From Rickettsiales bacterium (GTDB lineage: Bacteria; Pseudomonadota; Alphaproteobacteria; Rs-D84): DNA of 43,958 nt. Each line of letters opens with the position of its first letter. The stretch's first letter is position 1. This document shows positions 1-43,958 of the stretch, one piece after another. Made by a program: the position numbers and the translations under genes. Below the pieces are notes generated by a model. It was not told where the DNA came from. It worked only from the letters and a program-made list of their open reading frames with translations, and made no database searches. The stretch is from positions 1 through 43,958 of the forward strand of contig JAITQO010000015.1 of assembly GCA_031288835.1 (NCBI GenBank), given 5' to 3'.

Positions 1-1
1 C

Positions 2-1081
2 CAGGCCGGTATCCCGATTTCAGAGGTCAAAAACACAGGCTCCTCAAATACGGTCTGGAAATTCGTCGTCGCAAAGCTCGCCGCTATGCGCGTCGATGCC
101 TGCACTAATGCTATTAAAGCCGCCCTGGAGGCCGATACGGCGTGCGGGAAAGGATATATCGGGTGTCTGTCCATGGACGCCGAGTTCTTCCGCGACATTA
201 TCCCGCCGGAAAAGTTGGTTTCCTGCATGAAAAATGGCGAAACCATCACGGCCAACGATTGGACAGAAACAGGAAAAATCGGCAATATGGTCATGGGCAT
301 CATGCTCAATGCTGATAATGAAGCGTTGAATGTTTGCACCGTTGCCGCTGCGAAGCAAGTCATGACCCTTTGCAGCGTTGATGGCGCAGGATATTCGGAC
401 GAAGACTTGGAGGCGGCAAGTCCCGGAATGCTGGCGGATTGCGACGCGGCGTTCGCCGGTATCAATAGTTTGAACGGATTCGGAGCGGGCGACGCCGCCA
501 AAGTTCACGAGCTGGTCGGACAGAAAACCAAATTGGTCGGCCTGATTGATTTTACCAACTTCAACCTGACAAAGCCCGGCGAATCCGTAGAAGCCGACAG
601 CGATGAATATTATCCGCATTTCACCTTTACTGAAATGAGCGGCGCGTCGGCGAAGATATCGAACGACGCGGCGAAGGGCATTATCAGAACGATTCGTTCA
701 AGAATTGACAACATGCTTGAAGGAAAAGATGGGCAAACGCTGAAGTTCTGCACGCAGGGACGCGACCTGTCGCAAATCATGGCGCGCGATAAGCGCGGAA
801 GGGTGGCCGGCAATGCGGCGCAGCGCGAGCAGGCGAAAACCAACAAGTCTGAGGCCAGATTCCCGAACCTTCTTGACACGGTGGTCGAAAACATCCTGCA
901 TTCCGGATTGAGAAAGGCGAAAAGCCTGTATAACGTGCAATTAAACGCGGAAGCGGAAAAGTTTCAAGTACAACTGCGCGAAATGATGATAACGGCGCCG
1001 GGCAAGGGATATATCGACGACAGTTTGGGGATTTGCTGGCACAAAAACAAAGCCACCATGAGTCTTACCAAGACCGAATAA
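2..1081 (+). CDS. Unknown protein, 5' end outside window
   Basis: The reading frame is open from the first bases of the window and ends at TAA 1079-1081, so only the C-terminal part (about 359 residues) is seen. An ATG at 86 lies inside the frame, but the codons before it read equally well, so it is probably not the start. The visible part has scattered cysteines in its first half and a basic stretch near residues 230-265, with no motif I recognise. The tail (about 300-345) looks helical and charged. It is followed 20 bases later by a secreted Cys-rich protein, which may share its transcript. Function unknown; confidence is only that this is a real coding region. Confidence 0.7.
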   Translation, partial: QAGIPISEVKNTGSSNTVWKFVVAKLAAMRVDACTNAIKAALEADTACGKGYIGCLSMDAEFFRDIIPPEKLVSCMKNGETITANDWTETGKIGNMVMGIMLNADNEALNVCTVAAAKQVMTLCSVDGAGYSDEDLEAASPGMLADCDAAFAGINSLNGFGAGDAAKVHELVGQKTKLVGLIDFTNFNLTKPGESVEADSDEYYPHFTFTEMSGASAKISNDAAKGIIRTIRSRIDNMLEGKDGQTLKFCTQGRDLSQIMARDKRGRVAGNAAQREQAKTNKSEARFPNLLDTVVENILHSGLRKAKSLYNVQLNAEAEKFQVQLREMMITAPGKGYIDDSLGICWHKNKATMSLTKTE

Positions 1082-1101
1082 TCGTCAATGGGGATGCAAA
1101 A

Positions 1102-1626
1102 ATGAAAAAGTATTTGATTTCAATTTTTATGATATTCTTGACCAGCGGGGCGGCAATTGCCAAATCCTGCAGATGTTCCCATGAATATTTTACCGCAACC
1201 GACCCTTCGGGGGCCATTTGTGCAAACAGCGGCAGCTATACGCCTGGCAGCAAAGTATATTCTGAAAAAGGGATTATCAAGGAATGCGGTTTTACCGTAC
1301 AAGATTCTACAAGGGATGACGGATGCAGAGGCAATTGTGATGACTGGCATTATTTCTGGACCGAGAAGGAAGGGAGTTGCGTTCCCGGAAAATCCAGCAG
1401 CGATATTACGCTTGATTGGACGAAAAATTCATTCCCGGAAAGCAATATATGCTGGCGCCCGAAATGCAAGCAGCCGAATACTTATTGGGTTATGTACCTT
1501 GACGGGACCATCACCGCGGATTATATTAATAACCCGGCGAATTACGAAGGCTGCGCGGAGTGCGTGTTCCAAAAAGTTAGAATTGTAACAACAGACCCGA
1601 CGGAATATTCCTATATCATAGAATGA
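1102..1626 (+). CDS. Secreted cysteine-rich protein of unknown function
   Basis: 174 codons. The start at 1102 gives a clear signal peptide (MKKYLISIFMIFLTSGAAIA, cleavage before KSCRCS); an earlier in-frame ATG at 1033 would put hydrophilic residues in front of it, so I reject that start. The mature part has about a dozen cysteines, including CRC, GCRGNC and GCAEC groups, which suggests a disulfide-stabilised periplasmic or exported protein. It ends six bases before lnt. No domain recognised. It resembles in style, not by any alignment I can do here, the secreted Cys-rich product encoded at 42770. Confidence 0.7.
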   Translation: MKKYLISIFMIFLTSGAAIAKSCRCSHEYFTATDPSGAICANSGSYTPGSKVYSEKGIIKECGFTVQDSTRDDGCRGNCDDWHYFWTEKEGSCVPGKSSSDITLDWTKNSFPESNICWRPKCKQPNTYWVMYLDGTITADYINNPANYEGCAECVFQKVRIVTTDPTEYSYIIE

Positions 1627-1631
1627 TATGA

Positions 1632-3080
1632 ATGCTGGCAAAAAAGGGTTCTTTATTTGCACGCCTGGCGGCCGGTTTCGGAATGGTTGCCATCGGATAT
1701 GTCGGGTCGTTCGGCTTCGCGCCGAATTATTTGTGGCCGCTGACCGTTTTATCAATCGCCGCCGCGTATTATCTGTCTGAAAACAAGGGGTATGGAATCG
1801 GTTTTTGGTGGGGAGCCGGCTATGGCTGCGCGGTTTTCAGCTGGGCACTGCATTTCTTGTTCGCCAGCAGCCGCATCGTGGACAATCCGTGGCAGCTTTA
1901 TTCGATTGGTTTTATTTCGCTCGGGTTATACTGCGGACTTTTGTTCGGAATGCCGTTTTTCCTGACCGCCAAAACCAGCGCGGCCGGATGGCGGAGAACG
2001 GTCTGCTTCGCGCTGGCATGGACGCTCGTTCTTTGGTTCAGAGAATATTTTGTACTCGGGTTTCCGATGAATCCGATAGCAAATCTGACATTGCCGAGCG
2101 TTCGGTTGTCCGGGTTGCTCTCCGTTTTCGGCACAGTGGGGCTGACGTTCGTTCTTGTCGGATGCATTTGCGCGGTTCCGGAATACATCAGAACAAAGTC
2201 AAAATGGCAATTCCTGTTCCTCGTCCCTTTGCTAATGTGTTTTTTCGTCCCGTGGCAATCCATAAAATCCGCCGATATGACGGTTCGGATTGTGCAGCCG
2301 GCGATTTCCACGGACGAAAAGTTGGACAGTGCCAAAAGAAAGCGGAATCTTGAAACATTGATTGATTTATCCGTGCAAAAAAACGGCATCATGCCCGATT
2401 TGATAATATGGCCGGAGACCATATATCCGTATGTGGTGAATGACGTCGTGAAAATGCCGTCGCTCGGAATCCCGTATATTGCCGGGGTGAATTATCGAAA
2501 ATTGATGCTTAAAAACGGGGTATACAATCCGTCATACGGCGACTTGTATAATAAAATGTGGCTGATGGACAAAAATGGAAACTTGACTGACAGTTACGCA
2601 AAATCCACTCTGCTTCCGTTCGGCGAATACCAGCCCCTTCCGTTTCTGCCGTCATTGGGGAAAAAGACGCCCGGCGACGGGCCGAAAATTATTCAGAACT
2701 TCGTCCCGTCTATTTGTTATGAAATCATATTTTCCGACAGACTGGTCGTGGGCGAGCCGGAATTCATCGTGAACATATCGGACGACAATTGGTTCGGCGC
2801 GTCCAGGGGGCCGTATCTGCACCTGGATATGGCGCGGAATCAGGCAATCGAGACGGGGTTGCCGGTCATCCGAGCGAACCAATCCGGCATTTCCGCAGTT
2901 ATCGATTCGCGCGGCCGGATAGTTAAAAGCCTGGGATTGTATGAAAAAGGAATTATCGACGCAAAGGTTCCGCCGGCCGAAATGACGGTTTATAGAAAAA
3001 TCGGCCTGAATAAAACGATGCTGGGCATCATATTGCTGTCCGGATTCATTTTGGTCGCATTCAGAAAGAAAAAGAATTGA
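1632..3080 (+). CDS. lnt: Apolipoprotein N-acyltransferase
   Basis: Lnt transfers an acyl chain from phospholipid to the N-terminal cysteine of lipoproteins in the inner membrane, the last step of lipoprotein maturation. The 482 residues fit the family length of about 500. The N-terminal third consists of hydrophobic membrane segments, followed by a nitrilase-like domain. The expected Glu-Lys-Cys triad is visible: E262 in WPETIYP, K324 in AKSTLLPFGEY and C362 in SICYEIIF. A final hydrophobic segment (about 462-477) and a KKKN tail close the protein. The ATG at 1632 follows the upstream stop by five bases. LspA, which acts one step earlier, is encoded at 26245 in this window. Confidence 0.95.
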   Translation: MLAKKGSLFARLAAGFGMVAIGYVGSFGFAPNYLWPLTVLSIAAAYYLSENKGYGIGFWWGAGYGCAVFSWALHFLFASSRIVDNPWQLYSIGFISLGLYCGLLFGMPFFLTAKTSAAGWRRTVCFALAWTLVLWFREYFVLGFPMNPIANLTLPSVRLSGLLSVFGTVGLTFVLVGCICAVPEYIRTKSKWQFLFLVPLLMCFFVPWQSIKSADMTVRIVQPAISTDEKLDSAKRKRNLETLIDLSVQKNGIMPDLIIWPETIYPYVVNDVVKMPSLGIPYIAGVNYRKLMLKNGVYNPSYGDLYNKMWLMDKNGNLTDSYAKSTLLPFGEYQPLPFLPSLGKKTPGDGPKIIQNFVPSICYEIIFSDRLVVGEPEFIVNISDDNWFGASRGPYLHLDMARNQAIETGLPVIRANQSGISAVIDSRGRIVKSLGLYEKGIIDAKVPPAEMTVYRKIGLNKTMLGIILLSGFILVAFRKKKN

Positions 3081-3081
3081 A

Positions 3082-3819
3082 TCATCCGGCGAATGCCAGC
3101 ACCCGGATGCATCCCGTCAAATCTTTATAACGCGCCATGGGTTTCCAACCGGCGGCGGAAAAAATCCTTTTGACGGCGGCGCCCTGCCCCGCGCCGATTT
3201 CAATATAAATTTTCGCGTTCGTTCTCAGCCGCGCGATTTGACGGTAATATCTCAGGCCGTCATGCCCGCCGTATAGCGCGGTTTTCGGGTCGCGCCTTGC
3301 GCCGCGATTCACCCTTGGGTCGCCGTCCGGAATATACGGAGGGTTCGCTACGACAATATCAAAATCCCGGGCGTTGGCATTGGAAAACGTTCCGCGCAGG
3401 ATTTTAATCCTGTTTCGCAATCCCAAATCTTTCGCGTTTCTTCTGGCGACATGGCATGCGCGGCGGCTGCAATCTATGCCGACCCCGACCGCATTCGGGA
3501 TATTCTTCATTATCGCGCATAATAGGCACCCCGTGCCTGTGCCCAAATCCAAAATCCGCCGCGGATTTTCATTCCTGATAACCGCCTCGACAAGCGTTTC
3601 GCTGTCCGGACGCGGGTCGAGAGTATGCCGGTTCGTATAAAAGGGCAATCCGTAAAACCATTTTTTATGAATAATTTTCGCAACCGGAACGCCGCGGCGC
3701 AACCGGAACGCAATCCGGAGAATATTCCAAAATCCGACTTTTTTATTTTCAAGAACGACCTTTGCGTCATGGGCAGGCGCAAATCGCCTAAGAAAAGCGA
3801 ACGCTTGATTATCCGTCAT
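3082..3819 (-). CDS. prmC: Release factor glutamine methyltransferase (PrmC/HemK)
   Basis: PrmC methylates the glutamine of the GGQ motif in peptide-chain release factors using S-adenosylmethionine. The 245-residue product has the SAM-binding loop DLGTGTG (91-97) and the catalytic NPPY motif (149-152) in the context DIVVANPPYIPDGDPRV, which is diagnostic. It is shorter than the usual 270-290 residues, mainly because the N-terminal helical substrate-recognition domain is trimmed. It converges with lnt, with one base between the two stop codons, and its 5' end overlaps the promoter of the divergent M23 peptidase gene. Confidence 0.93.
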   Translation of the reverse strand: MTDNQAFAFLRRFAPAHDAKVVLENKKVGFWNILRIAFRLRRGVPVAKIIHKKWFYGLPFYTNRHTLDPRPDSETLVEAVIRNENPRRILDLGTGTGCLLCAIMKNIPNAVGVGIDCSRRACHVARRNAKDLGLRNRIKILRGTFSNANARDFDIVVANPPYIPDGDPRVNRGARRDPKTALYGGHDGLRYYRQIARLRTNAKIYIEIGAGQGAAVKRIFSAAGWKPMARYKDLTGCIRVLAFAG

Positions 3820-3833
3820 TCTTCCATTATACT
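3805..3833 (+). promoter_or_regulatory. Sigma70-type promoter of the M23 peptidase gene
   Basis: TTGATT at 3805-3810 and TATACT at 3828-3833 are separated by 17 bases. The predicted start of transcription is near 3840, two or three bases before the GTG at 3843, which suggests a leaderless mRNA. The promoter lies within the first codons of divergent prmC. Confidence 0.6.
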
Positions 3834-3842
3834 GGCCATGCT

Positions 3843-5045
3843 GTGAAAAATCAAAGAAAGATTCTTTTTTTTACCGTAATTGCCGCGGTTTTATCGGTCG
3901 CCGCGACAATCGCCTTCACGCCGACGGCGATAAATGCTTTATCCGAGCAGAAAATTGCCGTCAAAAACGGAGACACTCTGTCCAGCATTCTAACGCCGCA
4001 TTCATTGTCGGGATACGATATTCTAGAAATTGCAAAATTGCTCAAAAAAGAGGCGAAAGTTAGGTCATTAAAGGCCGATTATGACGTTATCAAAATATCT
4101 CGTCCGGCGGAAAACGAGCCCGTCGGCAAAATTACAATCCAATCGGGGCCATGGCGTCACATTGAGTTCAAAAAAACGGACACCGGATGGTCATGCAACC
4201 CAATCGATATTGAAAAAGACATTCAGATTGTTCTGAAAGAGGGAGAAATCCGATACGGAGATTCTTTTTATTCGTCCGGAATCCAGGCTGGCATTCCGGA
4301 ATCCATACTTGCGGACGCATATGACCTGCTGGCGTTCGAAATGGACTTTGAGCGCGATATGCGCGCCGGGCAGCAGTTTTCTATTCTATACGAGGAAAAC
4401 TTCGCAGAGGGGCAATTCGTCGGAACCGGACGGGTGATGGCCGTGATTTTCGCCGCCGGGCGCCGCCGCGGAGTCATAAAAATATACCGTTATGGCCGCG
4501 GATATTATGACGAGCACGGCGGCGGAGCAATCAAATCTTTAAAGCGAACGCCCATAAACAACGCGCGCGTGACGTCGTCGTTTTCCGGAAACAGAAGGCA
4601 TCCTGTTTTGGGATTCACGCGGGCGCACCGCGGCGTCGACTTTCGCGCGGCCACCGGCACGCCGATTCCATCGGCCGGAAACGGACGCGTCGTTTCCCGC
4701 GGAACAAACAACGGCTATGGAAACCATATCCGCATCCGCCATAACGCCACATACGAAACGATGTATGCGCACATGAGCAGATTCCAGACGGGGATCGGCG
4801 TCGGAACGCAAGTCCGCCAGGGACAGATTGTCGGATATGTCGGAAACACGGGCATCTCGACAGGCCCTCATCTTCACTATGAAATAATAAAACATGGGCA
4901 GCGCGTGAATCCTATGACAGTGAAACTGCCTGCGATAAATAATCTGGCCAACAAGGATAAAGCCGATTTTCTGGAACTGCGCGAACATCTGGACAAGGCG
5001 ATGGAACTGATGAGACTGCACCCGACGCTGGTTGTTTACGAATGA
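3843..5045 (+). CDS. M23-family zinc metallopeptidase, cell-wall endopeptidase
   Basis: 400 residues with a GTG start. An N-terminal membrane anchor or signal segment (about 7-30) is followed by a linker domain and a C-terminal LytM/M23 domain. Zinc ligands are visible: H262 and D266 in HRGVDF, H310 in MYAH, and HLH 343-345 in GPHLHYE. All ligands are present, so an active peptidoglycan endopeptidase of the MepM type is likely, rather than a degenerate EnvC/NlpD-type activator. Residues 35-60 (KIAVKNGDTLSSIL) resemble a LysM-like or OapA-type wall-binding segment. No Shine-Dalgarno sequence is visible, in keeping with the promoter abutting the start. Confidence 0.9.
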   Translation: MKNQRKILFFTVIAAVLSVAATIAFTPTAINALSEQKIAVKNGDTLSSILTPHSLSGYDILEIAKLLKKEAKVRSLKADYDVIKISRPAENEPVGKITIQSGPWRHIEFKKTDTGWSCNPIDIEKDIQIVLKEGEIRYGDSFYSSGIQAGIPESILADAYDLLAFEMDFERDMRAGQQFSILYEENFAEGQFVGTGRVMAVIFAAGRRRGVIKIYRYGRGYYDEHGGGAIKSLKRTPINNARVTSSFSGNRRHPVLGFTRAHRGVDFRAATGTPIPSAGNGRVVSRGTNNGYGNHIRIRHNATYETMYAHMSRFQTGIGVGTQVRQGQIVGYVGNTGISTGPHLHYEIIKHGQRVNPMTVKLPAINNLANKDKADFLELREHLDKAMELMRLHPTLVVYE

Positions 5046-5081
5046 TAAGTATATGAATATGATTCCGTTGGAAATATAAAC

Positions 5082-5112
5082 AAAAAAAGGGGATGACCTG
5101 CGTCAGAGCCCC
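5082..5112 (-). terminator. Intrinsic terminator of the tracrRNA
   Basis: Read on the minus strand: GGGG (5112-5109), a bulge, TGAC (5105-5102), tetraloop GCAG, GTCA (5097-5094), CCCC (5092-5089), then seven T residues (5088-5082). This defines the 3' end of the tracrRNA. Confidence 0.85.
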
Positions 5113-5135
5113 ACACTATATTAGTTTATTATAGT

Positions 5136-5166
5136 TTGCTTTCCAAATCAGGCCAACTAATATAAT
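5136..5166 (+). promoter_or_regulatory. Candidate cas9 promoter inside the anti-repeat
   Basis: On the plus strand the anti-repeat carries TTGCTT (5136-5141) and, 19 bases later, TATAAT (5161-5166). These are the same two boxes found in every CRISPR repeat, where spacing is 16 bases. Transcription would begin near 5173 and give a leader of about 46 bases to the cas9 ATG at 5219. The long spacing makes it weaker than consensus. Confidence 0.5.
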
Positions 5167-5173
5167 ATTTGCA

Positions 5174-5201
5174 ATTATAAATTAAAGTACTAGAATGTCA
5201 A
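5174..5201 (-). promoter_or_regulatory. Consensus sigma70 promoter of the tracrRNA
   Basis: On the minus strand TTGACA (5201-5196), 16 bases, TATAAT (5179-5174). Both hexamers are perfect. Predicted +1 is near 5167. The promoter lies between the predicted cas9 transcription start and the cas9 ATG, so the two promoters overlap. Confidence 0.8.
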
Positions 5202-5218
5202 GCCAAAAAGGATTCGTA

Positions 5219-8167
5219 ATGCGGATATTTGGATTCGACCTTGGAATCGCCAGCATCGGCTGGGCTGTCGTGGATATAAATAAAGAAAATAAAGATTCGA
5301 AATCCGGGCCCGCATCAAATGGGAAAATTATCGCCAGCGGCGTCCGCATATTTGATATTGCCGAAAATCCGAAGGACGGAAAATCGCTTGCCGCGCCGCG
5401 CCGCCTGGCGCGCGGATTGCGCCGGATTCTGCGCCGCCGCGCAAGACGCATGACGGAAATCCGCGAATTGCTAAAAAAATACGGATTTCAGGCACAATCG
5501 CTGCCGCGGGCTGGCGACATCGACGTTTGGAAGCTTCGCGCTGTCGACGTATTCGAAAGAAAACTTGATGACACAGAGATTGCGCGCGTCCTGATTCATA
5601 TCGCGAAGCACCGGGGATATAAGTCCGCAAAGAAATCGGGAGAAGAATCCGATATCGAAAGCGGAAAGGTCCTGAATGCGATTGCCGAAAATAAAAATAT
5701 GCTCGGAAATCACAAAACTATGGCGCAGATGATTTTCCATACCAGAGACCGCAAACGCAACCGCGGAAAAATTACAAAAATAGTCGCAAACAAGAAAGGC
5801 ATAGAGAAAACCGTCGAAGAAAATTATTATGGAAGCTCCATTCCGAGGGATGAAATCATCCGCGAGGCAAAAATCGTCTTTGAAGCACAAGGTTTGAATT
5901 TCTACGACGAATATGCAGGCATCGCCTTTCGGCATAGATTGTTCAATGAGGGACCGGACCCAAAAAAGTTTGCGACGCCGGCAAAGACATTGGATGCAAT
6001 GATTGGAACATGCACCTTTGAACCTGACGAATCCCGCGCACCGAAAGAGGCGCCGACGGCAGAATTGTTCGTCGCGCTTACCAAAATCCACAACACCAAG
6101 ATTATAATTGACGGCAAGACAAGATTCTTTACAGAAGAAGAGCGTATGAAAACCTTGGGATTGCTGAAAGAACAAAAAGATGTAAAATATTCCTCATTGA
6201 ACAAAAAAATTTTCGATGGCAAGGCGGCTTTTCCCGATATTTACGGCAAAGACGAAAAAGAGACGAAATTCTTCTCAATGTCAGGATTTCATAAACTTAA
6301 AAACGCATTAAAAGATTTTCCAGATGCAATGGAAAATTTTGCACGGCTTGATAGAATTATGACGATTGTCGCAACTGAAAAAACCGATGACAAAATGGAA
6401 GCGGCGCTGTCAAAGGCCGATATTCCGGATGACTGGCGTGAAGCGATAAAAAAACTGACGTCGGACAGATTTAATAATTTATCACTGAAAGCATTGTATA
6501 AAATCGTCCCCGAGATGACTTCCGGAAAAAAATACAACGAAGCCTGCGAATCCGTTGGCTACGACTTCCGCAAGGGCGGAGATGAGTTGGTATCCGTGCG
6601 CGAAGACAGATTGCTAGACGTCATCACGGACGACAAAATGACAAACGTTCCCGCAGTAAACCGCACAATCGCCCAATTCCGCAAGGTTTATAACGCGATG
6701 GCCCGCGAATACGGCCAGCCGGACCAAACCAATTTGGAAATCGGCCGTGAATTAAAAAAATCGCACGACGAGCGCAAACAAATTGAAAAACAAATCAATG
6801 AAAATAATGCAAAGAATGAAGCGGCGAGGGAAAATCTGTCGCAGTTTGGAATCGAGCCGACAGGAACCAATTTATTGAAATACAAACTATATATGGAGCA
6901 AAACTGCAAATGCGTATATTCTGGAACACAAATGACTTTCGGCGAATTTGACAATTACGAAATCGACCATATATTGCCGTTTTCACGTTCGCTTGACGAT
7001 TCTTTCAACAACAAAGTTTTGGTGCTTCGCACAGAAAACCAAAGAAAAGGCAACAAGACCCCATGGGAATATATGCAGGATAATTGGACAGAGTTCGAGG
7101 AGCGCGTCCGAACTATACAAAATCCAAAAAAACGCGCGAATCTACTGAACAAGGAGTTCTCGGAAACAGAGAATGAAATGAAGTTCCGCGAACGCAACGC
7201 GAACGACAATGCATATATCTCGCGATTTGTCGGGCAATACTTGAAAGACGGCTCCGGATTGCCAAACGAGCGGATCTGCGTCCGCACCGGGTCGCTGACC
7301 GCCTATTTGCGACATCAGTGGGGATTGGAGAAAAATCGGAATAAATCGGACAGGCATCACGCACAGGATGCGATTGTGATTGCATGCGCGACGCAAGGCA
7401 TGGTGCAATACCTGTCAAATTGGTCGGCAATAATGGGAACGCGAGAGGCCATGACGACACTGAAAGAATACGACATGATGCGCAAAAGATTTGCCGAACC
7501 TTGGACGGGTTTCCGAAATGAAATTGCGGAGTCATTAAATAAAATCTTTGTGAGTCGTTCCCCTCGCAGGAAAGCAAGCGGCCAAATCCACTTGGAAACA
7601 ATTTATAACAAAAACGGGGCGACAAACAAAGAGCCGAAAAAAATCGCCATAAAATCCGGCATACCGATTCGCGGGGGACTTGCGGCAAACGGAGAAATGC
7701 TGCGCATAGACGTTTTTTCGAAGAAAAATAAAACCGGCAGGGACAAGTTTTATTTCATACCGATTTATTTATCGCAGATGGGACGTGAATTGCCCGTAAA
7801 GGTATGCACTGCGAATATTCTAGAATCAGAATGGCCGGAAATTGACGATTCAGCTGCATTCAGATTCTCGATTTATAAAAACGACTTGATTAGAACAAAA
7901 AAAGGCGACGCAGAATATTTTGGATATTATGACGGAGCAGATCGTTCAACGGCGGCGATTTCGATTGTCGCTCCAGACAGGCAATGGACGAAACGCGGAG
8001 TCGGAATCCAAAATCTTGACATATTTGAGAAATACCAGGTTGATATGCTAGGAAATTATGTCAAGGTCAATTCGGAGCAGAGGCAAAATTTAATAAAAGG
8101 AAAGAAAGGACAATCCAAAGGGAATAAAAATGGGATGGCGTGTCCTTCAACTGTCAAAACCGTGTAA
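5219..8167 (+). CDS. cas9: CRISPR-associated endonuclease Cas9, type II-C
   Basis: RNA-guided DNA endonuclease. With the ATG at 5219 (AAGGA six bases upstream) the protein is 982 residues, in the compact II-C size range. An upstream in-frame ATG at 5195 overlaps the tracrRNA promoter and has no ribosome site, so I reject it. Visible domains: RuvC-I with D7 (FGFDLGIASIGW), an Arg-rich bridge helix about 61-82, RuvC-II with E507 (NLEIGRE), HNH with H584 (EIDHILPFSRS), and RuvC-III with H714 and D717 (HHAQDA). All nuclease residues are present, so both cuts should occur. The C-terminal 200 residues would be the PAM-interacting region. It overlaps cas1 by 38 bases. No csn2 or cas4 is nearby, hence II-C. 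Confidence 0.97.
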   Translation: MRIFGFDLGIASIGWAVVDINKENKDSKSGPASNGKIIASGVRIFDIAENPKDGKSLAAPRRLARGLRRILRRRARRMTEIRELLKKYGFQAQSLPRAGDIDVWKLRAVDVFERKLDDTEIARVLIHIAKHRGYKSAKKSGEESDIESGKVLNAIAENKNMLGNHKTMAQMIFHTRDRKRNRGKITKIVANKKGIEKTVEENYYGSSIPRDEIIREAKIVFEAQGLNFYDEYAGIAFRHRLFNEGPDPKKFATPAKTLDAMIGTCTFEPDESRAPKEAPTAELFVALTKIHNTKIIIDGKTRFFTEEERMKTLGLLKEQKDVKYSSLNKKIFDGKAAFPDIYGKDEKETKFFSMSGFHKLKNALKDFPDAMENFARLDRIMTIVATEKTDDKMEAALSKADIPDDWREAIKKLTSDRFNNLSLKALYKIVPEMTSGKKYNEACESVGYDFRKGGDELVSVREDRLLDVITDDKMTNVPAVNRTIAQFRKVYNAMAREYGQPDQTNLEIGRELKKSHDERKQIEKQINENNAKNEAARENLSQFGIEPTGTNLLKYKLYMEQNCKCVYSGTQMTFGEFDNYEIDHILPFSRSLDDSFNNKVLVLRTENQRKGNKTPWEYMQDNWTEFEERVRTIQNPKKRANLLNKEFSETENEMKFRERNANDNAYISRFVGQYLKDGSGLPNERICVRTGSLTAYLRHQWGLEKNRNKSDRHHAQDAIVIACATQGMVQYLSNWSAIMGTREAMTTLKEYDMMRKRFAEPWTGFRNEIAESLNKIFVSRSPRRKASGQIHLETIYNKNGATNKEPKKIAIKSGIPIRGGLAANGEMLRIDVFSKKNKTGRDKFYFIPIYLSQMGRELPVKVCTANILESEWPEIDDSAAFRFSIYKNDLIRTKKGDAEYFGYYDGADRSTAAISIVAPDRQWTKRGVGIQNLDIFEKYQVDMLGNYVKVNSEQRQNLIKGKKGQSKGNKNGMACPSTVKTV

Positions 8168-9041
8168 ATTATATGTAAAAAACAAGCAACTTTTATATGA
8201 ATCGGATGAAACAACCGCAACGTTTCCAATAGAGGATTTATCCGTTGTTGTTCTGGAAACTGGTTTCGTACAACTAACAGGTAGCTTGTTGTCGGAATTT
8301 GCCGAAAATGGAGTGGTATTGTTTTCATGCGATTCATCGCATAACCCTTGCGGCGCATTTTTTCCATTTCACGGTCATTCGCGATATGCCGAAATCACCC
8401 ACGTTCAGATTGCATCAAGCGAACCGTTGAAAAAACGGTTGTGGCAATCTATTGTCATTCAAAAAATAAAAAATCAAGCTGATGTGCTCAGACTGCTTGG
8501 CAAGAGCGAAGCCGGCGTCGTATCTGCAATTGCAAACCGCGTTCAAAGCGGTGATTCTGAAAATACGGAGGCATATGCCGCCCAATTATACTGGAAATCA
8601 TTGTTTGACAATTTTACACGACGCGACGAGTCAAACATTTTGAACAAGGCTCTGAATTACGGATACGCCATTATGCGTGGCTGCATCGCGCGCAATGTTG
8701 TCGGCGCCGGGCTTATGCCATGCCTTGGCGTACACCATAACAATCAATTGAATCAATTTAACCTTGTTGACGATTTAATAGAACCATTTCGCCCATTTGT
8801 CGACTTTATGGTCGCCACCACGGATTTCTCAAACGAAGAAAATCTAACGCCGCAATTAAAGAACCAGATTATTTCGATTCTGCTTTGCAATTGCGACATA
8901 TCTGGCGAAAAAGTCTCTTTATTAAAATCATGCGAAATGACAGCGGAGAGCATGGCGAAATCACTTCGCGAAAAAGATTTTCATCTGCTGAAATTGCCTA
9001 TAATAAACGGATATCCGCAAATAATGCACGAGGTGGTTTGA
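8130..9041 (+). CDS. cas1: CRISPR-associated Cas1 integrase, type II
   Basis: 303 residues; with Cas2 it integrates new spacers at the array. The ATG at 8130 follows AAAGGGAA with normal spacing, inside the cas9 3' end, which suggests translational coupling. Likely metal ligands are E147 (ENTEAYAAQLYW), H203 (LGVHHNNQLNQFNL) and E218 (DLIEPFRPFVD), all in the expected family contexts. The N-terminal half is the beta-sandwich region. Base composition is more AT-rich than in flanking housekeeping genes, in keeping with an acquired module. Confidence 0.95.
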   Translation: MGWRVLQLSKPCKLYVKNKQLLYESDETTATFPIEDLSVVVLETGFVQLTGSLLSEFAENGVVLFSCDSSHNPCGAFFPFHGHSRYAEITHVQIASSEPLKKRLWQSIVIQKIKNQADVLRLLGKSEAGVVSAIANRVQSGDSENTEAYAAQLYWKSLFDNFTRRDESNILNKALNYGYAIMRGCIARNVVGAGLMPCLGVHHNNQLNQFNLVDDLIEPFRPFVDFMVATTDFSNEENLTPQLKNQIISILLCNCDISGEKVSLLKSCEMTAESMAKSLREKDFHLLKLPIINGYPQIMHEVV

Positions 9042-9371
9042 ATGTCAGAAACGAAGGAAAGATTCATGAGAATAATGGTATTTTTTGATTTGCCGACAAC
9101 TACGAAGAAAAACCGCCACGACGCGTCAAAGTTTCGCAATGATTTGTTGAACGACGGGTATTATATGATGCAATGGTCCGTATATTCGCGAATATGCAAA
9201 GGTTTGGCGCAGGTAGAAAAACATACCCAAAGATTAAAATGCTTGATTCCGTTATCTGGGTCTGTTAGACTAATAACAGTTACGGAAAAACAATTTGCCA
9301 GTATGGAAATCTTGATTGGCTTACAAAAGCAACAGGAAAAAATTGGTGCAAAACAGTTATTATTATTTTAG
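9042..9371 (+). CDS. cas2: CRISPR-associated Cas2
   Basis: 109 residues; structural partner of Cas1 in spacer acquisition. A ferredoxin-like fold is indicated by MRIMVFFDLP with D16 at the end of the first strand, then the helix and LNDGYYMMQWSVYSRIC. The C-terminal half (VRLITVTEKQFASMEIL) fits type II Cas2. The ATG is directly adjacent to the cas1 stop, with GAGG at 9030-9033 as ribosome site. Confidence 0.94.
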   Translation: MSETKERFMRIMVFFDLPTTTKKNRHDASKFRNDLLNDGYYMMQWSVYSRICKGLAQVEKHTQRLKCLIPLSGSVRLITVTEKQFASMEILIGLQKQQEKIGAKQLLLF

Positions 9372-9403
9372 ATTTTATACAATTTTTCTGATAGTTTCTA
9401 ACC

Positions 9404-9428
9404 AAAAACCCGCTGAAATCAGCGGGTT
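9404..9428 (-). terminator. Intrinsic terminator at the low-coordinate end of the CRISPR array
   Basis: A perfect inverted repeat, 9407-9416 with 9419-9428 (core CCCGCTGA/TCAGCGGG), is followed on the minus strand by five T residues (9408-9404, partly overlapping the stem). On the plus strand only ATTT follows, so it works better for minus-strand transcripts, such as the array. It may also end the cas operon. Confidence 0.7.
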
Positions 9429-9439
9429 ATTTGATAGGG

Positions 9440-10201
9440 ATTATATCAAACCTGATTTGGAAAGCAAACTATAACCGAACATATTTATGCGTGTTTCCGA
9501 TGAGAATTATATCAAACCTGATTTGGAAAGCAAACTATAACCCTGCTGGCTACTGCGTTGAAGGAGAAGGAATTATATCAAACCTGATTTGGAAAGCAAA
9601 CTATAACTTTTTGATTGAGATATTTGTCGATATGGTCATTATATCAAACCTGATTTGGAAAGCAAACTATAACATTTCGTCAAAACGTGTTTGCTGAGGT
9701 ATCATTATATCAAACCTGATTTGGAAAGCAAACTATAACGGCTAACAGATTCAAAAGAAGAAAGAGAAAATTATATCAAACCTGATTTGGAAAGCAAACT
9801 ATAACTGGCTTATTGGTAGTCTTGCCGATTACTTCATTATATCAAACCTGATTTGGAAAGCAAACTATAACGCCTTTTGATTTTGCTATTTGCTGAATTC
9901 TATTATATCAAACCTGATTTGGAAAGCAAACTATAACTAAGAAAGTTCACTTGCCGTCAATACCTACATTATATCAAACCTGATTTGGAAAGCAAACTAT
10001 AACTTGCGTCGAATCATCCCTTTTAACGGACAAATTATATCAAACCTGATTTGGAAAGCAAACTATAACTCGAAAACGAAAATAAAATCTGGCGAACGAA
10101 TTATATCAAACCTGATTTGGAAAGCAAACTATAACATGAAATAACTTGCCCGCATTGTGGGTCGTATTATATCAAACCTGATTTGGAAAGCAAACTATAA
10201 C
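9440..10201 (-). CRISPR. Type II-C CRISPR array, 12 repeats and 11 spacers
   Basis: Twelve 36-base repeats start at 9440, 9506, 9572, 9638, 9704, 9770, 9836, 9902, 9968, 10034, 10100 and 10166. I see no differences between copies, and all 11 spacers are exactly 30 bases (period 66). crRNA polarity is read as minus strand for three reasons: that strand begins GTTATAG and ends in TGATATAAT, as in other type II repeats; the tracrRNA anti-repeat is on the minus strand; and an intrinsic terminator follows at 9404-9428. Each repeat holds TTGCTT, 16 bases, then TATAAT with an extended TG, so each could start its own crRNA about seven bases into the next spacer, as described for Neisseria II-C arrays. 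No spacer obviously matches this window. Confidence 0.97.
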
Positions 10202-10238
10202 TTAAACAGATTTACTGTTTTTTCTTTATGTTTTTTGC

Positions 10239-10266
10239 TTGACAGTGGCTAAAAACGAATTATAAT
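10239..10266 (+). promoter_or_regulatory. Consensus promoter of the outer-membrane barrel gene
   Basis: TTGACA (10239-10244), 16 bases, TATAAT (10261-10266), both perfect hexamers, 14 bases before the ATG at 10281. It begins 37 bases after the last CRISPR repeat. Confidence 0.75.
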
Positions 10267-10280
10267 CTATCCTCAAAATA

Positions 10281-10931
10281 ATGAAAAAACTTGCTATAAT
10301 CTCGCTGTTTATCTTCGCGCCATTCGCTGCGCGTGCATGGTATATTTCGGATAAGTTGTCATTTTCAAGGTTAAATATATTGGATAAAAGTCTGATAATT
10401 TATGATACTTATTCTCAAAAATCCGAAACATCAAAAATCAATAATATGTTTATAAACAGGCTCGCCGGTGGTTTTAATCTTCCCGTTGAATCGCTTCAAG
10501 GTGCCATCCGTGGGGAAATCGAATTGGGTCTTGCCAGTTCAACAAAAACCAAAAGTAAGGGCGTGATATACGATACATCAAGTTTTAAGTACAGCAATGA
10601 GTCGAAATTCAAAGTCAAGCCAACTTTCTTTATTTTGAATGCCTATTATGATTTCAATACCAGCACAAAGTTTATCCCATATGCCGGTATCGGAATCGGC
10701 GCCGTACATTATCAAATTGAATCAAGTAGCAATGCCTCAGAACTCCCCAGTGAAGGTACTCAGATCTATTTTGTTTGGAATATCTCAATCGGAACTTCTT
10801 ATTCCCTAACCGATAGATTCGCGCTTGATGCCTCGTACCGCTATTCCGATTTTATGAAATCAATGGTAGGAACATATGCTTATTACAAAAATTCCCACGA
10901 ACTCTCCCTCGGCGCCCGGTACGCGTTTTAA
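10281..10931 (+). CDS. Small outer-membrane beta-barrel protein
   Basis: 216 residues. A signal peptide (MKKLAIISLFIFAPFAARA) is followed by alternating hydrophobic strands and polar loops, with the typical motif FIPYAGIGIGAVHYQ (about 133-147) and a C-terminal strand SLGARYAF ending in phenylalanine, the outer-membrane insertion signal. This fits an eight-stranded OmpA/Opa-type porin-like barrel. The gene is AT-rich and lies between the CRISPR array and the solitary repeat; it is not a known CRISPR partner and is probably unrelated in function. It has its own consensus promoter and is followed by a small gene 17 bases downstream. Confidence 0.8.
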   Translation: MKKLAIISLFIFAPFAARAWYISDKLSFSRLNILDKSLIIYDTYSQKSETSKINNMFINRLAGGFNLPVESLQGAIRGEIELGLASSTKTKSKGVIYDTSSFKYSNESKFKVKPTFFILNAYYDFNTSTKFIPYAGIGIGAVHYQIESSSNASELPSEGTQIYFVWNISIGTSYSLTDRFALDASYRYSDFMKSMVGTYAYYKNSHELSLGARYAF

Positions 10932-10948
10932 TTAAAAGGATGATAAAC

Positions 10949-11158
10949 ATGTCAAATAATAGTATTTTAACAGAGGCATTTTTGCAATTTGTAAAAAGTT
11001 TCAAGGATGCTAGGCTGGATCCTATGCGGGATTTTGAGCTAAGTTTATCCAAAGATGCGATTTCTATTCTTGAGAAAGAACACGACATGCGGCACGCTTC
11101 CGATGGTCCTTTTGTTATAAAACTCCAAGGAATAACTATAAAAAAATTAGAAAAGTAA
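10949..11158 (+). CDS. Small hypothetical protein
   Basis: 69 codons from the ATG at 10949, which has AAAGGA (10935-10940) eight bases upstream; an ATG at 10940 in frame is too close to that site. The protein is charged and helical with no cysteine, signal peptide or membrane segment (core FELSLSKDAISILEKEHDMRHASDGPFVIKLQGITIKKLEK). The end resembles a short strand-forming domain. It is probably co-transcribed with the barrel gene. No family recognised. Confidence 0.5.
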   Translation: MSNNSILTEAFLQFVKSFKDARLDPMRDFELSLSKDAISILEKEHDMRHASDGPFVIKLQGITIKKLEK

Positions 11159-11757
11159 TCACATATAGTTATTAAATCAAGTAAAAAATCAAAAAAAATC
11201 TTCGCGCGCGTATATAGTATATATATATTATTATATATAATATATAATAATTATTATATCAGTAATAGTATCGTAATAAGATATTTGTACAGTAATTGAT
11301 ATTTATTATGTGGATATTTACAGTTTTTTGTAGTTATTACTCGCAGTAGATAGTTATTTGGCGTAGTTATTATTTCTAATACACGCGCGTTATATAAAAA
11401 TATATTCGACATTACGGTTATTTTGAGGGAAAGACCTCTTTTTTGAGATTTTTAAGTTTGTTGTGAAGAAAAATATTCTATCAATAATTGGTTTTGAGAA
11501 GAAATAAAATGTGATTAGACTTTTTATCCTTTGTTGAAAAATCGAGCAAGTTCCGGACAAGTTTTCGCAAAAGATTCGCAAAGATGTGTCAATGGGGTTG
11601 TAAAGCGTTTGTTTGCGTTTGCGTGCCTGTAAAGGAATAAGCGCGTAATAGCCTGCGCCTTATTGATTCCGCCGAGCAAAATAAAAAAAAGAAAAAACAA
11701 CCAGAATAAGAGAAAAACTATTTGATGTAAAAGTATGAATGATTAAATGGTATTATC
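11159..11757. other. AT-rich non-coding segment
   Basis: About 600 bases with no convincing gene. The first 230 bases contain long alternating A/T runs (11210-11260). TAGTTATT occurs four times (near 11166, 11331, 11350 and 11364). A weak intrinsic terminator, GAGG/CCTC plus six T, lies at 11425-11444, and a longer imperfect hairpin at about 11636-11664. The two halves differ in composition; the second half has GC-richer patches (about 11585-11690) that may be gene remnants. Confidence 0.5.
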
Positions 11758-11793
11758 ATTATATCAAACCTGATTTGGAAAGCAAACTATAAC
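11758..11793 (-). repeat. Solitary CRISPR repeat
   Basis: A 36-base sequence identical to the array repeats, 1,556 bases beyond the last array repeat, with no second copy within spacer distance on either side. Like the others it carries TTGCTT-16-TATAAT on the minus strand. A further TATAAT lies upstream of it on the minus strand at about 11801-11806. The 200 bases between this repeat and tRNA-Leu hold no gene I can support. Confidence 0.9.
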
Positions 11794-11999
11794 TATTGTA
11801 TTATATTCGATAAAAATTGAACTGCATGACAAAAGTCGACCATTAAACCTACCCCTGCCAACCGTGGAGATTTATGTTTATGTAAAAATTGCGCAAAAGC
11901 AGTGCTTATTTGTGATAAAAAATAACAAATAAACGATTGGTGACAGTTTTTCAACACGCATAAAAACAAGAAAAACCTACGGAAATCTGCGAGAAAACC

Positions 12000-12086
12000 T
12001 GGTGGCCTTGGCGGGACTTGAACCCGCACGGGCGCAATGCCCAAAGGATTTTAAGTCCTCAGCGTCTACCATTCCGCCACAAGGCC
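12000..12086 (-). tRNA. tRNA-Leu (anticodon TAA)
   Basis: Read on the minus strand the gene starts GGCCTTG (12086-12080) and ends CAAGGCC-A-CCA, so the seven-base acceptor stem pairs perfectly and CCA is encoded (12002-12000). The anticodon loop CTTAAAA gives TAA, reading UUA leucine codons. The long variable arm (GGGCATTGCGCCC) and the T-arm GGTTCAAGTCC are typical of tRNA-Leu. Confidence 0.95.
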
Positions 12087-12127
12087 ACGGGGCTATTGTA
12101 TCTGATTTTCCCGCCGTCGCAAGCGAT

Positions 12128-12763
12128 TTATTCCACGACTTTCGCCGTCGGAAAGAATGTCAATTGCACGGATTTCCATTTTTCATATTCGCCGCGCGGC
12201 AGCATGCTGAACGGATTGCACGCGTCAACCGCCAGACGGATTGTCTCCAACACATACGCGAACGAAGGGTCGTTGTCCGCCCTTGACTGCTGCTCGAACC
12301 AATAACTCTGCACCTTGCCGTTCGGAAACAACTTCAGGTGCGCGACCGCCCGGATTTCTATCAAATCCGAACGCGCCGAATCAATCTGCCAGCAACGCGT
12401 CATTGCAATCCGCAGCGCGTCGATGACGGATATGGTCATGGTCCGGTCAAGATTATGAACCTCGCGATTAACCTTTATGGTCTTGATTTCCGCAGGCTTG
12501 CCGTTTTTCTTCGCGTCTGACTTTTTTTCTTGCTCCCTGTCCGTTTTCCCTTGTCCCTTTTCCTCCTGATTCCTCAGTTTCGTTTCCAACCCTTCTATTT
12601 TCACGTTCTCCAAATCGATTTCCATTATCTTTATTCTGTCCGGCGCTATGATTTTCTGGGGCGTCGCAACCAGCGCAATGGCCACCGCGGCGAATATTAA
12701 AACGGCATGCGCCAGAACCGACAATGAAAAGTTTTCGAATGAAAATAATTTGCCGCCGCTCAT
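12128..12763 (-). CDS. tolA: TolA-like inner-membrane energy-transduction protein
   Basis: 211 residues. TolA links the TolQR proton channel to TolB/Pal during envelope constriction. A single membrane segment near the N-terminus (about 13-34), a charged Lys/Glu-rich linker (about 60-95; QEEKGQGKTDREQEKKSDAK) and a C-terminal TonB/TolA-like domain (LKLFPNGKVQSYWFEQ...) appear in the right order. The linker is much shorter than in E. coli TolA (421 residues), as in many alphaproteobacteria. It follows tolR by two bases in the ybgC-tolQ-tolR-tolA order; tolB and pal are not in this window. Confidence 0.85.
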   Translation of the reverse strand: MSGGKLFSFENFSLSVLAHAVLIFAAVAIALVATPQKIIAPDRIKIMEIDLENVKIEGLETKLRNQEEKGQGKTDREQEKKSDAKKNGKPAEIKTIKVNREVHNLDRTMTISVIDALRIAMTRCWQIDSARSDLIEIRAVAHLKLFPNGKVQSYWFEQQSRADNDPSFAYVLETIRLAVDACNPFSMLPRGEYEKWKSVQLTFFPTAKVVE

Positions 12764-12765
12764 CG

Positions 12766-13158
12766 CTATTCTGCGCGGGTTTCCAGCGAAACGCTGTCGA
12801 ATCCCGCGTCTTTCAGCCCTCCCATGGCGCGAATAACCGCGCCATAGCCCGCGCCGGCGTCGCCGGCAATCATCACGGACAATTTCGGATTTTCCGAACG
12901 CATCGACGCCAGTTTCAGGATTATCTTTTCCAGTTTCATTTTGTCCTCGCCCAGATAATAGTTGCCAGCCTTGTCAACCGACAAAACCATCGCGTGGTCC
13001 GGCGAAGACGCGACGCTCGCGCCCGCCTTGGGCAAATCCAAATCAATTCCGTTCGTCATCATCGGCGTCGTGAACATAAAGACCGCCAGCAGCGTCGCCA
13101 TCACGTCAATCATCGGCGTCAGCTGCATCGCGTCGTTTCTGCTGTTCCGTCTGCTCAT
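12766..13158 (-). CDS. tolR: TolR/ExbD-family proton-channel subunit
   Basis: 130 residues. The N-terminal cytoplasmic stretch is followed by a single membrane helix carrying the proton-path aspartate, D18 in LTPMIDVMATLLAVFMF, then a periplasmic domain that repeats the family pattern of strands and helices. It works with TolQ to convert proton-motive force into movement of TolA. The start overlaps the tolQ stop by four bases, so translation is probably coupled. Confidence 0.93.
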   Translation of the reverse strand: MSRRNSRNDAMQLTPMIDVMATLLAVFMFTTPMMTNGIDLDLPKAGASVASSPDHAMVLSVDKAGNYYLGEDKMKLEKIILKLASMRSENPKLSVMIAGDAGAGYGAVIRAMGGLKDAGFDSVSLETRAE

Positions 13159-13604
13159 TTTGCCAGCCCGTTGTATAATTCATCCGATTTTTTGGAAAAA
13201 TATTGATACGCGATTGCCGCCGGAATCGCGACAATTAGTCCCAAAACCGTGGTTCCCAGCGCCGCCGCCAGTCCCGGCGCAATCACCGCGATTGAAACGC
13301 TTTTCGCCGCGCCAATCGCCGCGAACGAATGCATCACGCCCCACACGGTTCCGAATAGCCCTATGAACGGCGCCACTGTCGAGCACATCGACAAAAACCA
13401 CAGGTTCTTGTCGAACGGCGCTATGACTTCGTCGGCGGGAAGATTGCGGTTTATCTCGCTATGCCGCGCCCTGCCCCACAATCGGAACTTCTCGATAATC
13501 ACATACCACGAGATTACGCTGCCGACAACCAGCACGATTGACGAAAAGGCGACGACCCAATCGCCCCCGATGAAAAGATTCAGCAAAGTAAAATTGTTAT
13601 TCAT
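13155..13604 (-). CDS. tolQ: Compact TolQ/ExbB-family proton-channel subunit
   Basis: 149 residues, against about 230 in typical TolQ. Three membrane segments are visible (about 12-35, 68-92 and 100-128), with the conserved pattern STVAPFIGLFGTVWGVMHSF and APGLAAALGTTVLGLIVAIPAAIAYQYF. What is missing is most of the large cytoplasmic loop between the first and second helices. The pore-lining helices are intact and the gene lies in a normal Tol operon, so it is probably functional in a minimal form. It overlaps ybgC by eight bases. Confidence 0.9.
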   Translation of the reverse strand: MNNNFTLLNLFIGGDWVVAFSSIVLVVGSVISWYVIIEKFRLWGRARHSEINRNLPADEVIAPFDKNLWFLSMCSTVAPFIGLFGTVWGVMHSFAAIGAAKSVSIAVIAPGLAAALGTTVLGLIVAIPAAIAYQYFSKKSDELYNGLAK

Positions 13605-13974
13605 TTTTTTCTCCTAGTTTCAGCCAGATTTCCGGTATGCGGACCGGTTTGAGAGCCTTGTTCACATATGCGGCCGTGCCGGTCATTACGGCATATGCCT
13701 CGCCGTCCTTCACAAACTTTTGCTCTATGTCCAAAGTCGCCGCGCCATGTCCGATGAACCGCGTCTCAACCTGGAACGCGTCGCCAAGCCGAAGCGGCCT
13801 CAGATATTTCACCGACAGTTTCCGAATGACGAACCCTCCGTCCGAATCATTCACGTCCTTGAACATGTCCATCCTTGCGCGCTCGGCTATCTCGATATAC
13901 CGCGCGTGATATACAATGCCGCCGGCATCCGTGTCGGCGTATGCGATTCTGAAATTGAAAATATGCGGCGTCAT
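13597..13974 (-). CDS. ybgC: YbgC-family acyl-CoA thioesterase
   Basis: 125 residues with the hot-dog fold signature of the YbgC family: FRIAYADTDAGGIVYHARYIEIAERARMDMF, with the catalytic aspartate in the YADTDAGG segment. It hydrolyses acyl-CoA or acyl-ACP thioesters and is the usual first gene of tol-pal operons. The position directly upstream of tolQ supports the call. Confidence 0.93.
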   Translation of the reverse strand: MTPHIFNFRIAYADTDAGGIVYHARYIEIAERARMDMFKDVNDSDGGFVIRKLSVKYLRPLRLGDAFQVETRFIGHGAATLDIEQKFVKDGEAYAVMTGTAAYVNKALKPVRIPEIWLKLGEKNE

Positions 13975-14032
13975 CTTTTTTTCATCTTTTTTCTTATAAA
14001 AACGTCTCGCTCGTTCGAAATGCGCAGGCCAA

Positions 14033-14542
14033 TCAGCCCTGCTTTTCGTCCGTCCTTTCTTTTGCGCTGGAAACCGCCACCATGGCCGCGCGGAGAACGC
14101 TGTCTCCGAACATGAATCCCGATTGTATTTCCTTTGTTATCGCGTTTTCCGGAAGTTCCGATTCTTCCGTCGAAATCGCGTTGTGAAACTGCGGATTCAG
14201 CATCTGGCCAGCGGTTTCAATCCGAACGACGCCGAGTTTTGCCAAAACATTTTCGGACGCCTTTCTCAATGCCTGGATGCCCTCGTCCTCCGGAGAATGT
14301 CCGGCGGCCGCGTCAATCGCGTCAATCAGGGGCAGAAATTGCTCGGCGATGTTCATCGCGCGGGAACGCGCGGCGCTTTCGATATCCGCGCCGGCGCGCT
14401 TGCGCGTGTTTTCCAACTCGGCCATCGCGCGAAGATACTTGTCTTTCAGCTCCGCAATCTGTTTTTCCGAATCCGGCGTTTTTCCGGCATCGGAATCTTG
14501 ATTTTTCTGAACAATCTTGTCTTTTTTATCTGTCATTTTCAT
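14033..14542 (-). CDS. grpE: GrpE, nucleotide exchange factor of DnaK
   Basis: 169 residues from the ATG at 14542, which has AAGG seven bases upstream; the in-frame ATG at 14548 is too near that site. An N-terminal charged tail leads into the long dimerisation helix (AELKDKYLRAMAELENTRKRAGADIES) and ends in the beta domain with NPQFHNAIS and ITKEIQSGFMFGDSVLRAAMVAVS, the classical GrpE signature. It releases ADP from DnaK. tpiA lies 13 bases upstream on the same strand. Confidence 0.94.
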   Translation of the reverse strand: MKMTDKKDKIVQKNQDSDAGKTPDSEKQIAELKDKYLRAMAELENTRKRAGADIESAARSRAMNIAEQFLPLIDAIDAAAGHSPEDEGIQALRKASENVLAKLGVVRIETAGQMLNPQFHNAISTEESELPENAITKEIQSGFMFGDSVLRAAMVAVSSAKERTDEKQG

Positions 14543-14555
14543 CACCATACCTTTT

Positions 14556-15245
14556 TCACGCTGCCTTTATTATAGGTATGAAGTCATCCAATTTCAATGA
14601 CGCGCCGCCGACCAGAACGCCGCCGACATTTTTGATTCCCATGATTTCCCGCGCGTTCGACGGCTTGACTGACCCGCCGTAAAGAACCGCCGTGCCCGCC
14701 AACCCCATTTGTTTCAGGATTTCCGCAATATGATTATGAACGGACGTTATGTCATCGATTGTCGGAATCAAGCCGGTTCCAATCGCCCATACCGGCTCAT
14801 AGGCGACAATTATTTCGCTTTTTATGATATCAACGCTCGGAATTGATTGCCAAACCTGACTTTCGATGACTTTCAAAGTTTCGCCGGCTTTCTTTTGCTC
14901 CTTTGTCTCGCCGACGCAAATAATGGGAATCAAGCCATATTCCAGGCATCTTGCCGCCTTTGCCGCCACAATTTCGTTTGTTTCGTTCCAATATTGGCGA
15001 CGTTCGGAATGCCCGACTATGCAGTATTTCGCGCCGGCTTCCGCAATCATCCTCGCGCTGACCTCGCCGGTGAAGGCGCCGGATTCGTGGGCCGAGCAAT
15101 CTTCGGCGCCTATGCCGACCATATCCGTTCCGGGACGGAGCAAATGGAACGGGACGCATAAAACCGCCTTCTCTTTCAATTTCAAAAACCCTTCCAGCAG
15201 TTCGGCGGCGCCGTTCATCTTCCAGTTGCCAATCACATACTTCAT
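14556..15245 (-). CDS. tpiA: Triosephosphate isomerase
   Basis: Interconverts dihydroxyacetone phosphate and glyceraldehyde 3-phosphate in glycolysis/gluconeogenesis. 229 residues, somewhat shorter than the usual 250. Catalytic residues are present: N7 and K9 (GNWKMN), H79 (IVGHSERR) and E150 (AYEPVWAIGTG), plus the phosphate loop YGGSVKPSN and GVLVGGASL. The gap to divergent ppiD is 62 bases, which must hold promoters in both directions. Confidence 0.96.
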   Translation of the reverse strand: MKYVIGNWKMNGAAELLEGFLKLKEKAVLCVPFHLLRPGTDMVGIGAEDCSAHESGAFTGEVSARMIAEAGAKYCIVGHSERRQYWNETNEIVAAKAARCLEYGLIPIICVGETKEQKKAGETLKVIESQVWQSIPSVDIIKSEIIVAYEPVWAIGTGLIPTIDDITSVHNHIAEILKQMGLAGTAVLYGGSVKPSNAREIMGIKNVGGVLVGGASLKLDDFIPIIKAA

Positions 15246-15307
15246 TTGACTTTCGACCTTGTTTTTTGCTATATACTAGCATAATATATCAAAAAAGGAA
15301 AATCAAT

Positions 15308-16726
15308 ATGTCATTGCAAGGGCTAAGAAACACATCGGAACAGCTATGGGCGAAACTTTTGATGGGAATATTGATATTCTCGTTTGTCGGCTGGGGCGCA
15401 GCGAACTGGATTCTCGGCGAAACGACGATGAACAGCTCCATGGTCAAAATCGGTTCGGAAACCGTCAGTTTGTCCGATTTCGAAGCCGAGCGCAACCGCC
15501 AGATTGCGCAGATGGGAAAGGAGATGCAAAAACAGATTTATTCGGACAGGCAAACGCGGACATATTTCAACCAGCAGGTCCTGACGAACATGGCGACGCG
15601 CATTCTGCTCGAACAGCATGCCGCGAACATCGGGCTGGTCGTGTCGCCGACGGCGGTCGCGAACATCATCAAAAACTCGCCCGAGTTCTGGGAAGACGGC
15701 GCGTTCAGCACGGACAAATTCGGCGCGGTGCTGGACATAAACGGAATAAGCGAGAAGCAATTCACCGAAACGCTGCGGCGTCAGGGACTGAGGGAAACGC
15801 TGCTCGGCTCGCTTGCGAATAAAATCGAGCCGGCGGACTTTATGGTTCGGGCGCTATACAGCGCAAGATACGCGAAGCGGAAAATCGAATACAGCACGAT
15901 AAGATTCGACGCGTTTTCCGCATCCGGCTCGCCGACCGAGGACAATCTGCGCGAGGTATATGCGAAAAATCCGAAAATGGTTCCGGAGCACCGCACGATT
16001 TCCTATATAATCGTCGGCGCGAAAATGAACCAGCCGGATTCATACGACCGGGGATACGAGGCCGCGCGCAGTATAGAGGATATGCTTGTCGCCGGCGACA
16101 CGATGAAGGACGCGGCGAAAAAAATGAGGGCGACGCACCGGACTTTCGAGCCGATGACGATTCAAAAGCGGACGTCCCGCGGCGCGGTGGGAGACCCCGT
16201 CTTGACGGATGAAATCATGAAAAACCTGTTCGCGATGGAGCAAGGGCTGGAAAGCGAGATTATCGAGGCGAAAAACGGGTTCGTGATTTTCAGAATCGAA
16301 AAGATAGACCCGGCGCACGCGATTCCATTCGGCGAGCGGCGGGGAGAATTGGCCGCATTGTGGCGGAAATCGGAACAGGAAAAGCAGGCGTATCTTCGGG
16401 CGAACGAAATACTCTCGACCGGGAAAAAACTCGCGGTCACGACGATGGTCGGCAGAACCGACGGGGCGCCGCTCGAGGTCCTGAGCGCCGCCTTTTCAGC
16501 CGAGCTGGACAAACCGCAGATTGTTCCGGGCACGAATGCGTTTCACATCGTGAAGGCGGTGGAGGACATACCGGCGGCGAAAATGGGCGCGGCCAAAAGG
16601 AAGGAAATCGCGGCGGAAATAAAAAATATGCTGTCGCGGCAGATTCTGGATGATTACACGAACTTTTTGGCGCGCAAATACAGCATCACGCAGAATGAAA
16701 AAATGATGCGCCGGATGTTCAACTAA
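15308..16726 (+). CDS. ppiD: PpiD-like periplasmic peptidyl-prolyl isomerase/chaperone
   Basis: 472 residues from the ATG at 15308, chosen because AAAGGA (15294-15299) is well placed; an in-frame ATG at 15266 lacks one. One membrane helix near the N-terminus (LLMGILIFSFVGWGAANWIL, about 16-36) anchors a SurA-N-like domain and a central parvulin-like region, the usual PpiD layout. The parvulin domain is weakly conserved, so chaperone function is more certain than isomerase activity. It helps fold exported proteins at the SecYEG exit. ftsY follows after one base. Confidence 0.85.
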   Translation: MSLQGLRNTSEQLWAKLLMGILIFSFVGWGAANWILGETTMNSSMVKIGSETVSLSDFEAERNRQIAQMGKEMQKQIYSDRQTRTYFNQQVLTNMATRILLEQHAANIGLVVSPTAVANIIKNSPEFWEDGAFSTDKFGAVLDINGISEKQFTETLRRQGLRETLLGSLANKIEPADFMVRALYSARYAKRKIEYSTIRFDAFSASGSPTEDNLREVYAKNPKMVPEHRTISYIIVGAKMNQPDSYDRGYEAARSIEDMLVAGDTMKDAAKKMRATHRTFEPMTIQKRTSRGAVGDPVLTDEIMKNLFAMEQGLESEIIEAKNGFVIFRIEKIDPAHAIPFGERRGELAALWRKSEQEKQAYLRANEILSTGKKLAVTTMVGRTDGAPLEVLSAAFSAELDKPQIVPGTNAFHIVKAVEDIPAAKMGAAKRKEIAAEIKNMLSRQILDDYTNFLARKYSITQNEKMMRRMFN

Positions 16727-16727
16727 C

Positions 16728-17546
16728 ATGGGTCTCTTCGACAAATTGTTCGGCGCGAAAAAACTCGACGCGGCCGACGCGGAGAAGACGTCCGATATTT
16801 TGATTTCCGCGGATATCGCGCCGGAACTGGCGCTCGAAATCGCGCAAAAATTGCGCCGAACGGACAATCCGAGACAAACATTGAAAGAATCGTTGATGAA
16901 ATACGCGGAAAGGCTTGGTGCCCCGGGCGCAGGATTTGAAGCAAAATCGCCGATGACGGTTCTGATTGTCGGCGTCAACGGTTCCGGAAAAACAACGACG
17001 ATTGGGAAACTGGCGCGGCGATTCAAGGACGCGGGGCGCGACGTGATTATCGGCGCCGGCGACACATTCCGCGCAGCGGCGAACGAACAGCTGGATATTT
17101 GGGCGGCGCGGGCGGACGCGGAAATAATCCACGGGACGAACCCGTCGTCCGTCGCATATGAAACGATTGAAAAAAACAGGGACATCGCGATAATCGACAC
17201 GGCGGGCCGCCTGCATAACCGCAGGGACCTGATGGACGAATTGGAAAAAGTCGTCCGCGTGATAAAAAAGAAAGACGAAAATGCGCCGACGGACGCCTGG
17301 CTTGTGTTGGACGGGATGACGGGACAAAACGCGCTGGCGCAGATAGAGCATTTCAAACAGGCCGTCCCGCTGACCGGGCTTGTCGTCACAAAAACGGACG
17401 GCACCGGCAAGGGAGGATTTCTAATCACCTACGCCGCGCGCGAAAAGGAGCCTCTTCCGGTCGTCTACGTAGGATACGGGGAAAAAATATCGGACTTGAA
17501 ACCGTTTCTGCCCGAAGAATATGTCGACAAGATGCTGGACGGGTAG
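16728..17546 (+). CDS. ftsY: Signal recognition particle receptor FtsY
   Basis: 272 residues comprising only the N and G domains; the long acidic A domain of E. coli FtsY is absent, as in many compact genomes. GTPase motifs are clear: G1 VGVNGSGKTTT, the DTFRAAA insertion, G3 DTAGRLHN, G4 TKTDGTGKGG, and the C-terminal VGYGEKISDLKPF typical of FtsY. It docks SRP-ribosome complexes at the inner membrane for co-translational insertion. It is probably in one operon with ppiD, and an intrinsic terminator follows 29 bases after the stop. Confidence 0.97.
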   Translation: MGLFDKLFGAKKLDAADAEKTSDILISADIAPELALEIAQKLRRTDNPRQTLKESLMKYAERLGAPGAGFEAKSPMTVLIVGVNGSGKTTTIGKLARRFKDAGRDVIIGAGDTFRAAANEQLDIWAARADAEIIHGTNPSSVAYETIEKNRDIAIIDTAGRLHNRRDLMDELEKVVRVIKKKDENAPTDAWLVLDGMTGQNALAQIEHFKQAVPLTGLVVTKTDGTGKGGFLITYAAREKEPLPVVYVGYGEKISDLKPFLPEEYVDKMLDG

Positions 17547-17575
17547 TTGAGTTCGATAATATTCGTGTTTGGAAA

Positions 17576-17599
17576 AAATGTCCCGTTTCCGGGACATTT
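17576..17599. terminator. Intrinsic terminator between convergent ftsY and the YadA-like gene
   Basis: A perfect ten-base stem (17576-17585 with 17590-17599, AAATGTCCCG/CGGGACATTT) has loop TTTC. A T-rich tract follows on the plus strand (TTTCATTTC) and, on the minus strand, the stem ends in TTTTTT. It probably works in both directions. Confidence 0.8.
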
Positions 17600-17629
17600 C
17601 ATTTCTGGCAACGATTATGCATGCGATTG

Positions 17630-18202
17630 TTAAAACTGCAGGTTCCAACCTGCTTTCGCCCCGAATCGGCCATGCGTTCCGACGGAAACGCCAGCGTTCA
17701 ACGCATGCGAGCCGCCAGTCCTTACAACTCCGCCGAACGCGACGGCTGTTTGCGAATTGTAATATCCGGCGCCGACCCCGACGGATACATTCTTGCCCGC
17801 ATCCAAATGATTATCCAGACCGGTAAGTGCATTCGCGGCGGCGACTCCGCCGGACAATTCCCTATCCATATCTTTCAATCTGCCGTCCAATCCCGCAAGG
17901 ATTCCGCTTATCTCCGCACCAAACGCGCTGATTCGCGCATCGGTGTAGGCGGCGGAATGAAGAATCGTATCATTTATAAAATCCAGCGTCCCGTCGACGG
18001 CATCCGTCAAGTCGCCGCCGCTCAGGTTAAGCGTGTTTTGATAAAAATCCTTTAACTGCGTGATTCCATATGAATCATCGGCGACATAGTAATCTCCCGC
18101 CCTTGACTTGGTATCGTCGGAAATGTCCGCCGAGTATATGGCCGCGTCCGCCGTCCCAATCAGCCCCTCGATAACAATCAGAGATGTTAAAAATTTTTTC
18201 AT
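17630..18202 (-). CDS. Short YadA-like trimeric autotransporter
   Basis: 190 residues. A signal peptide (MKKFLTSLIVIEGLIGTADA) is followed by about 85 residues with no recognised head, a short coiled-coil stalk (FGAEISGILAGLDGRLKDMDREL) and a YadA anchor domain: SGGVAAANALTGLDNHLDAGKNVSVGVGAGYY and so on, ending GAKAGWNLQF with terminal phenylalanine. Three copies would form one 12-strand barrel in the outer membrane. The passenger is unusually small, so this may be a minimal or degraded adhesin. AAAGGAG precedes the ATG. A structured element lies about 50-130 bases upstream of its start. Confidence 0.82.
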   Translation of the reverse strand: MKKFLTSLIVIEGLIGTADAAIYSADISDDTKSRAGDYYVADDSYGITQLKDFYQNTLNLSGGDLTDAVDGTLDFINDTILHSAAYTDARISAFGAEISGILAGLDGRLKDMDRELSGGVAAANALTGLDNHLDAGKNVSVGVGAGYYNSQTAVAFGGVVRTGGSHALNAGVSVGTHGRFGAKAGWNLQF

Positions 18203-18250
18203 ATTTTGCTCCTTTTGGTTTTTATGAAAAATAAACCTGCAAGGAGTTGG

Positions 18251-18335
18251 CGGCCGGGGAGTTCAAAAAGTCACCAAACAAATGACCCCGCTGGTTTCGG
18301 GTTACCCCTGTCTTATACCAGCAGCTCCCCGGCCG
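18251..18335 (-). ncRNA. Structured element, copy A, in the 5' region of the YadA-like gene
   Basis: An 11-base outer stem (18251-18261 with 18325-18335) encloses two hairpins: 18290-18295 with 18317-18322, and 18270-18273 with 18283-18286. The same three-stem arrangement and loop sequences occur at 24119-24203, with paired sites changed on both sides. Strand is inferred from copy B, whose minus-strand form runs straight into an intrinsic terminator. In copy A the equivalent terminator is weak (T-rich tract about 18219-18232), so read-through into the YadA-like gene is possible. Not a family I can name. Confidence 0.6.
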
Positions 18336-18351
18336 TGACGGGGCTTTGCAC

Positions 18352-18374
18352 AAAAAAAAAGACGCTTCCGCGCC
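18352..18374 (-). terminator. Intrinsic terminator upstream of structured element A
   Basis: On the minus strand GGCGC (18374-18370), loop GGAA and GCGTC (18365-18361; one G-T pair) are followed by nine T residues (18360-18352). It would stop minus-strand transcripts coming from the ankyrin-gene side. Confidence 0.6.
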
Positions 18375-18519
18375 ATTTCTCTTATGCGGATTACGACATG
18401 AATCTCACGCCGTGTTTGGTGGGTTTTTGAAGACCCCGAAGCCACATCCCTGTGGATTCGTTCGGCAGTATAATATCTTTGAAAAAAGAATGCAAGCGAT
18501 TTTTGCGCGCATAAACTCC

Positions 18520-18549
18520 TTGCCATGCTTTGCCGATTTTTGGTATAAT
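18520..18549 (+). promoter_or_regulatory. Promoter of the ankyrin/S8-like gene
   Basis: TTGCCA (18520-18525), 18 bases, TATAAT (18544-18549). Predicted +1 is about 18556, leaving roughly eight bases before the ATG at 18564. Confidence 0.6.
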
Positions 18550-18563
18550 TGCCGACGAGAGAG

Positions 18564-21500
18564 ATGAAGTTCCTGAAATCATTCCTTTTGGCGGGGTTTT
18601 TTGTGCTCGTTGGCGTTGCGCATGCCGCAAACAGCCAGGGTTTTCAATTGGCGGCGCAACTGCTGAGCGCGGCAAGGAACGGCAATATTCCCATGGTGGA
18701 GCGCCTTGTGAACGGCGGCGCCGACGTGAATTACACCGACGGAACGGGACTTTCCATAGTATGCACGGCAATTATGAACAATGATATGAAGGCCGCGCAA
18801 ATCCTGCAGGTTTACGGCGCGGACGCAAGCCGGTGCGACTCGCAAATCCGACGATATAAAAACAAATTGCCCAAAGAAAACAGCGGCGGTTTGTTCTCGG
18901 GGCTAAGCAATACGCAAAACTTGACATTGGCTGCCGGCGGGGCAGCCCTTGTTGTCGGTGGGGTATATCTGCTGGGGGACAGTTTTTTCGGCGGTGGAAA
19001 TGACGGCAACGATTCCAACAGTTCCGGAGGCAGCGGCGACCGTCCGAATACCGGTTCCTCGAGCGGAGGGGGAAGCGGCGGCACGGCGACGCCCGACGCG
19101 TCGATGTCGATACCATACGGTCCGGCCGAGTGGGATTTTGCGACCGGCAAGCAAAAGGACAATGTCGGAACGCCCGGCTACGCGGCCCGACTGGCCACCA
19201 ACATGAACGTTTACAGTGGCGCCGCATCGAACATAAAAGATTTTGCGTATATGAACAACAAGGTGGTCGACGGAACACAGCAGGGTATCGCGCAAAATTA
19301 CATGTTTCTGATGGGCGGATACGCCGGACTTGCCCGCGGATACAACGGACAGATTACGCCCAGAACTAACAACAACGCCCCGTTCAGAAACCCAAGCGCG
19401 CCGCTGAACAGTAATCTTGCGCCGATTTCCGTGGCGCTGGTTACCGCAAACGGGGTCAATCCGGCGGGCACGGCCGACGACGACTGGGAAATAGCGTATT
19501 GTCAGAATACCGCCGACACGACATGTTCTCAAAAGGCGACCAGATATAAAAACGGAAAAATCGGCGCGGAGACCTCGGGTTACGATTTATCCGGCGCCGG
19601 CAGCGCGTTCAATTCAAGCGCGTTGTCCCTGGATTCTTTGCTGGTCAAGATAGTTGTCGGCGGAGGTGACCACACAGACCCCGATTTCATAGGCTTCATG
19701 CCGAACGGGCAGTTGGCGCTCTACAGAACCGGCGGCGGGAAAAAATACAAAACTGACCTCGGGGCTTTCACAAGGGTTGACGCCAGCAACGTCAAGATAG
19801 GCGGAACAACATACACACTTGGCGGCGACGGCTATTATTACAAATCGGGCGATACGACGGCATACGGATTGCAAAACAACAATTTGTGGGAAATGGAGGC
19901 GCAGGCGTATAAAAACTTCGAGGCGATGAAATTCGCGCTTGGCGGCAGCCCTATAATCGCGAACGCCGCAATACCAAAGAATATGAAGGGCGCATCTGTC
20001 GAAGGAATTGGAATGGTGGCATCGCCAACAAACGCATCAGGCAAAATAAGCGTGCTGCTGACCCTAATCGATTATTACTATTACAACAACGCGGCGGCCG
20101 ACGGCTCGACATTTTCAAACCCCGACCCGACGACCTTTCTCAACCAGGCCAGCCTCCCGACCGGCCCGCTTGTAATTTTCAGCGCCGGAGAATACCAAAC
20201 CGGCCTCGGATACGGAACCAACACCTTATTCGCGACGTTCGACAATGCCGCGCCGATTGCGTTCGCAAATCTTGAGCACAGATTCATGACGGCCGCGGCG
20301 GTGAGCTTGCAGGGCGGGACCGGCAGCTATAACAACGCGTCCGACGCGCCGGCATACGGAACAAATAAGAAATATACGCTGTCAAGCTACAGCACCGGCA
20401 ACGACAAGTATGCGGCGCGCGCATGCGGCATGGCCGGCCTGGGTTACGAGGGCGTCGACCCATGGTGCTTTGCCGCGGCCGGCACAACGGGCGAGCAGGC
20501 GGTCGCCGCGCTTGCCGGCGCCGCCGGACTTATCAAAGGCGCGTTTTCTTACATGACTTTGGAGCAGATTTTCAAGCTGATGGCCCTGACCGCGGATGGA
20601 AAATATTATAACCCGCAGGAATTGAACAACATGTATCAATTGCCGGCCGATTTGCTGGCCGAAGCCAATCTGCCCGCCGCAAGCGACACAAACTATTGGA
20701 CGGAATGGAAGAAATTATTCAACAAAGTGTTCGGATACGGAATGGCGAACATCGAGCGCGCGACCAGGCCCGGGCAGCAATTGTATTTTTACAGTTCGGA
20801 CAAAAAGACGAGCGCCGGATACTGGTCCGCGACGCCGGCGGCGAACCGCGCGGCGACCGTATTCATGCCGTCGGCCGCATTCGGAGGACGCGCGGCGACA
20901 ATCTCCACGCCGATGTTCGATTTTGTGGAAAACGCGGACGGAACGGAGTCGATGCCGCGCGTATTCGACTTTACGGTCGATTTCGGAGGCGAAACCCACG
21001 GATTGAATCTGAACAATCTGTTGGGCGAAATTTCGTTCGACGAACCGGAATCGGATGAAAAAATAAAGTTTCAACTGGATGACAACGGACGGGAAATAAA
21101 AAATCTTGAGTGGAAGTCCAATAACTTCGCCGTTCAATATAAAAAGAACGGCGGAGCGGGGACTTTTGTGAACGACAATCCGCTGGCGTTCGCGGGGAAC
21201 GTCCTGACGACAAGCGTTGAAAACAGCATATCGGGCTTTGTATTCCGCATCTCTGCCGCCGCCGGCAGCGTGACGAACGACGGTCTGCTCGAACATGACC
21301 CGGCGCTTGCGAACGCGTTCACGCCTGCAAAACTCGGCAACATCTACGGATTCGATTCATCCGTCCAAATCGGCGCGTTGAGGTTCGGCGCGGGATATGT
21401 GGACGAGGACAAAACCACGCTTGGCGCATACAGCGGCGGATTGCTCGACTTTGGCGGCGGGAAAACGACATATGCGAGCGCCGAGGCGAAACTGGGCGCG

Positions 21501-21905
21501 TTCACGGCAAGATACGCGGCGGCGCGCACGGAGACGAATCCGGGATTCGGATTCATCGACAGCATGACGGAGCTTTATTCCGACGCGTATTCGCTCGGCG
21601 CGGATTTTGGAAAATGGTCATTCAACATATCCCGCCCGCTGGCAATCATGGACGGAAAACTGAAATACATGCATACGAATTACGAATTGGTTGAAACGCC
21701 CGAAGGTTACGGCTTGGAATCCGGCGCCGAAATGCACGAACTGAATCTTGCGCCGAAACGCCGCGAGACGCGGCTCGCGGTCGCATACCAGCCGACAATA
21801 TCTGACAGAACGAAACTCGCTTTCGGCTTGATTGAAAGAATCAACCCGAACAATACCTCCGGGCACGAGGAAATCCTGCTGATGAAGTTCCGCCATATTT
21901 GGTAG
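18564..21905 (+). CDS. Ankyrin-repeat, S8-like (probably inactive) outer-membrane autotransporter
   Basis: 1,113 residues from the ATG at 18564 (a TTG at 18549 lies inside the -10 box). Order: signal peptide (MKFLKSFLLAGFFVLVGVAHA); two ankyrin-like repeats about 28-88; a hydrophobic segment about 115-137; a Gly/Ser linker; a long central domain; and a C-terminal strand-rich region from about 860 ending MKFRHIW, consistent with an outer-membrane barrel. In the central domain, CFAAAGTTGEQAVAALAGAA followed by MTLEQIFKLMALTAD and YGMANIERA matches the layout around the catalytic serine of S8 autotransporter proteases. However, the expected Ser-Met-Ala-Ala-Pro is replaced at 642-646 by Thr-Gly-Glu-Gln-Ala, so proteolysis is unlikely. 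The family assignment is inference. Confidence 0.65.
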   Translation: MKFLKSFLLAGFFVLVGVAHAANSQGFQLAAQLLSAARNGNIPMVERLVNGGADVNYTDGTGLSIVCTAIMNNDMKAAQILQVYGADASRCDSQIRRYKNKLPKENSGGLFSGLSNTQNLTLAAGGAALVVGGVYLLGDSFFGGGNDGNDSNSSGGSGDRPNTGSSSGGGSGGTATPDASMSIPYGPAEWDFATGKQKDNVGTPGYAARLATNMNVYSGAASNIKDFAYMNNKVVDGTQQGIAQNYMFLMGGYAGLARGYNGQITPRTNNNAPFRNPSAPLNSNLAPISVALVTANGVNPAGTADDDWEIAYCQNTADTTCSQKATRYKNGKIGAETSGYDLSGAGSAFNSSALSLDSLLVKIVVGGGDHTDPDFIGFMPNGQLALYRTGGGKKYKTDLGAFTRVDASNVKIGGTTYTLGGDGYYYKSGDTTAYGLQNNNLWEMEAQAYKNFEAMKFALGGSPIIANAAIPKNMKGASVEGIGMVASPTNASGKISVLLTLIDYYYYNNAAADGSTFSNPDPTTFLNQASLPTGPLVIFSAGEYQTGLGYGTNTLFATFDNAAPIAFANLEHRFMTAAAVSLQGGTGSYNNASDAPAYGTNKKYTLSSYSTGNDKYAARACGMAGLGYEGVDPWCFAAAGTTGEQAVAALAGAAGLIKGAFSYMTLEQIFKLMALTADGKYYNPQELNNMYQLPADLLAEANLPAASDTNYWTEWKKLFNKVFGYGMANIERATRPGQQLYFYSSDKKTSAGYWSATPAANRAATVFMPSAAFGGRAATISTPMFDFVENADGTESMPRVFDFTVDFGGETHGLNLNNLLGEISFDEPESDEKIKFQLDDNGREIKNLEWKSNNFAVQYKKNGGAGTFVNDNPLAFAGNVLTTSVENSISGFVFRISAAAGSVTNDGLLEHDPALANAFTPAKLGNIYGFDSSVQIGALRFGAGYVDEDKTTLGAYSGGLLDFGGGKTTYASAEAKLGAFTARYAAARTETNPGFGFIDSMTELYSDAYSLGADFGKWSFNISRPLAIMDGKLKYMHTNYELVETPEGYGLESGAEMHELNLAPKRRETRLAVAYQPTISDRTKLAFGLIERINPNNTSGHEEILLMKFRHIW

Positions 21906-21934
21906 TTGAAAACCCGCATCCTTTATTCTATAAT
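21906..21934 (+). promoter_or_regulatory. Promoter of lpxD
   Basis: TTGAAA (21906-21911), 17 bases, TATAAT (21929-21934). The ATG at 21941 falls on the predicted +1, so the lpxD message is probably leaderless. Confidence 0.65.
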
Positions 21935-21940
21935 CGGATT

Positions 21941-23032
21941 ATGAAGAAATTATTGATGAAATTGTTCGGACCGCGGGCCAAAAAAACCACAGCCGGCGAA
22001 ATCGCGAAACGATTTGGGCTGGAATTGCGCGGCGACGCAAAAACGAAAATAGAGGGCATCGCGCCGATTGCCGACGCGAAAACCGGGGACGCGTCGTTCT
22101 ATTCGACCGAACGCAACAGCACGGCGTTCAAGATTCTGCCGCTCGACGTTCTGAAAAACACCAAGGCGACGACGATTCTGCTGCAGCCGGAGAACGCGGA
22201 GCACGCGCCGAAGGGCGCGACGCTTCTGATTTCCGACCATCCGCGCGCCGACGTCGTGAAAATACTGGATTTTTTGTATGCCGAGCCGAAAAAGCGCGGG
22301 ATTTCGCTTGACGCCATCATCGCGCGCGGCGTATTTTTCCGCAGGAAGAAGAGCGTCTATATCGCGCCGTTCGCAGTGATTGAGCGCGGCGCCGCGATAG
22401 AGGAAAACGTGCAAATCATGTCCGGCGCATACATCGGGCGCAACTGCCGGATTGGGAAAAACACCATAATCCATTCCAACGCCGTCATTGAAAACGCGAC
22501 CATCGGCGACGATTGCGTGATTTATTCCGGCGCGGCGATTGGCAAGGACGGATTCGGATATACCAAGCAGAACGGAAAGAACGTCTTCATTCCGCACGCC
22601 GGCCGGGTGATTCTGGGCAACCGGGTATCCGTCGGCGCGAATTCATGCATAGACCGCGGGGCGCTGACGGACACGCAAATAGGCGACGGGACGAAAATCG
22701 ACAACCTGGTGCAAATCGCGCACGGCGTGATTATCGGCAAAGAATGCTTCGCGGCGGCGGGCGTGGGAATCGCGGGCGGCTGCGTCATCGGCGACCGGGT
22801 GCTGATTGGCGGGCATGTCGGCATATCCAACGGAATCAAAATCGGGGACGATGCGGAAATCGGCGCGCAAAGCGGGATTCTGCGCAATATTCCGGCGGGC
22901 GAGAAATGGCTGGGCTATCCCGCGTATCCCGCGATGGAGTTCCTGCGAATGACGGCATGGCTAAGCAAACAGACAAAGAAAAGGGCGAAAAATGGTGAAT
23001 CAGGAAGGAATCAAGAAAATCATACCGCATAG
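21941..23032 (+). CDS. lpxD: UDP-3-O-acylglucosamine N-acyltransferase
   Basis: 363 residues; third step of lipid A synthesis, adding an acyl chain from ACP. The N-terminal uridine-binding domain (AGEIAKRFGLELRG...) is followed by many hexapeptide turns forming a left-handed beta-helix, for example GRNCRIGKNTIIHSNAVIENA and IGDRVLIGGHVGISNGIKIG. The catalytic histidine is H261 (VQIAHGVIIG). The start at 21941 is chosen because upstream in-frame codons overlap the previous stop and the promoter. It overlaps fabZ by 41 bases, the usual lpxD-fabZ pairing. Confidence 0.95.
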   Translation: MKKLLMKLFGPRAKKTTAGEIAKRFGLELRGDAKTKIEGIAPIADAKTGDASFYSTERNSTAFKILPLDVLKNTKATTILLQPENAEHAPKGATLLISDHPRADVVKILDFLYAEPKKRGISLDAIIARGVFFRRKKSVYIAPFAVIERGAAIEENVQIMSGAYIGRNCRIGKNTIIHSNAVIENATIGDDCVIYSGAAIGKDGFGYTKQNGKNVFIPHAGRVILGNRVSVGANSCIDRGALTDTQIGDGTKIDNLVQIAHGVIIGKECFAAAGVGIAGGCVIGDRVLIGGHVGISNGIKIGDDAEIGAQSGILRNIPAGEKWLGYPAYPAMEFLRMTAWLSKQTKKRAKNGESGRNQENHTA

Positions 23033-23438
23033 GGGAAGCATGCTGCTGATTGACGAAATCCGCGAATATAACGATGTCAGCGGCGTCGGCATTCATCATG
23101 TTCGCGACAACGAATTCTGGTGCGCGGGTCATTTTCCGGTCAAACCGATTATGCCCGGCGTCCTGCAGGTCGAGGCGCTGGCGCAGACGGCATGCTTTAT
23201 AGTTTTGGAAAATCTGAGAGAAAACGGCGACGAAGGAAAGAAACTGGGATATTTCACGACAATGGAAAAAATCAAGTTCTCGCACATGGTTCATCCCGGC
23301 GACGTTTTGGAATTGCATGTGGAACTGATTGCGCAGAAATTGAAACTCTACAAGTTCCACGGAATCGCGATGATTGGCGGAATGAAAGTGTGCGAGGCGA
23401 CATTCTCCGCGATAATGGACGACTATAATATTGAATAA
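22992..23438 (+). CDS. fabZ: 3-hydroxyacyl-ACP dehydratase
   Basis: 148 residues with a hot-dog fold. Catalytic H47 and E61 are in the diagnostic segment AGHFPVKPIMPGVLQVEALAQ. It dehydrates 3-hydroxyacyl-ACP in fatty-acid elongation; next to lpxD it competes for the same 3-hydroxyacyl-ACP pool. IPHRGSMLLID near the N-terminus is the family start signature. The gene starts within the end of lpxD. Confidence 0.96.
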   Translation: MVNQEGIKKIIPHRGSMLLIDEIREYNDVSGVGIHHVRDNEFWCAGHFPVKPIMPGVLQVEALAQTACFIVLENLRENGDEGKKLGYFTTMEKIKFSHMVHPGDVLELHVELIAQKLKLYKFHGIAMIGGMKVCEATFSAIMDDYNIE

Positions 23439-23880
23439 TTACGAATTATTATCCGAATTGCACAAAGAATGTTTTCCGAGCAAGCCGTGGCCGGCGGGCG
23501 AGTTTAAGAATCTGCAAAAAGCCGGCTGCGAGATAATCGCGTCGGAAAACGCGTTCATTGTTTGGCGCGCCGTTGCGGACGAGGCGGAAATCATAACCCT
23601 CGGCGTGCGTCCCAGTGCCCGGCGAACGGGGGCGGCGGCCGCATTGCTTTCCGTTACGGAAAACGAACTGCGCAAACGAAACATTAAAAAAATATTTTTG
23701 GAAGTTTCCGCGGATAACTGGCCGGCAATAAAATTATATGAAAAATCCGATTTTGCCCGCGCCGGCGTCCGCCGGAAATACTATGCCGGCATCGACGGAA
23801 TAATGATGACGAAAGATTTGCAGCCCGCGGGACGTGATTCGCAGGCCGTCATTCCCGCCCGCGCGGGAATGACAAACTAG
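23431..23880 (+). CDS. GNAT acetyltransferase, RimI-like
   Basis: 149 residues from a TTG at 23431, which overlaps the fabZ stop. No better start is visible, so the exact start is uncertain. The acetyl-CoA loop is ITLGVRPSARRTGAAAALL, followed by FLEVSADNWPAIKLYEKSDFARAGVRRKYY, the pattern of ribosomal-protein S18 alanine acetyltransferases. The last 15 residues (DSQAVIPARAGMTN) are encoded by an 11-base perfect palindrome (23848-23873), so the natural C-terminus has probably been replaced or extended by an intergenic repeat. Confidence 0.82.
   Translation: MNNYELLSELHKECFPSKPWPAGEFKNLQKAGCEIIASENAFIVWRAVADEAEIITLGVRPSARRTGAAAALLSVTENELRKRNIKKIFLEVSADNWPAIKLYEKSDFARAGVRRKYYAGIDGIMMTKDLQPAGRDSQAVIPARAGMTN
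23848..23873. repeat. Short palindromic repeat inside a gene end
   Basis: GTCATTCCCGC (23848-23858), loop CCGC, GCGGGAATGAC (23863-23873). Its core resembles ATTCCC-type dispersed repeats of proteobacteria; related GTCATTCC palindromes occur near 43390 and 43466. Confidence 0.75.
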
Positions 23881-24095
23881 GCCATACACTCACGACTCAT
23901 GTCCGCGAAGCCACTCGCTGCAGGTTATGGCGGCATTGGCCGGCGGTATCGCCGCTGGTTGCCGTCACGGCGCATTGAGCATATCTCGCGGGACAACTGT
24001 TGTGCAATTGTCATAAACCCCAGTATCGTTATAATTGTTCTTCGAATTGAAACATTCTTCCGGATTCTTTTCATCGCCCCTGCCGTTTCTGTTAT

Positions 24096-24203
24096 AAAAA
24101 AACGCCAAGGATTTTGGCGGTCGGGAGAGTTGATAAATCATATTCAAGAATGACTCCGCGGTTTTCCGGTTGCCCGTGTTTTATAACCGACGGCTCCCCG
24201 ACC
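24096..24203 (-). ncRNA. Structured element, copy B, with intrinsic terminator
   Basis: It lies in the 583-base gap after the rimI-like gene, which has no convincing gene. The outer stem pairs 24119-24125 (plus GAG/CTC beyond one bulge) with 24194-24203; the inner stems are 24159-24163 with 24185-24189 and 24137-24141 with 24150-24154. On the minus strand the outer stem is followed at once by CGCCAA/TTGGCG and seven T residues (24119-24096), a good terminator. There is no minus-strand gene downstream, so it looks like a free-standing small RNA or a stranded copy. Homologous to 18251-18335. Confidence 0.6.
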
Positions 24204-24404
24204 GGTGCCGGGGGATATTCCCAATGCAGAAGACGGCCGCTATTTTTAGATGCCGATGTCACCGCACCGCTTGAATAAATACTTATCGCAGCCACAAACC
24301 CGAATCCCTTCGGATTCAATGCAGGTTATAGAAATTATTTCGGCGCCGCGTAAGAAGAAAATCCCATTTCCGGGCAAAACGGGGTTGATTTTGAATGAAA
24401 ACTG

Positions 24405-24433
24405 TTAGATAAAGCGGCATAAAATGATATAAT
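24405..24433 (+). promoter_or_regulatory. Promoter of the cation/proton antiporter gene
   Basis: TTAGAT (24405-24410), 17 bases, TATAAT (24428-24433). Leader of about 25 bases with GGAG before the ATG at 24464. Confidence 0.5.
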
Positions 24434-24463
24434 TGAAAAACGGATTATGAAACGGAGAAGATT

Positions 24464-26158
24464 ATGGATTCATCGGTTTTAATATTTCTGGGCATCGCGC
24501 TTTCCCTGGTGGTTCTATTGAAAAAAGCGCGGATTGGCTCAATCATCGCATTCCTGTTGGCGGGCGTTATCGCAGGCCCGCAGGGGCTCGGATTTTTCCA
24601 TGCGTCCGGCGCGTGGAATTACCTCGGCGAACTGGGAATAATGTTTTTATGGTTCACGCTCGGGCTCGAGCTGAACTTCAAGCGCCTATGGTCGATGCGC
24701 AAAAATATTTTCGGATTCGGCGCGGCGCAGGTTTTGGCGGCGGCGGCGTTCATGTTTCCGATTCTGTTCGGATTCACTGATTGGACGGCAATGGGCGCGG
24801 CCATGGTGTGCCTTATGCTCGCGATGTCCAACAGCGGCGCGGATTTGCAGACGCTGGCGGACAGAAACGAATTGCAATCCCGCCTTGGGCGTCAGGCGTT
24901 CTCAATCCTGCTGTTCCAGGACCTGCTGACAATCCCGATTCTGGCGATGCTGCCGGTTTTCGCGGGCAGGTCGTTCAACTTGGGCGCGGAAATAATCGAT
25001 GTCGGGGTTCTTACCGTAGGACTGGTTCTCGGCGTCGTGATTTTCGCAAGGGTCGTCATGAATCCGGTTATGAAAATCGTCGCGAAGACAAAATCGCGCG
25101 AGGCGTTCCTGCTGGTGGTTCTGCTGAATATAACCATTTGCGCCGCCGCGTTTCATTTCGTGGGGATGCCCGGCGCAATCGGCGCGTTTTTGGCGGGAAT
25201 GCTGTTTTCCGAAACGGTCTACAACCACCAGGTTCGCGCGGACATAGCGCCGTATCAGATGCTGTTCATAACGCTGTTTTTCATAGCGCTCGGCATAGGG
25301 TTGGATTTGCGGCTGCTTTATCGGAACATCTGGCTTGTCGCCGGAGGGGCGTGCGGGCTGATGCTGCTGAAGTTCTCGGCGATTTATATCGTCGCGCGAA
25401 TTCGGAGACTTCGCGGGCGCGAGGCGTTTTTAATCGCGCTGCTGCTGGCGCAGGGCGGAGAATTCGGCCTTTTGATTTTGCAGACGGTCGGAAAGGCGGG
25501 CATAGAGGCGATTCCGATTCCGCATGCGGAAATCGTCACCGCGGCCATAATAGTATCCATGATTCTCACGCCGATAATTTTATGGCTGTATGACAAAATG
25601 GGCGAGCGCGGGCTGCTGTATTCCCAGACACTGGCGCGCAAATACAGCGGCGCCGTCCAGAAAAAGCCGGACGTCGTCATCTGCGGATTCGGGCGCGTAG
25701 GCATGACCATCGCGAAGATGCTGGCGGCGAAGAGCATTCCATACATCGCCATCGACATGAATGTCGACGGCGTCGTCCGCGGGCGCGAGGCCGGATTCAA
25801 CGTCGTCTATGGCGACACGACGCGCGGCGACGTTTTGTCGGAGTTCGGGCTCGCGCCGCGGACAACCCGCGCGGTGATTGTCGCGCTGGATAATGCGGCG
25901 GTCGCGAAGAAAACCGTGCGCGCCGTCCGCAGAATCGCGGCGCGGGTCAGAATTTTCGCGCGCGCGCGGAACCTCGTCGAATCCAAAATCCTGCTCGGCG
26001 AAGGCGCGCGAGTGGCCCTGCCGGAAACAATCGAATCCTCGTTTCTGCTCGGGCACGGCGTCCTTGCGGAAATGGGCGTCAGCGAGAGAGACATCAGGGG
26101 CATATTGTCCAAAATGCGCAGAGACAACTATGCCGACATCGACGGCATATTGAATTAA
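24464..26158 (+). CDS. CPA2-family cation:proton antiporter with RCK domain (KefB/KefC-like)
   Basis: 564 residues. About twelve hydrophobic segments in the first 380 residues include ITTTL-type turns of the Na/H exchanger fold and the polar motif ALGIGLDLRLL; FLWFTLGLELNFKRLW is typical of KefB/C. The cytoplasmic C-terminal part is an RCK/TrkA-N domain with the nucleotide loop VVICGFGRVGMTIAKML and the acidic end of the second strand in IAIDMN. It exports K+ or Na+ in exchange for protons across the inner membrane. Whether it is glutathione-gated like Kef cannot be told; no ancillary kefF/kefG gene is beside it. Confidence 0.88.
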   Translation: MDSSVLIFLGIALSLVVLLKKARIGSIIAFLLAGVIAGPQGLGFFHASGAWNYLGELGIMFLWFTLGLELNFKRLWSMRKNIFGFGAAQVLAAAAFMFPILFGFTDWTAMGAAMVCLMLAMSNSGADLQTLADRNELQSRLGRQAFSILLFQDLLTIPILAMLPVFAGRSFNLGAEIIDVGVLTVGLVLGVVIFARVVMNPVMKIVAKTKSREAFLLVVLLNITICAAAFHFVGMPGAIGAFLAGMLFSETVYNHQVRADIAPYQMLFITLFFIALGIGLDLRLLYRNIWLVAGGACGLMLLKFSAIYIVARIRRLRGREAFLIALLLAQGGEFGLLILQTVGKAGIEAIPIPHAEIVTAAIIVSMILTPIILWLYDKMGERGLLYSQTLARKYSGAVQKKPDVVICGFGRVGMTIAKMLAAKSIPYIAIDMNVDGVVRGREAGFNVVYGDTTRGDVLSEFGLAPRTTRAVIVALDNAAVAKKTVRAVRRIAARVRIFARARNLVESKILLGEGARVALPETIESSFLLGHGVLAEMGVSERDIRGILSKMRRDNYADIDGILN

Positions 26159-26244
26159 ATCTGGTTGCAATCGGGCCGCTTATTTTGTATGCTGGCCCTG
26201 TGATTGAAGATTTTTGCAAAAACCTTCGATTGCAGGAGTTCGGT

Positions 26245-26739
26245 ATGAAAAAAATTATCCTGATTCTGTCGGGAGTGGTCGCCGCAGACCAAATCTCAAA
26301 GGGCGTTCTGCTGTCGATGGCCGCGGACGGCGGATGGAGTTTGTCCGGCGACGCGCTGACGCTCGTCCCGTATCCGTATCTGACGGCGCGGGTTGCCAGC
26401 TGGTTTAACATCGTTTTTACATGGAATCCCGGCACATCGTTTTCAATGCTGCGCGAGGTTCCTCAGGCGCTGATGATATTTCTGACGGGCGCAATCATCG
26501 GGTACCTGTCATACCACCTGTTTGCCAAAATCAAAGATTGCTATGAAAAATGGGCTATGTCTCTGATTGTCGGCGGGGCAATCGGAAACCTGATTGACCG
26601 AGTGCGGTTCGGCGCGGTGATTGACTTTATAGATTGGCACGTCGGAACATGGCATTGGCCCGCGTTCAATGTCGCGGATGTCTGCATATGCGTCGGCGTC
26701 GGCCTGTATGCGTTGAAATGGATAAAAAGGAAAAAATAA
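26245..26739 (+). CDS. lspA: Lipoprotein signal peptidase II
   Basis: 164 residues from the ATG at 26245, preceded by AGGAG; codons upstream of it lack a ribosome site. It cleaves the prolipoprotein signal peptide after diacylglyceryl transfer. The catalytic aspartates are D118 (GNLIDRV) and D145 (FNVADVCIC), and the N-terminal DQISKG motif and FNIVFTWNPGTSFS are typical. Four membrane helices are visible. It overlaps yidC by one base. Confidence 0.95.
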   Translation: MKKIILILSGVVAADQISKGVLLSMAADGGWSLSGDALTLVPYPYLTARVASWFNIVFTWNPGTSFSMLREVPQALMIFLTGAIIGYLSYHLFAKIKDCYEKWAMSLIVGGAIGNLIDRVRFGAVIDFIDWHVGTWHWPAFNVADVCICVGVGLYALKWIKRKK

Positions 26740-28310
26740 TGGTCGAATATATGAACAAGGCGAACGGTTTTCAGCAATTCTCGCAAATGCAAAAGGAACA
26801 GCGGCAAAAGAAAATCCCGGGGTTGCTGGGATGGATTTTGCTGTTTTTATGCGCCTATTATGCTTTTATGTCCGCGAAGAGCGAGGTTGTCGAAAGTCCG
26901 GTTGCGGAAACCGCCAGCCAAATCGACATTTCGTCCGTCCCGCAGATAAAGCTGGCGGATGAGAAAATGAGGGCGACCATTCAGGGAATCCACGTTTCCA
27001 ACATGAATCTGGACAACTACAGGTCCGAGGACGGCAAGGCGGACAACATAGAACTGCTGTATGCCGAAGAGGAGTTTATCGAAATCGGATTTTTCGCCAG
27101 CGGGACGGACGCGCCAAAGGCGACGACTTTGTGGAAATCGACGAATACTCCGTTGCGCGCCGAAATGTCTTGGAAATCGGATTCGGGCGTGGAGTTCCGC
27201 CGCGTATGGTCGCTGGGGAACGATTATGTGATAACCGTATTCGACGAGATTAAGAATAATGGCAAAAAACCGATTCTTGTCTCGCAGTATTCGCGCATAG
27301 TTCGCAAAAGGGGCAAAAGCAGCAGGTTCGCCGTAAAGACCGGGGGCATCGCGTGCATTGCCGGCAAAATAGAAACGGAGTCTTGGGTCGACCTTGAAGG
27401 CAAATCGAAAAGTTACGAGGCAAAGGAGAATCAGAATTCGTTCGCGGGGTTCTCCGGCCAATACTGGCAGGTGATTGTCGCGTCCGGGCAGCCGTCCGAC
27501 AAAACGATAAAGTTAAAGCAGCGCGCCGACAAGCTGTTTCAGTCGGAAATCGCGCCGGAATATATGAAAATCGAGGCCGGAAAGACGGCGGTTATCAAAA
27601 CGGAGATTTTTGCGGGCCCGAAAACGCAGATGGCGTTGAACACCGCCCGCGCGAAAATACCGAACATCGGCGAAACGCTCGATTACGGGACGTTCGGATT
27701 TTTGTCGCGTCCATTCTTGTGGGCGCTGCACAAACTGCATGATTTCGTCGTCCCGAACTATGGGGTCGCGATTATAATTCTGACGCTGATTATCCGCGGG
27801 CTGATATGGCCCATTACGAAAAGGTCTTACAAGTCTATGCAGGCGATTCAGAAAATCCAGCCGGAAATGCGGCGCTTGCAAAAATTGTATAGCAACGACA
27901 AGGCGCGCATGCAGCAGGAAATAATGCGGCTGTATCAGACGCACAAGGCGAACCCGCTGGGCAGCATCGGGATACTGCTTTTGCAGATTCCAATCCTTTT
28001 CGCCCTTTATAAGACGCTGCTGATAGCGGTGCCGCTGAGGCATGCGGATTTCCTGTGGCTGACCGATTTGTCCATCAAAGACCCTTATTTTATCCTGCCC
28101 GTTCTGATGGCGATTACGATGCTGGCGCAAAACAAATTGTCGCGCGTCGACATGTCCGACGCGCCGGGCGCGAACGTCATGAAATACATGCCGTTCGCAT
28201 TCGCCGTCGTGGGCGCGTGGATGCCCTCGGGGCTTGTATTATACTGGACGGTGTCGAACATCGTCGGAATCGTCCAGATGGCGCTGATTAAAAAGGAGAA
28301 AAAATCATGA
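26739..28310 (+). CDS. yidC: Membrane protein insertase YidC
   Basis: 523 residues starting at the ATG that shares a base with the lspA stop. N-terminal membrane helix (about 25-43), large periplasmic beta domain (about 60-330), then the conserved insertase core: YGVAIIILTLIIRGLIWPITKRSYKSM with the functional arginine (RGLIWP), the coiled-coil hairpin (MQAIQKIQPEMRRLQKLY) and hydrophobic helices ending in LVLYWTVSNIVGIVQM. It inserts inner-membrane proteins with or without SecYEG. Confidence 0.96.
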   Translation: MVEYMNKANGFQQFSQMQKEQRQKKIPGLLGWILLFLCAYYAFMSAKSEVVESPVAETASQIDISSVPQIKLADEKMRATIQGIHVSNMNLDNYRSEDGKADNIELLYAEEEFIEIGFFASGTDAPKATTLWKSTNTPLRAEMSWKSDSGVEFRRVWSLGNDYVITVFDEIKNNGKKPILVSQYSRIVRKRGKSSRFAVKTGGIACIAGKIETESWVDLEGKSKSYEAKENQNSFAGFSGQYWQVIVASGQPSDKTIKLKQRADKLFQSEIAPEYMKIEAGKTAVIKTEIFAGPKTQMALNTARAKIPNIGETLDYGTFGFLSRPFLWALHKLHDFVVPNYGVAIIILTLIIRGLIWPITKRSYKSMQAIQKIQPEMRRLQKLYSNDKARMQQEIMRLYQTHKANPLGSIGILLLQIPILFALYKTLLIAVPLRHADFLWLTDLSIKDPYFILPVLMAITMLAQNKLSRVDMSDAPGANVMKYMPFAFAVVGAWMPSGLVLYWTVSNIVGIVQMALIKKEKKS

Positions 28311-29026
28311 AAACAAAATTGGCCAGATATGCCGCCGGCTTGATTATCTTTATCGGACTGGTCATAATGTCCGACTATGTGCGCGAGTGGGCGCGGTTGT
28401 CGCGCCATATTTCGACGACTGGCGTTTGCAACGCGAAGGTTGCGCGCGACAAGCTCGCGGTCACGCTTAGAATCGATTCCTTGAACAAAAACGCGGCGGC
28501 GTCCCTGCGCGGCGCACAGAACGCGGCCGACGAAGTCGCGCGCAGAATCAAAAAGATAGATGACAAGACGCTTGAAATCCAGACAACCCGCATTTCCAGC
28601 TATGAAAAGACAAAATGGGAGAAGAACACCTCCGTTTCCATGGGAATAGAGTCGGAAATCGATTTGGAAATAACGACCGACAGCCGCGAAACCATAAACG
28701 CCGCCCTTGATTTGCCCGAGGTGAAAAACGCGCGGATTATGCCGAGCAATATGCGGAACTTTTCGTCGCCCGGCGTGATTGCGGATGCGACCTCGAGGTG
28801 CCTGCAGGCGGCGATTCTTGACGCGCGGACAAAGGCCGCGGCGCTTGCGGCGGCGGACGGGGAAAAACTGGGGCGCCTGATTTCCGCGCAATTCGGCGCG
28901 GAGAAAACGGACGATGACGTCCGCCCGGTTTTATTGCGGGCCGAGAAAAGCGCGTCCGCCGACTATATTCAATCCGCGGCCGGCGACATATCAATCGCGG
29001 TCAGCGCGACATTCGGGATAAAATAA
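28307..29026 (+). CDS. SIMPL-domain (DUF541) envelope protein
   Basis: 239 residues. One N-terminal membrane segment (about 8-24) is followed by a SIMPL-type domain: TGVCNAKVARDKLAVTLRID, a helix rich in Ala/Asn, then AILDARTKAAALAAADGEKLGRLIS and a final strand DISIAVSATFGI. These proteins sit in the periplasm and have no agreed biochemical role. It overlaps the yidC stop by four bases, so it is translated together with yidC. Confidence 0.8.
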   Translation: MKTKLARYAAGLIIFIGLVIMSDYVREWARLSRHISTTGVCNAKVARDKLAVTLRIDSLNKNAAASLRGAQNAADEVARRIKKIDDKTLEIQTTRISSYEKTKWEKNTSVSMGIESEIDLEITTDSRETINAALDLPEVKNARIMPSNMRNFSSPGVIADATSRCLQAAILDARTKAAALAAADGEKLGRLISAQFGAEKTDDDVRPVLLRAEKSASADYIQSAAGDISIAVSATFGIK

Positions 29027-29030
29027 AGAA

Positions 29031-29981
29031 TTGAGGAAACTGTTTTTGATTTTGTCCGCGTCTTTGCCGTCCGCCGCGTTCGCCGCGGCGAATACGAACG
29101 TCATGATGTCGCCGTATCAGTATAATATGATGGAGCCGTATCTGAACAAAACCATGCGCGAGAAATTGAAGCCGAAAGATTCGGAATACACGGTCAGCAG
29201 CAACCAGGCGTTGGCGCGGACCATGGCCAATTCCGCGAGGACGCCGCTGTCGAATTACTCGCGGCCGGACGCCGGGACAACGAAAGCGCGGCGCGTGGTG
29301 GCGCGCGGCGCGGTTTCCGCGAACGCGCGGCAACAGCCGGCCGCGAATGCGGCGCGGGCGGCGGCGGCAACGCCCGGGCGGCGCGTAGTGGCGCGCGGGC
29401 GGACGGCCTCCGCCGGTCGCTCGGCCGGCCTGGTCTCCGCGGCAACATCGTCTTACGCGCAGGCGGCGCAGACGACCGGCGATATTACGATGGCGCAATG
29501 TCTGGCAAACTATTCGGAATGCATGGACAATTACTGCCACCGGCCGGACACCGAATACGACCGCTGTTATTGCAGCTCGAAATTGCAGCAGATTGACGCG
29601 GAATACAAGCCGGCTCTCGACGAACTGACCAAGAAAATCGCAATCTTGCAAAACGGAGGCGAAATTGAGGACGGCATGACGCAGGAGGAGATAAACGAGT
29701 ATTGGAACGAAATTTTCGGCGCGACCGGCGGCAACTCGATGGCCGATTTGGACAATTCCCTGAACATAGACTGGGCCGGAACCGAATCCAGCGTTCGCGG
29801 ACAAAACGCGTTCGTCGCCGGCGACGAATATTGCAAGCAGCACTTGACCGGATGCTTTTATATGGCCGAAAACATGAAGTCGATGTATCGCACGACAATC
29901 GGCCAGGATTGCAAGAAATACGAAAACAATCTGAAGAAATTGAAATACGCGGCCGAGCAGGCGGTCAATGGCATGCAATAA
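29031..29981 (+). CDS. Secreted protein with Cys-rich segment, unknown function
   Basis: 316 residues from a TTG at 29031 that gives a clean signal peptide (MRKLFLILSASLPSAAFA); no stronger start is present. The N-terminal mature part includes VMMSPYQYNMMEPYLNKTMREKLKP, then a low-complexity basic Ala/Arg region with two RRVVARG repeats (about 83-90 and 114-121), then a Cys-rich block (CLANYSECMDNYCHRPDTEYDRCYCSSK) and a C-terminal Cys/helix segment. The product seems to stop within a helical stretch, so a truncation is possible. It follows the SIMPL gene closely. Confidence 0.6.
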   Translation: MRKLFLILSASLPSAAFAAANTNVMMSPYQYNMMEPYLNKTMREKLKPKDSEYTVSSNQALARTMANSARTPLSNYSRPDAGTTKARRVVARGAVSANARQQPAANAARAAAATPGRRVVARGRTASAGRSAGLVSAATSSYAQAAQTTGDITMAQCLANYSECMDNYCHRPDTEYDRCYCSSKLQQIDAEYKPALDELTKKIAILQNGGEIEDGMTQEEINEYWNEIFGATGGNSMADLDNSLNIDWAGTESSVRGQNAFVAGDEYCKQHLTGCFYMAENMKSMYRTTIGQDCKKYENNLKKLKYAAEQAVNGMQ

Positions 29982-30207
29982 CGCGATATTGTTTGCAGCG
30001 GGAAATGCGTAACTCGCAATCCATCATTATGTTGCTTTTTCGCATGGCGCCGACAATAGAATGACGAGAAGAGGTCATTCGCTGCAGGTTAACCATGCCA
30101 GCGGATTCTCGCGGATATGAGAACCGCAAAAATCCGTTAAGTTTTTCCAAGAATTATCGTGAAATCCTGCAATGTAAGCGAAAATAGTAACGTCAGCTAA
30201 AAATTCA

Positions 30208-30893
30208 CTATTTGCATAACACCTTATATTTCATATGAACGTATGAATTCTTAAGTTCTTTTGCAGAGATAAGCTTCAATGCCTTTATTTTTGCCAATTC
30301 TTTTGTCGATTTTAAAGAATCGCCGTCCAGCAGTGTCGGCGTACTGGCTCCGCCGACCAGAATTGGCGCTATGAAAACGGACACCTCGTCAATATATCCT
30401 TCGCGGACAAGTTTGGCGTTCAACATTCCTCCGGTCTGAATGGTAATACGTTTAATGCCGAACGTTTCACGAAGTTGCATAAAAAAGTCTTCGAAGTTCA
30501 ATTTTTTGTCATAACAACAGATGGTTATGTTATTTGTCTTACATGAAAAAGCGGGATGTTTTTTGTTTGTAGTCGCAAGATAGAGATGAGCGCTCTTTTC
30601 CACAATGTTTTCAACCCCGGTTTTGGTTAGGTTTTCGTTGTCCACGACAATAAAACTGACGGGCGTTTATTTACTTTCTGCTTTTTGTTGATGCCAAGCT
30701 TGGCCAAGACTTTGCCAGAAATCATTGAATGAAGGTCCGTTGTCTGTTCATAGTCGTAATATTGCTTCAGTCCTTCGCAGGCGTCGGCAATTAGGGGTAT
30801 ATCTTTATCAAAGTCCATTTTGTCGCCTAATCCCGTAGATATTTTACCATCCAAAGATATAAGCATAAACAAAGTATTGAAAGGGCGTTTCAT
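30208..30893 (-). pseudogene. RibD C-terminal-domain reductase, frameshifted
   Basis: Two overlapping minus-strand frames together read as one RibD_C/dihydrofolate-reductase-like domain: 30893-30627 supplies MKRPFNTLFMLISLDGKISTG, and 30645-30208 supplies VVDNENLTKTG, ITIQTGGMLNAKLVREGYIDEVSVFIAPILVGG. The frames join at a run of four T residues near 30648, where a single-base loss (or a -1 slip) would be needed. Family members reduce pyrimidine intermediates in riboflavin synthesis or related compounds. The gene is markedly AT-rich against its neighbours, suggesting recent acquisition. Sequencing error is the alternative. Confidence 0.75.
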
Positions 30894-30958
30894 AATGACC
30901 TATTATTTCCGGCAATCGTATATTAAAAACATACCGCCTGTCTCTTGTTGATTGTCGC

Positions 30959-32227
30959 CTATCCGTTCATCGCCGCGAAGAAATCGACGTTCGTTTTCGT
31001 GACGCGCAGTTTGTCCAGCAAAAACTCCATCGCCTCCAGCGTCTGCATGGGATTCAGCACGCGACGCAGAACCCACATTTTCTGCAGGGCCTCCTTGCTG
31101 ACCAGCAATTCCTCCTTGCGCGTGCCGCTGCGGTTGATGTCAATCGCCGGATAAACCCGCTTGTCGGACAACTTGCGGTCAAGAATGATTTCGCTGTTTC
31201 CGGTTCCCTTGAACTCCTCGAAAATAATGTCGTCCATCTTGCTGCCGGTTTCAATCAGCGCGGTCGCGATTATGGACAGCGACCCGCCTTCTTCCAGATT
31301 CCGCGCCGCGCCGAAAAACTTTTTCGGCCGCTGCAGCGCCTGGGCGTCCACGCCGCCCGTCAGAACCTTGCCGCTGGACGGCATGATGGTATTGTATGCG
31401 CGGGCCAGGCGGGTGATGGAGTCCAGGAGAATCACGACGTCCTTGCCGCCCTCGACCAGCCGCTTTGCCTTTTCGATGACCATCTCGGCAACCTGGATGT
31501 GGCGCGCCGCCGGCTCGTCGAACGTGGACGACACGACCTCGCCCCTGACGCTGCGCTTCATGTCTGTGACCTCTTCCGGCCGCTCGTCAATCAGCAGGAC
31601 AATCAGGTGCGCGTCCGGAAAGTTCGTCGCGACGGAATGCGCGATGTTTTGCAGCATGATTGTCTTTCCGGTGCGCGGCGGCGCGACGACCAGCGAGCGC
31701 TGGCCGAATCCGGTCGGCGACACCAGGTCAATCACGCGCGCGGACAACGAGCGCCCCTTTTCCTTGTCCTCTTCGACCTCCATCTTCATCATGCGGTCGG
31801 GATATAAGGGCGTCTTGTCGTCGAACGACACGCGGTGGCGCAGGTCTTCCGGCACGCCGCCGTTGACCCGCTCGATTGTTTCCAGCGCGAAGTAACGCTC
31901 CGACTCGTTCTGCGGCGCCTGAATCTGCCCTTCCACATAGTCCCCGGTTTTCAGGCCGTATTTCTTTATCAGCGACGGCGACACATACAGGTCGTCCGGC
32001 CCGGCCAGATAATTCGACTCCGACGCGCGCAGGAATCCGAATCCGTCCTGCATTTTTTCCAAAACCCCGTCGCCGACCAGCGTCGTTTTCTTGTCCGCCG
32101 CGATGACCGACAGAATCGCGAACCTGAGCTGCTTCACGTCCAGCTGCGAGGCGTTTTCGATGCCCTTGTCCTCCGCCATTTTCAGCAATTGCTGCGGATT
32201 CTTCTGCTTTAATTCATTTACATGCAT
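30959..32227 (-). CDS. rho: Transcription termination factor Rho
   Basis: 422 residues from the ATG at 32227, which has AAGG seven bases upstream; the ATG at 32233 is too close. N-terminal Rho domain ([23 protein letters not shown]), RNA-binding domain ([30 protein letters not shown]), then the ATPase domain with Walker [25 protein letters not shown] and the [20 protein letters not shown] segment. It is a hexameric RNA helicase that ends transcription. It is single-copy here and shows no unusual insertion. Confidence 0.98.
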
Positions 32228-32328
32228 AACCATGCCTTTTTGGTTGTAAAAAACATATGGATTTCTCTATTACGAACGAATGTTCCCGCGGATTATAGCG
32301 CGGTTTTTGACAAGACGCAAGTCTTTAA

Positions 32329-33636
32329 TTATTCGGATTTTTCCGTCGCCGCCTTGATTTTTCCCTGAATCCCCTTGGACACGTTTTTCACGACCGCGGC
32401 GATGTTGTCCCGCAGTTTTTCGGCGTCCTGCGATATTTTATCCTGGATTGACAGGTCTTTGAACAATCTTTTGACCAGGGTCGGGATTGCGTTCATAAAC
32501 ATCCCGACGAATATGCCGGCAAAAATCATGTTCACCATCGAACCGTTGTTCAGGGACAGCGCGTCCATCAGGTATTTGCTGTCGTTGGTTTGCAGGGCAT
32601 AAACCAGCGCGTTCGTTCCGTTCATATCCCCGACGACTTCTCTTAAAAACAGCACCGCGAACCCCGAAAACAACCCGACCAGCGCGATTCCGCACGTATT
32701 TTTCACCGCGTCGTTGATTATTTCCATTATGTTTTGTTTTCCAGATGGAAAAATCGTCCACCCGGAAAACAGCCAGCCCAGCAGCATCAGCGGCAGCATC
32801 ACCAAATCCAGCGACAACTTTACGAACACTTCCAGAAAATACAGCGGGACGGGCATCAGCGCCCAGAAAAACATCATCATGATTGTCAGTCCCGCAATCA
32901 GCAGCAGCACGTTCGGCAAAAAATGAAGAAACATATAGTCCGCGTCGAACGCCATGTTCGCGAACGCCCAGCCAAGCGTCATCCCGAGCCCTGTGATTTG
33001 GTGAAACTCCGCAATCTGGCACGACACGTTGTGGCGCAGTTTCGGGCTGTATGCCTGCGCGTCGGCGTCCGACGGGTCGTTCAGGGCGGTCGCAATCAGG
33101 CATTTCTCGAAACTTTGGTCTTCCGGCTGAATATAGTCGCGCGCGACATGGTTGTATGAAAGCCCCACGTTCATGACCGGCGCGACAAACGTATCCATCA
33201 TGAACTTTGGCAGCGGAAACGCCAGAATCGCCGCGACAAAGGCCAGCTTGATTACCTGCATGCCGAACATCCCGGTTATTTGCCAGGCGTCCGGATTGCC
33301 GCTGACATGAATGTAGTCGTCGATGATTTTCCAGGCGAACCATACGAACGTCAGTCCCGCCGCAATCGGAATTATGTTCGTCCCAATCGCGCCGTATATT
33401 TTCGGGATGAAGTCCGACAGATTTTTCAGAATGCCGGAAAACAGGTCGCACGACCAGCAGCTGGAAAAAAACGCCAGCCCATCGGACAAATCGACCGGCA
33501 CGAACGAGCGGTAGATTGAAAATCCCGCGACGGCGACCGCCGCCACAATCAGCGCGACCACCAGCGGCGGAATGGCCGACGCGCCGAACGGAACGTAAAA
33601 CAGCAGCCCCGCCAAAAACGCGCGAAGTTTTTTCAC
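32329..33636 (-). CDS. VirB6/TrbL-like polytopic membrane protein 1
   Basis: 435 residues with a GTG start directly behind an extended -10 box. Signal-like N-terminus, then about seven hydrophobic segments. Residues 60-63 form CWSC, followed by LF and, after about 20 residues, a Tyr-Gly and a Trp-rich helix (AAGLTFVWFAWKIIDDY). A second helix cluster includes MPVPLYFLEVFVKLSLDLVMLPLMLLGWLFSGW, and the C-terminus is a lysine-rich amphipathic tail. The pattern fits VirB6/TrbL components of the type IV secretion inner-membrane channel. No VirB4, VirB8 or VirB10 gene is nearby, so the partner complex is unknown. Divergent from four related genes. Confidence 0.6.
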   Translation of the reverse strand: MKKLRAFLAGLLFYVPFGASAIPPLVVALIVAAVAVAGFSIYRSFVPVDLSDGLAFFSSCWSCDLFSGILKNLSDFIPKIYGAIGTNIIPIAAGLTFVWFAWKIIDDYIHVSGNPDAWQITGMFGMQVIKLAFVAAILAFPLPKFMMDTFVAPVMNVGLSYNHVARDYIQPEDQSFEKCLIATALNDPSDADAQAYSPKLRHNVSCQIAEFHQITGLGMTLGWAFANMAFDADYMFLHFLPNVLLLIAGLTIMMMFFWALMPVPLYFLEVFVKLSLDLVMLPLMLLGWLFSGWTIFPSGKQNIMEIINDAVKNTCGIALVGLFSGFAVLFLREVVGDMNGTNALVYALQTNDSKYLMDALSLNNGSMVNMIFAGIFVGMFMNAIPTLVKRLFKDLSIQDKISQDAEKLRDNIAAVVKNVSKGIQGKIKAATEKSE

Positions 33637-33642
33637 ATGATA

Positions 33643-33651
33643 ATTATATCA
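33643..33651 (-). promoter_or_regulatory. Extended -10 promoter of VirB6-like gene 1
   Basis: TGATATAAT on the minus strand, six bases before the GTG at 33636; no clear -35. Predicted +1 is at or next to the start codon. Confidence 0.5.
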
Positions 33652-33670
33652 TAGACCGACACCGCTTTTT

Positions 33671-33681
33671 TATAATATAAT
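33671..33681 (+). promoter_or_regulatory. -10 region of the VirB6-like/comEC operon
   Basis: Overlapping TATAAT boxes at 33671-33676 and 33676-33681; the ATG at 33690 is eight bases beyond the second. No good -35 hexamer is visible. Confidence 0.4.
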
Positions 33682-33689
33682 CGGCGCAT

Positions 33690-34820
33690 ATGTGGGATTG
33701 GGTTGACGTTTTTTCGTTGTCCTGGGTCGTGCCGCTGGTTTTGGATTCGATGATGGCGGTCGCGACGGCGGTCTATGACTATTTCGTGGGCTCCGGGGAC
33801 GGCATAATTTATGTGCTGATGTGGGGATGGCTGGCGTTTTCAATCGGCCTATATTTGGTCAAGATGTATTTTCCGAAAAGCTGGCTGGAATTTTTCGGGC
33901 TTTCCGAAGGCGGCGAGATGTACGGCGGCGTCCCGGGCGGCATGGACATAGGAATCAAGGTTCTGCGCCCGATGCTGCGCGCGATGTTCGCCATCGTGAT
34001 TTTGCTGCAGATAAAACCGAACTCTATCTCGCGCTTCGTCATCAATCCGTTTTTGGAGTTCGGCGCGGTTTACGTCAATTCGATTGTGACCGCCCTTCCC
34101 GCGAGCCTGCCGGCGTCCGCCGTGGAATGCCCGGAGGAGCTGGGCGATTACCTGTCCAAGGATTCGTGCGAGTTTTTGACGCGGCCCATCGACGGGATAT
34201 CGGCGCTTAACAACAAAATGATAAAACGCGGGAGCATCCTTCTATCCAAAGGCCTCGGCGAGCTGACAATCCCGATTATCGGCGTCAAAAGCGGCATTTT
34301 GAACATAATCACCGGCGCGGTTCTGATTGCGACGTTCTTTTCCAACAATCTGTTCATGGCGCTTTTGATTCTGCAGGGGATTTTCAAGTTCGGGCTGTCG
34401 CTGATTCTATATCCGTTCAAGGTTTTGATTTTCGTCGTGAAAGACGACGGCGCCGCATGGTTCAACCCATGGCGCGCATTCAACGATTTGGCCGACTCGC
34501 TGAAAAAGCTGGTGATTGCGATGATTGCCGTGGCATTCATCCTGCTTATCAACATTTCAATCCTCGGCGCGCTGTTCAATTCCGACATAGACAACCTCGA
34601 CGGAGTCGGCGGCCATTCAATCACCTGGACGATGGCAATCATGACGTTCTGGATTATGCAGCGGGTGTTCGCGCTGACGCGCGACAAGCTGGAATCGTAT
34701 GTGGACCCGGATTTGCAGGGACTGTATCAGAAGGTTGCGGACAATGCCAAGACGGTTTCCAAGAACGCGGCCGAATGGGGAAAGAAAGCGTTCGATATAT
34801 TGAAAAAGAAAGAAAAATGA
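33690..34820 (+). CDS. VirB6/TrbL-like polytopic membrane protein 2
   Basis: 376 residues, first gene of a five-gene plus-strand run. Several membrane segments (about 45-60, 97-111, 195-245 and 270-300) flank a non-membrane region with VECPEELGDYLSKDSCEF. A hydrophobic core (LILYPFKVLIFVVKDDGAAWFNPW) parallels LIIFMPLLLAAAAFDETW in gene 4 and MLPLMLLGWLFSGW in gene 1. The C-terminal tail is lysine-rich and amphipathic, as in all five proteins. It lacks the CxxC motif of proteins 1, 3 and 4. It overlaps the next gene by four bases. The VirB6-like assignment rests on topology and context. Confidence 0.55.
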   Translation: MWDWVDVFSLSWVVPLVLDSMMAVATAVYDYFVGSGDGIIYVLMWGWLAFSIGLYLVKMYFPKSWLEFFGLSEGGEMYGGVPGGMDIGIKVLRPMLRAMFAIVILLQIKPNSISRFVINPFLEFGAVYVNSIVTALPASLPASAVECPEELGDYLSKDSCEFLTRPIDGISALNNKMIKRGSILLSKGLGELTIPIIGVKSGILNIITGAVLIATFFSNNLFMALLILQGIFKFGLSLILYPFKVLIFVVKDDGAAWFNPWRAFNDLADSLKKLVIAMIAVAFILLINISILGALFNSDIDNLDGVGGHSITWTMAIMTFWIMQRVFALTRDKLESYVDPDLQGLYQKVADNAKTVSKNAAEWGKKAFDILKKKEK

Positions 34821-36079
34821 GCAATATGGCAAACGATTTTGTGAACAGTTTCGTCCAGTGCTGGGGCTGCCCGATTTTCGACCGCTTGTTCCAGACGGTT
34901 TCGACGGCCGGGGCGGCGATATACGGGCAGATGATTCTATGGGCGTGGGCGGTTCTGGTCGGATTCTGGGCGTTCTATGTATTGATGGCCGTCTGGCGGA
35001 ACCTTGCGGACAAAGACACTAAAGACTGGATGCATCAGGAAAGGATGAGGCCCGTGTTCATCAATTCGCTGCTGGTCGGCGTTATGCTCGGAATGGGCGT
35101 CGCGTTTCCAAAGCTCATAACGACAATCACTTTCGAGCCGGTGGCCGCGGTGACCGCCAATTATGCCGAGGCGGTTTTGCAAACGGACGCCAGGACGGTC
35201 GCCGAACGCGTCTATTATCATCCGCAAAGCATGTCCGACGACGGATTCTTCCGCCCGGAACTGCGGGACAAGACCATAAACCTGATGAAGACCACTATCA
35301 CCCAGTTTCAGAGCATGATAAAACTCGGGATTGCGGTGATGGAGCATTCGTTTTCGTTCAAGGCGCTGTTCAGGTCCGTGAATCTTTTGGGAAATCTTTT
35401 GAAGCAAATCCTGATGTTCATGATGGGCGCGTATCTGGTGTTCACGTTCTTCCAATTGTTCATGCGGTTCTGCTTTTACTTCGTCGACGTCATAGTCGCG
35501 CTGGCGAAATTCGCGTTTTTCTTCCCTTTAATGATGGTTCTGTTCGTGTTCAAGAACGCGCCGGCGTTCGAGAAATCAAAGGCGTCGGAACTGGTGCAGA
35601 ATATGGGCGGCGCCTTCGCGCCGGGATTGATAAAGGATGTTTTCAATTCGATTTGCGCCCTTGCGGTCGCGGTCATGACATACACCGTCGCGATGGTTCT
35701 GGTCGCGAAATTCTTCGCGTCCGACGCCGTGTCGTCGAATGAAATAGTCAGGCATGTTTTGGACGGAACCGTCATCGGCGCCGATATTTTTTCGGACGAA
35801 TACATGGTCAACCTGACTCTGATGGGCTGCATCGTGATAGGATTTCTCATAAATTATCTGACATCCCATATACCGGCCATAGAAAAGGAGATATTCGCGG
35901 CGTTCGGCGTCAGTCCCGAGAAGAAAATGGGCGAGGAAATCGGCAAAAATGTCGAAACCGTCCTCAAAAACGCGGTCGGCGGCGCCGCGGCGAAAATCAA
36001 AGTTATAAAGGACGGCGGGGCAAAGGGCGAAGGGGCCGATAAAAAAACCGACGAAGGAACGGACAAGAAGACGAAATGA
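34817..36079 (+). CDS. VirB6/TrbL-like polytopic membrane protein 3
   Basis: 420 residues from the ATG that overlaps the previous stop. The N-terminal CWGC (15-18) is followed by PIFDRLF, IYG and a Trp-rich membrane helix (LWAWAVLVGFWAFYVLMAVW), the same order as in protein 1. The middle hydrophobic block FCFYFVDVIVALAKFAFFFPLMMVLFVFKNAPAF and later LMGCIVIGFLINYL are membrane helices. The C-terminus (about 365-420) is a long Lys/Glu/Gly-rich cytoplasmic tail. Likely an inner-membrane channel subunit; partner proteins unknown. Confidence 0.55.
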   Translation: MSNMANDFVNSFVQCWGCPIFDRLFQTVSTAGAAIYGQMILWAWAVLVGFWAFYVLMAVWRNLADKDTKDWMHQERMRPVFINSLLVGVMLGMGVAFPKLITTITFEPVAAVTANYAEAVLQTDARTVAERVYYHPQSMSDDGFFRPELRDKTINLMKTTITQFQSMIKLGIAVMEHSFSFKALFRSVNLLGNLLKQILMFMMGAYLVFTFFQLFMRFCFYFVDVIVALAKFAFFFPLMMVLFVFKNAPAFEKSKASELVQNMGGAFAPGLIKDVFNSICALAVAVMTYTVAMVLVAKFFASDAVSSNEIVRHVLDGTVIGADIFSDEYMVNLTLMGCIVIGFLINYLTSHIPAIEKEIFAAFGVSPEKKMGEEIGKNVETVLKNAVGGAAAKIKVIKDGGAKGEGADKKTDEGTDKKTK

Positions 36080-37446
36080 AAGCGGCAATCATAAAAATCA
36101 TCATACAAATCGTTCTATGGCTGATTCTGCTCTGCGTCGGCACGTGGTATTTGTATTCGTCCATAGGGGGAATATCCATTCCGTATGCGTCGATGCCGAG
36201 ATTCCTGCAATCAATCGGCGCGTGCGACGCGAACGGGGTCTGCGACATCGCGTCCGCGAACGGATGCTTTCTGTGCCCGTATGTCCAGAAACTGTTTCTG
36301 GTAATCGGCAAGGCGACGGCCGTCCTGTGGGACGCGATTATCGGCCACACATGGATTATCCTTGTCATAGGGCTGGCCGTTTTCATGTTCTGGCAGGCAT
36401 ACGAGGTCATAAAGGAATCCAACAAGGAAAACGCGGCGCTGGAGAATACGGGCGAGAAAAAACTGAACTTTGCGAAATGGTGGGACGCCGTCAGAAAGCA
36501 GATTTTCCGCGTCATGGTCGTGTGCGCGTTGCTTGGCGCGGTCGGATTCGGCGGAGGCAGGGCGCTGCAATGGACGGGGAACGCGATTATTTACCCGGTG
36601 ATGAGCATCGGAACGTCGCTGTCCATAGCGGCGACGGAAACGGGCGCGGGCGGCGCGGCGTGCCCGGTTCAGGAAAACGAGGAGCAAAATCCCATGATAG
36701 GGGTGTCCGATTCGTTCATGTGCGTCATAGGAAACCTGAACGCGGCGGTTTTATACGGCGCCAATACCGGATTCGCGATGATGAACTTCGCGTGGATGGG
36801 GCTCGGAGGCGGATTTTTCACGTGGCTGGGCGGGCTCGCGATAGTGCTGCTTTTCTTATATATCGGATTCAACGTCGTGTTCAAGGTGCTGAACGTCGTC
36901 TTCAACCTGGTGTTTCTGATAATATTCATGCCGTTGCTCTTGGCGGCCGCCGCGTTCGACGAGACATGGAAACTGGCGTCCGGCGTTCTGAACGGCGCAA
37001 TCGGGATTCTGGCGAAGGCGGCGGTCGGCGTCATAGGCATCACGCTGAATGTCATGATTGTGTCCGCGCTGGTGAATCACGGCATGCAGTCCACCATGTC
37101 GTCCGACACGGCGGCGGAATACGCGATTATCGAAAAGTGCGAGAAATCGTCGGCCAACGAAAAAGGCGAAATCGAAGCCGCGGCGTTCAAGGCGTGCTTC
37201 GAGGCCGAACGCAGGGCGAACCCGTCCGCGTTCGGATACCTCGACAAAGGCTGGGATTTCCTGGTCATGATGCTGTTCATCTTCGCGGTGTATTACCTGC
37301 TGATAAACAAAGAACTGGAGAAAAGAATGGGCATCTCGGAAAAAGACATGTATTTCGAGTTCGGCAGCAATCTGAAAACGTTCGGCCAGACGCTTTGGAA
37401 ACTGCCGTCCAAAATCATTAATAAAATACCGGTCGGGAAGAAATGA
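36076..37446 (+). CDS. VirB6/TrbL-like polytopic membrane protein 4
   Basis: 456 residues. An N-terminal membrane helix (4-28) leads into a loop with several cysteines and CFLC at 64-67, then LFLVIGKATAVLWDAIIGHTWIILVIGLAVFMFWQAY. The central region has GGFFTWLGGLAIVLLFLYIGFNVVFKVLNVVFNLVFLIIFMPLLLAAAAF and a further helix pair, followed by a soluble Cys-containing segment (about 350-380), a last membrane helix (FLVMMLFIFAVYYLLIN) and a lysine-rich tail. Same overall plan as neighbours, four-base overlaps on both sides, and so made in step with them. Confidence 0.55.
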   Translation: MKAAIIKIIIQIVLWLILLCVGTWYLYSSIGGISIPYASMPRFLQSIGACDANGVCDIASANGCFLCPYVQKLFLVIGKATAVLWDAIIGHTWIILVIGLAVFMFWQAYEVIKESNKENAALENTGEKKLNFAKWWDAVRKQIFRVMVVCALLGAVGFGGGRALQWTGNAIIYPVMSIGTSLSIAATETGAGGAACPVQENEEQNPMIGVSDSFMCVIGNLNAAVLYGANTGFAMMNFAWMGLGGGFFTWLGGLAIVLLFLYIGFNVVFKVLNVVFNLVFLIIFMPLLLAAAAFDETWKLASGVLNGAIGILAKAAVGVIGITLNVMIVSALVNHGMQSTMSSDTAAEYAIIEKCEKSSANEKGEIEAAAFKACFEAERRANPSAFGYLDKGWDFLVMMLFIFAVYYLLINKELEKRMGISEKDMYFEFGSNLKTFGQTLWKLPSKIINKIPVGKK

Positions 37447-38675
37447 AGCGACTGCTGCTGGTTCTTATTTTGTTTTTCCCATTCGCGCGGATTGCGGCCG
37501 CGGACGACGAGGTGTTCAAGATTAGCGAAGACGCCTACAAATCGATGACGGAACGGATGTCCGGCCACATAGACAAGTTCGGCGCGTCTATCCGCGACAA
37601 CTTCGGAACGGACGGACAATTGGTGGCGGACTTCGTGCCCGTGGAGGCCAGGGTCGGAGGATTCTTCATATCGGCGCTGTCGTCCGTCGCGCGCGCGGTA
37701 TACAAGATATTCGTTCCGTTCCTGAACGCCCTGGTTCTCGCGCTGTTCGCATTTTGGATTTTTATGGAATCGTGGCAGATGATGAAAGGCGACAATAATT
37801 ATTGGAACCTGGCGGAGCGCGTCGTCAAAAAAGGCGCGCTGATTGTCGTATGGCTGTGGATACTGAACAACGACCCGGCGGAACTGTTCATGTGGCTGAT
37901 GTCGCCGATTATAACCGTCGGCAACGGCATGGCCGATTTGATTTTCTCGGGCACGGCGAAAATCGTCGGCGCAAAACTGCCCGACACGTGCGCGGCGATT
38001 CACGATTGGCTGGATGCCGGCAGCAGCCTGCTGATTCCAGGCCCCGAAGCCGCCGATTTGCTGTGCATGCCGGTTCGCGCGGCGGGATTTTTCTACACCA
38101 ACGTGGCCGCCGGGCTCGGATGGATGGCGCAGGGGCTCGGCAGAAACGGGCTGATGTTCCTTATGGGATTGGTATTCGTGCTTCTGTTCATGTATAATAT
38201 TTGGAAGTTCGCAATTTCGGCGCTGGGCGTCGTCGTCGACCTATTCTTCGTCCTGATGTTTCTGCCGTTCACCGCGGTCAAGGAATGCTTTGCCAACAAG
38301 GACATGAAATACAACGGCATTTTCGCGCCCGTGTTCAACGAGTTCGTCGGATTTGTAAAGGACGCCGGGATAGCCGAGCAGGCAATGAAATTCGTCAGGG
38401 CCATGATTTACTTCGTCGTCCTATCGCTCGTATCGGCGATTTGCATGGTGCTGATGTCCGGCGCGGAGGGAGATTTCATGTCAATCCTGATTTGCGGATG
38501 CATCACCGCCTACCTTCTGGGGAAGACGGGGGCGCTTGCCGAAAAACTTGGCGGAAAAATTGACGACGAAATCGGTTCGCAGATAGCGGGGGTTGTCCAA
38601 GGCGTGGGAAAGAACGTCTTGAAGTGGGGCGAGAACGCCGCCAAAATTATAGCGAAAGGCAAGTCGAAGTCATAA
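37443..38675 (+). CDS. VirB6/TrbL-like polytopic membrane protein 5
   Basis: 410 residues. Signal peptide (MKRLLLVLILFFPFARIAAA), a short periplasmic part, then helices FVPFLNALVLALFAFWIFMESWQMM, VVKKGALIVVWLWIL, LMFLMGLVFVLLFMYNIW and ALGVVVDLFFVLMFLPFTAVKECF, with a K-rich amphipathic C-terminus (GKNVLKWGENAAKIIAKGKSKS). No CxxC near the first helix. Its stop codon shares one base with the comEC start, so the VirB6-like set and comEC are translationally coupled. Confidence 0.55.
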   Translation: MKRLLLVLILFFPFARIAAADDEVFKISEDAYKSMTERMSGHIDKFGASIRDNFGTDGQLVADFVPVEARVGGFFISALSSVARAVYKIFVPFLNALVLALFAFWIFMESWQMMKGDNNYWNLAERVVKKGALIVVWLWILNNDPAELFMWLMSPIITVGNGMADLIFSGTAKIVGAKLPDTCAAIHDWLDAGSSLLIPGPEAADLLCMPVRAAGFFYTNVAAGLGWMAQGLGRNGLMFLMGLVFVLLFMYNIWKFAISALGVVVDLFFVLMFLPFTAVKECFANKDMKYNGIFAPVFNEFVGFVKDAGIAEQAMKFVRAMIYFVVLSLVSAICMVLMSGAEGDFMSILICGCITAYLLGKTGALAEKLGGKIDDEIGSQIAGVVQGVGKNVLKWGENAAKIIAKGKSKS

Positions 38676-40468
38676 TGCCCGACAGATTTCTGTTTCTATC
38701 AATCTTCGCGTTCGCATCCGGCGCGGCGTTGTATTTTTCCCTGCCGGCCGAACCGGTCGTAAGATTTCCGATTTTGCTCTGCGTCCTTCTGCTCGCATGC
38801 TTCATAAGATACAGGTGGCTGATTTTCGTTTTTCTCTTGGGATTTTTCTATTCGTCGTTCCGGACGGGACTGACGGACACGAAACTGCTGCGCCACGGCC
38901 AAAGAAACGCCGAGGTCGCCGGCGTGATAGAGGATATCGACTACACCGACAGGAACCAGCGCGTGTTCGTCCGGACGCCGGACGATTTCCTGCTCAGGAT
39001 TTCCGTTCCGAAAAATCAGAGCTGCGCGATTGGCTCGGAAATATCGCTGCGCGCAGACCTTTACGCGCCGATGCCCGCGGACGCGTTCAACAAGTTTGAT
39101 TACAGGCGGTGGAGTTTCTTCAACGGCCTGTCCGCGACCGGAACGGCCAGGGCCGGCGGCTGCCCGGGCGGAAACAACGAAAGCCTTCGCGCGTTCGTCC
39201 GCGGCAAGGCGGACAACAAACTGGCGGACAGTTTGGTTCTCGGCTATAAAAACGCGATTCCGAAAAGCGATTTCGAGAAAATAAAGGCGGCCGGAATCGC
39301 GCATGTTTTCTCGATTTCCGGATATCATCTGACATTGGTCGGCGGCTGGCTGTTTTTTGTGTTTCTGACGCTCGCAAAATGTTTTCCGGCGGTCGTCAGA
39401 AGGATTCCGGCGCGGAACGTCGCGTTGCCGCCGACCGCCGCGGGATTGTGCTTTTATCTTGTTTTGTCCGGCTCGGGCGTCGCGACAATCCGCTCGTTCA
39501 TCATGGCGTCGGCCGGATTTTTCGCGATGATGCTGAACCGCAGGGTTCTGACGCTCAGAAACGCCGCGCTCGTGTTCGGCGTCATGATTGCCGCAAAGCC
39601 GTTCTGGCTGGTTTCCGCGGGATTTCAAATGTCGTTCGCGGCGATTTTCGGACTGCTGTGCTTCTTCGAGAACCGCAAGACGCCGAATATCGGCAAGACG
39701 GCCAAGTTCTTTTATTTCCTTGGCATGTCGACATTGGTCGCGACAATTTGGACGTTTCCGTTCGTCGCCTATCATTTCGGCAGTTTTCCGATTTACGGAC
39801 TGATTGGGAACATGGCTCTGCTTCCCGTATTTTCAATCGCAATCATGCCGCTTGTCTTGATTGGAACGATAACGTCGGTTTTCGGATGGAGATTCCCGTT
39901 CGTCATATCCGACTGGCTTTACGACGCCGCGATTGGTTTCGCGGGACGGCTTGCGTCGCTGCCGTTCGCGCAGGCCGGGTTCGGCGACATTCCGGGATTC
40001 GCGTTGTTTCTGGCGTTCGCCGGAATGACGCTGTTCGTTTTGGCGCGAAAGAAATCGGCGTGCGTTTTGTTCGCGTGCGCGCTGTTCTACGCGGTTTTTC
40101 AGCCGTCGCCGGTTCTGCGCGCGACATCGGACGGAGAGGTCGTCGGGTTCTCGAAGAACGGAAAGACATGCTTCAACGTCAATTATTCCGAAAAACATCC
40201 GTTTATAATTCCGCGCGGAAACAAGCTGCGCGCCGACTGCAGGAAGGGAATATGCGAATACAAGACAGAAAACTGGACGGCGGTTTCCGCGCAAAGGTTT
40301 CTTCCGCTGGCCGCAAACATGGGAAAATTATGCGATTATGATTTCATAATATCCTATCTGCCGCTGGAATTGCCCGCGTGCCAAAACAAGGTCGTTTCCG
40401 GAGGCGCCAGGATTTATTCCGACGGCGAAGTCGAGAAAATCGAAGCGAATCGTTGGCTTGACCGGTAA
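38675..40468 (+). CDS. comEC: ComEC/Rec2-family DNA-uptake channel
   Basis: 597 residues from the ATG sharing a base with the previous stop. ComEC carries single-stranded DNA through the inner membrane during natural transformation. The N-terminal helices and an OB-like soluble part (about 85-160) are followed by the competence domain with AGIAHVFSISGYHLTLVGG (the G-x-x-H-x-x-S-I-S-G-x-H motif) and SGSGVATIRSFIMA, then a further bundle of helices. The C-terminal soluble part is short and I do not see the metallo-beta-lactamase-like nuclease domain of longer homologues. Confidence 0.88.
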   Translation: MPDRFLFLSIFAFASGAALYFSLPAEPVVRFPILLCVLLLACFIRYRWLIFVFLLGFFYSSFRTGLTDTKLLRHGQRNAEVAGVIEDIDYTDRNQRVFVRTPDDFLLRISVPKNQSCAIGSEISLRADLYAPMPADAFNKFDYRRWSFFNGLSATGTARAGGCPGGNNESLRAFVRGKADNKLADSLVLGYKNAIPKSDFEKIKAAGIAHVFSISGYHLTLVGGWLFFVFLTLAKCFPAVVRRIPARNVALPPTAAGLCFYLVLSGSGVATIRSFIMASAGFFAMMLNRRVLTLRNAALVFGVMIAAKPFWLVSAGFQMSFAAIFGLLCFFENRKTPNIGKTAKFFYFLGMSTLVATIWTFPFVAYHFGSFPIYGLIGNMALLPVFSIAIMPLVLIGTITSVFGWRFPFVISDWLYDAAIGFAGRLASLPFAQAGFGDIPGFALFLAFAGMTLFVLARKKSACVLFACALFYAVFQPSPVLRATSDGEVVGFSKNGKTCFNVNYSEKHPFIIPRGNKLRADCRKGICEYKTENWTAVSAQRFLPLAANMGKLCDYDFIISYLPLELPACQNKVVSGGARIYSDGEVEKIEANRWLDR

Positions 40469-40487
40469 TTTCATTTTCTGCTAGGAT
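40458..40487 (+). promoter_or_regulatory. Promoter of the DD-carboxypeptidase gene
   Basis: TTGACC (40458-40463), 18 bases, TAGGAT (40482-40487), inside the comEC 3' end. Predicted +1 is close to the GTG at 40495, so again a leaderless message. Confidence 0.5.
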
Positions 40488-40494
40488 AAAACCT

Positions 40495-41598
40495 GTGAGA
40501 AAGGCATTTTGCTTATTGTTTTCCGCCCTGTGTCTTTGGGGGGCGAAGGCCGCGGATTACAACGCCGTATTGGTCGCCGACGTCGATTCCGGAAAGATAA
40601 TCTATTCCGAGAATGCGGACGACCTGAACTACCCGGCGTCGCTGACAAAAATAATGACCCTGTATCTGACGTTCAACGCGTTGGAAAGCGGACGGCTGCG
40701 CCCGGACCAAAATCTGATTGTCTCCAAAAACGCCGCGAACGCGAGGCCGGTCAAAATCGGATTGCCGGCCGGCAGCAAAATCACGGTCGAAAACGCAATC
40801 AAGGCGGTCGCGGTTTATTCCGCGAACGACATGGCGGTCGTCCTGTCCGAAAATCTGACGGGGGACGAGGGGGACTTCGCCGCGATGATGACGCGCGTGG
40901 CGAACGAGGTCGGGCTAAGGCAAACCAACTTTTCCAACGCGTCCGGACTGTCCGACGACGACCACATCTCGACAGCCAAGGACATGGCGCTGCTTGCGAT
41001 TGCCGTCAAAAAACACTATCCGCAATATTGGCATTACTTCTCGATTCCTTATTTTTCCTACGCCGGGAAAAGTTTCAAGAACGGCAACAGCCTGCTCGGG
41101 ACATACGACGGCTGCGACGGGATGAAAACCGGATTCACGAACAAATCGAAATATTCGCTGATAGCGACGGCAAAGAGAAACAAGAAACACCTGGTGTCCA
41201 TCGTTCTGGGCGCGGACGGCAAGGCGGCGAGGAACGCCGTGTCGCGCGCGCTGCTGGACTATGGGTTCGGAAACGCGAAAGAGTTCAGGGTCAAATACGC
41301 CGCGGACGCGCCAAAGTACGAAGAGGACGAGGATGTGGCATACGAAAGCCCGAGGCCCGGCCGGCAGTCCCATCAATCCGCTTACGCGGGCTCGGCCGGC
41401 GTGCAATTCGGCGCGTTCAGCTCGGAAAGGAACGCGAAACTGCAGCAGGAGAAGGTTTACGCCCTGTTCGGATTGAACACATATTTGGAAAAAGGCGGGG
41501 GCATGTTCCGCGTGCGCGCGAAAATGTCGGAATCCGAGGCGCAGAGAATCAAATCCCAGTGCGCGGCGCGCGGCGTGGATTGCTTTGTGTTCCGCTAG
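40495..41598 (+). CDS. D-alanyl-D-alanine carboxypeptidase (S11) with SPOR-like C-terminus
   Basis: 367 residues with a GTG start and signal peptide (MRKAFCLLFSALCLWGAKA). Active-site motifs are complete: S49-L-T-K52, S109-A-N111 and K211-T-G213. It trims the terminal D-alanine of peptidoglycan stem peptides in the periplasm. The C-terminal 75 residues (GVQFGAFSSERNAKLQQEKVY...FRVRAKMSESEAQRIKSQ) resemble a SPOR domain, which binds denuded glycan at division sites; this combination is known from DacA/DacF-type enzymes of alphaproteobacteria. Confidence 0.92.
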   Translation: MRKAFCLLFSALCLWGAKAADYNAVLVADVDSGKIIYSENADDLNYPASLTKIMTLYLTFNALESGRLRPDQNLIVSKNAANARPVKIGLPAGSKITVENAIKAVAVYSANDMAVVLSENLTGDEGDFAAMMTRVANEVGLRQTNFSNASGLSDDDHISTAKDMALLAIAVKKHYPQYWHYFSIPYFSYAGKSFKNGNSLLGTYDGCDGMKTGFTNKSKYSLIATAKRNKKHLVSIVLGADGKAARNAVSRALLDYGFGNAKEFRVKYAADAPKYEEDEDVAYESPRPGRQSHQSAYAGSAGVQFGAFSSERNAKLQQEKVYALFGLNTYLEKGGGMFRVRAKMSESEAQRIKSQCAARGVDCFVFR

Positions 41599-41616
41599 AA
41601 AGCGCGCGTAAGAAAA

Positions 41617-42207
41617 ATGATATTGCTCGACAAGTTGATTTTGCAGTTCTCCAGGCTTCCGCGCGTCGGGCGAAGGGCGGCGACGCGCATCGCGGTATCG
41701 CTGCTTCAGGACAAAACCGGCGCCGGGCGGGAGCTCGCGAACGCCATCGCGGCCGCGGTTGAGAAAATCAGGCCGTGCCCCGTCTGCGGCTGTCTGGCGG
41801 AAAACGAACTGTGCGATTACTGCAGGGACGGCGGCCGCGCGAACGGCCAGTTGTGCGTCGTGCGGGATTTTGGCGACGTATCGGTGCTGGAAAAGGCCGG
41901 CATCTTCCACGGGCGTTATCACATCATCGGCGGGCTTTTGTCCGGGGCGAACGGAATCACGCCCGACGACCTGCGCGTTTCCGGCCTTTCCGCGCGCATA
42001 AAAAACGAGGGCGTAACGGAAATCATCTTCGCGCTTCCGAACACCATGGAGGGCAAGACGACGCAGCAATACATAGCGTCGAAACTGTCCGGTTCCTGCG
42101 CCGCGTTCTCGGAACTGGCGTCCGGCGTGCCGATGGGCGGAGATTTGGATTATATAGACGACGGAACATTGGCGCTTGCATTCGGCGACAGAAAAGTTCT
42201 AAAATAG
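41617..42207 (+). CDS. recR: Recombination mediator RecR
   Basis: 196 residues. Helix-hairpin-helix start (LDKLILQFSRLPRVGRRAATRIA), four-cysteine zinc finger (C54, C57, C66, C69 in CPVCGCLAENELCDYC), then a Toprim domain with VVRDFGDVSVLEKAGIFHGRYHIIGG and a C-terminal GVPMGGDLDYIDDGTLALAF, the standard RecR ending. It helps load RecA with RecO/RecF. It starts 18 bases after the carboxypeptidase stop. Confidence 0.97.
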   Translation: MILLDKLILQFSRLPRVGRRAATRIAVSLLQDKTGAGRELANAIAAAVEKIRPCPVCGCLAENELCDYCRDGGRANGQLCVVRDFGDVSVLEKAGIFHGRYHIIGGLLSGANGITPDDLRVSGLSARIKNEGVTEIIFALPNTMEGKTTQQYIASKLSGSCAAFSELASGVPMGGDLDYIDDGTLALAFGDRKVLK

Positions 42208-42224
42208 GACGAAAGGAGATTTCC

Positions 42225-42536
42225 ATGAAGAAAATCATTATCGGAATGTTCGCGCTTTTATTTCTGGCGGCGTGCGGCGAGCAGGAAGCGAATGTCGGCG
42301 ATACCATCTCGATTCATTTCGAAGGATTTCTCAACGGCGAGCAGTTTCCAGGCGGAACGGGCGATTCGGACCTGAAGCTCGGCAGCGGCGAGTTTATTCC
42401 CGGATTCGAAGAGCAGCTGATTGGCGTGAGGAAAGGGGATGTTCGCGAAGTAAAGCTGCGTTTTCCCGACCAATATCTTCCCGGTCTTGCCGGAAAGGAA
42501 GTCATGTTCAGAGTGACGGTCAAAAAATTAAAATAA
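42225..42536 (+). CDS. FKBP-type peptidyl-prolyl isomerase lipoprotein
   Basis: 103 residues. AAAGGAG stands seven bases before the ATG. A lipobox, LFLAAC with C17, marks a lipoprotein. The mature part is a minimal FKBP fold: GDTISIHFEGFLNGEQF, LGSGEFIPGFEEQLIGVRKGDVREVKLRFPDQY and FRVTVKKL. It is anchored in the periplasm to fold secreted proteins at proline bonds. It depends on lspA and lnt for maturation, both in this window. It is 17 bases after recR, probably the same transcript. Confidence 0.9.
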   Translation: MKKIIIGMFALLFLAACGEQEANVGDTISIHFEGFLNGEQFPGGTGDSDLKLGSGEFIPGFEEQLIGVRKGDVREVKLRFPDQYLPGLAGKEVMFRVTVKKLK

Positions 42537-42546
42537 TAAAAACTTC

Positions 42547-42575
42547 TTGCATTTGATTCCGATATTCCATAGAAT
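42547..42575 (+). promoter_or_regulatory. Promoter of the structured leader upstream of 42770
   Basis: TTGCAT (42547-42552), 17 bases, TAGAAT (42570-42575). Predicted +1 is near 42582, giving a leader of about 188 bases. Confidence 0.5.
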
Positions 42576-42581
42576 GGCGCT

Positions 42582-42747
42582 TGAATCCAGAGGGATTTGG
42601 GTTCGGGGCGTAAGAACCTCTATGCGTGCGTCATGAGCGACGAAAAAACTCCAACAAATGGTTGGAGTGTGGCGAATATATCGAATAAACCACGCAATTC
42701 ACGCAATTGTTCTTAAACTCCAACCGCCAAATCCACGGCGGTTTTTT
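42582..42747 (+). promoter_or_regulatory. Candidate transcription attenuator leader
   Basis: Non-coding leader with ordered hairpins: GAATCC/GGATTT near 42585-42600; GGTTC/GAACC near 42600-42618; ACTCCAAC/GTTGGAGT (42648-42655 with 42661-42668); GTGG/CCAC around 42668-42693; and the terminator at 42722-42747. ACTCCAAC occurs again at 42717-42724, so 42660-42668 can pair with either copy. Pairing with the second, nine bases, would use up the left arm of the terminator. That is the usual design of an attenuator or riboswitch expression platform. Ligand unknown. Confidence 0.55.
42722..42747 (+). terminator. Intrinsic terminator in the leader
   Basis: AACCGCC (42722-42728), eight-base loop, GGCGGTT (42737-42743), with six T residues at 42742-42747. 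It lies only 22 bases before the ATG at 42770 and overlaps an alternative pairing partner. Confidence 0.7.
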
Positions 42748-42769
42748 GTAACAAATTAAGGAGATGACT

Positions 42770-43264
42770 ATGAGAAAAGCCATATTTTTGATTTCAATTT
42801 TTGCATTCGCGTCAATTGCCGGCACCGCGTCCGCCGCAAAACTATGCCAATTGGACTGGCTGAACGCATGGCAAAATGCGAGCGGAGGACTGTCTAACTC
42901 CAGATATTCATACAGCCGTGGTAATTCCGATGCGTCAGGCAACGGAGGAACGGGAATATGGTCTGTGATTTCCGACCATGGAAGTTCCGGCGCATACCAT
43001 ACGGTCTCGGGTCAATCATTTTGTTCAAACGTCAACAGCGGCGCATATCTCAATTCCCTCAGTTTCGACACCGACGTAACGGGAAACAATAAAAACTGTT
43101 GGTGCAGGATGACAAGTCCCAATCTTGGCGGTTCCTGGGTGTTCTCATGCGCCCTTCCGAGTTCGGCCTGGTGCGCGAGCGCCTGTCCGACCAGATGCGC
43201 GGGGTGCATTCATGACGGCGAGAACAGTTCGTGCAGGCGCTCCGCCGTCCTCGCGCTGCCATAA
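42770..43264 (+). CDS. Secreted cysteine-rich protein behind attenuator
   Basis: 164 residues from the ATG at 42770, which has AAGGAG six bases upstream. Signal peptide (MRKAIFLISIFAFASIAGTASA), then a segment rich in Ser/Gly/Tyr, and a Cys block: FCSNVN, CWCRMTSPNLGGSWVFSCALPSSAWCASACPTRCAGC. Paired CxC and CxxxC spacings suggest disulfides in an exported protein. No domain recognised. The distal end (after about residue 150) runs into basic residues that may be fused intergenic sequence. Its gene is preceded by the structured leader, so it is probably conditionally expressed. Confidence 0.65.
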   Translation: MRKAIFLISIFAFASIAGTASAAKLCQLDWLNAWQNASGGLSNSRYSYSRGNSDASGNGGTGIWSVISDHGSSGAYHTVSGQSFCSNVNSGAYLNSLSFDTDVTGNNKNCWCRMTSPNLGGSWVFSCALPSSAWCASACPTRCAGCIHDGENSSCRRSAVLALP

Positions 43265-43389
43265 AAACAAAAAAAATGGCAATGCCTTTCGTCATTCCGT
43301 CGCGGCGCCGAATGGCGTCGACAACAAGACCAAGTAATTAATCCAAATCCGATTTCGTCTTTACAAATACTTTCTGAAAGAAAATCTTT

Positions 43390-43502
43390 GTCATTCCGGC
43401 GAAGGTCTGAATGACAAAAATCGCAAAGCGATTTTTATAAAAAAGCAAGACGCAAAAGTGTCGTCATTCCGGCGTCCTGCCACAGGGCGGGAACTCCGGA
43501 AT
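43390..43502. repeat. Short palindromic repeats
   Basis: GTCATTC (43390-43396) pairs with GAATGAC (43409-43415), and ATTCCGG (43466-43472) with CCGGAAT (43496-43502), the second enclosing a further GC-rich hairpin. Same GTCATTCC core as the palindrome in the rimI-like gene end. These look like members of a dispersed intergenic repeat family. Confidence 0.6.
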
Positions 43503-43579
43503 CCAGGTGAAACATATGCATGCGGGGCTTTGCCTTGCGTGTTCCTATATGCGGATAAAAACAGGCGGCATAATAGGAA

Positions 43580-43853
43580 TAACGCAATTTTGGAAATTGA
43601 AGCGGAGCCGGGGAACAAATACAGGGTAGTTATTGAAATCGTAAACGGGCGAAACTTTACTACAGCCGCATTTCAAATAAAAGAAATTTCCCGGACGCCA
43701 AGTGGCGACTTTGATAATTCCGGCTTCATTGGAACAAATCCGACTGCACCGACCATTCCGGGCAAATCTATTGATTTTATGAACGAATTAAAGAAAAATG
43801 TCAAGACGAACTCCGAAATCATCGAGCAATCAAACGTCCAAAACTCTGTTTGA
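43580..43853 (+). pseudogene. Gene fragment without start, unknown family
   Basis: The frame is open from 43458 to the TGA at 43851-43853, but its first 40 codons are encoded by the palindromic repeat. Only the part from about 43580 reads like a protein: ILEIEAEPGNKYRVVIEIVNG, then FTTAAFQIKEISRTPSGD and a polar tail (GKSIDFMNELKKNVKTNSEIIEQ). No start codon with a ribosome site lies at the junction. The strand pattern is reminiscent of C-terminal domains of small nuclease or toxin-like proteins, but I cannot name it. Probably a gene whose 5' part was lost to repeat insertion. The last 105 bases of the window hold a hairpin (AGGGTGC/GCACTCT) and the half of a possible terminator at the edge. 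Confidence 0.45.
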
Positions 43854-43958
43854 ACAACGATATAACGTGCAAGCAAGTATACAGGGTGCGGCTGTTTCAT
43901 GCACTCTGTTACCTACTCTTTGTTATTTTGTTCTATAAATAAAAAGGCTCGCTTCGCT

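What the first reader, a model, noticed from the sequence alone, without database searches (positions are those of the whole stretch)
5117..5221. Interlocked cas9 and tracrRNA promoters, with the anti-repeat doubling as cas9 promoter
The tracrRNA runs leftward from a perfect TTGACA-16-TATAAT promoter (5201-5174). The same 60 bases read rightward contain TTGCTT and TATAAT inside and next to the anti-repeat, the very boxes every repeat uses as its own promoter. The predicted starts (about 5167 and 5173) lie within ten bases of each other, so RNA polymerase could occupy only one at a time. This suggests that the anti-repeat is a captured repeat whose built-in promoter was kept to drive cas9. It would give a mutually exclusive switch between effector and guide RNA, and a site where Cas9-tracrRNA could feed back on its own expression.
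Basis: partly seen in the sequence, partly recalled or inferred. Interest (0 to 1): 0.78.

Follow-up and report, generated by a model that had tools for sequence, protein, structure and literature searches.

The report
Self-closing tracrRNA beside overlapping cas9 promoter
The stretch read as a hidden cas9 promoter inside a CRISPR helper RNA gene is better explained as one strand of an evolutionarily conserved hairpin that folds this helper RNA shut, while the likely cas9 promoter lies just downstream and shares its DNA with the helper RNA's own promoter.

Summary
The sequence observations hold. There is a perfect TTGACA-16-TATAAT tracrRNA promoter (5201-5174, -), and a + strand TATAAT (5161-5166) beside the anti-repeat. 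Reading that TATAAT as the cas9 promoter fails. It lacks the TG-n extension that the repeats carry, and its spacing to TTGCTT is 19, not 16. It lies inside the 5' arm (5155-5168) of a stem that pairs with 5113-5126 and closes the anti-repeat in a loop. That stem covaries across a clade of II-C loci (0 of 20,000 permutations; covariation score 0.358 against 0.170 shuffled), starts at the predicted tracrRNA 5' end, is more stable in the tracrRNA sense, and is absent by the same test from 24 other type II loci. Predicted crRNA pairing opens it and frees a nexus-like hairpin. A better cas9 promoter is TTGCAA-16-TAGAAT (5169-5196, +). It occupies the same DNA as the tracrRNA promoter, so mutual exclusion survives in altered form (7 representative loci, combined P about 3e-4), though a sister group lacks it. 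No Cas9-tracrRNA feedback site was found. All functions are inferred; there are no RNA data.

The parts
5082..5167 (-). tracrRNA, about 86 nt (predicted start 5167, T tract 5082-5088)
   Evidence: promoter; anti-repeat; fold
5196..5201 (-). tracrRNA -35 box TTGACA
   Evidence: TTGAC kept in nearly all relatives
5174..5179 (-). tracrRNA -10 box TATAAT
5155..5168 (-). 5' arm of the fold-back stem, AUAUUAUAUUAGUU; contains the complement of the + strand TATAAT
   Evidence: 14 pairs, shuffle P 0.003; covariation; MFE
   Evidence: absent in 28 of 28 relatives
5129..5152 (-). anti-repeat, 24 nt perfect complement of the repeat 5' part
   Evidence: I3-I14
5113..5126 (-). 3' arm of the fold-back stem, AACUAAUAUAGUGU
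5115..5125 (-). alternative nexus-like hairpin ACUA-AUA-UAGU, predicted once crRNA is bound
   Evidence: cofold
5082..5112 (-). GGGG...CCCC terminator-like hairpin (5089-5112) with T7 tract (5082-5088)
   Evidence: sequence; fold (the simple scan did not list it)
5169..5174 (+). candidate cas9 -35 box TTGCAA (spacer 16; TTTGCA with 17 one base earlier)
5191..5196 (+). candidate cas9 -10 box TAGAAT, sharing base 5196 with the tracrRNA -35; start near 5203
5205..5212 (+). ribosome-binding site AAAAAGGA
   Evidence: sequence; same layout in group A relatives
5219..8167 (+). cas9
   Evidence: TIGR01865 E 3e-196
8130..9041 (+). cas1, type II family
   Evidence: TIGR03639
9042..9371 (+). cas2
   Evidence: TIGR01573
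9440..10201 (-). CRISPR array, 12 repeats, each ending in extended -10 TGATATAAT

Best explanation
The region is a II-C tracrRNA gene and its divergent neighbour cas9. The tracrRNA starts near 5167. Its first 14 nucleotides pair with 14 nucleotides just past the anti-repeat, so the free RNA is closed: the anti-repeat sits in a loop and the nexus segment is masked. Pairing with a crRNA repeat is far more favourable, so it should displace the 5' arm, open the molecule and let the freed 3' arm fold into a short nexus-like hairpin. I infer that this makes the tracrRNA competent for Cas9 only after it has met a crRNA, and that it may also protect the 5' end; the function is not shown. The + strand TATAAT is a by-product of this arm, not a cas9 promoter. 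cas9 is most likely transcribed from TTGCAA-16-TAGAAT (5169-5196), which shares its DNA with the tracrRNA promoter in the opposite direction, so polymerase can use only one at a time. Shown by sequence comparison: the stem and its covariation, and the loss of TATAAT in relatives. Inferred: start sites, cas9 promoter use, the gating role (about 0.35 on its own).
For: Arm-to-arm pairing energy of 9 group representatives beats all 20,000 re-pairings (-86.2 against mean -48.7). On a MAFFT alignment not fitted to structure (A2, 22 rows): 88.8% of cells paired, covariation score 0.358 against 0.170 shuffled (0/500) and at most 0.147 when slid. tracrRNA sense more stable than mRNA sense in 27 of 29 loci, through G-U pairs. 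Window tracrRNA folds this way, z -2.6. Stem outer end lies within -1 to +5 nt of the predicted start in 20 loci. Three further loci found later have it (L162 14 pairs, P 0.002; L155 P 0.020; L154 P 0.058). Same test on 24 loci outside the clade: 1 below P 0.05. Cofold opens the stem and forms the nexus-like hairpin (-57.8 against -26.6 for separate folds in the window). + TATAAT in 0 of 28 relatives. Interlocked + promoter: best + promoter in the interval in the window and groups A, B and most of D; Fisher P 3e-4 over 7 representatives.
Against: RNAalifold on the same alignment did not predict the stem, probably because of the long loop and gapped linkers. Per-locus support is weak in most of group C, L038, L058 and L060. 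The cas9 promoter is not interlocked in group C, L044, L058, L060 or L067, so mutual exclusion is not a fixed feature. Promoter scores use E. coli consensus frequencies recalled from memory. No transcript or binding data exist here. Permutations treat groups as independent.
Confidence: 0.6

Rival explanations
1. One reading: the anti-repeat keeps the repeat's promoter (TTGCTT, TATAAT 5161-5166) and drives cas9 from about 5173, competing with the tracrRNA promoter.
For: Exact TATAAT at 5161-5166; 6.9-bit promoter score there against 8.0 for the alternative, so it is not silent by score alone.
Against: Missing in 28 of 28 relatives; TG-n extension lost in all anti-repeats; spacing 19 to TTGCTT; the bases are explained by the stem arm; group C has its own separate cas9 promoter candidates downstream.
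Confidence: 0.08
2. cas9 is transcribed mainly by read-through from the upstream M23 peptidase gene (3843-5045, same strand) and the local promoters on the + strand are decoys.
For: The upstream gene is co-oriented, and no + strand terminator was found between it and cas9; weak + promoter-like sites at 4914-5122.
Against: The sequence upstream of the tracrRNA is unrelated among relatives while the overlapping promoter and the cas9 ribosome-binding site stay.
Confidence: 0.2
3. The two arms are a DNA inverted repeat bound by a repressor that controls both promoters, not an RNA stem.
For: The arms flank the anti-repeat and lie next to both promoters; covariation alone does not say DNA or RNA.
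Against: Pairing is better in the tracrRNA sense in 27 of 29 loci through G-U pairs; the stem begins at the predicted RNA 5' end; half-site sequences differ completely between groups and linkers vary in length.
Confidence: 0.1
4. The stem is real but its job is 5'-end protection or folding of the free tracrRNA (stability), not gating of Cas9 loading.
For: The stem is 5'-terminal, at or within a few bases of the predicted start; such stems are known to slow 5'-dependent decay (established knowledge, not tested here).
Against: The 3' arm is the segment that would form the nexus hairpin, rather than any other downstream sequence; stability alone would not need this partner.
Confidence: 0.35

Closest known systems
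Type II-C CRISPR-Cas9 with promoters inside the repeats (Campylobacter jejuni, PMC3656092; Neisseria meningitidis)
   Same: cas9-cas1-cas2 only; each repeat ends in an extended -10 box; tracrRNA with anti-repeat
   Different: Here the anti-repeat has lost that extended -10 and the tracrRNA has a 5' fold-back stem; the Rodentibacter locus tested (L090, Neisseria-like repeat) has no such stem
tracr-L / natural single-guide autorepression in Streptococcus pyogenes (PMC11417352)
   Different: No long form with a repeat-like stretch and no guide match to the cas9 promoter found here; here the fold-back pairs with the nexus side, not with the anti-repeat
Bacterial bidirectional promoters (PMC12825309)
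   Same: Opposed promoters in one stretch, divergent RNAs, polymerase can bind only one way at a time
   Different: Those share a -10 element with starts 10, 18 or 23 bp apart; here each -10 lies at the other's -35 and predicted starts are 36 bp apart
CRISPRCas_38, a covarying tracrRNA model from Bacteroidetes II-C (PMC9067536)
   Same: tracrRNA just upstream of cas9 with covariation
   Different: Found almost only in Bacteroidetes; the Bacteroidetes-type loci tested here lack the 5' fold-back stem, apart from L111 at P 0.017. Its drawn structure could not be read

Membership tests
Type II-C CRISPR-Cas | cas9, cas1, cas2 and no fourth cas gene (csn2 or cas4) | tested here: met
   cas9, cas1_NMENI type, cas2, then the array; no csn2 or cas4 among the neighbouring ORFs scanned
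Type II-C CRISPR-Cas | tracrRNA with anti-repeat complementary to the repeat | tested here: met
   24 of 24 complementary to the repeat 5' part
[quoted passage not shown]
   TGATATAAT in 13 of 13 repeat copies; activity not testable
   TG-n missing in the window and all relatives; TATAAT in the window only
tracr-L type natural guide | longer tracrRNA with repeat-like stretch upstream of the anti-repeat and guide match to the cas promoter | tested here: not met
   best upstream stretch 15 of 24, 500 bases away
Bidirectional promoter (shared -10) | overlapping -10 elements, starts about 10, 18 or 23 bp apart | tested here: not met
   -10 boxes at 5174-5179 (-) and 5191-5196 (+); starts about 36 bp apart
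Mutually exclusive overlapping promoters | both promoters active and competing for polymerase | not testable with these tools
   no expression data; overlap itself shown

The most novel reading that the evidence does not exclude
tracrRNAs of this II-C clade are two-state RNA switches: closed when free, with the nexus masked, and opened only by crRNA pairing, so Cas9 is loaded only with complete guides. Other II-C lineages (Clostridia) may reach the same closed state with a different arm, the anti-repeat itself.
Probability: 0.3. Interest if true: 0.75.

Novelty: new variant of a known kind. Interest (0 to 1): 0.48.

Why it matters
If right, tracrRNA is not merely a passive scaffold: it carries a conserved closing stem that crRNA must open, which would give a simple way to keep Cas9 from loading incomplete guides. 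It also warns that promoter-like boxes in anti-repeats can be by-products of RNA structure, and it bears on guide RNA design for Cas9s of this clade, where the native tracrRNA 5' end should be left out or kept on purpose.

Tried and rejected
Anti-repeat as cas9 promoter: rejected on relatives, TG-n loss and spacing. Self-targeting spacers: best matches to the window 17-21 of 30, similar for all spacers, treated as chance. tracr-L-like natural guide: not found. Second tracrRNA or further repeats elsewhere in the genome: only the locus itself and one lone repeat. RNAalifold on the alignment: no stem predicted, reported as negative. Rfam scan: only a tRNA. First genome scan with the single Cas9 protein found nothing; the alignment did. 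The viral contig scan found no such Cas9; the repeat-pattern scan there was not followed. Literature searches found no description of a self-closing Cas9 tracrRNA, but only open-licence papers are held.

Full report
What is there. The window (contig G000:C11 of a 0.8 Mb alphaproteobacterial genome; its closest named relatives are metagenome-assembled genomes labelled Rickettsiales or Alphaproteobacteria) holds a II-C CRISPR locus. It consists of a leftward tracrRNA, rightward cas9 (5219-8167), cas1, cas2 and a leftward array of 12 repeats at 9440-10201. The likely cas9 start is ATG 5219 with AAAAAGGA in front; the longer ORF from 5195 is not needed.

The observation. The tracrRNA promoter TTGACA-16-TATAAT (5201-5174) is perfect and rare. 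The + strand TATAAT at 5161-5166 exists. But the box pair is not that of the repeats. In the repeat TTGCTT to TATAAT is 16 bases, beside the anti-repeat 19. The repeats carry an extended -10, TGATATAAT, in 13 of 13 copies, which is the kind of element mapped in C. jejuni repeats (PMC3656092). The anti-repeat has CTAATATAAT and lacks the TG.

I collected Cas9 relatives from whole genomes and from named genome contigs, oriented them, and located the anti-repeat upstream of cas9 in 28 relatives. None has TATAAT in the 22 bases past the anti-repeat on the + strand, and none keeps the TG-n extension, while the repeats of the arrays keep it.

What the TATAAT is. The bases after the anti-repeat are complementary to those before it. 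In the window 5155-5168 pairs with 5113-5126, 14 pairs with two G-U, and TATAAT lies inside the first arm. In relatives both arms have different sequences yet still pair: GUAUUUCU/AGAAAUAC in group A, AGAAAUUUUUGAUU/AAUCGAAAAUUUCU in L057, GAAAAUUCU/AGAAUUUUC in L068, AGAGUAAGUUU/AGAUUUAUUCU in L044. Re-pairing arms between 9 group representatives never reached the observed energy in 20,000 permutations. On an alignment made from sequence alone the stem scores 0.358 for covariation, against 0.170 in shuffles and at most 0.147 when slid. Three loci found later also have it. RNAalifold did not report it, and single-locus support is weak in most of group C, L058 and L060.

Why RNA, and which RNA. 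Pairing is more stable read as tracrRNA than as cas9 mRNA in 27 of 29 loci. The outer end of the stem lies within -1 to +5 bases of the tracrRNA start predicted from the -10 box in 20 loci. The window tracrRNA folds with this stem at -24.9 kcal/mol, z -2.6. The same arm test in 24 type II loci outside the clade (Bacteroidetes, Balneola, Lentisphaerae, Rodentibacter and others) gave one locus (L111, P 0.017) below 0.05, as chance would, so this is a feature of one clade.

How it may work (inference). With the cognate repeat present, cofolding breaks the stem. The anti-repeat pairs with the repeat, and the freed 3' arm forms a short hairpin where the nexus would be, ACUA-AUA-UAGU in the window, with similar hairpins in L040, L070 and L068. 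The linkers are only 1-15 bases, probably too short for the full stem and a full repeat duplex to coexist (geometric inference). The simplest reading is a tracrRNA that stays closed until it meets crRNA. A plainer alternative is protection of the 5' end. In the window, the 5' arm can also pair well with the repeat's 3' tail, which is one more reason for the AT-rich motif.

The cas9 promoter. Its -10 shares one base with the tracrRNA -35, and its -35 shares one base with the tracrRNA -10. In groups A, B and most of D the best + promoter sits at the same place. Shuffling all bases except the tracrRNA boxes gives P 0.006 (window), 0.003 (L031), 0.015 (L040), 0.009 (L037), 0.025 (L057); seven representatives combined give about 3e-4, including non-supporting L044 and L058. 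Group C has promoter candidates far from the tracrRNA promoter. Opposed promoters that exclude each other are known in E. coli (PMC12825309), usually with a shared -10, which is not the case here.

Feedback. No repeat-like stretch upstream of the tracrRNA start, as would be needed for a tracr-L (PMC11417352), and no spacer with a convincing match to the window was found.

Limits. There is no expression or structure data. Promoter frequencies are E. coli values from memory. Related loci are not independent, which the group-level permutation reduces but does not remove. The literature check covers open-licence papers only.

Noticed in passing
11758-11793 (-): A lone perfect repeat copy 1.5 kb beyond the array, between an Adr/OMP-like gene and tRNA-Leu, with its TGATATAAT intact; it looks like a remnant of a split array.
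   Followed up: partly
10239-10266 (+): The only other perfect TTGACA-16-TATAAT in the window, just past the array end and pointing to the OMP gene; its -10 is palindromic (ATTATAAT), so the - strand TATAAT 10259-10264 could also start transcription into the array.
   Followed up: no
L083, L084, L085, L086, L088, L093, L095, L099 (Clostridia II-C): tracrRNA on the cas9 strand; the segment past the anti-repeat folds back onto the anti-repeat itself, with compensatory changes such as GUAG/CUAC to GUGG/CCAC; only 4 of 9 loci pass P 0.01. The anti-repeat there keeps TGATATAAT, pointing away from cas9.
   Followed up: partly
L092, L103, L113, L045: Anti-repeat to nexus-side hairpins also appear in some other type II loci.
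   Followed up: no
11205-11262: Very AT-rich stretch of TATATA and ATTATT runs between the OMP gene and the lone repeat.
   Followed up: no
5128-5166 (-): The window's tracrRNA 5' end can pair with the whole 36-nt repeat including its AUAUAAU tail, better than in nearly all relatives; possibly recent copying from a repeat.
   Followed up: partly
L038 and L040, tracrRNA promoter spacer: Runs of 8-9 G between the tracrRNA boxes, while the boxes on both strands stay intact; a possible slippage site tuning promoter spacing.
   Followed up: no
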